A DNA stretch of 64,000 nucleotides from Hypholoma sublateritium FD-334 SS-4 (taxonomy: Eukaryota > Basidiomycota > Agaricomycetes > Agaricales > Strophariaceae), in the NCBI GenBank assembly GCA_000827495.1, contig KN817519.1, forward strand, positions 760,462-824,461, given 5' to 3'. The notes below the pieces were generated by a model, which ran no database searches, was not told where the DNA came from, and worked only from the letters and a program-made list of their open reading frames with translations. Shown here in pieces: positions 1-64,000 of this stretch. Position 1 is the first letter of the stretch; each line of letters starts with the position of its first letter. The translations under genes and the position numbers were made by a program.

Positions 1-558
1 AATTTTAAGTAAGGTTGAGTTTGAGTTTTCCGGGAATGTATTTTAGACGATCGAGGGTGGTGGGGCCCGAGAAGAGAAGAGAAGGTGCCCACTGCCCCTC
101 GATCGTGTGTGGGCGTACAATTAATAGCTCAATTGACATGGGAGAGTGAGCACATAAATTTGGGGAGGTACTGGCTGAGTCTATGTTGCAGATTTGTGGG
201 CGCGCATTGCTCGACGACAATCTTGGGGAAGAGGGTGGGTATCAGACGAGCAACAGGGAAATGCAGCCAGCGTCCATTACACGTCATCTCTTTCCACGAC
301 TTCCACCTCGTGCAGCTCGTGCCCCCGCCGAACGCGCATATATTCACACTCATTTTCGCGTATACCTGAACGGCACCACTTTAAATTGAAAGTAACCCAC
401 CATGATGCACTGCACGGCACACAAGTGTGCCCAGGGATGGTCGGGAGACGTCATTCCGTTCACAATGCTCGGTAGACCGGTGAAAACTTTGGATATATTG
501 GATATAGATAGAGGCGCGTGCCATTAAAAACTTGAACAATCCCGAGTACGTCCTCGCC
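1..558. other. Left-edge intergenic stretch
   Basis: No gene is recognised here. The open frames are short, overlap on both strands and resemble no family I know. The stretch lies downstream of HIS7, whose stop codon is at 559-561, and probably holds its 3' untranslated region plus flanking DNA of a gene outside the window. Confidence 0.5.
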
Positions 559-2298
559 TCATGCGCGTACATTGATTCCATTTTCCTTGAGCGCCGATTT
601 CACCTCCTCGATGCCGACCTCCTCTCTGTGGAAGATACCCGCAGCCAGAGCGGCCTCGACGTCCGTCTGCGCGAACACGTCCACGAAATGCGCCGCCGTC
701 CCCGCGCCGCTGCTCGCAACGACGGGGACCTTCACGCTGCGCTTGATGAGGCGCACGAGGTCGAGGTCGAACCCGCGGCCCGTTCCGTCGCGGTCGATGC
801 TGTTCACGAGGATCTCACCGGCGCCGAGCATCTCCACGCCTTGCGCGAGCTCGACGACGGATAGCTCACGCGCCTCGCGCCCACCGGACACCGTGCACTG
901 GTACCACCACGCGCGCCCGCGTTCGCGCTCGTCCGCTGCGTCGGGCGCGCCGTGCACGAGCTCCGCGGTGTACGGCCCCGTGTATGTAGCGGCATCGTCG
1001 ACGTACACGCGGCGCGGGTCGATCGAGACGACGACGGCCTGGTTCCCGTACGCGCTCGCGATCTGCTCGACCGCGCTCGTGCCGTCACGCACGTACCCCG
1101 CCGCACGCAGGCGCTCGACGGCGAAGACCGCGTCGGAGCCGATGCTGACCTTGTCCGCGCCCGCGCGGAAGTACGCCGCGGCGACTTCGACCGCGGGGCG
1201 CGGCGTGCCGTCCGGGTCGACGCTGTCCTTGATCCCGCCGCCGATCGTGAGCGGGACGAAGATAGTCTCGGCGGCCGCGCGCACGACGGCGAGCATCGGC
1301 TGGTCCTGCAGCGGCGAGTGGCGGAAGGACGTGATGTTGAGCAGGCAGAGCTCGTCCGCGCCCTCCGCGAAGTAGCGCGCGGCGAGCGCGACGGGCTTGC
1401 CGAGGTTGCGCACCGCGCCCGCGGCGGCGACCGCGGGGCCGGCCTTCTCGCGCACGTCGTACTGGTCGCCCTTGGTCACGACGAGGTCGCCCTGGTCGTT
1501 CGCGCGCACGTCCATGCACGCGACGATGCGCTTCGTGAGCCGGTGCGCCGGTGCGGGGAAGCGTGCGACGAGCGGCGCGGGCGGCGCGTGGGTGTGCGCG
1601 GACTCGGGCTGGCGCAGCCAGTCGTCGAGCAGCTTGAGGCCCGCCTTGCCCGACTTTTCCGGGTGGAACTGCGTCGCGAACACGTTTCCCTGGCGCGCAG
1701 ACGACATGAACAGCTCGTGGCCGTACTGCGTTATTGAATGGGCCCAGCGCATCGCCGCGGGGTGGGCCTCAGGGTTATATTTGGCGCAGTAGGAGTGGAC
1801 GAAGTAATAATAAGCGGCAGCGTCGAGCTCTTCGCTGGCGTCTGCTGCGGGGGATGCGCTGGCGATTGGGTCCGCGACGTTCCATCCCATATGCGGGACT
1901 GCTTTGTCGTCGTCGGTGAAACGTTCGATGGGACACGGAATTATGCCCAGGCCCTTGGAGGGCCCTTCGGCCGACGACTGGAAGAGAACCTGCATGCCGA
2001 TGCAGATACCAAAGTAGGGCTTTCCAGACAGGATGTACTGGCGCAGGGGCTCGAATAGACCGCGGGCATGGAGGCCCCCAATCGCGCTCTCGAATGCGCC
2101 GACGCCAGGGAAGACGAGGGTCTGCGGATTCAGTCAATATCAGGATAGATTGCAGCATATTAATAGGGCGTTACTGACGGTGGCCTTGTGGAAATCAGCG
2201 GCATCTTTTATCCACTCGAACTCGTGTCCTAAGGATTTGAGCGAATTGGCGAGCGACTGGACGTTGCCTGCGCCGTAATCAAGTAGGAAGAGGCCCAT
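559..2298 (-). CDS. HIS7: Imidazole glycerol phosphate synthase (HisH-HisF fusion)
   Basis: Bifunctional histidine-biosynthesis enzyme: an N-terminal class I glutamine amidotransferase supplies ammonia to a C-terminal HisF barrel, which makes imidazole glycerol phosphate and AICAR. Exon 1 is 2298-2179 and exon 2 is 2121-559; a 57 bp phase-0 intron (2122-2178) separates them, giving 560 residues, close to the yeast enzyme. The amidotransferase nucleophile is Cys80 in GICIGMQ, and the partner His lies in ATQFHPEKSG. The barrel begins at RIVACMDVR (catalytic Asp) and has the second Asp in VNSIDRDGTGRG; the phosphate-binding TIGGGI and VVASSGAG segments are intact. The start was chosen because MGLFLLDYGAGNVQS is the canonical family N-terminus. 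It is divergent from the SerA-like gene with 132 bp between start codons. Confidence 0.97.
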
Positions 2299-2317
2299 GG
2301 TGGCGGAAGAAGAAAGC

Positions 2318-2323
2318 GAGTCA
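2318..2323 (-). promoter_or_regulatory. Gcn4/CPC1-type site TGACTC
   Basis: GAGTCA on the plus strand reads TGACTC on the minus strand, 20 bp upstream of the HIS7 start codon. TGACTC is the core of the bZIP general amino-acid control site. Its place in a promoter shared by two amino-acid biosynthesis genes supports a functional role. Confidence 0.6.
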
Positions 2324-2363
2324 CCCGGATCTACGGGCCGGGGGAAAAGTTTTGCGTGCTTAT

Positions 2364-2370
2364 TGAGTCA
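2364..2370 (+). promoter_or_regulatory. Gcn4/CPC1-type site TGAGTCA
   Basis: A full palindromic TGAGTCA lies 61 bp upstream of the phosphoglycerate dehydrogenase start and 66 bp upstream of HIS7. It matches the complete Gcn4/AP-1 recognition sequence and is the second such site in the 132 bp divergent promoter. Confidence 0.7.
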
Positions 2371-2430
2371 TCATTTACGGCCAGCACTTATTTAAAAGCG
2401 CAAACACCTTTCAGTTTCCTCCATTTCCCA

Positions 2431-3855
2431 ATGTCAAACCCCAACCAGACAACAGTGTCGGCCTCTGCCTCGCCAGTCACATCGATCAGCATCCATGATC
2501 GTTTCCGTGCAAGCAAGGATGCGTCAAACCTCAGACACCCAAAGGTTCTCCACCCGCTCGAGAACGAGGGTCTCCGTCTGCTGATTCTCGAGAACATCAG
2601 TCTCGACGCAGTCGCTACGTTCCGCGCGCAGGGGTGGCACGTCGACCACTACGCAAAGGCCATGTCAGAGGACGAGCTCGTCGACAAGATCGGCACATAT
2701 CACGCCATTGGTATTCGTAGCAAGACCAAGATCACCCAACGCGTTCTGAACGCGGCTGCAAAGGTATGCTTCGCCTGTATTTACCGTCGGACCAACACTG
2801 ACCCAACTACGTAGCTCTTGGTTATCGGATGCTTCTGTATTGGCACCAATCAGGTCGATCTCAAGGCCGCCGCGCTGACGGGTATCCCAGTCTTCAACTC
2901 GCCCTTCTCCAACTCACGCTCCGTGGCTGAGCTCGTCATGTCCGAGCTCGTTGTCCTCTCGCGCCAGCTCTTTGAGCGCTCCTTCGAGCTGCGCACGGGC
3001 CTCTGGAACAAGCAGTCCAAGGGCTGCTGGGAGATCCGCGGTAAAACCCTCGGTATAATCGGCTATGGGCATATCGGCGCGCAGCTTTCCGTGCTCGCAG
3101 AGTCCTTCGGCCTGCGCGTCCTTTTCTACGACGTTGTCAACATCATGCCTCTCGGCACCGCGCGCCAGGTCGAGACGCTCGACAAACTCCTCTCCGAATC
3201 CGACTTCGTCACGCTGCACGTCCCCGAGTTGGAGGACACGATCAACATGATCTCCACCGAGCAGTTTGCGGCCATGAAGAAGGGCTCGTACCTCATCAAC
3301 AACGCGCGCGGGCGCGTCGTCGACATCCCCGCACTCATCGTAGCACTGCAGTCCAAGCACCTCGCCGGCGCCGCGATCGATGTCTTCCCCGCCGAGCCCG
3401 GTGCGAACGGCGCGCCATTTGACGACGCGCTCAATCCGTGGGCCAGCGTCCTGCGCGCGCTCCCGAACGTCGTGCTCACACCGCACATCGGCGGTTCGAC
3501 CGAGGAAGCGCAGACGATGATCGGGCAGGAGGTCGCGCAGGCGCTCTCGCGCTACCTCGACTACGGCTCGACGATCGGCGCGGTCAACTTCCCTGAGGTC
3601 GACCTGCGCGCGATCACCGCAGAGCAGACGGGCAACATCCGCGTGTGCCACGTGCACAAGAACCAGCCCGGTGTGCTCAAGCTCGTCAACGAGGCGCTGT
3701 CGCCGTACAACGTCGAGAAGCAGTACTCGGACTCGAAGGGCGAGATCGCGTACCTCCTCGCGGACATTGCGGACGTCGGCGCGCGGGACCTGCCTGGCCT
3801 CAAGGACCGCATCAGCTCGACGGACGCGAACATCATCACTCGCCTCCTCGCCTGA
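2431..3855 (+). CDS. SER3: D-3-phosphoglycerate dehydrogenase (SerA-type)
   Basis: Catalyses the first step of serine synthesis, NAD-dependent oxidation of 3-phosphoglycerate to 3-phosphohydroxypyruvate, in the cytosol. Exons 2431-2763 and 2815-3855 flank a 51 bp phase-0 intron; the product has 457 residues (yeast Ser3 469). The Rossmann motif GIIGYGHIGAQL, the catalytic region RGRVVDIPAL and the histidine in LTPHIGGST are all present. A C-terminal ACT domain (about residues 385-457, starting near GNIRVCHVHKNQPGV) is the usual serine-feedback module. MSNPNQ was taken as the start because it begins the N-terminal extension typical of fungal forms; an upstream ATG at 2356 is in frame but within the promoter. 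Shares Gcn4-type sites with HIS7. Confidence 0.95.
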
Positions 3856-4477
3856 GCGCGGCCCGTTCGCAAGCAAATTTATTTTCAACACAATCGGCCG
3901 TCGTGCCCTCAAGTAATGCAAAAGTATGTACATGTACGTGTAGTCACCCACCGCAACCACCCAAAAAGTCTTCATCACGGACGGAATCGCTTTATCTCTT
4001 CTCAATTCTTTCATCCGGCCCCAAATTTCAGGCCGCGCAGGCGCACTCAACTGTGCCACACGACTCCCATTCAACTGGAACTCCAATCGCTTATTCACCC
4101 ACCACATCGTACACGCACTGCTTGCATCTCTTAGCTTAGAAGCCGTTAAACAGGGCATGTAATTGTATCAAATGTACAGCTTGTATTATCATATTAATAT
4201 AAACATCCAATGTAGAAAGAATCCATGGTCAGTCGATCTGCTCAAACGGGCGATGCTCGAGTGAAATTTGCGTGCGTGCATGCTGTGCGGAGCGAGTAAA
4301 TGTAGGAGATGAACGAAATGTACGTGATCCGGAGCAGAGTATGAGAATACAACAGACTGAGAAAGGTTAAAGTCAAAGCATCTGTGCCCTAGCCCTGAAA
4401 GGGCAGGCCAAGGGACAGCATCGTTCAATATGAGAAGGCGATACGCCACACACCCCTAATTGCGGCGGCGGAGAAGG
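3856..4477. other. Convergent intergenic region
   Basis: This stretch separates the phosphoglycerate dehydrogenase stop from the RAD51 stop, so it holds two 3' ends. No open frame with recognisable content was seen. It is AT-richer than the flanking exons. Confidence 0.5.
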
Positions 4478-5841
4478 CTACGTCTCCTCCTCAGGATCGC
4501 CAATGCCACTCGATAAAATCGCGAAATGCGTCTCGGACTCTGGCAAGCATGGGGAATCGTAGATCTTGCAAGAACGCGTGTTGCCGCGTGCTTTCTTTAA
4601 TTGCAGCCTGTCAGTGAAAATATCGTCAGTATCACGACAACCTCCGATTACTCGTCACCCAAAGATAAAATAAAGGTGGAATGGGGTACGAAAGAAGGTG
4701 AGGCGTACCGGGTCGTCGATGCGTGTGCCATGATGTTTCCTCCGATTGGCTTCTTTTCGTTCCCTGCATAGGGCCCTGCTGATGCGTCAGGACTAGACAT
4801 GACTTGATTAGTCACAACAACGGCAATGCCGAACTGGCGAAAAAAAGCGCAATCAATAAGCAAGGTAGAGCGTGGACGGCCATCAGAAAAAGGTGGTTCG
4901 ACGTACCTCGTCTGCGAGTCGCTGCAAGGTACGCAAGAATTTGCCCAGATGGTTTTGCCGTGAGGCAAGTTCGCCGCGACCACTGAAATCCGTACGATAG
5001 AGCGCTGTACATGAATCCACGATCAAAAGACAGAACCTAGCGCACAAAGCTTATCAACCGCCGCGCATATACACTACTGCGAACACGCACCGCGACTCCG
5101 ACATTAGGGCACTTGCACTCGTCAGCAGCGCGTTCTGGTGATCGGCATTGTACGCGCGCGCATATGCGACGTTGTCGAGGACCTCCTCTCCATTGAGCCC
5201 GTAGCGCTCGGCGACAGCGAGCAGTCGCTCGGGGCGAAAGGTACTCTCCGTGTCGATGTACAGGCACTTTCCTTCCCCACCGCCCATATTTACGGGCAGT
5301 TGGCAGGTCACCGCGAGGGTGTGGCAAAGCTGCGACTTTCCGGTTCTGAATTCCCCGAAGAGCTCTGTAATCGCGCCGGTTTCGATGCCACCTGTCGCCG
5401 AAAGATCAGCAGCGCAAGGTCGTGAAAGGTAGGAACCCACCTCCGAGGAGAGCATCGAGTTGTTTGGATCCTGTGGTGATGTGCACCAGCTCTGAACGAC
5501 GCGCGTGCACCTCGGTCGCGCTTTGGAACCCTAAGGGCACGATTTTATGCGCTGCAGAGAGCGAACAAAATCAGCATGATGCATACAGACACGACCGACG
5601 GACACCCACCCTCCGCAAGGATCTTGTCCGCCTTCTGCTCCGAAATCCCTTTTATCGTAAGTAGCGTCTTCTTCGGCGTGAATGCCACGGCCTCGACCGT
5701 GTTCAGGCCAAACTCGGCGAGCTTCTTGATGTCGTTAGCGTGGATGCCTGCCTCCTGGAGTTTGTTGACGAGGAGAGGGCCCGTCATTTGGAAGACATCC
5801 TCGTCTTCTTCGGGCTGCTGGGACTGGGACGGTTGAGACAT
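4478..5841 (-). CDS. RAD51: RAD51 recombinase
   Basis: RecA-family ATPase that forms filaments on single-stranded DNA and drives strand exchange in homologous recombination. Six exons: 5841-5610, 5551-5441, 5391-5091, 5036-4907, 4833-4709 and 4607-4478. The 49-101 bp introns all have GT-AG ends, and the product has 342 residues (human RAD51 339). The N-terminal helix-hairpin-helix ([20 protein letters not shown]) precedes the core. Walker A is GEFRTGKS, followed by the family signature [15 protein letters not shown]; Walker B is the [25 protein letters not shown] segment, whose two halves meet across the third intron. VVVTNQV and [16 protein letters not shown], the loop 2 DNA-binding region, are intact. 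An MluI cell-cycle box lies 125 bp upstream. Nothing suggests inactivation. Confidence 0.97.
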
Positions 5842-6372
5842 GATGCTGAAGAGATTCCTTTAATGATGGGTACGTTGGTGGTGGTTGCGGCTGAGTCAAC
5901 GCGCTCGCAGGGTTGGACCCCGGTTGGTGGCTAGAATGGAAAGTTCCCACGCGAATAAAACGCGAACGCGTCTTCCTCACGTGCCCGTGACTCTAAGTTC
6001 CTCTTCCACATAGTTTTTGCTACGGTTGCCCGCTAGTTGACCTCTGGTCATCGACTTGTATGTGGGATAATCGCTCAGATTCAGTGGAAGTACAATAAAA
6101 AAATGGAAATCATAATTTTGCGCTTGGATCCATATGCATTGTAAAACAGCAATATTAGTACCGCGCCAACCAGGAGCCAACATGGACATACGTCCGAAAA
6201 ACGTTGGGTTGCTGATATCATGATTCCAGGTATAATTTTTCATTAGACATTAGGGGGTCGTAAGGAGTCGTAGAATGCAAGAATTTAGCGCAAAAAAGCT
6301 GTGAAGTTTAGAAGATCATACGACCAGAGGAACAGAGGAACAACTTGAACAGACTCGGAGGAACGTAGAATT
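5842..6372. other. RAD51 promoter and transporter 3' region
   Basis: No gene is recognised in these 530 bp. The RAD51-proximal third holds the MluI box and the CACGTG element; the distal part is AT-rich and is probably the 3' untranslated region of the MFS transporter. Confidence 0.5.
5966..5971. promoter_or_regulatory. MluI cell-cycle box ACGCGT
   Basis: The palindrome ACGCGT lies 125 bp upstream of the RAD51 start codon, with an E-box-like CACGTG at 5978-5983. ACGCGT is the binding core of the fungal MBF/DSC1 factor that drives G1/S transcription of replication and repair genes. Confidence 0.5.
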
Positions 6373-8826
6373 TCAACCGGACTGTTCGTCCTTTTCGAAA
6401 GTCGTCTCATCTTCCTCGATGTCTGATTCTTCACCGACATCCCCCTCCCAGCCATTCTCAGCCAGATACTGCATGAACTTCCTGTCCTCGTCCGCAAGGT
6501 CGACGCCTGTCATGTCCGGAACGAAGAAGTACGTGATCAAGATACCAGTAATACCGCAAATGGCTGCGAGATATAGGTCAGTGAGGACGCAATATTTGAA
6601 GCAGAGCCACACTCACCGGCAATGATGAACGTCCACCTTAAATAAGCGCCGCAGTCAGACTCGGGTGCATGCACTAATGATTAGCAACTCACTTCTTTCC
6701 AAGGTGCAATTGAATCGGGGTAAATGCCTGGGTGCCAATCGCTGCACCAGTTTTACCGATGGCGGCAGATATTCCGTAGCACGTCCCTCTAATCGGAGTG
6801 GGGTACGATCTGAAGGGTCGAAGGTTTGTTAATGGGATTAGAAAGTATATGAGCTTCGTTTGGCTCACTCTGCGCTCACTAATCCCAGCATATCACCAGG
6901 TCCCTGAGTGAAGGGCTGAGACAGCAGTAGAGGGAGGGAGTGCGCAATAACTAACCAAGTTCCCAGAGGATTGCATCAGACCGTAGCTGAAAGAAAATGT
7001 TAAGACGACGGACAGTACGAATCACTCTACTTGACTCACAAGATGACAAAGAGGGGGATGATGTTTGTAATTTTGTCATAAGCCAGACCGATAATAAGAC
7101 CTGCTGAAGGCGTCAATTCAATGCTCGACAAGCTCTGGAGGGCAATGCGCACCGAAGATAAGATATCCACTAAACCCCAACATCATCTATAGCGTTATGA
7201 GCAATGAACTATCATTGGTTAAGATGTTTCTTACTGTGTTGCGACGACCGAAAGGATTGCATAGATATGCGCCAACGAAGACGCCGGGCAGTGCGATCGC
7301 ACCCAGAAGGAGTTGAAACTCGGCTGTCCGTTTGATATTACCATCGTGGATGATGCTTGCGATGATAGTGCCGGAGAATACACCGTTGGGAAAGGTAACC
7401 TTGGTGAAAGCCATTAGTATAAAGAATTAAGCACTAGTAAAGCAGCCTACAAAATCGTATAAGAACCTTGTGTCAAAATTAGCAAATGTATATTTCCGAC
7501 AGAAGTGGGAGTCATACCAAGCTCCGCAAGTGCCTATCATGGCCTTCCAATAGCGCTTCAAAATTAAAGAATATGGAACATGTTCTATATACCTCGGAGG
7601 TTGAATTAGTACGACGTAGAAAGTAAAGAAGACACTGACTTTTGATTGCTCCTTTCTTGTATAGAGTTGTCGTTAACATCCGTATGCGGAAGTAGAACAC
7701 CGTCAATGGCAAAGCGATGCCAATTCCGAAGCATACTCTCCACACCGTGCCAAGGTTGTCCTCTCCGGCGGCGGAAAGAACAATCAGGAAGACCGCAACA
7801 GCGAGTGGGCCGCCGAACTTGTATCGCATATTTTAGTCAATTAAAGACAGAGGGAACGAACAACGTACACTCAGAACAAAATTCGTTACCATGATGAACA
7901 CTATCAACAAAGGTCAATCTCCGTGGAGTAGACAAATCTTAGAACTAGGAGTCACAGACCTGGTCCGCGGTGTTTGACCATTTTCTCGTTGGCCGCCTCG
8001 GATGCACTCGTGGATGAGGCTGGATATTCGCCACCCACGCCCTGTGGTTCGCCGCTGTCGTCAGATATATTTTCAGCTGTTCCTCTGATTTTTAACTCAC
8101 AATGCCTGTAATTCCGCTAAAATATGCAACATTAGAAAAAGGTGTCAGTCGATCAACAATGATTTGATACTTACCGAGCAAAAGTCAAGAACCAAAACAG
8201 TCCCTGTACACTTCCACCAGCACCATGAGCCGCCGTTCCCAGAGTCGCCCCGAGAACAATCAGCAGTGTAGTTATAACAAGGGCAGCCTTTCTGCCTATT
8301 CTGTCGCAGATGATCCCGACGACGATTTGGCCAAGAATAGCACCTTGAAGAGAAGCCTGTCAACATGAGCGCGCTAGAGCAAGATAACCAGAACTTGCCA
8401 ACAAGCAGTGAATTAGAAACCCGAGTGGAAACGTTTGCCGTGTATTCCGTGGGATAGAGTTTTTTGAATACCACCTAGATTGCGAGGTAATAGGTTATTA
8501 AGAACGGAAGTGTTTTTGAATTTGAAAAGGTGCACCAACGTTGGACATGGTCATCAAATTGTTCTGATCTGTTGGGTTCCCATATCATTTAGGTTTCGAC
8601 CAAGTAGATATCGAGAGCAGATGTTTGGTGCGTTGACGGTGTACTTACATCCATCGCTAATAAGCCCAAAGGCTGCCGCCGCAATCGTGAAATATGAACT
8701 CATGGACTGCTTCCTCGACAGTCGCTGCACATTGGGCGAGCCTACGTCTTCTCCATGATCCGCCACTTCGACCTGGGCCTTTTCATTGGAGATGTGTTCG
8801 CTCGAGGACTCCACCGAGGGCGACAT
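6373..8826 (-). CDS. MFS transporter, Git1-like (glycerophosphodiester/phosphate permease type)
   Basis: Plasma-membrane symporter of the phosphate/glycerophosphoinositol branch of the major facilitator superfamily. Family-typical segments, in order: SDGYQNNLMTMSN after the first helix, GQIVVGIICDRIGRKAA (MFS loop 2-3 signature), GIGVGGEYPASS, and GPGDMLGL-SAESYPTPIRGTCYG. The acidic cytosolic tail contains EESDIEEDE. About 18 exons are needed; resolved ones are 8826-8649, 8568-8540, 8474-8399, 8343-8175 and a 16 nt exon 8116-8101. The intron between 8399 and 8343 has a GC donor (GCAAGT) and an AG acceptor; only this choice restores the LLVGAILGQ frame. The substrate cannot be read from sequence: inorganic phosphate, glycerophosphoinositol or glycerophosphocholine are all possible. 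The start MSPSVE was preferred over an in-frame ATG 21 bp upstream, which is equally possible. Confidence 0.85.
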
Positions 8827-9476
8827 GGTTTCCAGAGGCAGACACAAGTCCGAGGGAGAGAGACAGAGGGAGACGAAATGGATAGACCAGGCCTAATTAT
8901 ATCGACAGATACATGATGGGTCATTTAGAAAAGCACACGTGTGTGATAGAAATAGTTGCGTTGCGCATGGAGTTTGTGTTGCCGATCGACGAGTGTTGGT
9001 CTAAAATTGGAACAATTCGCAGCGCCTTCCACGATGGACGTCAGCAGAGCACTTCCGACCTAGGGCCCAGGGCGTCAGTACAATTAACTCCTAGATACTC
9101 CTAGATGGTGAAGTGGTCCGTCGAAGCCATGAAGATATGTACATCAGCGACGAAAACTGACGAAAACTGCAGTAATGGCAAAGTGGTCGTGTTGAGCAAG
9201 TTTGGGGTAGGGCACTTGTAGGCAACTTGTAGGTTTGAAGTTGTAGTTGCAGATGGTACAAGACACTATATTGGAATTAACACTCACAGACATTTCAACA
9301 CCGCATCTAATTGACCTAGGCTGCCGCAGATATTTTTGTTTGTACATGCGTTGAAAGTCAGCGAAATTGGGACCGGTTTGCAGTTCACGTTCAGAGTCCA
9401 TCACGAAGAAAATGCTGAACTAGGCAAGACGCCAATCTTTTGGAGGCACGAGTGAAGTGTTAGTTAAGTGCACAGA
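8827..9476. other. Intergenic region, transporter promoter
   Basis: No coding capacity is recognised. The part next to 8,830-8,930 would be the MFS promoter; the rest is downstream of the TET/JBP-like gene. A short direct repeat, CTCCTAGATACTCCTAGAT, is seen near 9,088-9,106. Confidence 0.45.
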
Positions 9477-10791
9477 TTATTTTGGTAGTTCATCCAATGT
9501 GGTGAAAAGGTCAAGCCCCATCCTCCACTTATCTGCCCCAGACTTCGAGTCCCCCTGATGAACTACCGCATTGTGCACTTTCAACTCCTTCGCCGACCGA
9601 AACCCAGACTCCACGTATTGGAAAAGGCTAGCGGGAATATACTGAGTCATCGACGTGCGCGTCTCTCCTTCGTTGACCGGCGTCGTGGTGACCGTGATCA
9701 TTGCAGCGGGGTGGAGCACCAGGGCGCCCGGCGGGAACTGCACTATGAGACGCGGCTCCCAAAACACGAGCTGGCCGCCCTTCGTCGGGTCGAACTGGCC
9801 GAAGGCCTGCGTCGCGGACCAGCCATATGGGTGGTTGAGGGCAGTGCGGTTTTTCTGCGCTGATGTGCCTGGCCCCAGGTCGAAGGCTGTAGCAGGAAAT
9901 ACCTTGCTGCTGTCGGGAAAGAATGGCGCCAGGCGTGGAAATTGCACGGGCAGAGTGTTGAGCTTGGCTCTGCAGTGGCTGTAGAGCTTGGGTGCGTAGA
10001 GAGCTAGCGATGCTGTGAAAGGCGATAGGTGTTAGGTCGTTTCGTGTGACGACAACAAGACAAGGTCCAACTTACAGCTTGCGAACCAAGATAACCGCTG
10101 GATGTCGCGGTTGCTGAGGAGCCGAGAGGCAACAGCACCATTCTTCTTTGTGTCCAGGCTTACGGGCTCCCGCGTTCCTTTGCCGTACGTTACGCCAGCA
10201 TTGACGACAACATTTTCACCGCAGCTATGTGCATTTGACTCCTTGAAAAGAAGCCCTTCAGCCAGAAGAGCCTGGTGGATCGAGTGTGTTCTTGTCTGAA
10301 AATCTTCTGTTTTTGGTGGACCCACCAAAGCGATGGCGATGCGGTCTTTGTTATCAATGACCAGGAGGGGATCTCTTGGGGAAGAAATCAGCTATAAGCT
10401 ATGAAAAGCAAGTGAAACAGACGTACACCCCATTCCAGTCTAGAAACTTGAACCCGTGGCCAGAAAGTAGCGCCTGCTCGTTGTAGGCGGCTTGAGCAGC
10501 GCTGATATTGGTATTCCTGGTCCGATAGCCAACGCGCGCAGCAAGAAGTGTCGCGCAGTCGATTGGGATGTGGATTTTGGTCGAGTCTACAACGTATCTT
10601 CGTATAGCAGCAGCAGAGGGACGGAAACCATGTTTTGCTTTCTCCTCCTGACGTTTTTTACACCTCTGCTTGTTTTGGCGTGATTTCCGAGGGGCCTCCG
10701 TGTTGCCAGACGCGAATGTCGGACTCGTCTGCTGGACTAGTGAGTTCTTCGGTAGTGTCTGGGATAGACCATGGTATAAGTCTCCTGCCAT
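9477..10791 (-). CDS. TET/JBP-like (2OG-Fe(II) dioxygenase fold) protein of Agaricomycete type
   Basis: Member of a family greatly expanded in Agaricomycetes that I recall as TET/JBP-related dioxygenase-fold proteins, often linked to KDZ transposons. Exons 10791-10427, 10374-10076 and 10012-9477 give 399 residues. A basic segment (KKRQEEKAKHG, about residues 50-60) is followed by the family's linker with LDWNG. The barrel core shows HPYGWSATQAFGQFDPTKGGQLVFWEP, split here as HPYGWSATQAFG and DPTKGGQLVFWE, then VQFPPGALVLHPAA and GETRTSMTQY. In relatives as I remember them, an HxD precedes the GW motif and a histidine follows the second strand; here those places hold N, T and V, so the metal site appears lost. 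A TATATA element on the minus strand near 10,930 is consistent with transcription from there. The ATG used is the first in an open frame that extends upstream without one. Confidence 0.55.
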
Positions 10792-12547
10792 CTTCGCAAG
10801 GACGTTGCGACAGCAACACGCACCAGATGAAAATCTCCGGTCGACATCATCATACGACGATGTAAAACTCAAGTAAAACTCGAAGAGGATGGCAATGCTC
10901 AGGCTGGTCCACGTAGTCAGGGTGCGTCGTATATAGAGGGGTTGTGGTCACGCAAGGTTGATACAGCGGTTAGCCTTGGAGTTACGGCAGGCAGCAGATC
11001 AGTACCAATGGGCTTTTATGATTTTAGGTGTGGATCATCCCGAGATCTCCAGGAAAACGGCGGGCGCTTGCTGTCATATTCAGGTCAAATTCAAGTTGGC
11101 GGAATGCCAGGGAATACCCTCATCTGGCACATCGGCGGCGGCGGCTGAAGAACAGTTACCGTGAACGATGATAGAGTTGGATCATAAAAAACGGACGATG
11201 ATGCCGGTGTTTGAATTTAGCAACGTGTCAGTCCGTGAGATGCTGGAAATCCAAAAGGAGTATCAATTACCTAACTCGGCACTGGCTGGAACGTACCTTC
11301 CTTCTTGAACGGGAATCAAACGGGAATTCTTGTTATATCTATTCAAAATTCTACTTAGAACATAGATCATTTATATTCGCCCAGAATGAGAACAGTTCCG
11401 ATGCGTCTGGAGATTCCATGCGTTAATAGACTAAGTAAAACTGACTAACCAAGACTAACCAAGAAGCAACATTAACTCCACCAAAGTATTATGCTTAAAA
11501 CAGTTGATCTCAAATCAGCAATAGTCTCTAAAACCAAGGCATAAAACTTTACTGAACTCCGAGATTAATCATGAGTATCCTTATCTTGGTCACCACCTTG
11601 ATGGCCTCCGCTTCAAGACGCTATCTAAAAGCAGTGAGCAGTGCCGTCCCTATCAACCTTTGCAATATGTGCAGAGCAGTTCCCAACACAGAGCAATAAT
11701 CATCGAATATGCCCCAAGCGCCGCACTCCGCGAAAAACAATGTGGACTTTGCGTAGGCTTCTGTTAATATCCGTCCAATCCCGAAGCTGCGTATCTCGTG
11801 CGTATCTACGCCAGTGCTCACCTTCTGATCTATTTTAAATGCCAAAGTCCACGAGAGACCACAAAAGTGGACCATTTCCGACGGGCTTCTAATCAAGTAG
11901 CCGTCTGACAGTCGAAATACTTATTACATATTTATAATGTCGCTTTCGTTACGGGTATAAATACTCAATAAGAGGCCGACAGAAATCCGGGCAACGTCCG
12001 TTTGCTACAAAAAAATGCTCAGGAAGGAAGTTGTACAAAAACTAGGATCAGACAATTGACGCTCTTCACTCGGTAAACGTGTCCATCAAGCGGAGTACTT
12101 TACACTCCGTGATGAAAAGCAAAAATCAACGGCGGCGCGATGAGGATATATGTACCAGGGGACAAATTCGCGAAGTGAACATAGGGTAGCGGCACACGTC
12201 ATGCGAGTGTGAATTACCACCATGTCATACTGCTTGGTGGTCGCTTCTCAGGTCTGCGGCAAAGAGCTTACTTAGCGCCCATGCACCATTTCACCGACTC
12301 CGCTCAAATGACGCGCTGGTCCGAGCGCGCACGATTCCGCATTCTCCCGCATACAGTCCAGTGAGGCACATTATGTATTGGGGTTGCTCTACTGATACTG
12401 GGCCGTTACGAGGGTATAGTGTAGCGTATCCATACCCAATGCGAATCAAAGATAAAGAAAGCGAGAGTCTATGCGTAATAAATGTATAAAATGCGTAGCT
12501 TGCCATCACCATCAGCGTAAACCAACAGCTAGAAGTAAGCTTTTTGT
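10792..12547. other. Long intergenic stretch without recognisable genes
   Basis: About 1.75 kb between the TET/JBP-like start and the ADP/ATP carrier stop. All frames are short. AT content rises from about 11,200 onward, and there is a small direct repeat, GACTAACCAA, near 11,440-11,460. It could hold decayed transposon sequence, but no terminal repeats or transposase motifs were seen. Confidence 0.45.
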
Positions 12548-13864
12548 TTAGCCAGATCCTAAAAAGGGGGTTAAGAATGCGTTCGTTAGGAGAGCACGAA
12601 ATCTGATAACTTACCACCGGAGTAGACCTTGCCGAACATGACCTCCTGGAGTTTGTCGTAGAGCGACAACACACCGGCACCAGCAACACCACGGAGGATG
12701 TTGGCACCAGCGCCCTTGAAGAGCGACTTCATGCCCTCCTTGGCGACGATTTGCGAACCAGCATCGAACATAGACTTGTAGTTGACACCGGAGCCGGATG
12801 TCATCATCATACGACGACTATTTCATGAATGAATTAACTCATGATGGAAGAGATAAGGACTAAGGAACATACCGGATGGTATCGAGAGGGTATGAAGCAA
12901 GACCAGCACCAATGGTGACTCCCCATCCGAGACCGAATGAAGCAAGGAAAGATCCCTCGAGGGCACCAACGAGAACGACAGGCTCTGCAAACGGGATGAG
13001 ATCAAACAAAGTAAAAAAAGATATATAATACTCACTGAGCGAATCGTAGACACCGAAGTAGAGACCACGGTAGACGATGATTCCAACGACTGAGGGGACA
13101 AATCCACGGTAGAGACCGGCAATACCATCGGAAGCAAGAGTCTTTCTGTAGACGTCCACCAGGCCGTTGAATTGACGAGCTCCTCCACCCTTGGAAGACT
13201 TAGCGTCGTTGGCGAGACGGGTACGGGCGTAATCGAGAGAGTAGACGAAAAGGAGGGATGAGGCACCAGCGGCACCACCTGAAGCGACGTTGCCGGCAAA
13301 CCACTTCCAGTAACCATCGTTCTTCTTGAAACCGAACAGGGACTTGAAGTAGTCCTCTGCAGAAGATGATTAGACCAGAACGGGATTGTAAAGAGAAGAT
13401 ATAAACATACTGAAGGCGAAGTTGAGGGCCTGGGTGGGGAAGTAACGGATAACGTTGGCGGTGTTACCACGCCAGAGCGAGAGCACGCCCTCCTCACGGT
13501 AAGTGCGCGAGAAAGCGTCACCGATGCCCTTGTAGGGAGTGGCAAGACGACCTTGCTTGATCTATCGCGTGACGTGTCAGCGCTGGCAGACGCAAATGAC
13601 GGAAGAAACACACCATCTCATCCTGGTTCTGAACCAGGAGCTTGATGCGCTCAATGGGGGCGGCGGAAGTCTTCGCAACAGCCTGGAGGGGATTTTAGCA
13701 CAAAGTATGTATGAAATGGCGCGAATTGCGTACAGCGGAGACTCCTCCCATCAAGAAATCAACTGCATAGCGAGAACGGTGAGCAACAAAGAGATGTAGC
13801 AGTGGAATGTATACTGACTAGCAAAATCTTGGGGCGACTTGCCCTTCTTAACAACTTCGGCCAT
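12548..13864 (-). CDS. AAC: Mitochondrial ADP/ATP carrier
   Basis: Inner-membrane antiporter that exchanges matrix ATP for cytosolic ADP. Eight exons: 13864-13819, 13762-13734, 13682-13614, 13561-13411, 13356-13036, 12984-12873, 12817-12615 and 12558-12548, together 313 residues, the usual length. Three mitochondrial-carrier repeats are visible, with [24 protein letters not shown] and [14 protein letters not shown]; the last contains RRRMMM, diagnostic of ADP/ATP carriers. The final exon has only 11 nt (GA TCT GGC TAA) and restores the family C-terminus GGSG; reading through its intron would give a wrong tail, KLSDFVLS. Strongly codon-biased, as expected of an abundant protein. Confidence 0.96.
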
Positions 13865-14163
13865 TTTAGAGGAAGAGGAGTGGGGGTGAAGGAAAAGGTG
13901 GAGAAACGAAATGCGAAAAACTTTCGCGTCAAAAAGCATTCGGGTAGCACCGGGTCGCTTAAAACTCCGCTCCTCACGCACCGGAGTCCGCTGCCGACTC
14001 ACTCGTGAATTCATGCCATTCTCACGTATTAACTCTGTCCCGCCTTCCGCCCGCCGCGTTAATCGACAATAGCCGTAATATTGCGTATTAAACTATACAG
14101 TGTATTATTTCTACAAGAGGGTAGCGTATAGTCGACAGTCCTACTATTAGAATACGGAAGTAA

Positions 14164-16742
14164 CTATGGCCATCGCGTGTTCTGCGATTGGCGGGACTGG
14201 TAATTAGAGCTGTTAAGAGGCGGCAATTGCAATGACGGGTTGCTCGATCCGTGTCTGGAGTAGTTGGGGTAAGGGGCGGGAGGCGGAAGTGTGTTTCCTG
14301 TAAACGAGGATATGCGTGTCGGCGGTGAAGCAGTGGAGTGGTTGTTCACTGAGGATGAACTAAGAACCGGTGCGCTGCCAGTAATACTCCCCGCGGAGGA
14401 TACCCTTGGGACGGCGGGGTATCCTATTCGGTTTTTTTTCCAAGCGTGATCCAGGAACGGATTGTCAAGTTCCGCTTCAATGGCTTTCCGCTTGCCATAT
14501 GTGTTGGATTGTACGATCGGCGTGTCGTCGTCATCCGAGTCTAGGGTTAAGTCAATTACATTGCTCGACTGTGTTTGCAACTGCGATTGGGTTTGAGGCG
14601 GTGGTCGAGCGTCGTAAGATTGACTGGCGGATGACGGATATGCCAACGCGCCCTCCACCTCATCGTCAGAGTCGTCCAGTACATATACTGTATCTGAAAG
14701 CCGGGCTTTTCCATTGCCGTTGCTGTCGATGTTGACCAGTGGGGCATAACTTCCGTTACCGTTACTTGGTAAACATATTTTGCTCAGGTCGGGACTCGTT
14801 GATCGTTTCTTGATGGGTGAAGGTTGCTTGGCCTGCGGACCATTCGGACGATGGCTGGCTATCCATTCGGGTGATCCATACTTGTTGTCTGAGGTGTGCC
14901 ACTGCCCGTCAGCTTCCACCATCACGTCTTCCACGCTCTCCGGAGTTTGTTCCAAAATCTGATTAAAATATCTATCATTGATTGATTCAGACTCCAACAA
15001 CAAGTGGAAGGAAGTGGAGCATACCCATCCAAGATCAAATCTTTATGATCTAATGTGCGTTCGCAAACAGGACATAGCCATGTCGTTGTTTGCTCCATCA
15101 TCGTGTACCAAGATGTAGCATCGAAACATTGAGGATGCACGCATTTTGAAGACCGGCAAGGCGTCGATATTCTGACGAAAGTAAGCTGCGACAGCGAACG
15201 ATTAACAAGCAGTTCAGTGAGGTGAGCAGCTGTACTAACCGGGCACTTCAATGACATTGTCTGTGGCCCTGCCACTATTTCGTCATCTTCCGTCATAGCT
15301 TGGATCACTTCATGACTCGGCTTAACAAGGGCAAGTCTATATATTGGTATAACTCACTTTTTTGCTGGACTTCATGGGCAGTTCGAAGATGCTCCGTTTT
15401 CAAGCTCACAACTAAAGCATCAATGGTGGTCACTTCAACAAGCATCACGATCATGTAATACTTCTGGCGACGGTTGTTCAGTACTGTCCCTGTCAGAAAT
15501 AAATATAGAAAAGTCGCCAACCTTAGACTGCACGGGTTGTTGACTATTCACATACACCATTTCTATCTTGTTGGATGAAGTTATTCTGGAGTATTTTCCA
15601 ATGTCTGGAGGCGGCGCTGTCCCCGGTTTCTTCTTCAATCCCTTCAAGTTTGCGGTGATCTGTGTGCCATTGACTCGCACTTCGCAAGTCGGAGGAAATT
15701 CCATCGGACACGGAAGCGCATTCGACCTGAACGAGCCAATTCCGGCGTAAAAGATGGAAGAAGTGCAGAACAGACGAAGTTGATATTTTGATCTGATTTG
15801 CCCCGAAACGGATGAGAACCGAGTGCAATGATAAACATGGGGACGGTACGCACCCAGGGGCTTTCATTTTCGCCAGCTGATCTCCGGTCAAGGAAAACGA
15901 TAAAGTTTGTTGTCGACGATCAGTCGGACTGCTGGACTCTGAAAGCCAAGGCGGAGCGTCAGCATGCCTCCGCACCTCGAGTATAGTAAAATGTTGCTCA
16001 CCTGGACATTCAACGACTGTCGTTACCGCCTGATCAATCGAGAAAAATGGAGAGTCTTTGAAACGAATACCCCCTGGAAAGCTTGGTTATACCGCATACA
16101 AACGTAATGATGAGCTTAAATACCTATGGCTTTAGGGGCAGAGGATGTGGAAGCAGCAGAGGTAGAAATCGTGGTTGGACGTCGTGGGGGCGCGTAGGGA
16201 TCATAGTGGGCTATGCTGCTCGACCCAGCATGTCCATTTTGAAAATGAACGGGCTTCGGCGGGTCATAAGTCGCGTGAGAGCTGGTGGGAGGGGTGGATA
16301 ACACGCCTGATAGTGGCATAGATCGAGCAGGGGTGTATCTGGAAAGAAATAGCCCTAATCAGCATCGAGCAGAGGACAGCGTCTCCGCGCCGCGTTTGGC
16401 GACGAGCGGTAAAAATCCTCAGGGAAAAGCACTTACATCCCAGAACTTCGCACTTGGTAGACGACCTGCTTCGCTTTCACCCACCTATCCTCGGCGAGTG
16501 AGGCACGCCAGTTATCCAGAGCACTACATATCCTGTCGATGATATCCTGCTTTTTTCCCGACTTTGAAAAGTGGGTGCCACATTCCTCGTTGAACCCAGC
16601 CAAAATCTGTTTTAACCTGTCGACGGTGTTATTCTTGATATTGTGGCGAATTTGCTGCAGTGGGGAACCATTAGGAGGCGGAAAGCGAATATTATGTCTG
16701 AAAACGCACGTCAAAGTCCATCCATGCCTCAGCTGTAGCCAT
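14164..16742 (-). CDS. SIZ1: SIZ/PIAS-type SUMO E3 ligase
   Basis: Nuclear E3 that transfers SUMO from Ubc9 to substrates. The first exon has 33 nt (16742-16710, MATAEAWMDFD); exon 2 starts at 16654 and encodes a SAP DNA-binding domain (NNTVDRLKQILAGF to IIDRICSALDNW). Then come a Ser/Pro-rich linker, a PINIT domain (YQLRLFCTSS, MEFPPTCEVRVNG) and an SP-RING (SLKCP, CRSSKCVHPQCFD, WLCPVCERTL) holding the Cys/His zinc ligands. The C-terminal part is disordered and contains the SUMO-interacting motif VIDLTLDSDDDD and KKR/KRK nuclear signals. About nine exons, all with short introns; the least certain joins are between the PINIT and SP-RING. It is divergent from the NudC gene (242 bp between start codons). 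Confidence 0.92.
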
Positions 16743-16984
16743 TGGGGGGCAGGCCAGGTGCAGAAGCGCTTAAAGACGAGTGGGTTTGCGGTGACCTCCC
16801 AATCCCAAGTGCTGCCGCCCATGCAGGAGGTCTAGAACCAAACAGTGCCACATACTGGTTCGCCCAAACGGGATCAGTGGCTTAGTCATAGTAAGGTGTG
16901 CAGCCGCAAGTACAACTCGAAGGGGCTAAGTAATTTAAAGACCACTCAAGCTCTCCTCTGCCCAAAGCCATACCGAGCGGCACA

Positions 16985-17919
16985 ATGATGGACGTAGACT
17001 CTCCCCTCTCAGACTATGACAAGATGACTCCCGAGCAACGTGAAGTCGCTGATAGAGAGGCAAAGATCCGGCAAGACGAAGAGCAGGCTGGTATGCACCT
17101 GTTATAATGCGGACTACTTTGTCTCAACAGCTGCTTGATCTGTAGCTCTTCCTTATACCTGGACCCAGGAGCTAGGCGAGGTCGACGTCATCATTCCAGT
17201 TCCACAGGGGACTCGCGGCAAGGACCTTACCGTTGTAATTGGGAAGAAGAAACTCAGTGTCGGACTGAAGAATACAGAACCTATCATATCCGGAGAACTT
17301 TGTAAAGAGGTGAAGGTTGAAGATAGCACCTGGACCATCCGTGCGTTTTTCTATCCGGTGCTTTAGTTACCAAATCTATAAGCTTTCTCGATTCTTAGAG
17401 GATAACAAAAGCGTTCTCGTCCATCTCGAGAAGATTAATGATCAGACTTGGTGGGAGAATGTCCTCACTCACCACCCCAAAATCGACACCAAGAAAATCG
17501 AACCGACCAATAGCAAACTCAGTGATCTTGATAACGAGACTCGGTGAGCCTCCCATGCGACATCTCATCGATAGACGCCACACTGACTGATTTATTTGAC
17601 CCAGTGGAATGGTTGAGAAAATGATGGTACGGTCCTGGAAATCTCTCACTCTCATGTGCTAATTTCTATTCGGTCCCCTCAAGTTCGACAATGCGCAGAA
17701 GGTAAGGGATATGAAATACTTCGCAGCCCCTTTAATAATAATGCCGTACATACTCCATAGCAAATGGGTAAACCTACTTCTGATGAGCTCAAGAAGATGG
17801 AGGTACTAGGCAATTTCCATCTTTTTGCACAGTCCACGAATTGACACTTATTATAGGCGCTCAAGAAGTTCCAAGCGGCTCATCCGGAACTTGATTTCTC
17901 ACAGGCGAAAATCACATAA
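16985..17919 (+). CDS. NUDC: NudC family protein (CS/p23 domain)
   Basis: Co-chaperone of the nuclear-distribution C family, which helps fold and stabilise dynein regulators such as LIS1 and is needed for nuclear migration in hyphae. Seven exons, the first 16985-17090 and the second starting at 17146. The CS domain runs from PYTWTQELGEVDVIIPVP through KDLTVVIGKKKLSVGL to TWWENVLTHHPKIDTKK. The C-terminal tail MGKPTSDELKKMEALKKF and the ending HPELDFSQAKIT are those of short fungal NudC. The product is about 190 residues. The two ATGs at 16985 and 16988 cannot be separated; the first was taken. Confidence 0.92.
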
Positions 17920-18111
17920 TTTTTAGGAATATCTCCGCGGCGGGTTAGAAGTTTTATTTTTTTACGGGCGCATCTCTGAATCTACCATGTGTATGCCATC
18001 AATCATATCCACCAAGTATTCTCATTGGTATGTACATATGCGCAAATTTAACAAAATGGATAACAAACTGCGAAAACAAGAACGAGGTCGAAGCAAACCG
18101 ATTAGTTACTA

Positions 18112-20546
18112 TTACAGCTTTCTCCGTTTCCCCTGCCCAGGAGGATCGATATTCGCGCTTTTGCGTTTCACGCTCTCGACGAGGCTTTGCAAGCTCTTCG
18201 GGCCAACTTCTCCTGTGGCTTTTGTTTTAACAGCAGCGCCCTCCGGCTGTTCGTCTCGCAGTTCGCGTTGGCGTTTTTGGCGCTCATCGAGTAAAGCACT
18301 CATGGCTTTTGTCTTTTTGAAGCTGGAAAGGAAGCAAACATATTAGCAAACATCGCAATCGAGTCGGCAGAAAAACACGAACTGAGGGTTGGTGGGATCA
18401 ATTGCATATTGATGATCCTCAAAGAGGACCTTGAACCTGTCGTCCTTCACGTTCACCGCGAAGTCTTCCTGCGCCTCTCCGTCATCTTCCTTCTTATCCT
18501 TCCTGCCCTTCCTCCTCTTTTTGCTCTTCTCTGCCTTGATAACGGACTTGAGATTAAAATGCTTCGGTTCCGCATCCGGGTTGCTCGACGCGACGAGCAG
18601 CGCAAGCTCTTCTTCTGTCGCCTCCCTGCGGGCCGGCTTCTCTTCCTCCTCGACCCCCTCCTTTCTACTTTTCGATTTACCCTTATGTGACTTGTCCTTC
18701 GCGGAAACTCTGCCCTCGTTTTCACTGCCCGCCTCGAAGAACTCGTCGTCGACCTTCTCCTTGGTCCCCTCGCCCGCGGTCTTCTTCCCCCCGGCCGCCT
18801 TCTCTGGCCCCTCCTCCTTGCGTTTCTTCCGCTTCTCGCGCATGCGCCGCTGGTACTTCTCGAGCGTCGTCTCGTCACCCGCCTTCGCCGCGCTGAGCCC
18901 CGGCGTGAATGTGATCTCCATGTCCACGTCGTCCGCTTCGCCAAGCCCGCCCACGCCCGCGTCGTCGCCCCACCCCTCGGGCATCGCGTCGTCGTTCCCT
19001 CCCAGCAGCAGCGCGCGCATCTTGTCGCGCTCTGCCCGCACCGCCTTTTTCTTTGTCTGTTTTTGGGCCGCCGGCGCGACGTCCTCGCCCTCGGACTCGG
19101 ACGACGTGTTCGCGATGTACGCGCGGAAGTCGTTCTCCTCGATCTCCTTCTTCGTGAGCGCGCGCCGTGTGACGTGGTTACGCTCCGGGTCGTCGTCGTC
19201 CCAGGTCAGCTTCACTTTTGAGTGGCGGAGGGCCTGTGTGGTGCGGTCAGCAGAGGGAGTGCGCGGTGCGAGAGGCCCTTACGTCGGTCACGAAATCGAC
19301 GGCTTTGTAGGTGGTGTTGGCCTCATCGGTGGCCTCATCTCTGGAGCGAGTGTAAACATGGCTTCTGGCGCACGAAGAATAAATTTACCGTGGCTCGCTG
19401 TCAAATGTCATTTCATCTGGAACGAAGCTTATATCGAACACGTTCGCCGAGCGCTCGAGCTCCGTGCCTTCGAGCTCGTTGTAGATATGCGACGCGGCGT
19501 CCACCGTGTCGCACGTTACGATCGCGTAGTAGTACCTACAAAATGAGTACAATGCCGACAATTTAACACACATATAAAACTCACCGTAGTCGCTCCAACT
19601 GGTACTTCCGCAGCGCATCCTCATCGTACTCATCCTCGCCGCCGACCTCATACACCGTCCGCGCGTTGACCTCCTCGGGACTCTCCACATCCTTCTTCTT
19701 GAAGATCTCAGCCGGCGGGCCCTCCGCCTCCTCGCGCGTCATCCGCGTTTTGCCAAACTCACTAGGGTACACGCGAACGCTCATCACCCGCCCGCGCGCA
19801 ACGGGCACCGGCCCCCCCGGCGCGCCCTCCTCCCCGCGCTTGTACCGCCGCTTCCCGCCCGCCGCAAGGAGCGCCACAGACGACGACGACGACGCGGACG
19901 CGGGTACGCGCGGCGCCGTCGGGTGCACGAGCGACGCGCAGATCTTGAACAGGTGCGCCGCGCGCACGTGGTCCCAGTCGAGGTTCACGACCGCGAGGCG
20001 CGCGGTGCGCTCCATGTCCGCGTCGCGCGCAGCCTCGGCGTACTCGTCGCGGTGCGCGGTGTACGCGGCGGCCTGCGCTGCGAGCGCGGCGCTCGTCGAC
20101 TCGTCGAGGTCGATCTCGTCGTCCGAGGCGGCGGCGGCGGCGCGGGGCGCGGCGTCCCGCCCGAGGGCGACGAAGCCGTCGTCAGACGAGCCGGCTTCGT
20201 CTTCGTCTTCTTCCTCCTCGTCGTCGGAGGACTCGAGCAGGACCTCGCCGCGCGCGAGATCGGGGATGCGTGGGCCCTCGGCGTCGTCCCCGGACCTGGC
20301 CTCGGCCTCATCAGCGGCAGCGCCATCCTCGTCCTCGCCCTCGAGGCGGTAGTACCGCCGCAGGTTGTCCTGTGCCTCCGTCTTCGCGACCGGGCGCCCG
20401 TACTTGTCGACCTTTCGGCCCGCCTTCGTCTTGTCCTTCTCAAAGACGCTCTTGAAGCGGTCGTCGATGACGACCTTGTTCGTCTTGGTTTTTGGGCGTC
20501 TGAAGCGCGGGTCGGACTTCAGTCGGGCGAAGCGGGGGTCTGACAT
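18112..20546 (-). CDS. ESF1: ESF1 homologue, 18S pre-rRNA processing factor
   Basis: Nucleolar protein required for early pre-rRNA cleavage and 18S rRNA formation. Exon 1 (20546 to about 19598) begins with MSDPRFARLKSDPRFRRPK, the family signature, then a long acidic low-complexity segment and the conserved core with RMTREEAEGPP and VRVYPSEFGKTRMT. Later exons carry YYYAIVTCDTVDAASHIYNELEGTELERSAN, an RRM-like part. An acidic and basic tail contains KLTWDDDDPERN. The last exon joins as DPTNPHFKKTKAMSALLDERQKRQ, the hallmark C-terminal ESF1 motif. About five exons, unusually GC-rich in exon 1. The start is set by the signature rather than by an in-frame upstream ATG. Confidence 0.92.
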
Positions 20547-21750
20547 GGCTGGGCAGATACGAGTAGAGACGGTGGACCGTGGTCTCTTCAAAGCAAAGAG
20601 GCGATTCAGTCGAGTGCCGTGCCGATCAAAATTCCTTCAGCACGTGAGGAGCGCTGAGTGTTGGTTCGGCGGGCCGGCAGCCCTTGAACAGCAACATCGA
20701 CGACGCTCCGAGTCTCTACGGACTCAACATGGGGCCTTTGTGACCTTTGGTCTTCTAGATAGGTGTATCAAGACCTGATGAAGCCTCCCCCTCAAGCTCG
20801 AAGTCGCCTCTGATTTGGCGAACGCGCTCTATCGATGGCGTTTTCCCCAACCTCCACTCAGGGTTCGAACAAGAAGTTATACGTGGACCTAATCAAACGC
20901 ACAGCATGAAACCGTTCAATCTTCTTTCGATCACGATATTTTCGTGCCAATTGGCCATCTCTTAGTCGCAAATCGAGTGGCTCGTCTCTGAGATCATAGC
21001 CCTGACCCCGTCGCAGTTGCGCTCACTGGTTACGATCTCCGCCCTACCTCGAGATGTTCTAGCCCACAGACCTTAAATGACACGACAATTCCCACTGAGA
21101 GACAACGGTCCGTTCCGCAAAATGCCTTCCCACGCTATGGCATGTACTTAGGCTTGTCAACATGCAAACCGAACCCGAGCGTCCCAAGCTTCAATCCCGC
21201 TCGAATGGCGTGGAATATCAAGGCCCGGTATACCGCTGCAGGCTGGAATTCTCGGACGCCGCTGCTCTACACCTCGCACATATGGCGCTTTCTTAGACTG
21301 CTGCTCTGACAACATCATACTCGGGCAGAGCCGCATTTCTCGAAAGTCCTGACGCGCGTCCTTCTGCGCCTCCCGACTTTATTCCTGGATCCAGAACCCC
21401 CATATGCTCTCCTCGGTGCTTTATCAAAAATCGCACAGGTTCTCGGAGCACAGCTACGTATCTACTATTATTACTAATCGGGCGTCTCTGTGCAGCTGGC
21501 GCCGCTCAATGTGCGCTTAGACCACGCTCGGGGGAATTGTGTGCTGTCCATCCATCTTCGCTGCATATTTATCACCGCCTCGTCCGACGCTTGGAGTGGT
21601 CCACACGAAAATGCGGACCGCCCAAGCGGTCTACGTAGTAGGGCCGAGCACACAAAGTACCCAGTCACACCGCATCCGCGCAGGTAGCGCACCGACCCCT
21701 CTGCCTTATATGCACGCACCGCAGCCCCCACAGCTCTGTGTCTAAATGCA
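20547..21750. other. Intergenic, start of the gene-poor region
   Basis: No gene is recognised. The first 100 bp would be the ESF1 promoter. The remainder lacks long plausible frames and has no matching splice pattern. A GGGTTCGAAC stretch near 20,870 resembles a tRNA T-loop, but no acceptor or anticodon arms pair around it. Confidence 0.45.
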
Positions 21751-23348
21751 CCGCACTACGAGCGCTACGCCGCCCGAGCGCACATCAACCTGGGACGAGA
21801 TGTGAGTACCCCTTGCACGGCGGTGCCGCTTCCCCTGGACCGCCGCAGCGCACCGCGCCTCGCGTGCCAACGCCTCAGCGGGGCGCGTCGAGACGTCCGG
21901 AGCACTCGTAAGTAAAATCTGCGACGGCTGTAGGCGCGCCCGCCGCTCCGTATTCGAGTTATACTACCAGCAGCCGCTGGTTGACCGCCCGGATGTGCAT
22001 ACCGACCCCCACGGCGGCGCCGCTTTCCCTGGACCGCCGCAGCACACCTCCGCTCGCGCAAACGCTAGCCAGTGCGCGCGGCGCTGGTATGTCGTATTTG
22101 CAAATCGGCGATGGATACTTGTGCAGGGCTCTGCTTTTACTGGCAGCCGCTGTGCTTTTCGCCGCACACTGTGTTGATGCGCTGGGTCTGGGGCAACGGG
22201 TGTTCCGCCGGGTGTACCGAGAGCCCACGTGCATGGCGGTGCGCTTTCCCCGCCGCAGCGCAGCACACCGCGGTGCGCGCGCGCAAACGCCTCAGCGGGG
22301 CTCCCGACGCTGGTACGTCCGCAGCACTCGTATAGTTTCGTGTGCGATGTCCGACGCTCCTTATTCGAGTTGTATTATTGGCGGTCGCTGTGCTTTGCGC
22401 CGCACAGTGCGCGTGCGCTGCATGTCGATGCGCTGGGTCTGGGGCGGCCGATGCTCACTCACAATCCAGGTTCATGCGGTGCCCCCGGCTGCCAGCGCAC
22501 GGCTGCGCCGCTCGCGCGCAAACGCCCCGGCGGGGCGCTATGGTCCGCTCGCAGCACTCGCCAAATTTCGTCTGCGATGGCTGCAGGCGTCCCTCGACGC
22601 TCCTCATTCAAGTTGTATTATTCGCAGCCGCGCAGTGCGCGAGCGCTACCGACTTCCTGGCTCTAGGCGGCGGATGCGCACTCAGAATCCAGATTCATGC
22701 AGTGCCCGTGGCGTCGTCCGGGGCGGGGCGGGGAGCTACTTACGCGTGCGGCGCTCTTCAGTCGCCGCCTCGCCTGGTGCGCCCGAGCGCGCGCGGAGAC
22801 CCAGCTGGTATTATATGGTATGTACGAGGGTCTGGACGTCCCTCGACGCTACTTATATATTGACCAGATCGTTCAGGGCCCGGGGACAGGCGCTTTTCCA
22901 GTCGCAGGGCGAGTCACATGGGGCAGAAATATCTCAGCCGTGGCGCCCAAGAGCGCGCGGAGCTGGTGAGTATGTGTTTCGGGCGTCACTTGACGCTCCT
23001 TATTCAAGTTATATTATTGGCGCCCGCCGTGCTCAGGCCGCACAATGTGCGCACTCCGTCAACGCGCTGACTGAAGTGGTGAATGATTATTCAATAATGA
23101 TCACGCAGATCCATGATAATGCGATTAGAATTCGTGTGCGTATTCGTGTGCGTATCTTCGACCAAATGGGGGCCCGCGCACCGCTCGGGGGCGCAGCTGG
23201 CATGGTACGTATGCATGTATGTATGTATTGTACAGACTAGCTAAGTAGGACAATAGAAAGCAAAATTATAGAATGCAGGACGCATCTATATCTATTCACT
23301 AACAGTATCGTCCGTGCAGTGCGTGTCGGCCGGTGCCGGTATATGCCA
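21750..23348. repeat. GC-rich degenerate tandem repeat array, copy 1
   Basis: Non-coding array built from units with a block like CTCCTTATTCAAGTT followed by TATTATTGGC and a GC-rich CGCACAATGTGCG stretch. Blocks start near 21,946, 22,357, 22,599 and 22,995, with a partial one near 22,125, a spacing of roughly 240 bp except the last. Long open frames across it are an effect of GC content: they change register with each unit and show no conserved protein. The right end (about 23,060-23,348) is repeated at about 25,970-26,260. Confidence 0.75.
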
Positions 23349-23385
23349 GAACGGCACGATCGTCCCTTGGGGAGACTTGACCTCC
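23349..23385 (-). pseudogene. Detached unit of the Kex2 repeat-peptide gene
   Basis: On the minus strand this reads EVKSPQGTIVPF, the core of one repeat unit of the precursor genes at 23,882-24,587 and 27,990-29,046, with near-identical DNA. It is followed by Trp instead of the Asp-Lys-Arg processing site. It abuts the end of repeat array copy 1 exactly where homology with array copy 2 stops, so it looks like the remnant of a third gene copy. A distant extra exon of the neighbouring gene is less likely, as no acceptor restores a repeat frame. Confidence 0.65.
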
Positions 23386-23881
23386 ACTCTTGTCTATCGT
23401 TCATCCGCGACGACCAAAAACAAAGCTAACAAAAGGGTTGGGCTGAGCCTGAACGTTAGTCCAGGCAGGAACACGGAGCGAGGTGCCGCTGGGTGGGCGG
23501 GACCAATGCTCAGAGACTTTCACAACATTAGCTTTGAATCAGAGTGTCATGGATGGATAACACAGTGCTAATACACTATTGGTGTGGAGTCTGGACATGG
23601 TTTTGATACTACAATATTTGAACAACATTTTGTACACATATGAACTACTTTCAATGCCCCCAGGTTTGGGCAAGGTCTGGTAGAATTGGAATGAAGAAAT
23701 TGTATACTATAAACAGGGAGGGAGGGATGTGTCCAAAAATTTCCAGGGAACCGACTAACGTCCTTCGGAGGGATGAGCTTTCCTGCATCGATTCTGCAGG
23801 ACGACGCGGTTGTTAGGAAAAAAGGGTGCCGTGGGAAGAGGTTGCATTTTACGCACTAACCGCTCGCGTGGACGCTGGTGG
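23386..23881. other. Unique AT-richer spacer
   Basis: About 500 bp with no resemblance to the flanking arrays and no recognised gene. It separates the detached repeat unit from the stop codon of the first precursor gene and is a plausible 3' untranslated and polyadenylation region, or inserted DNA. Confidence 0.45.
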
Positions 23882-24220
23882 CTAAGCCTCCTCAGCGGGT
23901 ATTTGACGCTTGTCGAACGGCACAATCGTTCCCTGGGGAGAGTTGACCGGCTCCTCAGCAGGAACTTGACGCTTGTCGAACGGGATAATCCCCCCATGGG
24001 GCGACATGACTGGCCCCTCCGCAGGAATTTGGCGCTTGTCGAACGGGATAATCCCCCCATGGGGCGACATGACCGGCCCCTCCGCAGGAATTTGGCGCCT
24101 GTCGAACGGGATAATCCCCCCATGGGGCGAATTGACCGGCCCCTCAGCGGGTATTTGGCGCTTGTCGAACGGTTCTATTGTCCCCTGGGGAGACGTGACC
24201 GCCCCCTCGGCGGGGATCTG
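23882..24220 (-). repeat. 63 bp coding tandem repeats of precursor A
   Basis: Five complete units, 24220-24158, 24157-24095, 24094-24032, 24031-23969 and 23968-23906, then a 24 bp stub with the stop codon. Units 3 and 4 are almost the same base for base; units 1 and 5 are closer to the precursor B type. Confidence 0.93.
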
Positions 24221-24587
24221 CCGCGCGTACACGGGGATGGGGGCGAGTGGACCGGAGGGGGCGGCGGCGCGCTTTTAACATAAAAAAATAAAGAAGTCAG
24301 TTGCTGTGCGATGCGAATTAAATGTGCAGGGGTGCGGTGCGGACCACCCGAGCCGCGCGCAGGGGTGGGTGCGCAGGCAGGCAGGGGTGCGCAGGCAGGC
24401 AGGGCTGCTAGTGCTAGAAGCCGCTGCCCGGCGTAGATGCGGAGCACGACACACGGCGCACGGGACGAGATGCAATAAGATAGCACGGAACACAGCGCAC
24501 CTGCAGAGGGCGGGGGATCACCGCGCCGAGCGCGTGCGACGCGAGCGCAAGCGCCAGCAGGGCGGTGAGTGCGGTGCGGGCGAACAT
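23882..24587 (-). CDS. Secreted Kex2-type repeat-peptide precursor A
   Basis: Predicted secreted propeptide of 158 residues. Exon 1 (24587-24501, 29 codons) encodes the signal peptide MFARTALTALLALALASHAL plus a few residues; a 229 bp phase-0 intron (24500-24272) follows; exon 2 is 24271-23882. After a short pro-region (RAAAPSGPLAPIPVYAR) come five 21-residue units, each ending in KR or RR, and a stub QIPAEEA before the stop. The units vary: one of type EGAVTSPQGTIEPFD, three of type EGPV(N/M)SPHGGIIPFD and one of type EEPVNSPQGTIVPFD, all starting with QIP or QVP. Dibasic sites between near-identical units are the pattern of Kex2-processed peptides such as fungal repellents and alpha-factor-like precursors. 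Units 3 and 4 are almost identical in DNA, a recent duplication. Release as free peptides is inference; a cell-wall structural role is possible. Confidence 0.85.
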
Positions 24588-24690
24588 CGCTGCGTTGAGT
24601 TGAGTTGCGTGGGTGTGCGGTGGGGTGGGGTGGGTGAGATGGGATAGTGGGCGATGAAAGTGGTGAAAAGCGAGAGCGGGCGTAGGCTGG

Positions 24691-24697
24691 TATAAAG
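24691..24697. promoter_or_regulatory. Conserved core-promoter block of precursor A
   Basis: On the minus strand, about 105-110 bp upstream of the start codon, TTTATACCAGCCTACGCC follows CAGTCGAATTT. The same block, CAGTCGAATTTCCTTTATAC then CCTACGCCC, lies at the matching distance from precursor B (near 29,148-29,170). Conservation of an AT-rich TATA-like core and its flanks between paralogues whose outer flanks differ suggests a shared promoter. Confidence 0.5.
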
Positions 24698-24719
24698 GGC
24701 GAAAATTCGACTGGCGAAC

Positions 24720-26260
24720 GGCGTATGGGCATACCCACCCCCATACGGCGACCGTCGCAGCGCAACGCTGCTCGCGCGCAAACGCCCCAGCGGGGCGCCC
24801 GCGCTGGTCCGTCCGCAGCATTTGTATAGTTTCGTGCGCGATGCCCGACGCTCCTTATTCAAGTTTTATTATTGGCAGTCGCTATGCTTTAATTGCGCCG
24901 CACAATGTGCGTGTGCGCTGCCGACGCGCTGGGTCTGGGGCGGCGGATGCCCACTCACAATCCAGGTTCAAGCGGTGCGCCGGCCGCCAGCGGCGGTGCG
25001 CTTTCCGCGTCGCAGCGCAAGCGCCCCGGCGGGGCGCGCTGGTCCGCCCGCAGCACTCGCAAAAACTTGTCTGCAGTGCCGGGCGTCGCCCGGCGCTCCG
25101 TATTCGCGTCGTTGACAGCCGCGCGGTGCGCGTGCGCTGCCGACGCGCTGGCTCTGGGCTCAGAATCCAGATTCACGCGGTGCCCATGGCGTCGTCCGGG
25201 GACGGCGCGCGCGGAGCTCGTATGTATGTATGTGGTATGTACGAAGGTCTGGGCGTCCCTCGACGCTACTTATATCGTTGGCCAGATCGTTCAGGGCCCG
25301 GGGACAGGTGCATTCCCACCTAGTCAATCGCAGGCGGGGTCGCATGGGGCAGAAATGCCTCAGCCGGGGCGCCCAGGGGCGCGCGGAGCTGGTGTGTATG
25401 TGGTGTTTACGAAGGTGGTCTGCGATGGCCATGCCGGGCGTCACTTGACGCTCTTTATTCAAGTTATATTATCGGCGCCCGCTGTGCTTAGGCCGCACAA
25501 TGCGCTGACTGCAGTGGCTACTCGTTACTCAGACCCACGTCAATGCGATTAATTGCGCACAGAATTCGAGTTCGCATTCGTGTTCGCGTGCGCATCTCAA
25601 TTTCAAGTTAAGACGCCCAACAGACGCCGCCCGGGGCCCGGGGACAGGTGCTCTTCTACTCGCCCGCCAGTCGCAGGCCGGGTCGCATGGGCGGAAATGC
25701 CTCAGCCGGGGCGCCCAGGGGCGCGCGGATCTGGTAAGGTTATATTATTGGCGCCCGCTTGTGCGTCGGGCCGCACAATGTACGTGCGCTATGCCAATGC
25801 GCAGCTGACTGAAGTGGCGAATGATTATTCGATAATGATCACAATGCGATTCATTACGCGCAGAATTCGTACTCGCATTCGCGTTCGTGTGGGTATATCA
25901 ATCTCAAGTAATTGTTTGGAGGCGCTGTGCTCAGGCCGCACAATGTGCGTGCTCCGTCAATGCGCTGACTTGAAGTAGCGAATGATTATCCAACGATCAC
26001 CCAGATTCATGACAATGCGATTAGATTTCGTGTGCGTATCCGTGTGCGTATCTACGGAATGGAAGCCCGCGCACCGCCCGGACGCGCAACTGGCATGGTA
26101 CGTACGTACGTATGTATTGTACAGACTACTAGCTAAGTAGAACAATAGAAAGCAAAATTAGAGAATGCAGGACGCATCTATATCTATCTACTAACAGTAC
26201 AATCTATCGTCCGTGCAGTGCGTGTCGGTCGGTGCCGGTATGCTATATGCCAGGTTATGC
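24720..26260. repeat. GC-rich degenerate tandem repeat array, copy 2
   Basis: Same repeat family as 21,750-23,348, lying upstream of precursor A. Blocks of the CTCCTTATTCAAGTT / TATTATTGGC type start near 24,853, 25,095 (degenerate), 25,448 and 25,736. A second motif, GACTGAAGTGGCGAATGATTATTC with CAATGCGATT and CGCATTCGTGT, recurs near 25,510, 25,810 and 25,970. The terminal 280 bp is about nine-tenths identical by eye to the end of copy 1, including GCATGGTACGTA and GCAGGACGCATCTATATCTAT. No coding capacity is supported. Confidence 0.75.
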
Positions 26261-26693
26261 GGTATGCAGGGGAATTTGAGAGAAAAATGGGTTGTATGCG
26301 CAATGCGATGCTGAAAAAGAGAAAAAAAATAACCCGAGATTTGGAAAATGCGAGAGACCAGTATGCGATATGCCGAATAATGCCGTGGAGAATAAACCGT
26401 GCTTGAGAGAGACGAGAGAGAAAGGAAACGGAGCGTGCGCAGCCGCAGCGCGTGTGCGTGTGGGCGTGCGGTGCGTGCGTACCGCGAGGCGCAGCGCGCT
26501 GGTGCTGAGCTTGAGCTGCGCGTCCGAACAGGCGGCACCGCAAGGTACATAGCGGGCAGCGCAGCGTGCGCCAAGTGAGCTGTCCCCAGCGCGTGGGGGG
26601 CGCTCTTCCTGTGGGACGGGCCGGATATCGTGTCGAGGTGCCAGTGGCGTGTTGCGAAAGCGGGCCGAAGCGAATCGGCGCGGGCGAGCGAGC

Positions 26694-26708
26694 GTGTGTG
26701 TGTGTGTG
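26694..26708. repeat. GT dinucleotide microsatellite
   Basis: An uninterrupted GT run of about seven units, in the region 3' of the Pro/His-rich exon. Too short to have a clear role; useful as a length marker. Confidence 0.7.
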
Positions 26709-26844
26709 GAGACGGGCCTGATTTTCGGGGGTGGGGCGGGCTCGCATCAAGCGAGGGAGGGGCGGGCGGTGCTCAGCACGGCGGGAGGTACTGCGGGATG
26801 GATCAGGCGGTGCGCGGGCGCAGCAGCAGCGGCGGCGGACTCAC

Positions 26845-27420
26845 CATGACGTGCGCGGGCGCGGGCGGCGGCTGCACGACGAAGTAGCCCCCGGGGGCGG
26901 GGTACCCGTACGGCGCGGCGTACGGCGGCGACACGGGCGGCGCCGCGGCGGTGTAGTACCCCTGCGAGTGGTGCCGCCGCGCGTGCCCGTGCCCGTGGCC
27001 ATGGCTATGATGCCCATGCGAGTGCGAATGCGAGTGCGAGTGCGAGCGGTGCGCAGGGAGGAGGTACGGCTGGTGCGCGCCGGGCGGGAGGAGCGGCGCG
27101 TACGCGGGGTGCGGGGCGTACCCTGCCCCGCCCGGGAGCGGCATCGGGCCAGGGCCGGGGCCGTACTCGTACGTGTCCGCGGACGGCGAGCGTCGCGGCG
27201 GGGGTGGTGCGTACTGCACGGCGTACGGCTGGAGGGGCAGCGCCGACGGCCGTGGGGCGGGGGCGCGCTTGACGGTGGGTGCGCCGGGGGGCGGGGGCGT
27301 GTTGAGGGCGGGCTCGAACTCGCGGCGGTGCGCCTCGGTGGTGTCGACCCAGTTCGCGATGCGCGTCTGCGTGGCGAGGTACCGCTCGTACGCCTCGGGC
27401 GAGTAGTCGTATTCCGTCAT
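26845..27420 (-). CDS. Pro/His/Tyr-rich low-complexity protein (5' exon; 3' end unresolved)
   Basis: Exon 1 encodes 192 residues from MTEYDYSPEAYERYLATQTR, then ANWVDTTEAHRREFEPAL, a Pro-rich stretch, an SHSHSHSHGHHSHGHGHGHA run and a Pro/Ala/Tyr-rich part ending PAPAHVM at a GTGAGT donor. The ordered N-terminus with a low-complexity remainder resembles uncharacterised Agaricomycete proteins; I do not recognise a function. His runs can bind metal, but that is inference. The 3' exon probably lies within 26,200-26,700, where several AG acceptors could continue the frame; none is clearly right. A TATAAAA on the minus strand (27506-27500) sits 80 bp upstream of the start. It lies between the two repeat-peptide genes. 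Confidence 0.6.
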
Positions 27421-27989
27421 GTCGCTGAGTGATGCGGGGGAGGAGAGGAGAGGAGAAGGCGCAGGCTGCGTGCAGAGTCTAGACACCGGATATTCGCTGT
27501 TTTATATGCACGCCTCGGCTGGTGTTGCGTAGTGACCGAGCAGACAAGGCAGTCCCAGCCTGAATCTGATGACGACGGGGCGGTGCTGGCCGGATCACGC
27601 TTCTACCCGACCATGAGGCCGCCTCCCCACCCGATGGCGTGCCGGCCCCTCCCGCGCTGTTAATATCATCGCTGCATTCCACTTCATCTCATCACCGGAC
27701 GTAATCATGTTCCATCCAATCCGTGTCAATTGACAAAAGAGTGCCACAACTATCAGCTATCTAAACGACGATCGACGCCTCGCAAAATGTACACTACACT
27801 ACCCTACAGTCCACGGAGCATGCAACTAACACACACACGCTGCACGCACCCGCCACCGCCACCGCAATTTTCAATGAAAATGAACTAATCATACACCTGC
27901 ACCATAGCTGCGCGCGATAACCCTGCCTGCCTGCCGAGTTGACCCCTGCGTGGGCTCGCGCAGCGCCGATGCCGCACCCGAGTCCCAGT
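27421..27989. other. Promoter of the Pro/His-rich gene and 3' region of precursor B
   Basis: Contains the minus-strand TATAAAA at 27,500-27,506 about 80 bp before the Pro/His-rich start codon. The stretch from about 27,700 to 27,989 lies downstream of the precursor B stop and has no recognised coding content. Confidence 0.5.
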
Positions 27990-28685
27990 CTAGTTGTACG
28001 GAACAATCGTCCCCTGCGGCGCCTTCACCGCTTCCTCCACCGGGATCTGGCGCCTCGCGAACGGCACGATCGTCCCCTGTGGGGCCTTGACCGCCTCCTC
28101 GGCGGGGATCTGGCGCCTGGTCGCGGTGTACGGCACGATCGTGCCCTTCGGTGACATCACGGCCTCCTCCGCGGGTATTTGACGTCTGGTGAAGGGGATG
28201 ATGGTCCCTTGGGGAGACTTGACCGCCTCCTCAGCAGGAATTTGACGCTTGTCGAACGGCACAATCGTCCCCTGGGGAGACTTAACCGCCTCCTCAGCAG
28301 GAATTTGACGCTTGTCGAACGGCACGATGGTCCCTTGGGGAGACTTGACCGCCTCCTCCGCAGGTATTTGACGCCTGTCAAACGGCACGATGGTCCCTTG
28401 GGGAGACTTGACCGCCTCCTCAGCCGGAATCTGGCGCTTGTCGAACGGCACGATGGTCCCTTGGGGGGACTTGACCGCCTCCTCAGCGGGTATTTGACGC
28501 TTGTCGAACGGCACGATGGTCCCTTGGGGAGACTTGACTGCCTCCTCAGCCGGAATCTGGCGCCTGTCGAACGGTACAATCGTCCCCTGGGGGGACTTGA
28601 CCGCCTCCTCCGCCGGAATCTGGCGCCTGTCGAACGGCACGATCGTCCCCTGGGGAGACTTGACCGCCTCCTCCGCGGGGATCTG
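27990..28685 (-). repeat. 63 bp coding tandem repeats of precursor B
   Basis: Eleven head-to-tail units: 28685-28623, then every 63 bp to 28182, a 69 bp unit 28181-28113, 28112-28050, and the terminal 28049-27990 with the stop. Synonymous changes alternate between CAG-ATC-CCC and CAA-ATT-CCT forms, showing block exchange among units. Confidence 0.95.
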
Positions 28686-29046
28686 GCGCGCGTACACGGG
28701 GATGGTGGCGAGTGGCCCGGAGGGGGCGGCGGCGCGCACGGCGCGCTGAGAACAATAACGTCAGTTATGTTACGCTGCGGCGGGGATGCAAATTAAATGT
28801 GCGGGGCATGCATGCACGCACGCACGCGGAGGTGCGGTGCGGATGACCCGCGCAGGGCTGGGTGCGCAGGCAGGGCTGCTAGCACTAGTAGCCGCTGCCC
28901 CGCGTAGATGCGGAGCACGGCGCACGGGATGTAATAAGATAGGACGGAGCATAGCGCACCTGCAGAGGGAAGGGCATCACCGCGCCGAGCGCGTGCGACG
29001 CGAGCGCGAGCGCCAGCAGGGCGGTGAGTGCGGTGCGGGCGAACAT
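27990..29046 (-). CDS. Secreted Kex2-type repeat-peptide precursor B
   Basis: Predicted secreted propeptide of 280 residues, paralogue of precursor A. Exon 1 (29046-28960) encodes the same 29-codon signal region, differing only near its end (VMPFPLQ versus VIPRPLQ). A 214 bp phase-0 intron (28959-28746) lies at the identical codon, and exon 2 is 28745-27990. After the pro-region (about 20 residues ending PVYAR) come eleven units. Units 1-7 carry the same 19-residue core QIPAEEAVKSPQGTIVPFD, followed by KR or RR. Units 8-11 drift: IIPFTRR, MSPKGTIVPYTATRR, KAPQGTIVPFARR and a last one ending VPYN at the stop with no dibasic site. Each 63 bp unit is nearly identical in DNA. Kex2 cleavage would free peptides with N-terminal Gln, which could cyclise to pyroglutamate. 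No cysteine is present in the cores, so the peptides would be unbridged. The function is unknown. Confidence 0.9.
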
Positions 29047-31124
29047 CGTTGCTTTGAGTTGCGTGAAGTGTGGAGTGTGGGGTTGAAAAGTCAGTGAAGC
29101 TGAAAAGTGGGTGAAGTGGTGAAAGCGAGAGTGGGCGTAGGTCGGTGTATAAAGGAAATTCGACTGGCGAACGAAGTAAACCAAAGCGAGGCGGAAGAGC
29201 GATAGGGCGCGCCTGCGGCCGGGCTGAACGAAGAACTGCACCACCAATCACCTCGTCAGCACATCATCTCACCCCACCCACACACAACAACGAGGGCACG
29301 TACAGGACGGAAAAACGACCGGACACGGAGAGGAGGCAAAGGGAGGGAAGCGAAACGCGGTGGGAGCGCGCGGGCGGGGTACTTATAGTCTCACCCCCCC
29401 CCCCCACCTGGCACCGCGACGGCGACGGCCATGGCACCAGGCAGGCGGCAGCGGCGATGGATACGTGATGGTTACAGTCGTGATGCGCCGAGAATAGGGC
29501 GGCCAATGGGGGGTGGGGGGGGTCGGGTTAGGGTTTGTCCGTCGAAGGGGCTTGGTTTTTTTGTTTTTCCGCTGTGTTCGATTTGGACTTTCTGATTCGA
29601 GAAACAAACTTCCCCGCGTGGGGTGCGCCCCGTCGTCGTGCGTCGACGATGACTGTCTGCTCATGCTGCGCGCCCTGCCTGCCTGCCTATCTCCTGGGGC
29701 ATATCGGATATCTGCATGACCATGACACACTCGGACTCGCCATCCAGGACCAGGATCCCATCACGCCGTGCAGTCATGATGTTGCCCATCCACCCATCCC
29801 ACCCGTCCATCCACCCCACCCACTGGCAGCGCATGCCGACCCATCTGCCGCCCAGCGAGCGCCGACACCGTGACTGCTTGCGCCCTGTCCCGTTCCCACC
29901 TGGCTATGTACATACTGAAATCTCCTCCTGCCTGCTGTCCCATTCGCTGCCCTATCAGGCCCACGGGCTATTTTCGGCGGCTGATCGTGATGCAGATGGA
30001 TGGATGGACGCAGATGGATCGTGCGACGTGGATGGGCGTTGCGCTCTGAATTTGATTGGGGGGAGCCAAAAATACGGCCCCAAAATGCTGTCGTGCGTTG
30101 CGCTGTTGCGTCTCGTTGCGTTGCGTTGCGTTGCTTTATGTGGTAAGACGTCGGTGCCAGCGACGGCCGGGCGTGCCCACCAGCGCGCGCCGCGCAAGGC
30201 TATTCCGGCTGGCCAACAGACGTTCATTAACACCCATTCACGATCGACATCGCCGGAGGGTGCAGATGCAGATGCAGAAGATCAATCGCATCTTTGTACG
30301 TATGCATGTGCGGGGATGCTCCGTGCGCTCCACGACAGCACCCCGGACCCGGATGCCTCTCCGTGAAATACTTGCGTATAAATAACCACCGCAGCTCTTC
30401 CCCCGGTGCTGTGGCGCTGTCCGCCTTTGCAACACCCGAGCGCTCAGCGGACCTGGGCCGCGCTGGTTTCTTACTGTCTACGTACGCACTCTGGCCGCTG
30501 TGACTCGGATGACCCATGACTAGAATGCGATGCGTCCGACGAAAGCTAGCCCCACGAGGCGCCCAGCTCCGAGCCCACCGTCACTCAAGCCGGGGCTGTA
30601 CACGCCAGAAATTTTCAAAAATCCGACATGCAAAGGATGAGCTCCGTGGCAGCTAACGCCAGCGCTTATGCGCTCTGCAGAAAACTGCTTTACATACTCC
30701 GGTCCCGTCGTGCGCGATGAGTTCCGCCGCAACGCAAGCGCCCGTGGGTTCCGAGTCTAGCTTGCAGAAGGATGCTTCACTCCGGTCTCGTCGCGCTCGG
30801 GCTCAAGGACGGATACTTACTTGCTGTATGTGCGGCGCCTGCGTATATTCCACCCTGGTCGGCGGTAATCATGCGCATATTTTCTGGTGCTGTGATGGCC
30901 ATGGGCGCTAAACGTATTTTCTGTTGCGCTCTCCTAAAGCGCGTTCCTCGTACCGCTACGGGTGTCCTTCGAAAATGCAAGCTAGTGGTCACCCTTAGTC
31001 TCTTATCTGGACAAGTATACCAGGAATTACTACAGCACTTTCCCGACCTCCTTTGGTAAGTCTATTTTTTTGAAGAAAATTTTATCCATATCTAACAATA
31101 CCAGTACCCCCATTAGTATAATTG
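29047..31124. other. Gene-poor stretch upstream of precursor B
   Basis: The first 130 bp is the precursor B promoter, with the conserved AT-rich core near 29,148-29,154. A run of twelve C lies at 29,394-29,405 and a GTTGC pentamer run at about 30,115-30,134. No recognised gene; plus-strand frames at 30,717-31,059 show no family resemblance. Confidence 0.45.
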
Positions 31125-31958
31125 CTACCAAGCGAGACTGGGTTCGAGTCTAGCTCGCCTCAGACCTAGACCGTGATCGCTGGGAGGGTTGCAAATGCTG
31201 TTATTGACCCACCATTTTGCATTACAATCCAATCTCCAGATCCATTGACAATCATACACATCGAGCATAGCTATATCATCAACACGGTCAAATTCTCTTC
31301 CTCCCTCTACTATTTCTGAGTAGAGCACACGAATTTCAAGGTCCGGAATTTCATTCGTCCTTCTCGGCCTTCCGAACCCATGCCCACCCCCAAGGAGCGG
31401 TGGCATTGTGTGTACCATACATGTTATTGTACCAGCCGCTTCGTTTTGCCGCTGTGTAGAGCGTAATCGCTCGAACTGCTCTATTGCTTGTCCTATGACA
31501 ATCATAATGCATCTTCGTAGCAACTGGACGTGTTGTCCTCGCAGGATATTTCTACCATGCGACAAAATTCCAGTATATTCAAATATTATAGGGAGATAGG
31601 CAGTAGATTCCCGGTCTCTCCATGAAGCTGCATCGTGGTTATATTGAAGTAGAGTCATGATATAAACCCGCCTTATCAGAAATCGGCGACACACGCGGCT
31701 CAAAAGGGCTCAGTGAATCTTTTCGCAAACTATGGCCGAGTCATTTGTGCACAAAAAGGCGTCCCGGTATAGGCTGGTCTCGCTATCGCCATCCGTGCTG
31801 GATTGGAAGTCGTATTGTGCAGACAGTGTGCGTTCGTGCAGCGCTACGGGATTTATAAATCGATACTCATCCAGTCTTCCTTGGCGCATCGTATATCTGG
31901 ATTTTCGTCGAACATACAGTGGGTGTTCGAATGACAAAGGTTCTATATCCAGTCGCAA
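31125..31958 (-). CDS. Unrecognised open frames, possibly one spliced gene
   Basis: Two long minus-strand frames follow each other: 31,958-31,710 (82 residues, starting MRLDIEPLSFEHPLYVRR) and 31,703-31,125 (192 residues, with IEQFERLRSTQRQNEAAG and YDCQWIWRLDCNAKWWVNN). They lie in different registers and no clean GT donor joins them. Composition is unlike the surrounding GC-rich repeats and amino-acid usage is protein-like, but I recognise no domain. It may be a lineage-specific gene or a decayed one. It lies 600 bp upstream of the pheromone gene on the opposite strand. Confidence 0.3.
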
Positions 31959-32555
31959 GATGAAAATAATTCAATTGCGTTCTAACACTGAAATTCCTGG
32001 GACTTGAAGAAGGGAATTGGGAGGATCCGTAATCGAGATTTAAATAATCACTGACAGATACAAGTTTATAGATACCCGACTAATACCAATAAAAACCGGA
32101 GTCAGGTACGATGATGCGAAGCAATACCAGGCCAATACATTCGAACTTGCAGTAACAATTGACGACATGCCCGAGAAGTAGCCGCAAAAAGTGCAAGAAT
32201 CTGGACGCGTGCTTAGCATACATCCCTATTGTTGCTTACAATGATCATGATCCCGCCCTATTGTATCTCGGAGCGCGTTACGGATCACTAACGCCCCTTC
32301 TCTAGACGCGCCCGCTCTGAGCAAGAAAAAGTTCCCATATTTGGGCAGGACAATAGGACCTGCCATCGCCTCCAGGTGCGCTCTATTTTTAGATCCCATG
32401 CCGAACGCCGTTCACAAAAAGTTAGGCTTGACGTGCAGGAGTATAAAAGAGACCAGCGGGTACCTCAGGGACATCCAGTAGCCAGCTTCACCCCAGCTTC
32501 AGCCCCTCTCGAGCATTCAAGTCGTTTCTGCACATCCCTCCGAGCAACTTGAATA
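31959..32555. other. Upstream region of the pheromone gene
   Basis: No gene recognised. The last 120 bp holds a TATA box and a CT-rich leader of the pheromone precursor gene. Confidence 0.5.
32442..32448 (+). promoter_or_regulatory. TATA box of the pheromone gene
   Basis: TATAAAA lies 114 bp upstream of the pheromone start codon. Initiation about 30 bp downstream would leave an untranslated leader of roughly 80 nt. Confidence 0.6.
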
Positions 32556-32681
32556 ATGGACGCTTTCACCACCATCGCCTCCCTTTTCTCGAACACCACC
32601 GCCCAGGCCGAGGACGTCTTCGTCCCCGCCGATGAGGAGAAGGCGGGAAGCAGCGGAAACACATACTGCGTCGTCGCATGA
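32556..32681 (+). CDS. CaaX mating pheromone precursor
   Basis: A 41-residue, intronless precursor, MDAFTTIASLFS at the start and NTYCVVA at the end. The C-terminal CVVA is a CaaX box: the Cys would be farnesylated, VVA removed and the new end carboxymethylated, as for basidiomycete lipopeptide pheromones. The N-terminal MDAFxxxxSLF and the acidic middle (AEDVFVPADEEK) are usual in Agaricomycete precursors. Maturation near the EEK segment would leave a peptide of about 9-12 residues ending in the modified Cys; the exact cut is inference. A good TATA box precedes it. It is too short for ordinary gene finders. I recognised no STE3-type receptor in the window, so it may be a mating-locus outlier or a non-mating pheromone gene. 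Confidence 0.88.
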   Translation: MDAFTTIASLFSNTTAQAEDVFVPADEEKAGSSGNTYCVVA

Positions 32682-33183
32682 TTAGCGCCGCCCTCACCGA
32701 CTATCATTATTTGCATCGTCAGTCTCCGAATTATATTGTTTCAGGGCATTTATCGAGTCCTGACGTTTGACTCATCGACTTAGAGCCCGTTCGCGGGCTT
32801 TCGTTTCCACACACACACAGAGCATTGGCTTTCATCATGGAGAGAGAGAGAGATCACATTTGTACACACACACATATTTAGCACACTGCATTAGTCGCGC
32901 TACTTCATTCATTACTTCGACCTTCGACCTTTGTATTACTTTCATAATGGCTCATAAACCATTGTAAAAGCATCAGAATCAATTTTATAATCGCAGGTCC
33001 ATTGGAATCCAGCAAGAATTAGATAACTTACCCTTTTTTATTACAGCTTTCAGATCTCCAACTCAGAAACCAAAATTCATGGTATATATATGACTCGATA
33101 GTAAAATAGCAAGAAAGCATAGAAAGCGTTAGTACACAGCACCAAAATATCCACGAAGATACACCTTTCGAGATGATTATATA
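32682..33183. other. 3' region of the pheromone gene
   Basis: AT-rich 500 bp between the pheromone stop and the stop of the EED-like gene. Includes a CACACACA run near 32,810 and a GAGAGAGA run near 32,842. No coding content is recognised. Confidence 0.5.
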
Positions 33184-35472
33184 TCACACATCCCCTTCAT
33201 AGCGGCCGCTCGTCCAAATCCAGACAGTGCTCCTCGTGCCCACAGCAGCGACCACCTGCCCCCCGTGGCCCATCGCACTCGCCATCACCCGTTCCTGGTT
33301 CGCACCGCCGCTCTCGTCTGGAATTCGCAGCACCCATCCCCGCACCATCGGCGGCGGCGGCCCAGTGGTGCGCTGCCATACGACCTCTGAGCCACCCTCC
33401 TCGTCCTCGTCGTCGCTCTCCGGCGGGCCACCGTCGTCTAGGTCTCTGGTGTCCAGCTCCTCGTCTCTCCCGCTCGTGCGGGGATCCGCGTAGCGGGCTG
33501 TGATTTCTTCCTCGTCTTCCGTGTCTTCAGTTTCCGCCATCCCCGCAGGCGGCGCATGGTTTCGCGGCCGCAGTTCTCTGTGAGGGCGTCTGTTGGGAGA
33601 GTCGGACGCGCGCGGTGTTTCTGCCGCTTCCTCCGCCTCCGCGTCGGGGCTCGTGATAGCGCGCAGGGAGGGGAACGCAGGGCGTGGGAGCATCTGCGTC
33701 GCGTTGACCAAAGTTATGTCCACGCCGCCAGGGTAGTTAATCAAGAGGAGTGGGTCGTGCTCGGGTGTGCAATACAGCGAGAGGGAGGGCGCAAGCACGT
33801 GCGTGGGCACGTCTGGGAATCTGTGCGTAGAGACAATCTGGAACGATGCTTAGGACGAGGGAACGGGTCAGCGTAAAGTTGACGTGGGGGTACTTGGGGA
33901 CCTACCGCTTTCTCGGTAGTCCTGTTAGTGTTCTTAAGTTTTGATTTCTGTTTGAATAGAAACAAGACGTACGGGTCCTACGCCAAGTAGAGCAACAGGC
34001 GGCTTCACTGCCTGATTTGCAGGGAAGAAGCGGTCGAGTCCAAGCCATCGCCATATCGTCAGTTCGCCTGCTTCTATGTAAGTTTTGCTTCCTCTGGGGT
34101 CATCGGGATCCACCCGCATAATGGCAGGCGCACTGTGCGTCATCAACAGGTCATCTTCCAGCCTATATGTCATTGCAGCCGTTAGTCAGTCGATATCTTT
34201 GTATGAAAAAAAACTGTACCAAGATATAGACATCACACGGCCCTTATGGATCATTGAGCTGGAAAAAAATGGCTTATCCTCGCGCTTGATGTTGGTTTCT
34301 GAGTCTGGACGAAAGGGCCATATTTTAACCGTTCTATCCATCTGCTAACTGATCAATGTCCGCACAGAACGTTATAGAGAGCATGTCATATACCCCACAC
34401 GTGGCAATCAGCGAGAAATTTGGATTGAAAGCCTATACAAGGATGTTAGAATTAAGTTTGATCGTCCGTGCTCAACGTACTGCTCCGAGAACGGCGGCAG
34501 TGTGGCCACCAGCTTGACCTCCCATTAATACGCACACACACCGACCTTTCCCGCTGCCTTCCCGTTCCGAGTCAGGCAGCCGGAGACCGTGGGCTGCACC
34601 TGCGAGGCTGGGCTTCATGTCGGGGAACCAGTTCGGGTTGGCTGCCTTCAGGTCCGCATGTCTCCGCGCCGCCGCTCGGGCGCGCGGGACCTCGATGATT
34701 ACGTCGAGGCGGAGGTCATATACGCGGGTGGTATAGTCTCGCGAAGTAGTGCAGATGAGGTGTACATTGGTAGGATGAACCGCTATTGAGGTGATTGCCT
34801 ATGCGATGCAATCAGTATTTAGGCGCTTTATAACAGAAGCTATAGTACTGGGACATACCCCACCGTGGCCACGACCAAAGCCTATATTGCCCCTTCTTAC
34901 AACATTGTATATGTACAGCAGACTTCCGCGCGAGTAGACGACAAGTGGCTGCAATGGTTCATCGAGACTGATCGCCCATGCAACGCACATCTTATCGGCC
35001 TCTAGCAATATGGGACCTTCCTGTGCTTGGAATGCTAAGTTGAAAAATAATCGGTTGCGAAACCAAGGCAGAGACATACCTCTACCGGTGGTAAATCCAA
35101 AGTCAAAGTTGCCCTTTTCTGATGCGTAAAGATTATATGCAGCTTGCAGTCAGAAGTGAGGGCAACTGCGTCCCAGTATTGATCAACAATTTCTTCCCAA
35201 GGGGATTGAATTTCAGAGTTGTGCAGACTTCCGTTCCAGAGATTCTCCAGAGAGCCTTTCTCCCAAGGAAAAAAAGCGAGGCTCCGGAATGCAGGAGCAT
35301 TAGGTTTTGTTTGCTATCGACAAGATTATGAGAAGGCAATAGCAAAGCCCACGCGAAAACTGACAGCGAATCTGCGGAAAAGCTTGAAAGGATAGTCATT
35401 CGTGGCCGCAGAGTACCACGGTCGATTCTGCTCGTGCTGGCCCTCGTCCGCGCCAGCAGTGGGCTGCGCCAT
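33184..35472 (-). CDS. WD40 protein, EED/ESC-like (Polycomb PRC2 subunit)
   Basis: Beta-propeller protein resembling EED, the PRC2 subunit that reads H3K27me3. The first exon starts MAQPTAGADEGQ at 35472. Segments in order: VVYSRGSLLYIYNV, AITSIAVHPTNVHLICTTSRDYTTRVYDL, GGHTAAVLGAAFNPNFSLIATCGMDRTVKIW, LEDDLLMTHSAPAIM and IWRWLGLDRFFP. These parallel EED blades in order and spacing (HPxxxNLL, SxDxxxRxW, GMDxxxKxW, WRW). An insertion of about 120 residues, Pro/Glu/Asp-rich, lies before the last blade, TRSTVWIWTSGRY, at the C-terminus. About eight exons. EED is the best fit; a generic WD40 protein is the alternative. It is divergent from the NDUFA11-like gene, 128 bp between starts. Confidence 0.72.
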
Positions 35473-35600
35473 GGGCTTGCGTTGAACTGTTGAAGGTGGT
35501 GGCAGACGGTGAGAATAGATCGCGCCGGTTGCGCCCAAAAAGGCAGTCGATCACCTGGCTTCCGTCGTCCAATCCGCTCACCGCCGTTCGAAAAACCACC

Positions 35601-36194
35601 ATGTCAGAGGCACCTAGCGTCGCCCCCTACGAGCCCAAGCCCGCCATCCAGTATGCGTCGAGAGTCACTCTCCAGGCGGCCGGCGTCGGCTTTGCCATGA
35701 GCGCCATTCAGAATGCGCTGGGCCAGCACTCGCACGGCGCGATGGGTGTCTTCACCAGGACCGGAGGCACAATTGGGTTCTTTGGTGCGTAGCCGACACT
35801 ATTCCGCACAGGCGCGTCGAGGACTGATGTTTGATCTGTATTACTCTTATAGCTGCTATGGGGGCATCGTTTGCGTTCACCGAAGCATACGTTGCCAACC
35901 TGCGCGAGAAGAACGATGCTCTCAACGGAACTGCTGGTGGATGTGCTGCCGGATTTCTCGCTGGCGTGCGATGTATGGTCTCTTCTCCTAGATGTGTTAT
36001 TCCCATTTAACACCCTTTGGTGCGATTTAGCGCGCTCTATACCCATGGCTTTAGCAGGATGTGCAATGTTGGGTGCCACGATGGGTGCCTACGAGTATTC
36101 AGGTTCACTTACAGGCAGTGCAGAAACGAAAGAGGAGAGACGGAAGAGGTTCTTCAAGGCACCACAACGCCCTCTCATAGAACCCTCAGAGTAA
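35601..36194 (+). CDS. NADH:ubiquinone oxidoreductase subunit, NDUFA11/B14.7-like
   Basis: Accessory membrane-arm subunit of respiratory complex I, related to the Tim17/Tim22 family. Exons 35601-35784, 35853-35972 and 36031-36194 give 155 residues. Glycine-rich helices follow in order: TLQAAGVGFAMSAIQNAL, GGTIGFFAAMGASFAFTEAY, GTAGGCAAGFLAGV and MALAGCAMLGATMGAYE. The charged C-terminus, ETKEERRKRFFKAPQ, faces the matrix or intermembrane space. No cleavable presequence is seen, as usual for this family. A donor GTATGG at 35973 rather than the GTGCGA 8 bp earlier is needed to keep the frame. Confidence 0.82.
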
Positions 36195-36442
36195 TTTACT
36201 TGCATTGCCAATCCAAAATTATCACATTTAGATGACACAGATTCCATCGCTCTTCGTCACCTCCCCCAAGCATGGTTCGGTAACAGTTACGGTAACATTG
36301 AATTACAAAAAAGCAGTATTTGATGCGGGATATAATCAAGAGTGAAGGGTACCAAGCAATGTAAGTAGCGGGCGAACAATCAATCTGAGAAGTAAGTTAT
36401 CGTTAATGTTAATAGATACGAATTTATACAACAAACCGAGGA

Positions 36443-39095
36443 CTACTGTCCTGCCATGGCCTGCGCATCAATCAAGGTCTGGTAGCGACGCTGCACTTCG
36501 TCGGAGTGCCTTTGATAAAAATCTTCCCAAGTAACTTCTGTCCTGCATGGAGTCTGCAGACGAAGGCCGACGATGAGCTATACGTCTTCTAGAACAGAAA
36601 ATAACAGTTACCTGTGAAGTGAGCTTCGCCCAGATCGCGTCCTCCGATTCTGTCTGGTCGTCGTTACCTGCTGCGAAGAACGCTGAAATCACGACAAGGT
36701 CCTTCTCCAATGCTGATGTGACTGCTTGTGCAGGGATATTGGGCGTTGCAGTCGGGGTCATTGGCGTCGGTGACACGACAGTCGGTGGCGGCTCCGAAGC
36801 CAACGACACTGACGACTCCGATCGCTTTGTTATTTCCAGCGACGGTGGTACCGGCGTCGTCGTGGGCGTCTGCTTTGCATTCTGCGCTTTGCGGAAGGCA
36901 ATGCCAGCGCGCTTGCGCCAGTCATCTATATCGAAGCCCACCAACCCCGGGAGGTGGGTCCGCCACGATCTGAGCGTATGATGCGGCAGCTGCGATGCGG
37001 TCGTCAGCGCAGGAAACAACATACGAGATGTGCCGCAGGCGAACCTTGGTGTAGATTGCGTTGCTGACAGCGCTCATCGAGACTTCGTGATTTCGTTCTA
37101 CTAATATTTTGCCGTATTCGATCGCGAAAGCGTTTTCCTCCGGCGAGAACTTGTACCCCTTGTAATGCAACACTTGGGTGTGCTTTCCAGGTGGGATGGG
37201 TGACGGCGGACCCATCGACCCTCCTACATCAGTAGAGGTGACCAAAGAGTCAGACTTTTTCGGTCGCCCGCGGGCCTGAGTTTTCTGCGACGATGGCCCC
37301 GCAGCGGCTAACGGTGATTCTGGTCGACTCGAGCGCGCGAGGTCCCTGTACGCCTGCTGTTCATTTACAATCCGCTGCCGACGCTCCCTTTCCTTGAGGT
37401 TTTTGGCCAAACGTTTGCGCTCCGCCTCATCAACCTCAGGCGCAGTTTTCGACTTTGGTTCGGCTTCTGTAAGCTGCTCGTCGTCATCCTCTGACTCTGG
37501 GTCAATGGGCGAAGTCGATCGCGCCGTTCTCTTGCGCTTGTGCGATGCAGGCGAGAATTGGTAAGGCTCCGGATCGAGGACCGCATGCTCCTCCAAGCAG
37601 TCGTGTATAAACCGCGCTGACACTGCCGGCTGCCCAGCCGTCTGCGCTAGTCCTATAAAGCTTTCGTGCGTTTTGTCGGTCTTCGAACCGCCGGCCGGTG
37701 GGAAGAGGATAACATAATCTGCGTCGTTGACACTGGTAACAATGATGCCTCCGTTTTTCTGCCATGTTCCATTTTTGAATCAGACGCATGACAACACTAT
37801 GAGAAGGAAAAGAATGCACCTTGATCGATTGGACAAGGCCAAATCGATTGTGCCCGCCAACCTGAACGAAGAATGCCAACGGGCCGGACGGGGTCATGAA
37901 TACCTTCTTTTCGGACGGGGGTCCCATGCTCGAGCCATTAGTTTTCGAGCCGTTCGTCTTGCCGAGCTTCGGGACGGCCTCCTGGAAAGAGCTCGCCGAA
38001 ACCTTACGGCGCTTCGTCGAGGGCGTAACCTCTCGCTGCTTCCCTTTTGTTTTGGCCGACGCGCCTCCGGGAAGGGGAATAGGCGGGAAGGGCAGCACTT
38101 GCTGCTGCACCGGCGATGCAGGCTCCGAATGCGTGTACGCGCCATGCCCGCGCTGCGGGGCCGGCGGCGGGGCTTGCCCGGGAAATAGGCCCTTGTTCAT
38201 CATTGTGTCCTGAACCGCAAGCCAGAACGGGTCACTCTGCATCATCGGGTTCGGCTGCGGGGCAGCGAAGGGGAACCCCGCTGGGAACATCTGCATCATA
38301 GCAGCTTGCTGCGGATTCATCATAAGGGACATCTGGGCAGACGTCACCGTAGGGGCGTACTGCTGCATGTACTGCATCATAGTTGGCATGTCCATTCCAG
38401 GGAATACGGGGGCCTGTTGTATGTCAGGTGTCCTGCTGGGACCAGCATTGGCGAAGTCGGGAGAAGTCCTCGATGTCTGTTGACTTGCAGGGTAGGAGTA
38501 TGGGTTGTCCAGAGTCTGGGGGTTGGATGCAACACCCTGACCAGGCTTTACAGGTTCTACTGGGGTATCGCGAGGTGTAGGTAAAGGACTTCTTATAAGA
38601 TTTGACTAAGTGCTTGGTTTTCATCAAGAAATTAAACAACTGACTTTGGGATTTCATCTCCACTGTCCTGATCTTCATCACCGTCAAGTGAAGCACCGTC
38701 ATCTAGCACCATAAGACCACCATAATCTTCTTCTTCAAGAAGAGCTTTTTCTTCTGCAAAGCATTTGCCGGCCCAAGCAGAATCCAACACAACTTTATTT
38801 ATGTCATTGCCCCAGTTACGAGCGAAAATTCTGCCTTGAGCGGATTCAGGATTGACAAGTATGATTTGGGCATCTTTTGGATCACTGCGGATGACTGCGC
38901 CATGTCGCTGAGATGGTTATTTGCGTCAAGCCAGTGATAGAATAGGATGAAAAAAAGTACCTTCAACCGCCTCACGAGCTGCGGACGGTTCAGAATATGG
39001 CCTGCCTCCGCGAAGATTGCGATCGGGGAACCGTCAGGATTGTGAAAAATATCAGTGGGAACTTCGGACAGCTGAGTGGAGGGAGGAGGATCCAT
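36443..39095 (-). CDS. BRCT-Myb protein, Rap1-like (telomere protein type)
   Basis: Nuclear protein with two BRCT-like regions and a Myb-like domain, the plan of Rap1. The first exon starts MDPPPSTQLSEVPTDIFHNP (39095). BRCT-like 1 contains FAEAGHILNRPQLVRRLK and HGAVIRSDPKDAQIILVNP, ending WAGKCFAEE. A Gln/Met/Pro-rich linker (MMQYMQQYAPTVTSAQMS) follows. BRCT 2 contains AFFVQVGGHNRFGLVQSIKK, GGIIVTSVNDADYVILFP and SARFIHDCLEEH. After a charged coiled segment (ERKRLAKNLKERERRQR) comes the Myb-like part KFSPEENAFAIEYGKIL to HHTLRSWRTHLP. The last exon ends AQAMAGQ. About seven exons. The domain order supports Rap1; no telomere-binding residue could be checked. Confidence 0.7.
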
Positions 39096-39466
39096 GCACC
39101 CAAGGAAACGAACAAGTTGTGGGCGCACGACACGTTAGGAGCTGCCCGCCATGGAACGGCGCGCTTCGTCACGGTCACGTTTCACCTTCAAGGCGCAAAT
39201 ATTGTCACATTCAACATTCTTTGCAATTCACTCTCTTTTGTTTTACAGACTAATTGGTCTTTGAAGGACCTCATACATGCAAGCGCGCTTATCCCAACAC
39301 CACAGTTTGCCGCAGTTTCATGTACAAAGGTGCATATCATGCTTCCGGCGCTTGATTTCTCATTTGATTCCGATATATGGCATGTTCATAAGCTTGCATA
39401 AGTAGCATGGGCAAATGGAATAGGGAACATGATAATGCAGTATATGAAATACAAAAATGTAACCGC
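39096..39466. other. Promoter of the Rap1-like gene, 3' region of RPS16
   Basis: 370 bp with no recognised coding content between the Rap1-like start codon and the RPS16 stop. Confidence 0.45.
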
Positions 39467-40024
39467 TTAACGGTAACTGTACAAGGGTAAGGCGTAGTGA
39501 TGAGCATTCGTCGGTGTGCGACGACTTTAAACAAACGCACCTCTTCTGTCTGCGGGCACGGGCACCATGTCCTCCGAACTTCTTGGGCTCCATCCGTCTC
39601 GGGTCGGCGATCAATAGGGTTCGGTCGTAGGCCACCAGCTTCTTCTTCAACTCCATGGCACTGTAGGCATCGATGTACTTGGCGTAGTACGCAACGAGGG
39701 CCTTGGCGATGGCCTGGCGGATGGCGTACACCTGCGAGGTGTGTCCTCCTCCCTTCACGCGAACACGGATGTCGAGGGGGGCGAATGACTCTTCGCCTGC
39801 AACCAGGACGGGCTCGTACACCTTCAGGCGGAGGATCTCAGGCTGGACGAGGTTGATGGGGGAACCGTTGATGCGGATGAGTCCGCGTCCTTCACGTGCG
39901 TGCGCGACGGCGGTCGCGGTCTACTCCAAGCACTACACTGAATCGATATTCCTCTATCTTCAAAAAGACTGCGGCACACCTTCTTTTTGCCGAATGTCTG
40001 GACGGCCTTGACGGATGATGCCAT
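39467..40024 (-). CDS. RPS16: 40S ribosomal protein S16 (uS9)
   Basis: Small-subunit protein whose C-terminal tail reaches the P-site tRNA. Exons 40024-39980 ([15 protein letters not shown]), 39920-39541 and 39476-39467 give 144 residues. The universally conserved parts are seen: [47 protein letters not shown] split across the middle, and [11 protein letters not shown] at the end. The last exon has only 10 nt and supplies the tail SYR with the stop; without it the conserved C-terminus is lost. Shares an intergenic region of 291 bp with the divergent uL4m gene. Confidence 0.97.
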
Positions 40025-40315
40025 TTTTGAAGAAAATCCCGGCGGATGGCGGCGGGTCAAAGGATTCTAAGGAACGCCAGAATAAGATTTTGTGAAGCAG
40101 CGAGGACTGGCAGCGCCTACCTTGTTCTTGAGGTCGTGGAGGCCAGCGCCGGCAATATTCCTGTGCAACACATGATGTGTGGCTTGATCAACTATCTAGT
40201 TGCAACCGGGAACTTCCGCCGTGCCGCTGACTAAGCAAGGTTTCTTCCGAACCGTCACCTGCTCCGCGCCTGCCCGGCTGCAGGGTCCGCTGTCGTCGCC
40301 GTTGAGCTCTCCACC

Positions 40316-41294
40316 ATGCTCAGAAATGCTGCCGTCAATGTAAATACCGTTCGTTATCTATGTCGTCCGTTTTTAACTGCTTTTCAGGCATCGCGGTTTT
40401 CCCGGTCCAAAAAATCACGCATTTCCAAAGGCATAACAGTACCTCTTGTAAATGTGAAGCCACGTCAACCCGTGTCTACGGCTGGTACGTCGCCTGCCGC
40501 GGCCCTGTCACCCCAAGCTCACAGTTATCTTACCAGCGAAAGCCATTCTTGAACCCGTATTTGTGTCCCTCACACCCTGCTTGAAACGTGGCCGATGGGA
40601 CCCTCGTCCCGGAGACAATGTCGCCGTGCTGGAGCCTACCGTATTCAAGCACCCTATTAGACGCGACATCCTCCATCTCTGTGTCACGCACCATCTTGAC
40701 TCGCTGCGCCAGGGCTCCGCGAATACGAAGACGCGTGGCGAAGTGCGCGGGTCTGGCATCAAAATTCGCCGGCAGAAGGGATCGGGCAAAGCGCGTCTCG
40801 GCGACGGCCAAAGTCCCATGCTCCGAGGCGGAGGGATAGCGTTCGGGCCTAAACCGCGTGACTTCAGCACCAAGCTGCCGCGGAAGGTAGTGGAGATGGG
40901 CATGCGTATCGCACTGAGCTCGAAGCTCAAGGAGCAGCGCCTGGGTGTCATGACGCGCCTCTACTGGCCCTGTGCGAAGACGAAGCCACTTGCGATGAAG
41001 ATCGACCAGCTTGGCCTTCGAAAGACGTTGTTTGTCACTGGCTCGGCGACCGTGCACGAAGGGCTCCGGCGTGCTATACAGAACATCCCCCTTGTGAATG
41101 TCACCACCGCCGACCAACTTGACGTGTACGAGGTCATGAAGTGGGACAGGGTAATCTTGGACTTGAAGGGTGTGGAGTACTTCGAGAAATTGCTCAAGAA
41201 GCGGAATGTCCCTACGGTCCCCGTTCATCTCCTTCCCAGCGAGGCCCCATCTGCCATCTCGAAACAAATTTCTGAAGAACTTCCCTCAGTCTAG
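40316..41294 (+). CDS. MRPL4: Mitochondrial large-subunit ribosomal protein uL4m
   Basis: Nuclear gene for a mitoribosome protein lining the peptide tunnel. The core matches L4: LEPTVFKHPIRRDILH, GEVRGSGIKIRRQKGSGKARLGD, SPMLRGGGIAFGPKPRDFS and LPRKVVEMGMRIALSSKL. The exon from 40316 ends at 40484; a 52 bp intron leads to 40537-41294. The N-terminal 60 residues are basic and Ser-rich, as for a mitochondrial presequence. The stretch of 48 bp after VN, beginning GTAAAT and ending TTTTCAG, has splice-site form yet is a multiple of three without stops, so two presequence lengths are possible. Confidence 0.93.
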
Positions 41295-42200
41295 CTCTCA
41301 TACTCTGTACACTACCCATGCTTTGTTTACCCATCTGTTTTGCTCCGCTCATAATATTATATCGTTAATCTTGGATATGCCTGATGCATGCCAACTGGTG
41401 GCCGCATTACAGAACAAATTTTCAAGAGTTTCAGCATGCGTATAAATCGAGCTTGATAAACATACCTACACAAATTTTCTGACCTTTCCATGACCAATCA
41501 AAAGTAGTAAATTTTCAGGTATAGTGGGCTGACACAAAAACTTAGGCTCAACGCCTGAACCCCGCTGTCGCTCAAATGCTCAAGTTTCATGTCGCAGTAA
41601 CAAGTGTGGATCAATGCGCAGCCCGCTGGCACTGCGTCTGAAGTACTAGGAAGTCACGATGCACCAGGAGCCAGAAATTGACCAGAAATTCTGGACGAGA
41701 AGATTTTTTACAGATAAAATATGCCCAATAGCTTCAATTTACTTCCCCTACTACAGAAGTCTTCGAAATAACTTCGACTCTCAGCACTCATGTTCATCGG
41801 CCCTGGGAATAAGTATACCCCCCCCCAAAAAAAATATTCCGAACCGTTGTAGAAAGGAAAGTCTGCGTTAATTCTTTGTGCTGAATCTTGTCTGTAGGCA
41901 GTCGAAAACGTGGGGAGTGATACTCCCCCGAGACTGGTGGATACTCCGAGTCCTCGGGAGGGCGACGCTGAGGCAGGAGGGAGTAACACTTTTCCGCGAC
42001 TCTATGAATCTATGGAGTAAAGCTGTCAACTGGTCTCGATCTCGTTCTCCAAGTTTGCATGGACATTGTAGTCCTTGAAAGTATCAGGGTCATGCATATG
42101 GTGGATATCTACCCGGCCGGCAAGCGCGATGTTCACGGAGGGGATCCTGGTGAAGGCTGGCCTAACAAGCATAGCATCCAGTGCCTTCCATTGTTCTCAG
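41295..42200. other. Intergenic stretch
   Basis: No gene recognised in 900 bp. A C-run followed by an A-run lies near 41,820-41,838. The left part is the uL4m 3' region. Confidence 0.45.
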
Positions 42201-42899
42201 TCAGATGCGCTGTGTCCGAAAGACGGAGGTACAGTATAATTCAAGGATTTCGACGCATAGATCCTTGACCAGGATTTCTGAGATGTCGGAAAGCCCACCA
42301 AGTGATATACGTTGTAGATAGGGAGAGTGAAGTATAGCATGAAATGCGCTGATCAATTTCTGGCCCAATTTTGTGTGATCATGCTGGCAGTACTGTGCTG
42401 TCCGAAAGCCAAATAATTTGACGTCGTGCGTAGGTCCGTTCAGAGCATCGAATATGAGCGAGACGTTTCCAGCGTCAAGTATTTCGTAGAATTTTTGCTG
42501 TATATTCCAGGTCGGGGGATTGTGGACATGTAGTACAAAGGAGAAGTAGTGGATATGATGATAGACCATTCTCAGTTGAGGAAACGCGAGACTGGAGTTA
42601 AGGATAGAGGCAAATTTTTGCGGAGGCTGAGCTTCACGTTGCGCGTTCCGGGCATAAGGGCCGATGAACAGGTCGAGGACGACGAAGCCAAAGAGGCGTG
42701 CTTACGCGCGTCAGCAACATGAGCGGGACACCATGGCATACGAATGTAATGTTTGTCGATGATCAGCCTGGTTCTGCGGTCGAAATTTCAGCATACATTT
42801 CTCGATCGTGATAGGAAGGACATCGATACTATCTACGATGTGGTCGTGGATTTCTGAAGGCAGATAGATAGGTGGCGTGTGTGGATGACTAGTCGTCAA
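42201..42899 (-). pseudogene. F-box protein relic
   Basis: Resembles the large Agaricomycete F-box family. The N-terminal part, YLPSEIHDHIVDSIDVLP with LHSYAMVSRSCC, matches the F-box helices up to where a Trp is expected, but a stop follows. The continuation, LFGFVVLDLFIGPYARNAQ with FASILNSSLAFPQLRMVYHH, is in another frame. At least two shifts are needed to join the parts, and the 3' leucine-rich portion ends early. A short intron cannot be fully excluded because a GTAAGC lies at the break. Confidence 0.5.
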
Positions 42900-43135
42900 A
42901 GAAGGCGGGTTTCAAGAAGAAACACCCCCTGCAGTAAGGTGTGTGGGAATATCCGCAAATCGCCGGGCTATAATCGTGTGATAAGATAAGGTGCCACAAC
43001 GCCTTTACCCCGTCGTCCGAGTCGTGTCCCGCGGCGTGCTCCGGGCGTGATTCAGGTGGTTATCGCTGCCATGAGTCGCTGAACCAAGTCTCTACACCAT
43101 CTTCCTCACCCCAACAAGCGTCGCACCACGCAGCG

Positions 43136-43767
43136 ATGTCGTTGAAGCCCGAATCATCAGTCGATGCGTCACTGCACACCGAACAGGTCAGCTGCGTCCT
43201 CACGCACAGCGACCTCGATGTGCAGCGAATCATCGCGTCCGTACAGGACGGCGCCGCGGGCGCGACTGCCGTATTCATCGGTATGCCCTTTCGAAAAGCT
43301 GTACGGCCGGCGCTAATAATCACGCTAGGCACCACCCGCAACTCGTTCAAAGGTAGCCACGCGCGGTTCCTCCGCATTATATCTGTCCACCTGTATAGTG
43401 CGCTGAGTCCTGACGCTGTCCTACAGGGAAGTCAGTGACGCGCCTCGAGTATCAGGCCTACTCCGCTCTCGCGATCAAGACCATGGCCGCCGTCGTGCAG
43501 CACGCAATCGCCGGCGCCTCGCGCTCTGAGCACCACACGCAGAACAGCGTGCAGCCCATTATCAAGTGCTCGGTGCACCACCGCCTGGGGTCGGTCCCCA
43601 TCGGCGAGCCGTCGATCGTCATCGCCGTGTCCTCGCCGCATCGCAAGGAAGCATTCGTCGCGTGCGAGGCGATCCTCGAGGACGTCAAGCGCACGGCGCA
43701 GATCTGGAAGCGGGAGTACTACGCGGGCGAAGACGAGAGTGCGGGTGAATGGAAGGCAAATGCGTGA
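43136..43767 (+). CDS. Molybdopterin synthase large subunit MoaE/MOCS2B
   Basis: Catalytic subunit that with the thiocarboxylated small subunit converts precursor Z to molybdopterin, needed by nitrate reductase and sulfite oxidase. Exons 43136-43280, 43329-43352 (24 nt) and 43427-43767 give 169 residues. Family blocks: GAAGATAVFIGTTRNSFKG, VTRLEYQAYSALAIK, VHHRLGSVPIGEPSIVIAV and SSPHRKEAFVACEAILEDVK. The tail KREYYAGEDES carries the conserved Lys-Arg-Glu element. The small-subunit gene is not in the window. Convergent with ICE2, with 99 bp between stops. Confidence 0.95.
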
Positions 43768-43866
43768 GGGCAACATCATTTGTATATTGTTTAATGCTGG
43801 TAATTGGGTGGAAATATTGTCCTAACGCAAATGTATGCGCAAGCAGCGATGGCTATTCTAAGCACA

Positions 43867-45229
43867 TTAGTCGATTTTCCATTCCTTGCCCCCGACGTCG
43901 TCCTCTGAGCTGACAATAAGCTCGACGGACCAGATAACTAGAGTGAAAAATATATTCATCCATCTCCACCATATCTGAGATGAATGATCAAGTACTGGAA
44001 ACGAGTCAGCATGAGTAGCCCTGGTCATAGGTAATAACGCACGTAATAAGTGTGAGTAAACGGTTATGAAGATCGACTGGCGATAAGTAAGGAGAATTCT
44101 AGTCAGTGTGGATGTCTATAGCGGATTCAGTTAGACGCATGGATTAAGAATGAAAGGAGACATACGGGTCTGTCGCTCCACGTATCGTCGACTCCTTCTT
44201 CTGACTCCCAGCTGTCCGCACCGATGGTGGGGAGAATGCGCGAGGCTAAATGCAAGATGGCGAGTCGGTACAGAAGAGCAATCAGAACAGGCTTAGGGAG
44301 TGTGTTGATGATGAAATTGAGGAGTTTCTGGAAATGCGGGAGGATATTCGGGAGGAGGGGTGCACTAAAGGGACATACACAGTTTAATGGTAATAAAACA
44401 CAACGATATCTGCATTAAAGCACTCACTAAGACGAGGCAGGGTCGGTGAAGGCCTTCTGGTCAAAGCCACACAGCCACACGTTGTACGCAATGAATACGG
44501 CCAGCCCCGACGACTCAATGATGTTCGTACGGCGCAAGACGAAGCCAATGATCGTCAGAAACAGGAAAGCGGTGATCGCAACGCCCAGGAGTGTCGACGA
44601 CAGCGGCGACGTTGCCGCCGCAGGGTATGACTATAATAGTAACCCTCGCGTGAGCAGCCATCCAAGCCCGATAAAAGCAAAACAGACGCACATCGACGAT
44701 CCACCACGCAGAGGCAACGTATGCTACCGCCGTCGCAATGAGCAGCGCAAATTGAAGAGCGTCGCCGCGCGCGACGAGCTGACGGCCGTGCTGCCCGAGC
44801 TTCTGCACGACGAGCAGGCTTGAGAGGCCCTCCATAGCGATGAACAGCGGTCCCGAGAGGGTGAGCAGCGTGCCCCACCACGCCGCCGCACCCGTAAGCC
44901 ACGGATTCGGCGCCTCCGCAAATATGTTGAAGCACACGAGGAGCAGGAACGGATGCATGGGCACCTGCAGCACCGAGAGCGCGTGCGAGCCCCAGACGAG
45001 ACTCATGGTCCCGTGCACGAGCGCATGGAGGGTGAGCAGCAACGAGAGTAAGAGGAAGGCCTCGTTTGAGATCGTCGCGAGTGTGAGCGGGAGGAAAATG
45101 AGGATCTGAAGCGCCGTCGACAGTCTGTGATGGAGATAAGCCTTTCATTGACCTGAAATTGCTTTTTAGTGCGTACCTTGCTACATTTGTTATGGCGCTC
45201 CAAAGGAACCACGCATTAAGCACAGGCAT
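43867..45229 (-). CDS. ICE2: ICE2-like ER membrane protein
   Basis: Polytopic endoplasmic-reticulum protein; in yeast Ice2 affects ER inheritance and phospholipid/lipid-droplet balance. Exons join as MPVLNAWFLWSAITNVA then RLSTALQILIFLPLTLAT, followed by hydrophobic helices (AFLLLSLLLTLHALVHG, FLLLVCFNIFAEAP, LLTLSGPLFIAMEGLSSLLVVQKLG, FALLIATAVAYVASAWWIV). Later exons add LLGVAITAFLFLTIIGFVL, APLLPNILPHFQKLLNF, LHLASRILPTIGADSWE and the end LDHSSQIWWRWMN with VIWSVELIVSSEDD. These C-terminal blocks are those of fungal ICE2. About six exons. The assignment rests on remembered family motifs. Confidence 0.82.
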
Positions 45230-45766
45230 GAGAACCTATCGGAAGTTAACTTCTGAACGGCCAATGCGTTGAGGAGGATATCAACGGGATGGGGAGCCAC
45301 TGGTCGGCGTCATGGGCAGAATGCTCCAAACCTGCAGCTTCTGCCACTGTGGCCTACAGAGCAGTCTTTGTGACACATCGTGATGTGACATGTCGTGGGC
45401 CAGGGCTTCCGAGTCATTACTTCAAAGTTCAATATTTCAGTACCGAACACAAATCGAGCAAGTACTTGTTGAAGCCAAATTCTGCTTTGAACGAAGACAA
45501 TTAATTACGTCCAAGGGTGAAGACAATTAAACATGCGGAATGTACACTACTTCTCTATTTACAACTCAGCTTTCTACAAAGATTTCAAAAAAAAACTTGA
45601 CTATGTGACAACAACTTACAGGACGTAAACGACTAAAGTACAACCAATAAAATGAGAAACCTAAACTACAAGTAAACCAGAATCAAAATATCCCGCTTGC
45701 ACCAACTAGCGAGAGGGACGATATCCCAAGTCAGGAACTCCCCGCTCCCCATACGCTGCCCGCGAC
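45230..45766. other. Intergenic region ICE2-DUG3
   Basis: ICE2 promoter on the left and DUG3 3' region on the right. AT-rich from about 45,480. No coding content is recognised. Confidence 0.5.
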
Positions 45767-47430
45767 TCAGTGCATCTGCGGCGGTCGTCTGCTGTTCGGC
45801 GTGTCCACGATGCCCTTCCGAGGGTTGAGGAGGCCCTTCTCTTGCGCGAACTCCGTCGCTCGTGGGATCGCCGCTGGGTCCGACGGTGGCACGTAGAACT
45901 TGTCCTTGATCGGGATTTGCAGCAGGTTCATTTTCGGCGTGATAACCACCATATGATTTGTCTTGATCTCCATCCAGTCCGCTAATGAAGTGGGTCAGTA
46001 TATCCCGGACGTGATGCTGAGAAGATTATGGGCACGTACCACGTTCGAATGTGAGAGGTTCGCTTGCAATCTGGGACATTATTAGGCACTACGCTCCGTT
46101 CCGATATTTAAAATTGACATACCATGATAATGTTCTCCCGCTTGTCGGTTTTCGACATTTTATAATGCCCCCCTTCAGCGCTTTCACTAAAATCGGTTCC
46201 AGATGAAAACCACTATCATGGTGTCAATCAGATATGCATAGCCCGCCAGATTCTGGGACTCACAAGCGAGGCCGCTTCATCCGTTTTCGAAGAGATGTAG
46301 CGGGTGACCACGACGCTCTCTCCGTCCGTGACGCAGAAATTCATCAGACTGGGCTACGAATACAGTCAATAAGAGCACCTGCCCCGGCACAAGCTGGCTG
46401 TACCTCGGTGATCTTGAATTCCTCGGCATAACCATTCAGCGCCGCGACCGTGCCCTCCATCGCCTTCCGTAGCGTTTCGGAGCTAAACGACCGGGCATTG
46501 CAGTCGGGGAGCTGGGAACGGACCCGTTAGCACATATCGCGCGACCCGCCGAGATAAGCACGCACCTTGGACAAGAATAACGCAAACGCCCACTCCGAGT
46601 CTGGCGGTGGAATGGCAGTCAGCGCGTTGCAGGGATGGGGGCAGATAACGGATAGCGCGCCGAATAGGCGCATAGTGCATACCTGTGTTGCCCTGCACGA
46701 TGTCGAATATGGCGTCCGGGAGATCTTGCTGCAGACGCCGCTTCACCATCGGGAATTCGGCTACTCCGCCGTTATGCATGAACTAGGATCCGCGCTGATC
46801 AGGCTAACAGAGCTAAGGAAGACCGAAAAGGACGTACCATAAGCTTTCCGTGCACAAACGGGTGGCAGTTGTCCAGTGACAGGGTACCGGCGGTGGTCGC
46901 GCGAACATGTCCGCTAAAGAGAGGAAAGCTCCGGTTGGGTAAAACACTGCAACACAGTTGGTGCGACCCACAATACGAGAGGCGACTTGATCTTTTCCGC
47001 TAGCCGTGTTAGGTTGATGTTGTTCCACGCCTTTTGGCGACGTCAGTGAGCCGGTAATGCAGGCAGGAAATGAGCATCCGGACTGACAGGAGTGACGGAG
47101 GTGAAGATGCACGGCTGGCTGCCCAGCTCTTCGTCGTAGACAGAGTCATACCAGCCTGGCGAGCGCCCATTGTTAGCGCAACCTCCCTCCGAAGAGTGCT
47201 AGCTGCGACGCACCGACGCCGAATCCATCCCCGTTCATAGGCCGCCGTCTGTCGAGGCGCAGCCGCGAGTCAAAGGCCTGGTTGATGATGGAGTGGCATG
47301 GTCTAGTGAGAAGCTGTTTATGAACTCTGCATCAGCTCTCCGCGTGCCGCCTTCCGGCGAATTCCAAAGGATGACATACATGGGATAACTGGACCGGGGA
47401 GGTACCCTTGTATATCACAAAGCGGCACAT
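45767..47430 (-). CDS. DUG3: DUG3-like glutamine amidotransferase (glutathione degradation)
   Basis: Class II amidotransferase-fold subunit of the alternative glutathione-degrading complex with Dug2. The mature enzyme begins at Cys2: the first exon gives MCRFVIYKGTSPVQLSH, next LLTRPCHSIINQAFDSRLRLDRRRPMNGDGFGVG. Further family blocks are PLVFAHVRATTAGTLS, NCHPFVHGKLMFMHNGG and LMNFCVTDGESVVVTRY. The ending has ASEPLTFERADWMEIKTNHMVVI split over two exons and PPQMH before the stop. About nine exons with short introns. The start is fixed by the catalytic Cys position. Confidence 0.93.
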
Positions 47431-47726
47431 GTGCTGTAGGAGTGGCGGGCTGAGGACTGGAACAGAGGAAGGGATTGACGGTTGCTTAAGAGCGAAATGT
47501 TTTATGACACTCTGACACGCATATGAATGGCTTGATTGGGAAGGTAAACAATTCGGCGGGTGGGGCGCGCGGTGACTATCGCACCTCTGCCTCGTAATTA
47601 CGTGCGATCGCGCGAGCGAAGGCAATCACCGAGCGTGACTCGACCCTGTTTCTCCGGGTACTTTAACCTATTCTATTTTTTTGCACGCTGACTTCCTACA
47701 TATAATACACTACGTCGACATTTCTC

Positions 47727-49644
47727 TCAGATGAATTCCTTGGGACGCTTGGCGGGGTCTCCACCGGCCTCATCGTAAACAAGGCCAGCAACACGGAACG
47801 CCAATTCTACCGGGAACGTGCATAAGCGAAGTAGCCAGCATGAAATCCAGCAGCCGGATTCACTCACCGTCTGCCTGCGCTCTCAACACAGCTTCGGCGT
47901 AGACTCGCACGACGTCTTCTGTTCCACTCGGCCTAACGAAAGACCTGCCGCCCTCGTATCTCCGGACAAGCTCGTGGATCTTCTCCTGTAGCCCTGGCGG
48001 GTTCACTAGACGCCGCTCTGCGTCTTCTGTCTTGAACGCATTCCTGTCGCCAACGACAACCTTCACGAGACGGTTTGGCAGATCGGCGTACAGCGAGTTC
48101 CATTCAACCCCTGAGTACGATTTGTGTGCCAGAACGACCTCGACCAGAAGCATGTCGGACAAAGCATCGCCGACAGTCTGGTTAATCAATTGCGTCAAGT
48201 TGATCAAATGATTCAACGCAGTTGACTGTGCTGGGGTCGAGGGCTCGTGTTTGGTGAGAATTTCCTGGGTAGCTGGCGAGAATAGCACAGTCCCATGACC
48301 GTTGGCTTCAAAGTAAACTCCAATGCTGTAATGCTCGGCGGCGTGGTGGAGATGCTTCACGCCAGTGGAAACACATTTCACAGGCAAACGCTAACTTGAC
48401 GTGTAAGTACTTCTGGCATCATCATAAAACAAATCTCACCTCTTCAAGGTATTTTGTAGACGCGCCGTTGGCATACGCTGTCTGCACCACGCCCACTTTG
48501 ATTTCCGATTCCAATCCTGCGAGTTTGACTTGTTCTACTATGAAGGCGGCAACCAACGCTGCGATTTTATCACCGTCAAGCATGTGGAATTGGCCACGCT
48601 CGTCGAGATAGTAATACATCAGGCGATCGGCATCGCCGTCTAGACTGCACGCTCTCTGGCCAGGCTTCATGACATCCACGAGATTGGGGGGCAATCTCTG
48701 CATGGTCTTGACGTAATCAGCCCCGCACGAGTCGTTAAGCTTTCCACGAGAGGTTGTGTCGGTGTTTTCTAGAACCAATGGAATGCTCGTCCCTAGATAC
48801 GCTTGGAGGTTTTTAGCGGCTATCGCGCCGACTCCGTTGGCACAGTCGATAACAACAGTATCCGGTGTAGCTTTCCCGGCCTGTAGACGTTTCAAATGGG
48901 AGAACAAAGGTCCAAAGGTCAAAACGTACGATCAGTTTCTTGAACGACGCGCTGAGCTTGGTATAATAACCGTCTTCCGAATCGTCGCCGTAGCTCTCGT
49001 TAGTCCCCTTGGTGTTGATTGCCTTCACGAGGTAGTGCAAGATCGGCGTCGTTGTAACGCCAGCATCGCGCGCTTCAACGCCTAGCGCTTTGAACCCGTC
49101 TTCCAAGGCAGAAATGAGCGCTGGACCAGAAGGGCGGGTGTCTCGGGCGTAAACCACCCGGGCGGGCTTCGAGAGATCGATCCTGGCGCTCTGGACAAGC
49201 GCGCTCACCGCCTCGATGAACGCATCGGTACTCGGGGCGTTCGCGAGAGCCGTCGCGTGTACCTCCCAAGATGCCTCGAGCATCTCACCGCGTGGGTCGA
49301 CGAGCTTCACACCATTGTCCTATGTAGATAAACGCGTCAATATAAGTGCGGATCGCGCGGGCGTCGGGCTACCTGTTCGGGGTTGTGCGATGCAGTGACC
49401 ATTACACCAATGGTGCGCCCATCGAGGCGCTTGCTACGTAGCCCAGCGAGAATTCCGACGCGAAAGAGGACAGAATCGAGGGTACTGCCCCTGTAACATC
49501 GCGACTACTTAGCGGAAGCAATCTGTGGGCAGGCGGTACGTACAATGTCCTAAAGCCCGCAGTACCGTACTGGAAGTAGAGGTGAGATGGCTTCGGATGG
49601 GCATCTGCGAGGACTTGGATGGCCCTGACGGGGAGTTCTGGCAT
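47727..49644 (-). CDS. PCM1: Phosphoacetylglucosamine mutase
   Basis: Converts GlcNAc-6-phosphate to GlcNAc-1-phosphate in UDP-GlcNAc synthesis, feeding chitin, N-glycans and GPI anchors. Key motifs: substrate entry [11 protein letters not shown], active-site serine loop [23 protein letters not shown], metal loop [14 protein letters not shown], and the phosphate-binding [17 protein letters not shown] near the C-terminus. About six exons; the start at [12 protein letters not shown] and the stop after KRPKEFI give close to the family length. Divergent from alpha-SNAP with 130 bp between start codons. Confidence 0.96.
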
Positions 49645-49774
49645 GGTGGTTGGGGGAAAAGGTGACTGACGTCGTTGCGGTGATCACTGTCAATCAGATG
49701 ACCCCTTTTCGGGATAAGTGCAATGCAGTGTCCCTGCGACGCCTCTTATTCTTGACCATCTACACACCACAACT

Positions 49775-50806
49775 ATGGCCGAAAAGTCAGCAGCGCGGGG
49801 CTACCTCCAGAAGGCCGACAAGAAGGCGCAATCGTCCGGCGGCTGGTTCACATCTTCTTCGACCAAGTACGAGGAGGCCGGCGATCTCTATCAGCAGGCC
49901 GCGAACGCCTTTAAGCTCGAGAAGCTCTTCAAGGAGGCTGGCGACGCCTTCGCTCGGGAGGCAGAGTGCAGGGAGCTCTGCAAGGAAGAGAACGAGGCTG
50001 CCAACGCCTGGTGGAACGCCTCCAAAGCTTACAAGCGAGGCTTCCCGGATCGTGAGTGCTACCCGTGGCTGTCGAGCGCACTGCCTGATCGAAACCGCAG
50101 TCGCCATCCAGGCGCTTACGCAGACCATCGTCCACCTCACCCGCTCGGGACGCTTCAGGCAGGCCGCCGACCGCGAGAAGGAAATTGGCCAGATTTATCT
50201 GCAGGAGTCGAACGACCTGCGGAAGGCCTGCGAGAGCTACGTCCGCGCGGGCGAGTGGTATGCGCAGGAAGATGCTACCGCGTAAACCCCCTTCTCCTGC
50301 TGGCTTGTACTGCGCATCTGATTCTATCTGGTTTATAGAACGGCCAATGCATGTTTCAAGGACGCTGCAGATCTGCATGCTGACTTGGGCGAATATCCTC
50401 AAGCCATTTCCCGATACGAACAGGTCGCAGACCACTCGCTAGGGTCTGCGTTGACCAAATACAGTGTCAAGGAGTACTGGCTCAGGGCAGGCCTCTGCGC
50501 ACTCGCGATGAACGTAAGTTCTATCGTCTGCTCTTAGCTGTCTCAATCACTGGCTAAACATCTTGCCAGGACACCGTCACCGCCAAGCGAAACATGCAGA
50601 AATACAGCAACCAAGACGTCACATTCTCTTCGACCCGAGAAGCCAAGTTCGTCAACGCCTTGGTGGAGGCCTTCGAGAACGGCGACCAGGACGCTTTCAC
50701 GGCTGCCGTATACGAGTTCGACCAGGTCACCAAGCTCGACAACTGGAAGACGTCGATATTGCTCAAGATCAAGAAAGAGATCGGCGAGGAATTGCGTCTG
50801 ACTTGA
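49775..50806 (+). CDS. SEC17: Alpha-SNAP (Sec17)
   Basis: Adaptor that recruits the NSF/Sec18 ATPase to SNARE complexes for disassembly after membrane fusion. Exons 49775-50051, 50101-50281, 50339-50513 and 50570-50806 give 289 residues, the usual length. The TPR-like helices are seen in order: KYEEAGDLYQQAANAFKLEK, EAANAWWNASKAYKR, QAADREKEIGQIYLQE, ACESYVRAGEWYAQEDA and KYSVKEYWLRAGLCALAMND. The C-terminal LDNWKTSILLKIKKEI with the final LRLT matches the Sec18-stimulating end. Confidence 0.96.
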
Positions 50807-51309
50807 TACTATTGATAGGGTACACAGGTTATGTTAACTTCTACAGGAATTCTCGGGCTATACATTTAATTACATTTACTCGGTCTTCGGACAATCCTTC
50901 ACATACTGCACGGCGATGACAACCAACAAATGGATCATATATTTCACCATGTATAGATCACCAGTGCGCTCCATCCTTGCTTTAGTCCTCACCAGTCTAG
51001 ATTGTGGGTGATATCACCGAGGTCTCGAGATTCTAACTGGAATTATCGACTTGGGCCTCCAGGTAAACCCAAACTTGGCATTGAGGAGACTGTAAAACAT
51101 CGTAGTACTTACCCTGATGATGCTACTCGATTTTTTCTCGTATTCTCTTGAAGATGGTTCAGTCATCTAAACTGCAGTTAATCTTGATGGAAGCTTCCAA
51201 CTTTAATTAATAAGTTGAAGAGTAACTGAGTTGCCTTCGAGCAGTACCGTTGACCAAACAACGATAAACCACTTTCGCTGCTCGCACCCGTACCACCAAG
51301 TCTCCGTCC
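50807..51309. other. Intergenic region alpha-SNAP to helicase
   Basis: About 500 bp, AT-rich, with no recognised gene. Holds the alpha-SNAP 3' region and the helicase promoter. Confidence 0.5.
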
Positions 51310-53895
51310 ATGCAATGCCGCTGGAGGCCTCTGTCTTCCCTCTTTCTCTCTTTTAACAGGCGAGGCGTGTCGACACACGCTCCCATCGTCCTCAGGCCGT
51401 ACCAGGAACTCTGCCTCACGTCGTGCACCGATGCCCTCGCCGCAGGCTCGACCCGTATAGGCGTCTCGCTGCCCACTGGCTCTGGCAAGACGACCGTGTT
51501 TGTTTCGCTGCTATCACGCATCGAGTCGCCGGCGAACAATGCGGCGGCAACGCGCTCGTTGATCGTGGTCAACAGCATCGAGCTAGCGCGCCAGTCGGCA
51601 GAGCAGGTCAAGCGCATGTTTCCGCACTGGCACGTGGAAATTGAGCAGGGCGCGAAGCACCAGGCGTCGGGGACAGCGGACGTGTGCGTGGCATTTCATG
51701 CTCTCGTTGAAGGCACATGGACTAGAAGTTTAGGCTGACTTGTATTGCAGGACTATCGCGACTTATCAAACACTCAACAATGAGCTGCGGCTCAGGAAGT
51801 TCGATAGCAAGATGTTCAAGGCTGTCATCATCGACGAAGCTCACCATGCTGCAGCCCCATCGTCAGTACACATTCTCGTTGGTTCCAAAAAATAAACATG
51901 CTCACACCTGCTTCCATAGGTATCGCCGTGTACTGTCCAGATTCCATAATGACATAAAACATCCCGACGGCCTGGTCATAGACGAACTCCCACACAAGAT
52001 TCCCATCATTGGCTTCTCTGCAACTTTCAGTCGGCATGATGGAATTGCCCTGGGAGCGGTCTTCGAGAGTATAGTATATCACCGCGATTTTTTGGAAATG
52101 ATCAAGGACCAATGGTCTGTACACTTCCCGATGCGATACTCTAATACACCTGTTCTAATGCCCATATAATCAATTTAGGCTATGCGACATTCGCTTTACC
52201 TCTGTCAAAGCGAAGCTTAATTTGTCCAAAGTTCCCATCAACAGCGTCAATAAAGATTTCAGTGCAACCGGTCTTGCTTCAGTAATGAATTCAGAATCCA
52301 TGAACAACGTGGTCGTGCGCTCTTGGATTGACCGTGCATGTAAGCTAAACTTTCACCATTTGCTCGCGTCAACCTAACATCTGTATTGAGCGGAACGCAA
52401 GTCCACTCTAGTGTTTTGCGTCAACATAGCCCATGTCGTAGAGTTAACAAAAACTTTCCGAAGCTATGGCGTAGATGCAAGATACATCTTTGCGGCTACG
52501 CCACCTGCAGAACGGAAGGAACTGATATCTGCTTTCAAGCAGGGAGATTTCCCTGTCCTTGTCAACTGTGGTGGGTACACGGTCAATATTATGTTTTTTC
52601 CTCTCTTGTTAAAAGCACGTCTAGCTATTCTCACTGAAGGCGCGGACATCCCAAATATTGATTGTGTTGTCCTTGCTAGGCCCACTCGTTCGCGAAATAT
52701 TTTTGCTCAGATGGTATCGATTCATGTCTAATCCCCCTTTTTGGTTGTGAGAAACTGAATCTCTTTATATCAGGTTGGTCGTGGCATGAGGTTATCTCCA
52801 ACTACAGGGAAAACAGACTGTCGAATAATCGACTTTGTGGACAGCCACAGTCGAGTGGGAGGCGTCGTCTCCCTCCCCAATCTCTTTGGTCTCGATCCCG
52901 GTGAGTTAGACATCGACGGTACGTTCCACGCATGTTATATCTCAGAATATGCCAGTGGTTCAAACACTCCGTATACCTAGATGAAACCATCGATACGTTA
53001 AGAACTCGTATCCATGACCGCAGCGCAGAGTACCATCATAAGTTGCTGACGAGCCCCTACATCCCAAAATCTGACGTGCCCAAGTCCGGCGCCCCCATTA
53101 CGCTCGAGGAACTACCCAACCCGTTTTCCGTGACCTACACAGATCATGACGATGCCTTCGGAATGATGGAGGACCTGAGTGGGACAGAGCAGAGCATGTC
53201 GAGCCCATATGCATGGGTTCACTGTGGTGCTGGGATCTGGGTCCTCGAGCTGCACCAGCGAGGGTTCCTGCGCGTGGAGCCAGATGATGCTGAGCCAGCT
53301 CAGGAGGACGGTAAGCCGCTCGCCGAGGGCCTCCTGTACAAGGCGCGGTACACGGCGGCGAATCATAACTCGAAAATCCGCCAGCCGTTTCTAGCTCCTC
53401 GCACGCTCTTCGGCGGCCTCGCGCTCGCCACGGCCATCCGCGCGTGCGACAACTATGTACAGACTAAGCTTTTCAAGAACCCACCGACGATGTGAGTGCA
53501 TCTCATCCGCTTCGCTCTGTGTTTATTATTTAAGCCTCTTACTTCAGGCTGCGCACCACTGCTGAATGGCGTAAGCTCCCTGCGTCCGCAGCGCAGCGGA
53601 ATCTCATTATGAAGAAGCAAAAGTCACACCCCGACGTGGAGCCACTGTCTGACAGCACGGCACTCACTAAAGGACAGGCTGCGATTATCATTGCTCGCCT
53701 CAAACATGGCGCGGGTGTGAGTTCTTTTCCCGGGAAATACTGGTAAATGAAAGATTGCTTATGCTTGACATAATAATATAGGGGCGACACAAGAAAAAGA
53801 TGCAGGAGGAGGCCCGTGCCCTGAAGAAGACACAGAAGGAGGAATTGCGGGTGGACCGCGAAGTGGTTCGCGTTGGTCTGTTGCCGACCCTCTGA
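51310..53895 (+). CDS. IRC3: Irc3-like mitochondrial superfamily 2 helicase
   Basis: DEAH-box helicase of the Irc3 type, which in yeast maintains mitochondrial DNA. The N-terminus ([19 protein letters not shown]) is basic and Ser/Arg-rich, a likely mitochondrial presequence. Motif Q-like LRPYQELCL, motif [10 protein letters not shown], Ia [64 protein letters not shown] and [12 protein letters not shown] are intact. The C-terminal region is unique to the family and ends with [18 protein letters not shown]. Exon 1 is 51310-51683 and exon 2 starts at 51751; about nine exons. Tail to tail with the pseudouridine fusion gene, 24 bp between stops. Confidence 0.9.
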
Positions 53896-53919
53896 TCAGG
53901 GCGACAACACAATTGGACA

Positions 53920-56900
53920 CTAAGCCTGGTCTATGAGCGACAGCAGCGGCGAGACGGCGGAGTGGCTCTGGAGTGTTAGGACCGCGGCCTTCTGCGCCGT
54001 TAATAGCGTGCTACGCAATGTCTTGGGGTGATACAGCGCATGCGGGTGGTGCCCCAGGGTTGAGATTAGCGCGCCAACAAAGGAGTCGCCCGCGCCTGTC
54101 ACATTGGCCAGCGCCTCGACGGGCAATGCAGGGAGGTGTTGAAGCACGACGATTTCCCCCGCCTTGCCGTGCGCGACGACGGTGCGCTGGTGCGGGTTGC
54201 TGCGCTCCGCGGCCCAGCCCGACGTTGCAGCGTCTTTGGGGTCGATGCGCATAGCGACGAGCACGCCCTGCGCGCCGCACTTGATCACAAGGTGCTGGAA
54301 GAATGGGAGGAGGTGCAGGGCCTTCTGCGCAACGCCGTCGTTCACGAGGAACGCCAGGGTGCCGGCAGCCGCGTCGTGGTCGGAGGCGGGTTTGCGCGCG
54401 AGCTGCTCGAGCTCCATCCGGAAGGCTGAGCCGATATTGAGGCTGTCAACAGTAGACCACCAGACCGGGTGATCCATTAGCTCGAATAGATCTGATTGCG
54501 CTGTTTCGTAGAGTTGTGTCAGTTCCAGGAGATTGGGTGTACAGTACGCGATAGGCGCCTGGCTTGACAATTTGCCCTTGAGAGCAGTCAGGACGGCTGG
54601 GAGGATCGCAGTGGACTTGACGGCCGAAGTCGGTTCAAAAAGCAGTGGTATCCCCCGCTCACTGCAATGCTGCACAACGTCATCGATGGTGGTGGTGAGC
54701 AGATTTCCATCCAAAGCGATCACACTCGGTGTATGCTTTTTCAGCCGCTCAATGATCTGCAAATATATGTCAATTAAGTTCCTCCGTCAAAAGCAAGGGA
54801 TTGACTGGCCTGTTCGCCTGTCACCGACTCCATGATGGACATATCTGCGACGCCTCCAACGAGCGTCCCAGTGCTATCGAGCACCATGTTGCATACAGCC
54901 GTATCCTTGTCCGTCCTGACAAGCCCGTCCGTGCGCATCCCGAAACTCGATAGCTCGTCGACGAGGAGGTGGCCAAACGCGTCGCGGCCGATTGGGGCGA
55001 AGAGGACAGATGAGAGCTTAGGATACCTGGCCTGCATGATGCGGTGCGTCGCTTCAGCAATGTTGCGCCCGACACCGCCAAGGGAGATGCGGACAGTCCC
55101 TGGCGCGGTGGAGTGCCGCGCGAGGGCGGCGGTGATGTTAGGCTGCTCTTGTGCGGTAATGTCGACGGCGGCGGAGCCGATGACGACGACGTTGGCGGAT
55201 GGCTATAGAGGGCAATGTGTCAGGAAAGTCGGTCTGTATTTACCGATAGAACCTCACAAGGCCGGGTTGTTTCTTTGCATGGTCAGGGAAAGGCAGCAGT
55301 TCTGCACGGGGCATCGTCTGTCCTTGGGCTTGGGCTACGGATGGCAGGGGTGGAAGTATTGAAGTTTCGACATTGGAGAGCTACAGTAAGGTCATACAGA
55401 TAGATCGGACACCAGGTTTCGGAGGAAAAACTACACTTTGCTAACCGACTTGTCTGCCAGCTTCTGGTACTCAACCGCGATTTGACCACCTAGCAAAGGA
55501 TGTGGGTCAGGTCAAGTAACAGGAATACAACGGAATTTGCTTACCTACAAGGGCCGTGCTTTCAAGTAAAGCAACGTTGGATGCGAGCGAATTGCCGCCA
55601 CTAAGCTCAGCGATTCTATTGAGAAGCCACGGGGTTGCGTCTTTTCCACTTAAACTGACACCATTCTGTTCTGACTCGGAGACAGCTTGATTGACCCAGT
55701 TCTGGATCTTCTCTCCGATAGCTTCATATTCTTCGGGAATGGGTACCGCAATCAGGGCACCGTTTTGCATGCCTAACTGCCACTGCGTGTCTGAAAGGGT
55801 GTGAGCTGGTTCTCGGATACACGTGGACTAGAGGCATACGGAGGATTTTAGCTGCCGTTGCTGGGTCTCTGATGTTCCAAGGAACCTGAGCGAAATGCGA
55901 TTAATCCTTGCGACCGACATTTCGTGTCCAGACTTACATGGCAACCACTGTGTCTGGAGAAAAATGCTGGAAATTCGCGGGATTCACCGTACGCAAAGAC
56001 TGGTACTCCAAGGGTTTCCTGGGGTTTGGATAAGGATAATCGTACCTCACAAAGTGAAAGGACATACCAAATATTCTAGAGTTCTGTAGAAAATCAAGTA
56101 AAATGAACTAAGCATGCTACATGCCACTAAACAGAAATCGGGGCCAACTTTTTGATATCCAAGATGGACTTGACACCCGATGAGACCAGACCGACAGGGC
56201 AGCGAGTGAGTTCATGCAGATCTGCCGAGACGTCCATGGCTACATTTGACGTGTCAGACACGTAGGATATAATATGAGAATCTCGACACATACAGTTCTC
56301 TCCCCCTCGATGCACCCCACCAAGTCTGATGACGCGTTAACGATCCAGATCAGCGAGGTCAATAAGCGATACTCACCCCCCTGTCGCAAATACCTGCTCA
56401 TTCAGTCAGAAAAGAAAAGCCGGAAAGGTGAGATATTTACTTTGATTCCAGCTAAAGCCGCAAAGACCAAGGTAGCGCTGCATGTTGTTCCTGATTTCGG
56501 TCGACACCGTCTGTCAATGGCTCCCCATGATACATGACAATATTGCGACTAACCTCCGTCTGCCTGCATAGCTATAGCAGCAGCAATATCCCTCCGAGAG
56601 ACTTTGGCTGGCTTAGACGCTGTCCTGTCGGCGAGGCGATCCAACTCATGGCGCTCGAGACCGACTTTCACGCGACCACCGATGATACCAATGGTAGCCG
56701 GGACCGCACCAGTTGACCTCACGATGTTCTCGAGCCCGAGTGGTACTTCCAAGCTTTGAGGATAGGGGAGCCCATGAGTCACCAGTGCTGTTTCAAGAGC
56801 AACGACGGGCTTGTTGTGCGCGAGGGCTTCCTCGACTTCGGGGTGGATGTCTACCGGTGCGTCCTTCGATCGGATGGCACGCAAGTGGGACAATGACGAG

Positions 56901-56953
56901 ATCGAGCGCCGTGTGACAAACCTAGACAGGCTGGATCCACGGGGGAAAGGCAT
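53920..56953 (-). CDS. Pseudouridine-5'-phosphate glycosidase fused to PfkB-family pseudouridine kinase
   Basis: Two consecutive enzymes of pseudouridine breakdown in one polypeptide. The N-terminal half is the glycosidase PsuG type: VVALETALVTHGLPYPQSLEV, TIGIIGGRVKVGL, HRG-containing IGGVHRG, and SSGVKSILDIKKL. The C-terminal half is the ribokinase-like PsuK: VVVIGSAAVDITA, ISLGGVGRNIAEA, and the anion-hole/catalytic motif NVTGAGDSFVGALISTL. The kinase would phosphorylate pseudouridine, the glycosidase would split the C-C bond to uracil and ribose 5-phosphate. The first residues PFPRGSSLSRFVTRRSISS look like a mitochondrial presequence. About ten exons. Such fusions are known in eukaryotes, so this is normal architecture. 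Confidence 0.93.
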
Positions 56954-58133
56954 GACTATTCGAGCCTTGGTAGTTGTTGTTCAACGTCAACGGTAAAGCG
57001 CGAGACCAGCGAGTGCGTCTTAATATAGGATGACCCAGACCACCCGAGATAACATACGCACATCAACCGTTGTCAAATGCAAGTCAATAGGATGTCAAAT
57101 ACTTTTAGAGTCGACTTCGACTTCAACTTCGAACAAACCACAATCACCAACGAGACCAACTACAGCACTTTGCAGTCATTATCGACCTGTTCTTCCGCAG
57201 CTCTTCCTTCACCTGTCTTTGGATCTTAATAGCATTTCCCCTTGCTCGCCACGGCACTCCTCTGGGCTATTGATCAGGCTATCCTTGGATTATCTGATTG
57301 TTCTCGCGAAGAAATTTACTGATAGGGGTCTCATTCTCCTGACGCGCCGCGCTAGCCAAGCAAAGGAAAGGGCGATTGGGATATGTCGTGTCGTTTCGAC
57401 TTGCTAGATTTCGACTCGGCCAAACAGATTGCGCCCAGCAGTTGTAAATCGGTCGAAAGGGCTAGCAGGTGGCATGTTCGCGATCGCGAGCGGTACTTTA
57501 AATTCCTCATATATGTATGTCGCCTAACTTGCATCAAGCAATGTTTTCTAAGGAGAAACTCACTGACACCTGCCATTTAAGTATATAGAGTCCAGGCGAA
57601 GAGCCTTACCGTTCTGAAATGATTTAGCGCAAGATGTAGCGTTTGCAGCTAGTGTAAAGGGGTTTTGAATAGGAATTATCTGAAGCCTTGGAGACTGGAG
57701 CGAGCTATGAAATAGTTTGTCATAGATGAGATGGATAATAGACAAACGGCGTAAACGAAGACCAATTAGATGCTAGAAGACAGCGTAAGTTAGAAATGCA
57801 CCAACTCTTGAGTCTTGAGCACAGCCAAGAGCTCACTTGTTTTCAACTTAAACATCTGAAGGCCTCAAGGACAACTAAAAGATTTTAACTCCGGGTATTA
57901 GCAAGCTAATGATTCCCTGGCTGCCGAAGAGACTACCTAAGGCGAAGAAAGAAGTGGTGGGCCAATGGTGGGCAGAGACAGAGATAATTGGCACACGTCG
58001 TCGCGTATTGCAACAGTGGCTAGTCTCCCACGACCAAAATAGATCAACACGGCGACTCGCCCGCGCTTACACGTCGACAATAAACTGCCCGCAGCCATTC
58101 ACTTTCCTTTACCCCTCTGCTGACCCTCCCGCT
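56954..58133. other. Divergent intergenic region
   Basis: About 1.2 kb between the fusion gene start and the NUS1 start, serving as promoters in both directions. A plus-strand frame at 57,909-58,133 is continuous with NUS1 but its upstream part has no family resemblance. No RNA gene was recognised. Confidence 0.45.
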
Positions 58134-59332
58134 ATGAGCATTATCTATGTTCTTGCCCTCCATATCCTTCATTTGTTCTACGCCCTCATTCTCAGAATCA
58201 ATTCGCTAACGAAACGATACTTCACGTCGCCTCCGCAGCAATTGTCGGCCACTCGTCGCCGAGTGCCCAAGCACCTCGCCATCGTATTCGCGATAAATCC
58301 CTCTATTCCGGTGGAATTTTCGCGAGAGGCCCTCACTGAGAGCGTTGTTAACGCGGTGGAGTGGTGCCGTACCATTGGAATAAAGAAATTAACGGTATAC
58401 GAGGAACACGGTATGTTTCGCAAAGTTGAATGGTCCGAGCTATGCTTACACTGTTACAGACACTCTCTCAAAATGCACCCAAGCCCTCTGCGAACGCCTT
58501 CCGGTTCAGGATCACGAAGTCGACTTCAGTGAATCTGAAGTTGACTACCCCTTGACTCCGCCCCCATCCGACCATTCTGAATCTCGTCCAATCTCGCCCA
58601 GTGATATACCGCGAAGCTGTACTCCTATAACAAAATTGCGTATATCCGAGAAACTTACCCAGAAGCGCCCGCAGAAGGAGCAACAAAAATTGTCGAGACG
58701 GCGGCAGCAGTTTCATAGTCAAAGTAAGCTTCTTCAACGCTGTGCATGGGCGTCAAGTGATTGTTTCACGTAGAGCTGTCAACGACCCCCCCTAAAAGCG
58801 ATCTTTTCCTTTGCATGATTTCTGCAGAAGCCTCCAAACCTGCAATCGCAGCTGTAGCTCAGGCTCTTGCTGAAAAGGAACGGAGACGCGTGGACCGCGA
58901 CACGGCTCGCCCTTACAAACTTAGCGTCGAAGACCTAGATCAGATACTAGAAGGTCAGTTTTTTCTCTATATTTGCACTGCACTCGGTATTTTGGACTCA
59001 ATTACCTCTCAAAAATAGACGAAGATGGGCTTTCGTCGCCAGATTTCATGATCATCCATCCCCTTGACACCTCATCCTCATCACTCGCGCCGCCCGAACT
59101 GCATGGTTTCCCCCCATGGCATATCAGGCTGACTGAAATATTGTGAGTTAATTTCCAGTCTTCACCGTATCAAGTGTTGATGGCCAGTTATAGTCTAAAT
59201 TATCCCCGCGACAGCCATACTCAATCGTTTTTCGACTGGCGGCGTTCGTCCCTGCCGATTCCCCTCGATGAATTTGGATTCAGGGAGGCCCTAGATGAAT
59301 ACGCGTCTGCCGAGATGCGGTTCGGTAAATAA
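58134..59332 (+). CDS. NUS1: NUS1/NgBR-like subunit of dehydrodolichyl diphosphate synthase
   Basis: Non-catalytic but essential partner of the cis-prenyltransferase Rer2, which makes dolichol for protein glycosylation in the ER. The N-terminus SIIYVLALHILHLFYALIL is a membrane segment. Then RVPKHLAIVFAINPSIPVEF and AVEWCRTIGIKKLTVYEEH, a cis-prenyltransferase-like fold without the catalytic Asp motif. An acidic Ser/Pro insert with CTPITKLRISEKL follows, then LMIIHPLDTSSS-type text and PPWHIRLTEI. The protein ends in RFGK, the RxG motif that is characteristic of NgBR orthologues. About five exons; the GT at the start of some introns is weak. Confidence 0.82.
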
Positions 59333-60597
59333 CCAACAATCTATAATCCTTGTAATGTTCTATCATATATTCTTAATTATCCCGGATGCAGACTCTGGGT
59401 TCCCAACTGTTACACTCGAATGCTCATCGAAACCCGCAAACCACACTCTGAAGCTTGTTACGAAGGCATTCGACGTCTTGAAAGGACCATCTTAGTTGCC
59501 ACAGCTGGTTTTGGTGAATCACCGAGTCGTCGGGGGAGCTACCGCACTTGTGGCCACACCATCTGCGGACTTCAATCTCGGGGCGCTACAGTAATTTATC
59601 CCTGCCCGCCTTTTACAAAGCCGATCAAGTAGCAGTGACATCAACGCCCATAGTGGATGCATTCTCAGCAGAGAAACCCTAACACCAATCTTGAACTCGA
59701 AGTCGAAGTCTCGCCGCTCAATACCACTATGTAAAACCGATCAGGTAGGCGGCACTGATCTCAGCATTCGGACAGAAAGCATCGGGAGGTATTCCGAATT
59801 CTCCAGCAAGAAGTCATCAGCGAACCCAATGCAAACCGCGAGTCTTGCGCTTCGAATTTGCACGCAAAGCCGATCAGGTGGCGTCGACATCATTGACTGT
59901 AGTAGTAAGTCAAACTTTCAAAATGCAGTCAAGGTCAACACATTCAAACCTGGGTAACCCCATATATTTCTTTGCGTTTAATTGGCTCCGTCGTCTTGTC
60001 TACAGCCTGGCGAAACGAAGGTATGCTGTTCTCCTCACTATTTCTCTGAAAATAACTTACAATAAATAAATGCCCGTATAAGACTTGGACAATAAAACGT
60101 GGTTCGCCTCGCTTACCTGTGGGTCCAGTGGCTTTCTCTCGAAGTGACACACAACTTGAAGGGGCAACAGAATAAGGCGCTAGTGTTTAATAACTCCAGG
60201 AACGTATTGGAACCAAATATTCGATTCTGGCTAATCTCAGGTTTGTAGCTGCGAGCCCATATGGCCCATATCAGAGCCATAGTGTTGGTGTACTTGATGC
60301 ACAATAGAAGCGCACAGCTCTCAAGTTCTCGTAAGTAGGGGCTGGCAGAGGCTGACCCCCGGGATGATGGATTTTAATTTTAGGGTCGGATCCGACCTGC
60401 ATCCGGCTGCCGGCACAATCTGGCACAGATCTAGCACAGATCTGGCAGCGTGAAAACAAGAGTTCTCGACAACCATCTGGACCATCAGGCGGTGTGGGGG
60501 CATTACACAGCGCAACTGCTTTCGTATATAGACATGGCCACTTATACTTCTCACCCTCAGGCTCATTCGTTCCCGGTCCTACTTGACACTGCAAAAC
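59333..60597. other. Intergenic stretch with three imperfect motif repeats
   Basis: 1.26 kb with no recognised gene. A short motif, AAAGCCGATCAGGT or close variants, occurs near 59,617, 59,733 and 59,866, each followed by G/C-rich then ACATCA-like bases. Frames across it are broken by stops. It might be a decayed coding repeat. Confidence 0.4.
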
Positions 60598-63318
60598 ATG
60601 TCCGACGCAGACTCGCATTCTACCCATCGGTCTTCTCTTCTTCTGCGGGAATCTGAGCATGGGAGCTCGACCCGTACCAGTCCTAGCCCGAGCCCCTCTC
60701 GATCGGCACGGCGCTCTCTGACGGCCCCAGATACCTACAACACTTCCCGAGCGCCCAAATTTAAGCGGATCGTCGTCTTATGTGATGGGTAAGCATATCC
60801 TTTGGTCGTAGCTGAACATCCACGATCGCATCCCCCAGCTGCATGCATGACTGACTCACCTCCTCAATTCAGGACCTGGGAGAACGGCGTCGACGACCCG
60901 GCTCTGCAGAAAGCGACGTACACCAATGTTATGGTATGTCGCTCGGCCTCGGCTGTTGCTGGCGGAGGTCACATTACTTACTGCGCCTGACACCTGTCAA
61001 TAGCGCTTAGCAAGGGCTCTCCATCATGAAGACCATAGACCAAAGGGAGACGCACCGGTCACGCAAGTCGTGTATTATCAATCCGGGGTGGGCTCTGCAG
61101 ATAACCTCTACTCCAAATACGTCGAGGGTGCGTCCATGAGACTACGTTATAGCGTCAGCCTCGCTAAATTTCCCTTTAGGGGCGACTGGTGACAGTCTTC
61201 GTCAGTGTCTATTTTGAGCGCTTTATGTGCAGTGCAGGAACACAGAACTTAGTACTGAGTATCTTTTTCGCAGCTCATAAGGTGGAAGAAGCATATGCAT
61301 TTATCTCCCAGTGAGTTGTTCGTGAAGGTGTTGATATGGACCATGGCGCTAATATGTTTGTCGGGTCTAGAAACTTCAATCCTGGAGACGAGGTGAGCGC
61401 CAATTCATTTGCGAAATAAGATAATATAATAGACCTCTGACTATTATCTCAGATCTATCTATTTGGTTTTTCGCGGGTAAGGATCAAAGCGACAGTATTT
61501 GTATGCAATCCTGAAGCAGTCATTTTTGTACAATAATAGGGAGCTTATACGGCCCGTATGATCGCCACGCTCATAGTAAGTTTCACTTCCCATGGTCTGA
61601 CTGAATATAACAGGAACTGATGTTATGTGTATGCAGGGAGAAATCGGCATTCTGACGCGTTCAGATATGGATAAATTCGGTTATATATTTGATAATTTCC
61701 AGAAATTTGGAATATGCGACAATAAAAAGGGTGATTACTGACCTTTGCCTCTGTATTACATATATGAATATTCTGATTATTGTAGAGAAGGATGCCCTAG
61801 AGGCCATTTTAGCGCCTTACCGTGATCCACATTCCGAGGGGCACAAGCGGGCAGCCTTGTGGAAAGACAAATTTACCATTAAGTGTGTTTTCGAACACAC
61901 TATTCGAGTGTTCCACAGGCTAACGCGCTTCGCACTCTTTAGATTTATAGGTGTATGGGATACCGTTGGCTCACTCGGGCTTCCGCGCGAAATTGATCCT
62001 ATACGCGAGAAAAGGCGCCCACTATTTGGTCTCCCCGACTGCATGTTGGGGGAACACATCGAAGCTGCGTACCAAGCTCTCGCAATAAATGAGATGCGGG
62101 AAGACTTTGTGAGTTCAGCCAATACACGTGAGGCTCGATTGAACGGTATCGCTAATGCTGATATACTTTTCACAAGGTTTGCGCCAAGTTTTACCAAACA
62201 GCGGCAGGGAAAAATAAAGGCCAGATTCTCAAACAGGTGAGGCAATGTATAATCATGGTCACCGGCGGCGCTGATATATTGTATGCAACTCTCTAGACTT
62301 GGTTTTCGGGTGAGTGGCATTGACATATATAAAATATTGCCGTAGGCTGATCTCCTTCTGCCAGGCTGTCACGCCGATGTTGGTTACATTTAACAATGCC
62401 GATATTTAGAAATGACGGCTAACAACTCGTTCATCAGATAGGGGGTGGATATCTCGAGCACGATCTTTCTGACCTTTCCCTGATCTGGATGGTGGTGAGC
62501 ATCTAAGCTCTATTAGAGTTCAATTGTGATCACTAATCAATGTACCTTGCAGGCAAATGTACAAAACTATCTTTTTATCGACGAAGACTATCTGCGTCAG
62601 CTGATACGGCCAGTCGCTCCATGGGGGGAGCAGAAACCACACAAGTAAGTCCCCTTCGCCATTTGAGTTGCACGACGCTATCAAACCTGCTGTCAGCTCC
62701 AGAACAGGCGTCTTTGAGCTATCGCTGGAGGCTCAGCGGACACTACCTTCATCTCCAAACGAACAAACAAATGAAACGGTACACAGTTCTGTGGTCCGGC
62801 GAATGCAGGGCATGTCCAAGTTGCCAAAAGCGCTAGAAGGTCTGAAGCGCAGCGTTGAATCGCATCCCTCTCTTGTTGAAGAACTCTTGGAACTCGAGAA
62901 AAGAATCTACGACCAGTGGCCACACCGGCTTAGCCTGGCCGCCAGGCAAGCCTATGAACTCAAACTGCAACAATCTGGCGTAGAGCGGCCCGCGCTGAAG
63001 AGAATGGGATCGGTATTCAACTCGCTCCGGCGTTTGTCCCAGGGTTCAAGCGGCTTTTTAACAAGATGGATCTGGATCTGGAGAACCACAACCACCACCA
63101 CCAGTGCAGGTACAACAATAAGGACGACTGCGAGCACAAGCGTCACTGTCCAACCCACGAACACTGTAGGTAGCAATGAGTCAAACTCCAGTTCGAGCTC
63201 GCACGCTGCGAAAAAACAATTCACTATTACTCAAACAAAGGTCACAGGGCAAAATAAGGAGGGATTGGACACCATCGCCAACAGCACCACAATAGTGGTT
63301 CAATCTCCCACCTCATAA
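60598..63318 (+). CDS. DUF2235 alpha/beta-hydrolase (Tle1-like)
   Basis: Fungal member of the DUF2235 family, distantly related to bacterial Tle1 phospholipases. The first exon has a Ser/Arg-rich N-terminus, then RAPKFKRIVVLCDGTWENG, the family start. Later exons give NFNPGDEIYLFGFSRGAYTARM with the nucleophile elbow GFSRG, and FIGVWDTVGSLGLPREID with the catalytic-Asp strand. GCHADVGGGYLEHDLSDLSLIWM, containing the last catalytic His, is spread over two or three short exons. The C-terminal extension has a Trp-rich patch (RWIWIWRTTTTTTSAG) and a Thr/Ser-rich tail. Roughly 15 exons. Catalytic residues seem complete; the substrate is unknown. Confidence 0.85.
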
Positions 63319-64000
63319 CGTGTATAAGGTATTGAGAAAACGGGTTCTCTTTCTGCCGTCTATGCTATCAAGCAGACCTCTTCTATATCTCGGGCTATTG
63401 ACATGGCTAATACCTAGCGCACTTATGTCTAGTGTATATCATGAATCTGATACGCACGGCTGGCACGTTTCTCTTGTCAGCGGTATGTATGATCGGTGCA
63501 GGGGCCTCAGAAATGGTAAGGAGCACCCGTATTCGAGGAAACCTCCACAGCGTCATGCTCCTTCATCTATCTATCAGTGAGCTGCTATATATGAAAATTG
63601 TCCCGTGGTGCCTGCCTGCTGAGTACTTTGGGCTTTCCGAAGCAGTCCACGAACAAGACAAGTGAGTCGATTGCCGAGCGGAATAGAGGCGGAAACATGC
63701 TGATTTCCATCGTTAGATAGAAAGTCTCTTTAAGCTACACTATGTTAGTATAGGGCTGTGCCTCAAAGTGTCATTGCATCGGTCGTGATTACATGCATAC
63801 CTTCTGGGATTCTCGTAAGTAATAAGTTCAACAAATGAAAGACACATTTAGGAATAGAGGCGGGATGTAGAATGACACGCGAACAGCCACAAAGATCCTA
63901 ACGATTAGCTTTTCTCTTTTTTTCCCTAGAGTAAATACCAGAATAAGGGTGAAAATGTCTGTTAATTCGGTTCTCTTTCGAGCGTTACTGTTTCTTGACC
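63319..64000. other. Right-edge region, possible start of another gene
   Basis: Short plus-strand frames with hydrophobic stretches (RTAGTFLLSAVCMIGAGA, SISELLYMKIVPWCLP) occur between 63,430 and 63,665 but match nothing I know. The stretch is either the DUF2235 3' region or the first exons of a gene cut by the window edge. Confidence 0.35.

What the first reader, a model, noticed from the sequence alone, without database searches (positions are those of the whole stretch)
23882..29046. Two paralogous secreted precursors built of Kex2-separated 19-residue repeats
Both genes have a signal peptide, an intron at the same codon, a pro-region and an array of units, each starting QIP and ending KR or RR. 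Precursor B has eleven units with core QIPAEEAVKSPQGTIVPFD; precursor A has five plus a stub. Seen directly: repeats and dibasic sites. Established: Kex2 cuts after KR/RR in secretory precursors, and repeat precursors of this layout give alpha-factor, Ustilago repellents and dikaritin peptides. Inference: release of many copies of a Cys-free peptide with N-terminal Gln. The core is not one I can name. Fungal signalling, adhesion or surface roles are all open.
Basis: partly seen in the sequence, partly recalled or inferred. Interest (0 to 1): 0.92.

Follow-up and report, generated by a model that had tools for sequence, protein, structure and literature searches.

The report
Twin mushroom repeat-peptide precursor genes
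Two neighbouring mushroom genes each appear to encode a secreted protein that is cut into many copies of a short peptide; the same peptide family has already been found and measured in another mushroom, but what it does is not known.

Summary
Two minus-strand genes, A (24587-23882) and B (29046-27990), each have an 87-nt signal-peptide exon, a phase-0 intron at the same codon and a repeat exon: A with five units plus a broken sixth, B with eleven. [quoted passage not shown] The peptide family is not new: Coprinopsis cinerea KEP 497993 yields pyro-QIPAELPTKSINGNIEPY(K), detected by mass spectrometry, with at least 13 reported homologues and no phenotype on deletion (Vogt et al. 2022). B's core matches that peptide at 10 of 18 positions; my searches returned 30 relatives. 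It is probably Umemura's type #7, reported from 49 genera. The genome has three P-domain loci, one checked as kexin, and glutaminyl cyclase exons, so pGlu-capped 18-19-mers are the expected product. Added here: strong purifying selection on B's core; A as a diverging, insertion-truncated tandem duplicate; a single-Arg first site; and a linked MTEYDYSPEAYERY gene, in the same order as in one Amanita gene model. Function stays open; I favour an extracellular signal or biotic-interaction peptide. New member of a known kind.

The parts
28960..29046 (-). Precursor B exon 1: MFARTALTALLALALASHALGAVMPFPLQ (signal peptide plus start of pro-region)
   Evidence: hydrophobic core TALTALLALALA, mean hydropathy 2.2 over 12 residues
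28746..28959 (-). Precursor B intron, 214 nt, phase 0, GTGCGC...CTGAC...CAG
27990..28745 (-). Precursor B exon 2: pro-region RAVRAAAPSGPLATIPVYAR, then 11 units (28685-27993), stop 27992-27990
24501..24587 (-). Precursor A exon 1, 83 of 87 nt identical to B exon 1
24272..24500 (-). Precursor A intron, 229 nt, phase 0, same codon as B
23882..24271 (-). Precursor A exon 2: pro-region RAAAPSGPLAPIPVYAR, five units (24220-23906), stub QIPAEEA and stop
23386..23885 (-). about 500-bp insert (inferred) that breaks A's sixth unit after GAGGAGGC and supplies A's stop codon; short pieces match contigs C77 and C68
23349..23385 (-). orphan partial unit (VKSPQGTIVPF) on the far side of the insert, 35 of 37 nt identical to B units
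26803..27420 (-). linked gene MTEYDYSPEAYERY..., between A and B, downstream of B on the same strand; the Amanita thiersii model P0002 has a KEP array followed by this same kind of protein
22259..23342 (+). direct-repeat copy R1 flanking A (main pieces 77-85% identical to R2)
24756..26241 (+). direct-repeat copy R2 between A and the MTEYDY gene

Best explanation
A and B are tandem paralogous KEX2-processed repeat proteins of the QIPAE...G.I.P[YF] family (Coprinopsis KEP 497993 family). Most likely route: signal peptidase removes the leader; kexin cuts after KR/RR between units and after the single Arg (YAR|QIP) before unit 1; Kex1-type trimming removes basic residues; glutaminyl cyclase closes the N-terminal Gln to pyroglutamate; linear 18-19-residue peptides, mainly pGlu-IPAEEAVKSPQGTIVPF(D) from B, are secreted. 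A yields variant peptides (HGGIIPF type). Shown here: gene anatomy, family membership, selection on B's core, and kexin and glutaminyl cyclase sequences in the genome. Inferred from the published Coprinopsis mass spectrometry: cleavage, capping and secretion. Function is inferred only: an extracellular signal, either between hyphae during development or towards other organisms, recognised by something specific rather than a bulk coat or an antibacterial.
For: Anatomy. Ten of 18 positions identical to the Coprinopsis peptide; 0 of 200000 shuffles score as high. Thirty relatives by protein search at E <= 0.001, several sharing the N-terminus MF[AS]R and a pro-region with TIPVY. Published detection of pyro-QIPAELPTKSINGNIEPY(K), lost in the deletion strain. 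Among B1-B8, synonymous difference 0.43 against nonsynonymous 0.009 per site; 0 of 2000 neutral simulations have so low a nonsynonymous share. In 63 distinct fragments cut from relatives at dibasic sites without asking for a motif, E5 and G13 are present in 63, P3 in 62, and position 18 is Y or F in 63. One kexin gene (E 2.5e-70) among three P-domain loci; glutaminyl cyclase exons. Units preceded by a single Arg also occur in relatives: 12 of 65 Q-starting external units found by pattern. Thirteen of 30 relatives end in Y or F, which fits a mature C-terminus there.
Against: No transcript, peptide or protein data for this organism. The Coprinopsis deletion had no phenotype and the synthetic KEP peptides tested had no antibacterial activity, so any signalling role is unproven. 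The paper reports the peptides still present in the kex mutants, including the kex2a/c double mutant (the QIPAEL peptides could be assayed in the kex2a strain only, the others not fruiting), and suggests redundancy. Relatives were found with these motifs, so their conservation is partly selected for. Repeat units may also stay similar through gene conversion, though that does not explain synonymous differences. A may be decaying: it is truncated by an insert, and its nearest unit pairs have about as many nonsynonymous as synonymous differences (A1-B1 4 syn/3 nonsyn, A5-B7 2/3).
Confidence: 0.88

Rival explanations
1. Surface-coat or amyloid peptide precursor working like Ustilago Rep1: Kex2 releases repeats that assemble at the hyphal or cap surface.
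For: Same precursor layout; Rep1 peptides form amyloid-like fibrils according to the introduction of PMC9769878. The short TIV/IIPF stretch is hydrophobic.
Against: One product of the Coprinopsis precursor accumulates in culture supernatant. The core is charged (-2.2 at pH 7) with GRAVY -0.23. Column-specific conservation (E5, G13, Y/F18 in 63 of 63 distinct fragments, P3 in 62) looks more like recognition than bulk assembly, though it does not exclude assembly.
Confidence: 0.12
2. Unprocessed repeat wall protein; the dibasic pairs are incidental.
For: No processing data in this organism.
Against: The homologous precursor is cut in Coprinopsis and in Pichia; 15 of the 16 full-length units of A and B are followed by KR or RR, all but B's C-terminal one.
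Confidence: 0.03
3. Precursor of a cyclic dikaritin RiPP made with UstY oxidases.
For: Dikaritin precursors share the layout, and the genome has UstYa-family hits (39 matched stretches).
Against: None of those 39 is on contig C2; Umemura lists 0 of 64 type-#7 KEPs with a neighbouring DUF3328 gene; B1-B8 have no Tyr in the core; the detected peptides of the relative are linear.
Confidence: 0.02
4. A is a pseudogene and only B is active.
For: Insert in the sixth unit, elevated nonsynonymous change; M and N at position 9 of A units are not seen in 63 distinct fragments of relatives.
Against: Open frame, conserved exon 1 and splice sites; A's seven changed columns are among the more variable in the family (912 of 100000 random column sets as variable).
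Confidence: 0.3

Closest known systems
Coprinopsis cinerea KEP 497993 (Vogt et al. 2022, PMC9769878; abstract, sections 3 and 10, parts 1-2 of 3 of section 4, and passages read)
   Same: Secreted repeat precursor; units start QIPAE and contain KS..G.I.P[YF]; 10 of 18 residues identical to B's core; N-terminal Gln; at least 13 agaricomycete homologues reported.
   Different: This genome has two tandem paralogues; the cores are QGTIVPFD and HGGIIPFD rather than NGNIEPYKV; the first site is a single Arg.
Umemura 2020 KEP type #7 (G-1/P-2), PMC7329392 (section 6 and passages read)
   Same: Of the Pfam names hit by my 32 family proteins, DUF2188, TAFH, DUF1648 and TruB_C are among the 27 listed for this type; one weak hit (RHS_repeat) falls in the list of type G-5/P-1. 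Its 49 genera include Coprinopsis, Pleurotus, Hypsizygus and Panaeolus, named by Vogt et al. as carrying homologues.
   Different: Identity is inferred, because the type's sequences are in a supplement that I could not open. Its genus list lacks Lentinula and Amanita, where my searches found members. Reported 1.03 KEPs per strain, two genes here.
Ascomycete alpha-pheromone precursors
   Same: Signal peptide and Kex2-separated peptide repeats (by the account in PMC9769878).
   Different: No XA/XP STE13 dipeptide after the dibasic site. Sequences not compared here.
Ustilago Rep1 repellent precursor
   Same: A KEP whose linear peptides are released by KEX2 (by the account in PMC9769878).
   Different: Sequences not compared here.

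Membership tests
KEX2-processed repeat protein (KEP) | N-terminal secretion signal | tested here: met
   Hydrophobic run TALTALLALALA at residues 5-16, more than twice the hydropathy of any 12-residue stretch from residue 31 on. No dedicated predictor was available.
KEX2-processed repeat protein (KEP) | Repeats separated by KR/RR/KK | tested here: met
   Five full units in A and eleven in B; KR or RR follows 15 of 16, all but B11; unit 1 of each gene is preceded by AR.
KEX2-processed repeat protein (KEP) | Actual kexin cleavage | not testable with these tools
   Kexin gene present (three P-domain loci); cleavage shown only for the Coprinopsis relative.
Coprinopsis KEP 497993 peptide family | Core similar to QIPAELPTKSINGNIEPY | tested here: met
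   10 of 18 identical, 0 of 200000 shuffles as high; 30 relatives by protein search.
Coprinopsis KEP 497993 peptide family | N-terminal pyroglutamate | not testable with these tools
   N-terminal Gln in all 16 full units; glutaminyl cyclase exons in the genome.
Umemura type #7 | Clusters with that type by BLASTP | tested here: inconclusive
Dikaritin RiPP cluster | Adjacent UstYa/DUF3328 genes | tested here: not met
   39 UstYa stretches in the genome, none on C2.
Alpha-pheromone-like precursor | XA/XP STE13 motif after the dibasic site | tested here: not met
   Every unit begins QIP or QVP directly.
Alpha-pheromone-like precursor | STE2-type receptor in the genome | tested here: inconclusive
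   No PF02116 hit, but no control genome rang either.

The most novel reading that the evidence does not exclude
The pGlu-IPAE..VKS..G.I.P[YF] peptide is a conserved mushroom peptide hormone with a dedicated receptor. The tandem copy A is evolving a second ligand, and the linked MTEYDYSPEAYERY gene, which follows the KEP in both this genome and an Amanita thiersii gene model, acts in the same pathway.
Probability: 0.1. Interest if true: 0.75.

Novelty: new member of a known kind. Interest (0 to 1): 0.3.

Why it matters
If type #7 is this family, it is the KEP type that Umemura found in the most genera, with peptides measured in Coprinopsis and no known function. Natural paralogues with defined residue changes, strong selection on B's core and a candidate linked gene give concrete handles for finding the binding partner. 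As a discovery of a kind it is not new.

Tried and rejected
Alpha-type pheromone: not favoured, because there is no STE13 dipeptide. Dikaritin: not favoured, because no UstYa hit lies on the contig. Unspliced reading of the locus: rejected because of stop codons before the repeats. Pfam TAFH hit on B (E 6.9e-10 for the whole protein, no stretch significant on its own): treated as a repeat artefact. Plant-type glutaminyl cyclase family PF05096: no hit in the genome, with 3 of 14 controls ringing; an enzyme of the animal type was found through PF04389, while another M28 locus tested resembled aminopeptidases. STE2 receptor search gave no usable answer. R1/R2 as a dispersed transposon: not supported, since that search found copies only at this locus. 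Literature searches for later work on this KEP: by their listings, no functional study beyond the 2022 paper; the other papers listed in 19, 45 and 57 that bear on KEPs were not opened except PMC6339444 and PMC7329392, and the 15 of 6515 listed were unrelated. A profile search of solved structures with the family found nothing. Own error found on checking: the unit pattern used itself fixes P3, E5 and G13 and a terminal Y/F (one search also Q1), so invariance there was built in; I recounted without a motif and use that. No structure prediction was run. The organism was not identified.
Full report
WHAT IS THERE. On the minus strand the window holds two paralogous genes. B: exon 1 29046-28960, intron 28959-28746, exon 2 28745-27990, 280 residues. 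A: exon 1 24587-24501, intron 24500-24272, exon 2 24271-23882, 158 residues. Both introns sit after codon 29, start GTGCGC, and end at the first AG after a CTGAC motif. The exon/intron reading is backed by comparison: exon 1 of A and B aligns with 95.4% identity and no gaps; the introns align at 89.3% of 178 columns but with 87 gap columns; the start of exon 2 (pro-region plus four codons of unit 1) differs by 9 gap columns, three codons. There is no ATG in the repeat frame between the preceding stop and the acceptor, and reading on from the ATG without splicing meets a stop before the repeats. Lentinula gene models P0006 and P0096-P0098 run on from ...MPLQ at the matching place.

UNITS. B has eleven units. 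B1-B7 are exactly QIPAEEAVKSPQGTIVPFD followed by KR or RR; B8 to B11 vary, and B11 ends ...PYN at the C-terminus. A has five full units (QIPAEGAVTSPQGTIEPFD, QIPAEGPV[NM]SPHGGIIPFD three times, QVPAEEPVNSPQGTIVPFD) and the stub QIPAEEA. Both pro-regions end IPVYAR, so unit 1 is preceded by a single Arg. In relatives, 65 external units beginning with Q were found by a pattern that does not look at the preceding residues; 50 follow KR or RR, 12 follow a single Arg and 3 neither. Vogt et al. [quoted passage not shown] Cleavage at YAR|QIP is therefore plausible, not shown. Twelve of 32 family proteins end exactly at the end of a pattern unit, and 13 of 30 relatives end in Y or F, which fits a mature C-terminus at that residue; some of the 30 may be cut short by contig ends or misannotated. 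In Coprinopsis the detected forms end PY and PYK.

FAMILY. Full-text search for QIPAE found Vogt et al. 2022. Coprinopsis KEP 497993 gives pyro-QVPVDEPA in culture supernatant and mycelium and pyro-QIPAELPTKSINGNIEPY(K) primarily in young caps; these were no longer detectable in its deletion strain; at least 13 homologues were found in other species; kep deletion strains grew and fruited normally; the synthetic peptides tested did not inhibit bacteria. B's core shares 10 of 18 residues with that peptide, and none of 200000 shuffles scores as well. Protein searches gave 7 and then 30 relatives (the 7 included) at E <= 0.001, named ones from Amanita, Hymenopellis, Termitomyces, Lentinula, Desarmillaria and Agrocybe, plus one from an ascomycete (Naviculisporaceae, P0116). 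In both searches only about 8000 candidates sharing most words were scored. Umemura's type #7 is reported from 49 genera, the most of any KEP type. Of the 25 Pfam names shown for my 32 proteins (37 in all), DUF2188, TAFH, DUF1648 and TruB_C are among the 27 that Umemura lists for that type, 0.03 expected by a crude count; one other name, RHS_repeat, is in the list of another type. That makes the identity likely but not proven; Lentinula and Amanita are missing from the type's genus list.

CONSERVATION AND SELECTION. Cutting the 30 relatives after every KR/RR, with no motif asked for, gave 77 fragments of 17-21 residues from 23 of 30 proteins, 63 distinct: E5 63 of 63, G13 63 of 63, P3 62, Y or F at 18 in 63, I2 55, Q1 48. 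(The relatives were themselves found by similarity to these units.) Among B1-B8 the summed differences are 161 synonymous and 10 nonsynonymous over 28 pairs (0.43 and 0.009 per site); only B8 differs in protein. A simple neutral star simulation gave a mean nonsynonymous share of 0.74 and 0 of 2000 runs as low as 0.058. Pairs are not independent and the simulation has no base-composition or transition bias. A is different: its units differ from each other by 0.39 synonymous and 0.14 nonsynonymous per site, and the nearest pairs are A1-B1 (4 synonymous, 3 nonsynonymous) and A5-B7 (2, 3). A's seven changed columns are among the more variable in the family (912 of 100000 random sets as variable), and no A unit changes P3, E5, G13 or F18; but M and N at position 9 are not among the residues seen there in relatives. 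A is under looser or altered constraint.

HOW THE PAIR AROSE. The region 22259-23342 (R1) recurs in pieces at 24756-26241 (R2), main pieces 77-85% and a further one 68% identical, with no copy elsewhere in the genome found by that search. A's homology to B breaks at 23886 in mid-unit, and a 37-nt piece that matches the following part of a unit lies at 23385-23349, next to R1. I infer a tandem duplication of a block [R - MTEYDY gene - KEP], loss of the MTEYDY copy and part of the array on the A side, and an insertion of about 500 bp in A's sixth unit. Parts of the insert match three places on two other contigs.

LINKED GENE. Downstream of B, same strand, lies an ORF beginning MTEYDYSPEAYERYLATQTRIANWVDTTEAHRREF (27420-26803), with 87 relatives at E <= 0.001; those with an organism name are, by my recall of the genera, agaricomycetes. 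The Amanita thiersii protein P0002 is a KEP array followed by this kind of protein (34 of 50 residues identical), probably two neighbouring genes in one model. Of the 94 proteins checked, only P0002 holds both. So the order KEP then MTEYDY is seen in two genomes.

MACHINERY. Three P-domain loci on two contigs, one checked and closest to solved kexin; Vogt et al. report three kex2 genes in Coprinopsis. Glutaminyl cyclase exons on C7, best matched by solved glutaminyl-peptide cyclotransferases. Thirty-nine UstYa stretches, none on the KEP contig. Kex1 was not searched for.

MECHANISM AND STANDING. The secretory processing route is well supported by homology; the function is not known. I hold an extracellular signalling or biotic-interaction role as most likely (about 0.6 by judgement) because of column-specific conservation and the published absence of an axenic phenotype and of antibacterial activity.

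PAPERS SEEN. PMC9769878: abstract, sections 3 and 10, section 4 parts 1-2 of 3, passages. PMC7329392: section 6 and passages. PMC6339444: passages only. Others: search listings only. Statements on Rep1 and on alpha-pheromones come from the introduction of PMC9769878.

Noticed in passing
window 26803-27420 (-): Conserved gene with N-terminus MTEYDYSPEAYERY and a His/Pro-rich tail, no Pfam family at E 0.1; follows the KEP here and in the Amanita thiersii model P0002.
   Followed up: partly
window 23386-23885: About 500-bp insert splitting A's sixth unit; pieces of 47-68 bp match contigs C77 and C68 at 82-87%.
   Followed up: partly
window 22259-23342 and 24756-26241: Locus-specific direct repeats flanking gene A, signs of a tandem duplication.
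   Followed up: partly
P0116 (Naviculisporaceae sp., Ascomycota): A QIPAE-family KEP in an ascomycete on a 349-kb contig: possible transfer between phyla or an older origin.
   Followed up: no
P0112-P0115: Relatives in which the QIPAE units are preceded by a single Arg (AR or PR) instead of a dibasic pair, suggesting monobasic processing in one branch of the family.
   Followed up: partly
   Followed up: no
window 61656-62237 (+): ORF with a match to the T6SS Tle1-like phospholipase catalytic domain (PF09994, E 2e-10).
   Followed up: no
window 562-2133 (-), 40458-41291 (+), 39363-39920 (-), 47863-48390 (-): Ordinary housekeeping neighbours: histidine biosynthesis protein, ribosomal proteins L4 and S9/S16, phosphoacetylglucosamine mutase.
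   Followed up: no
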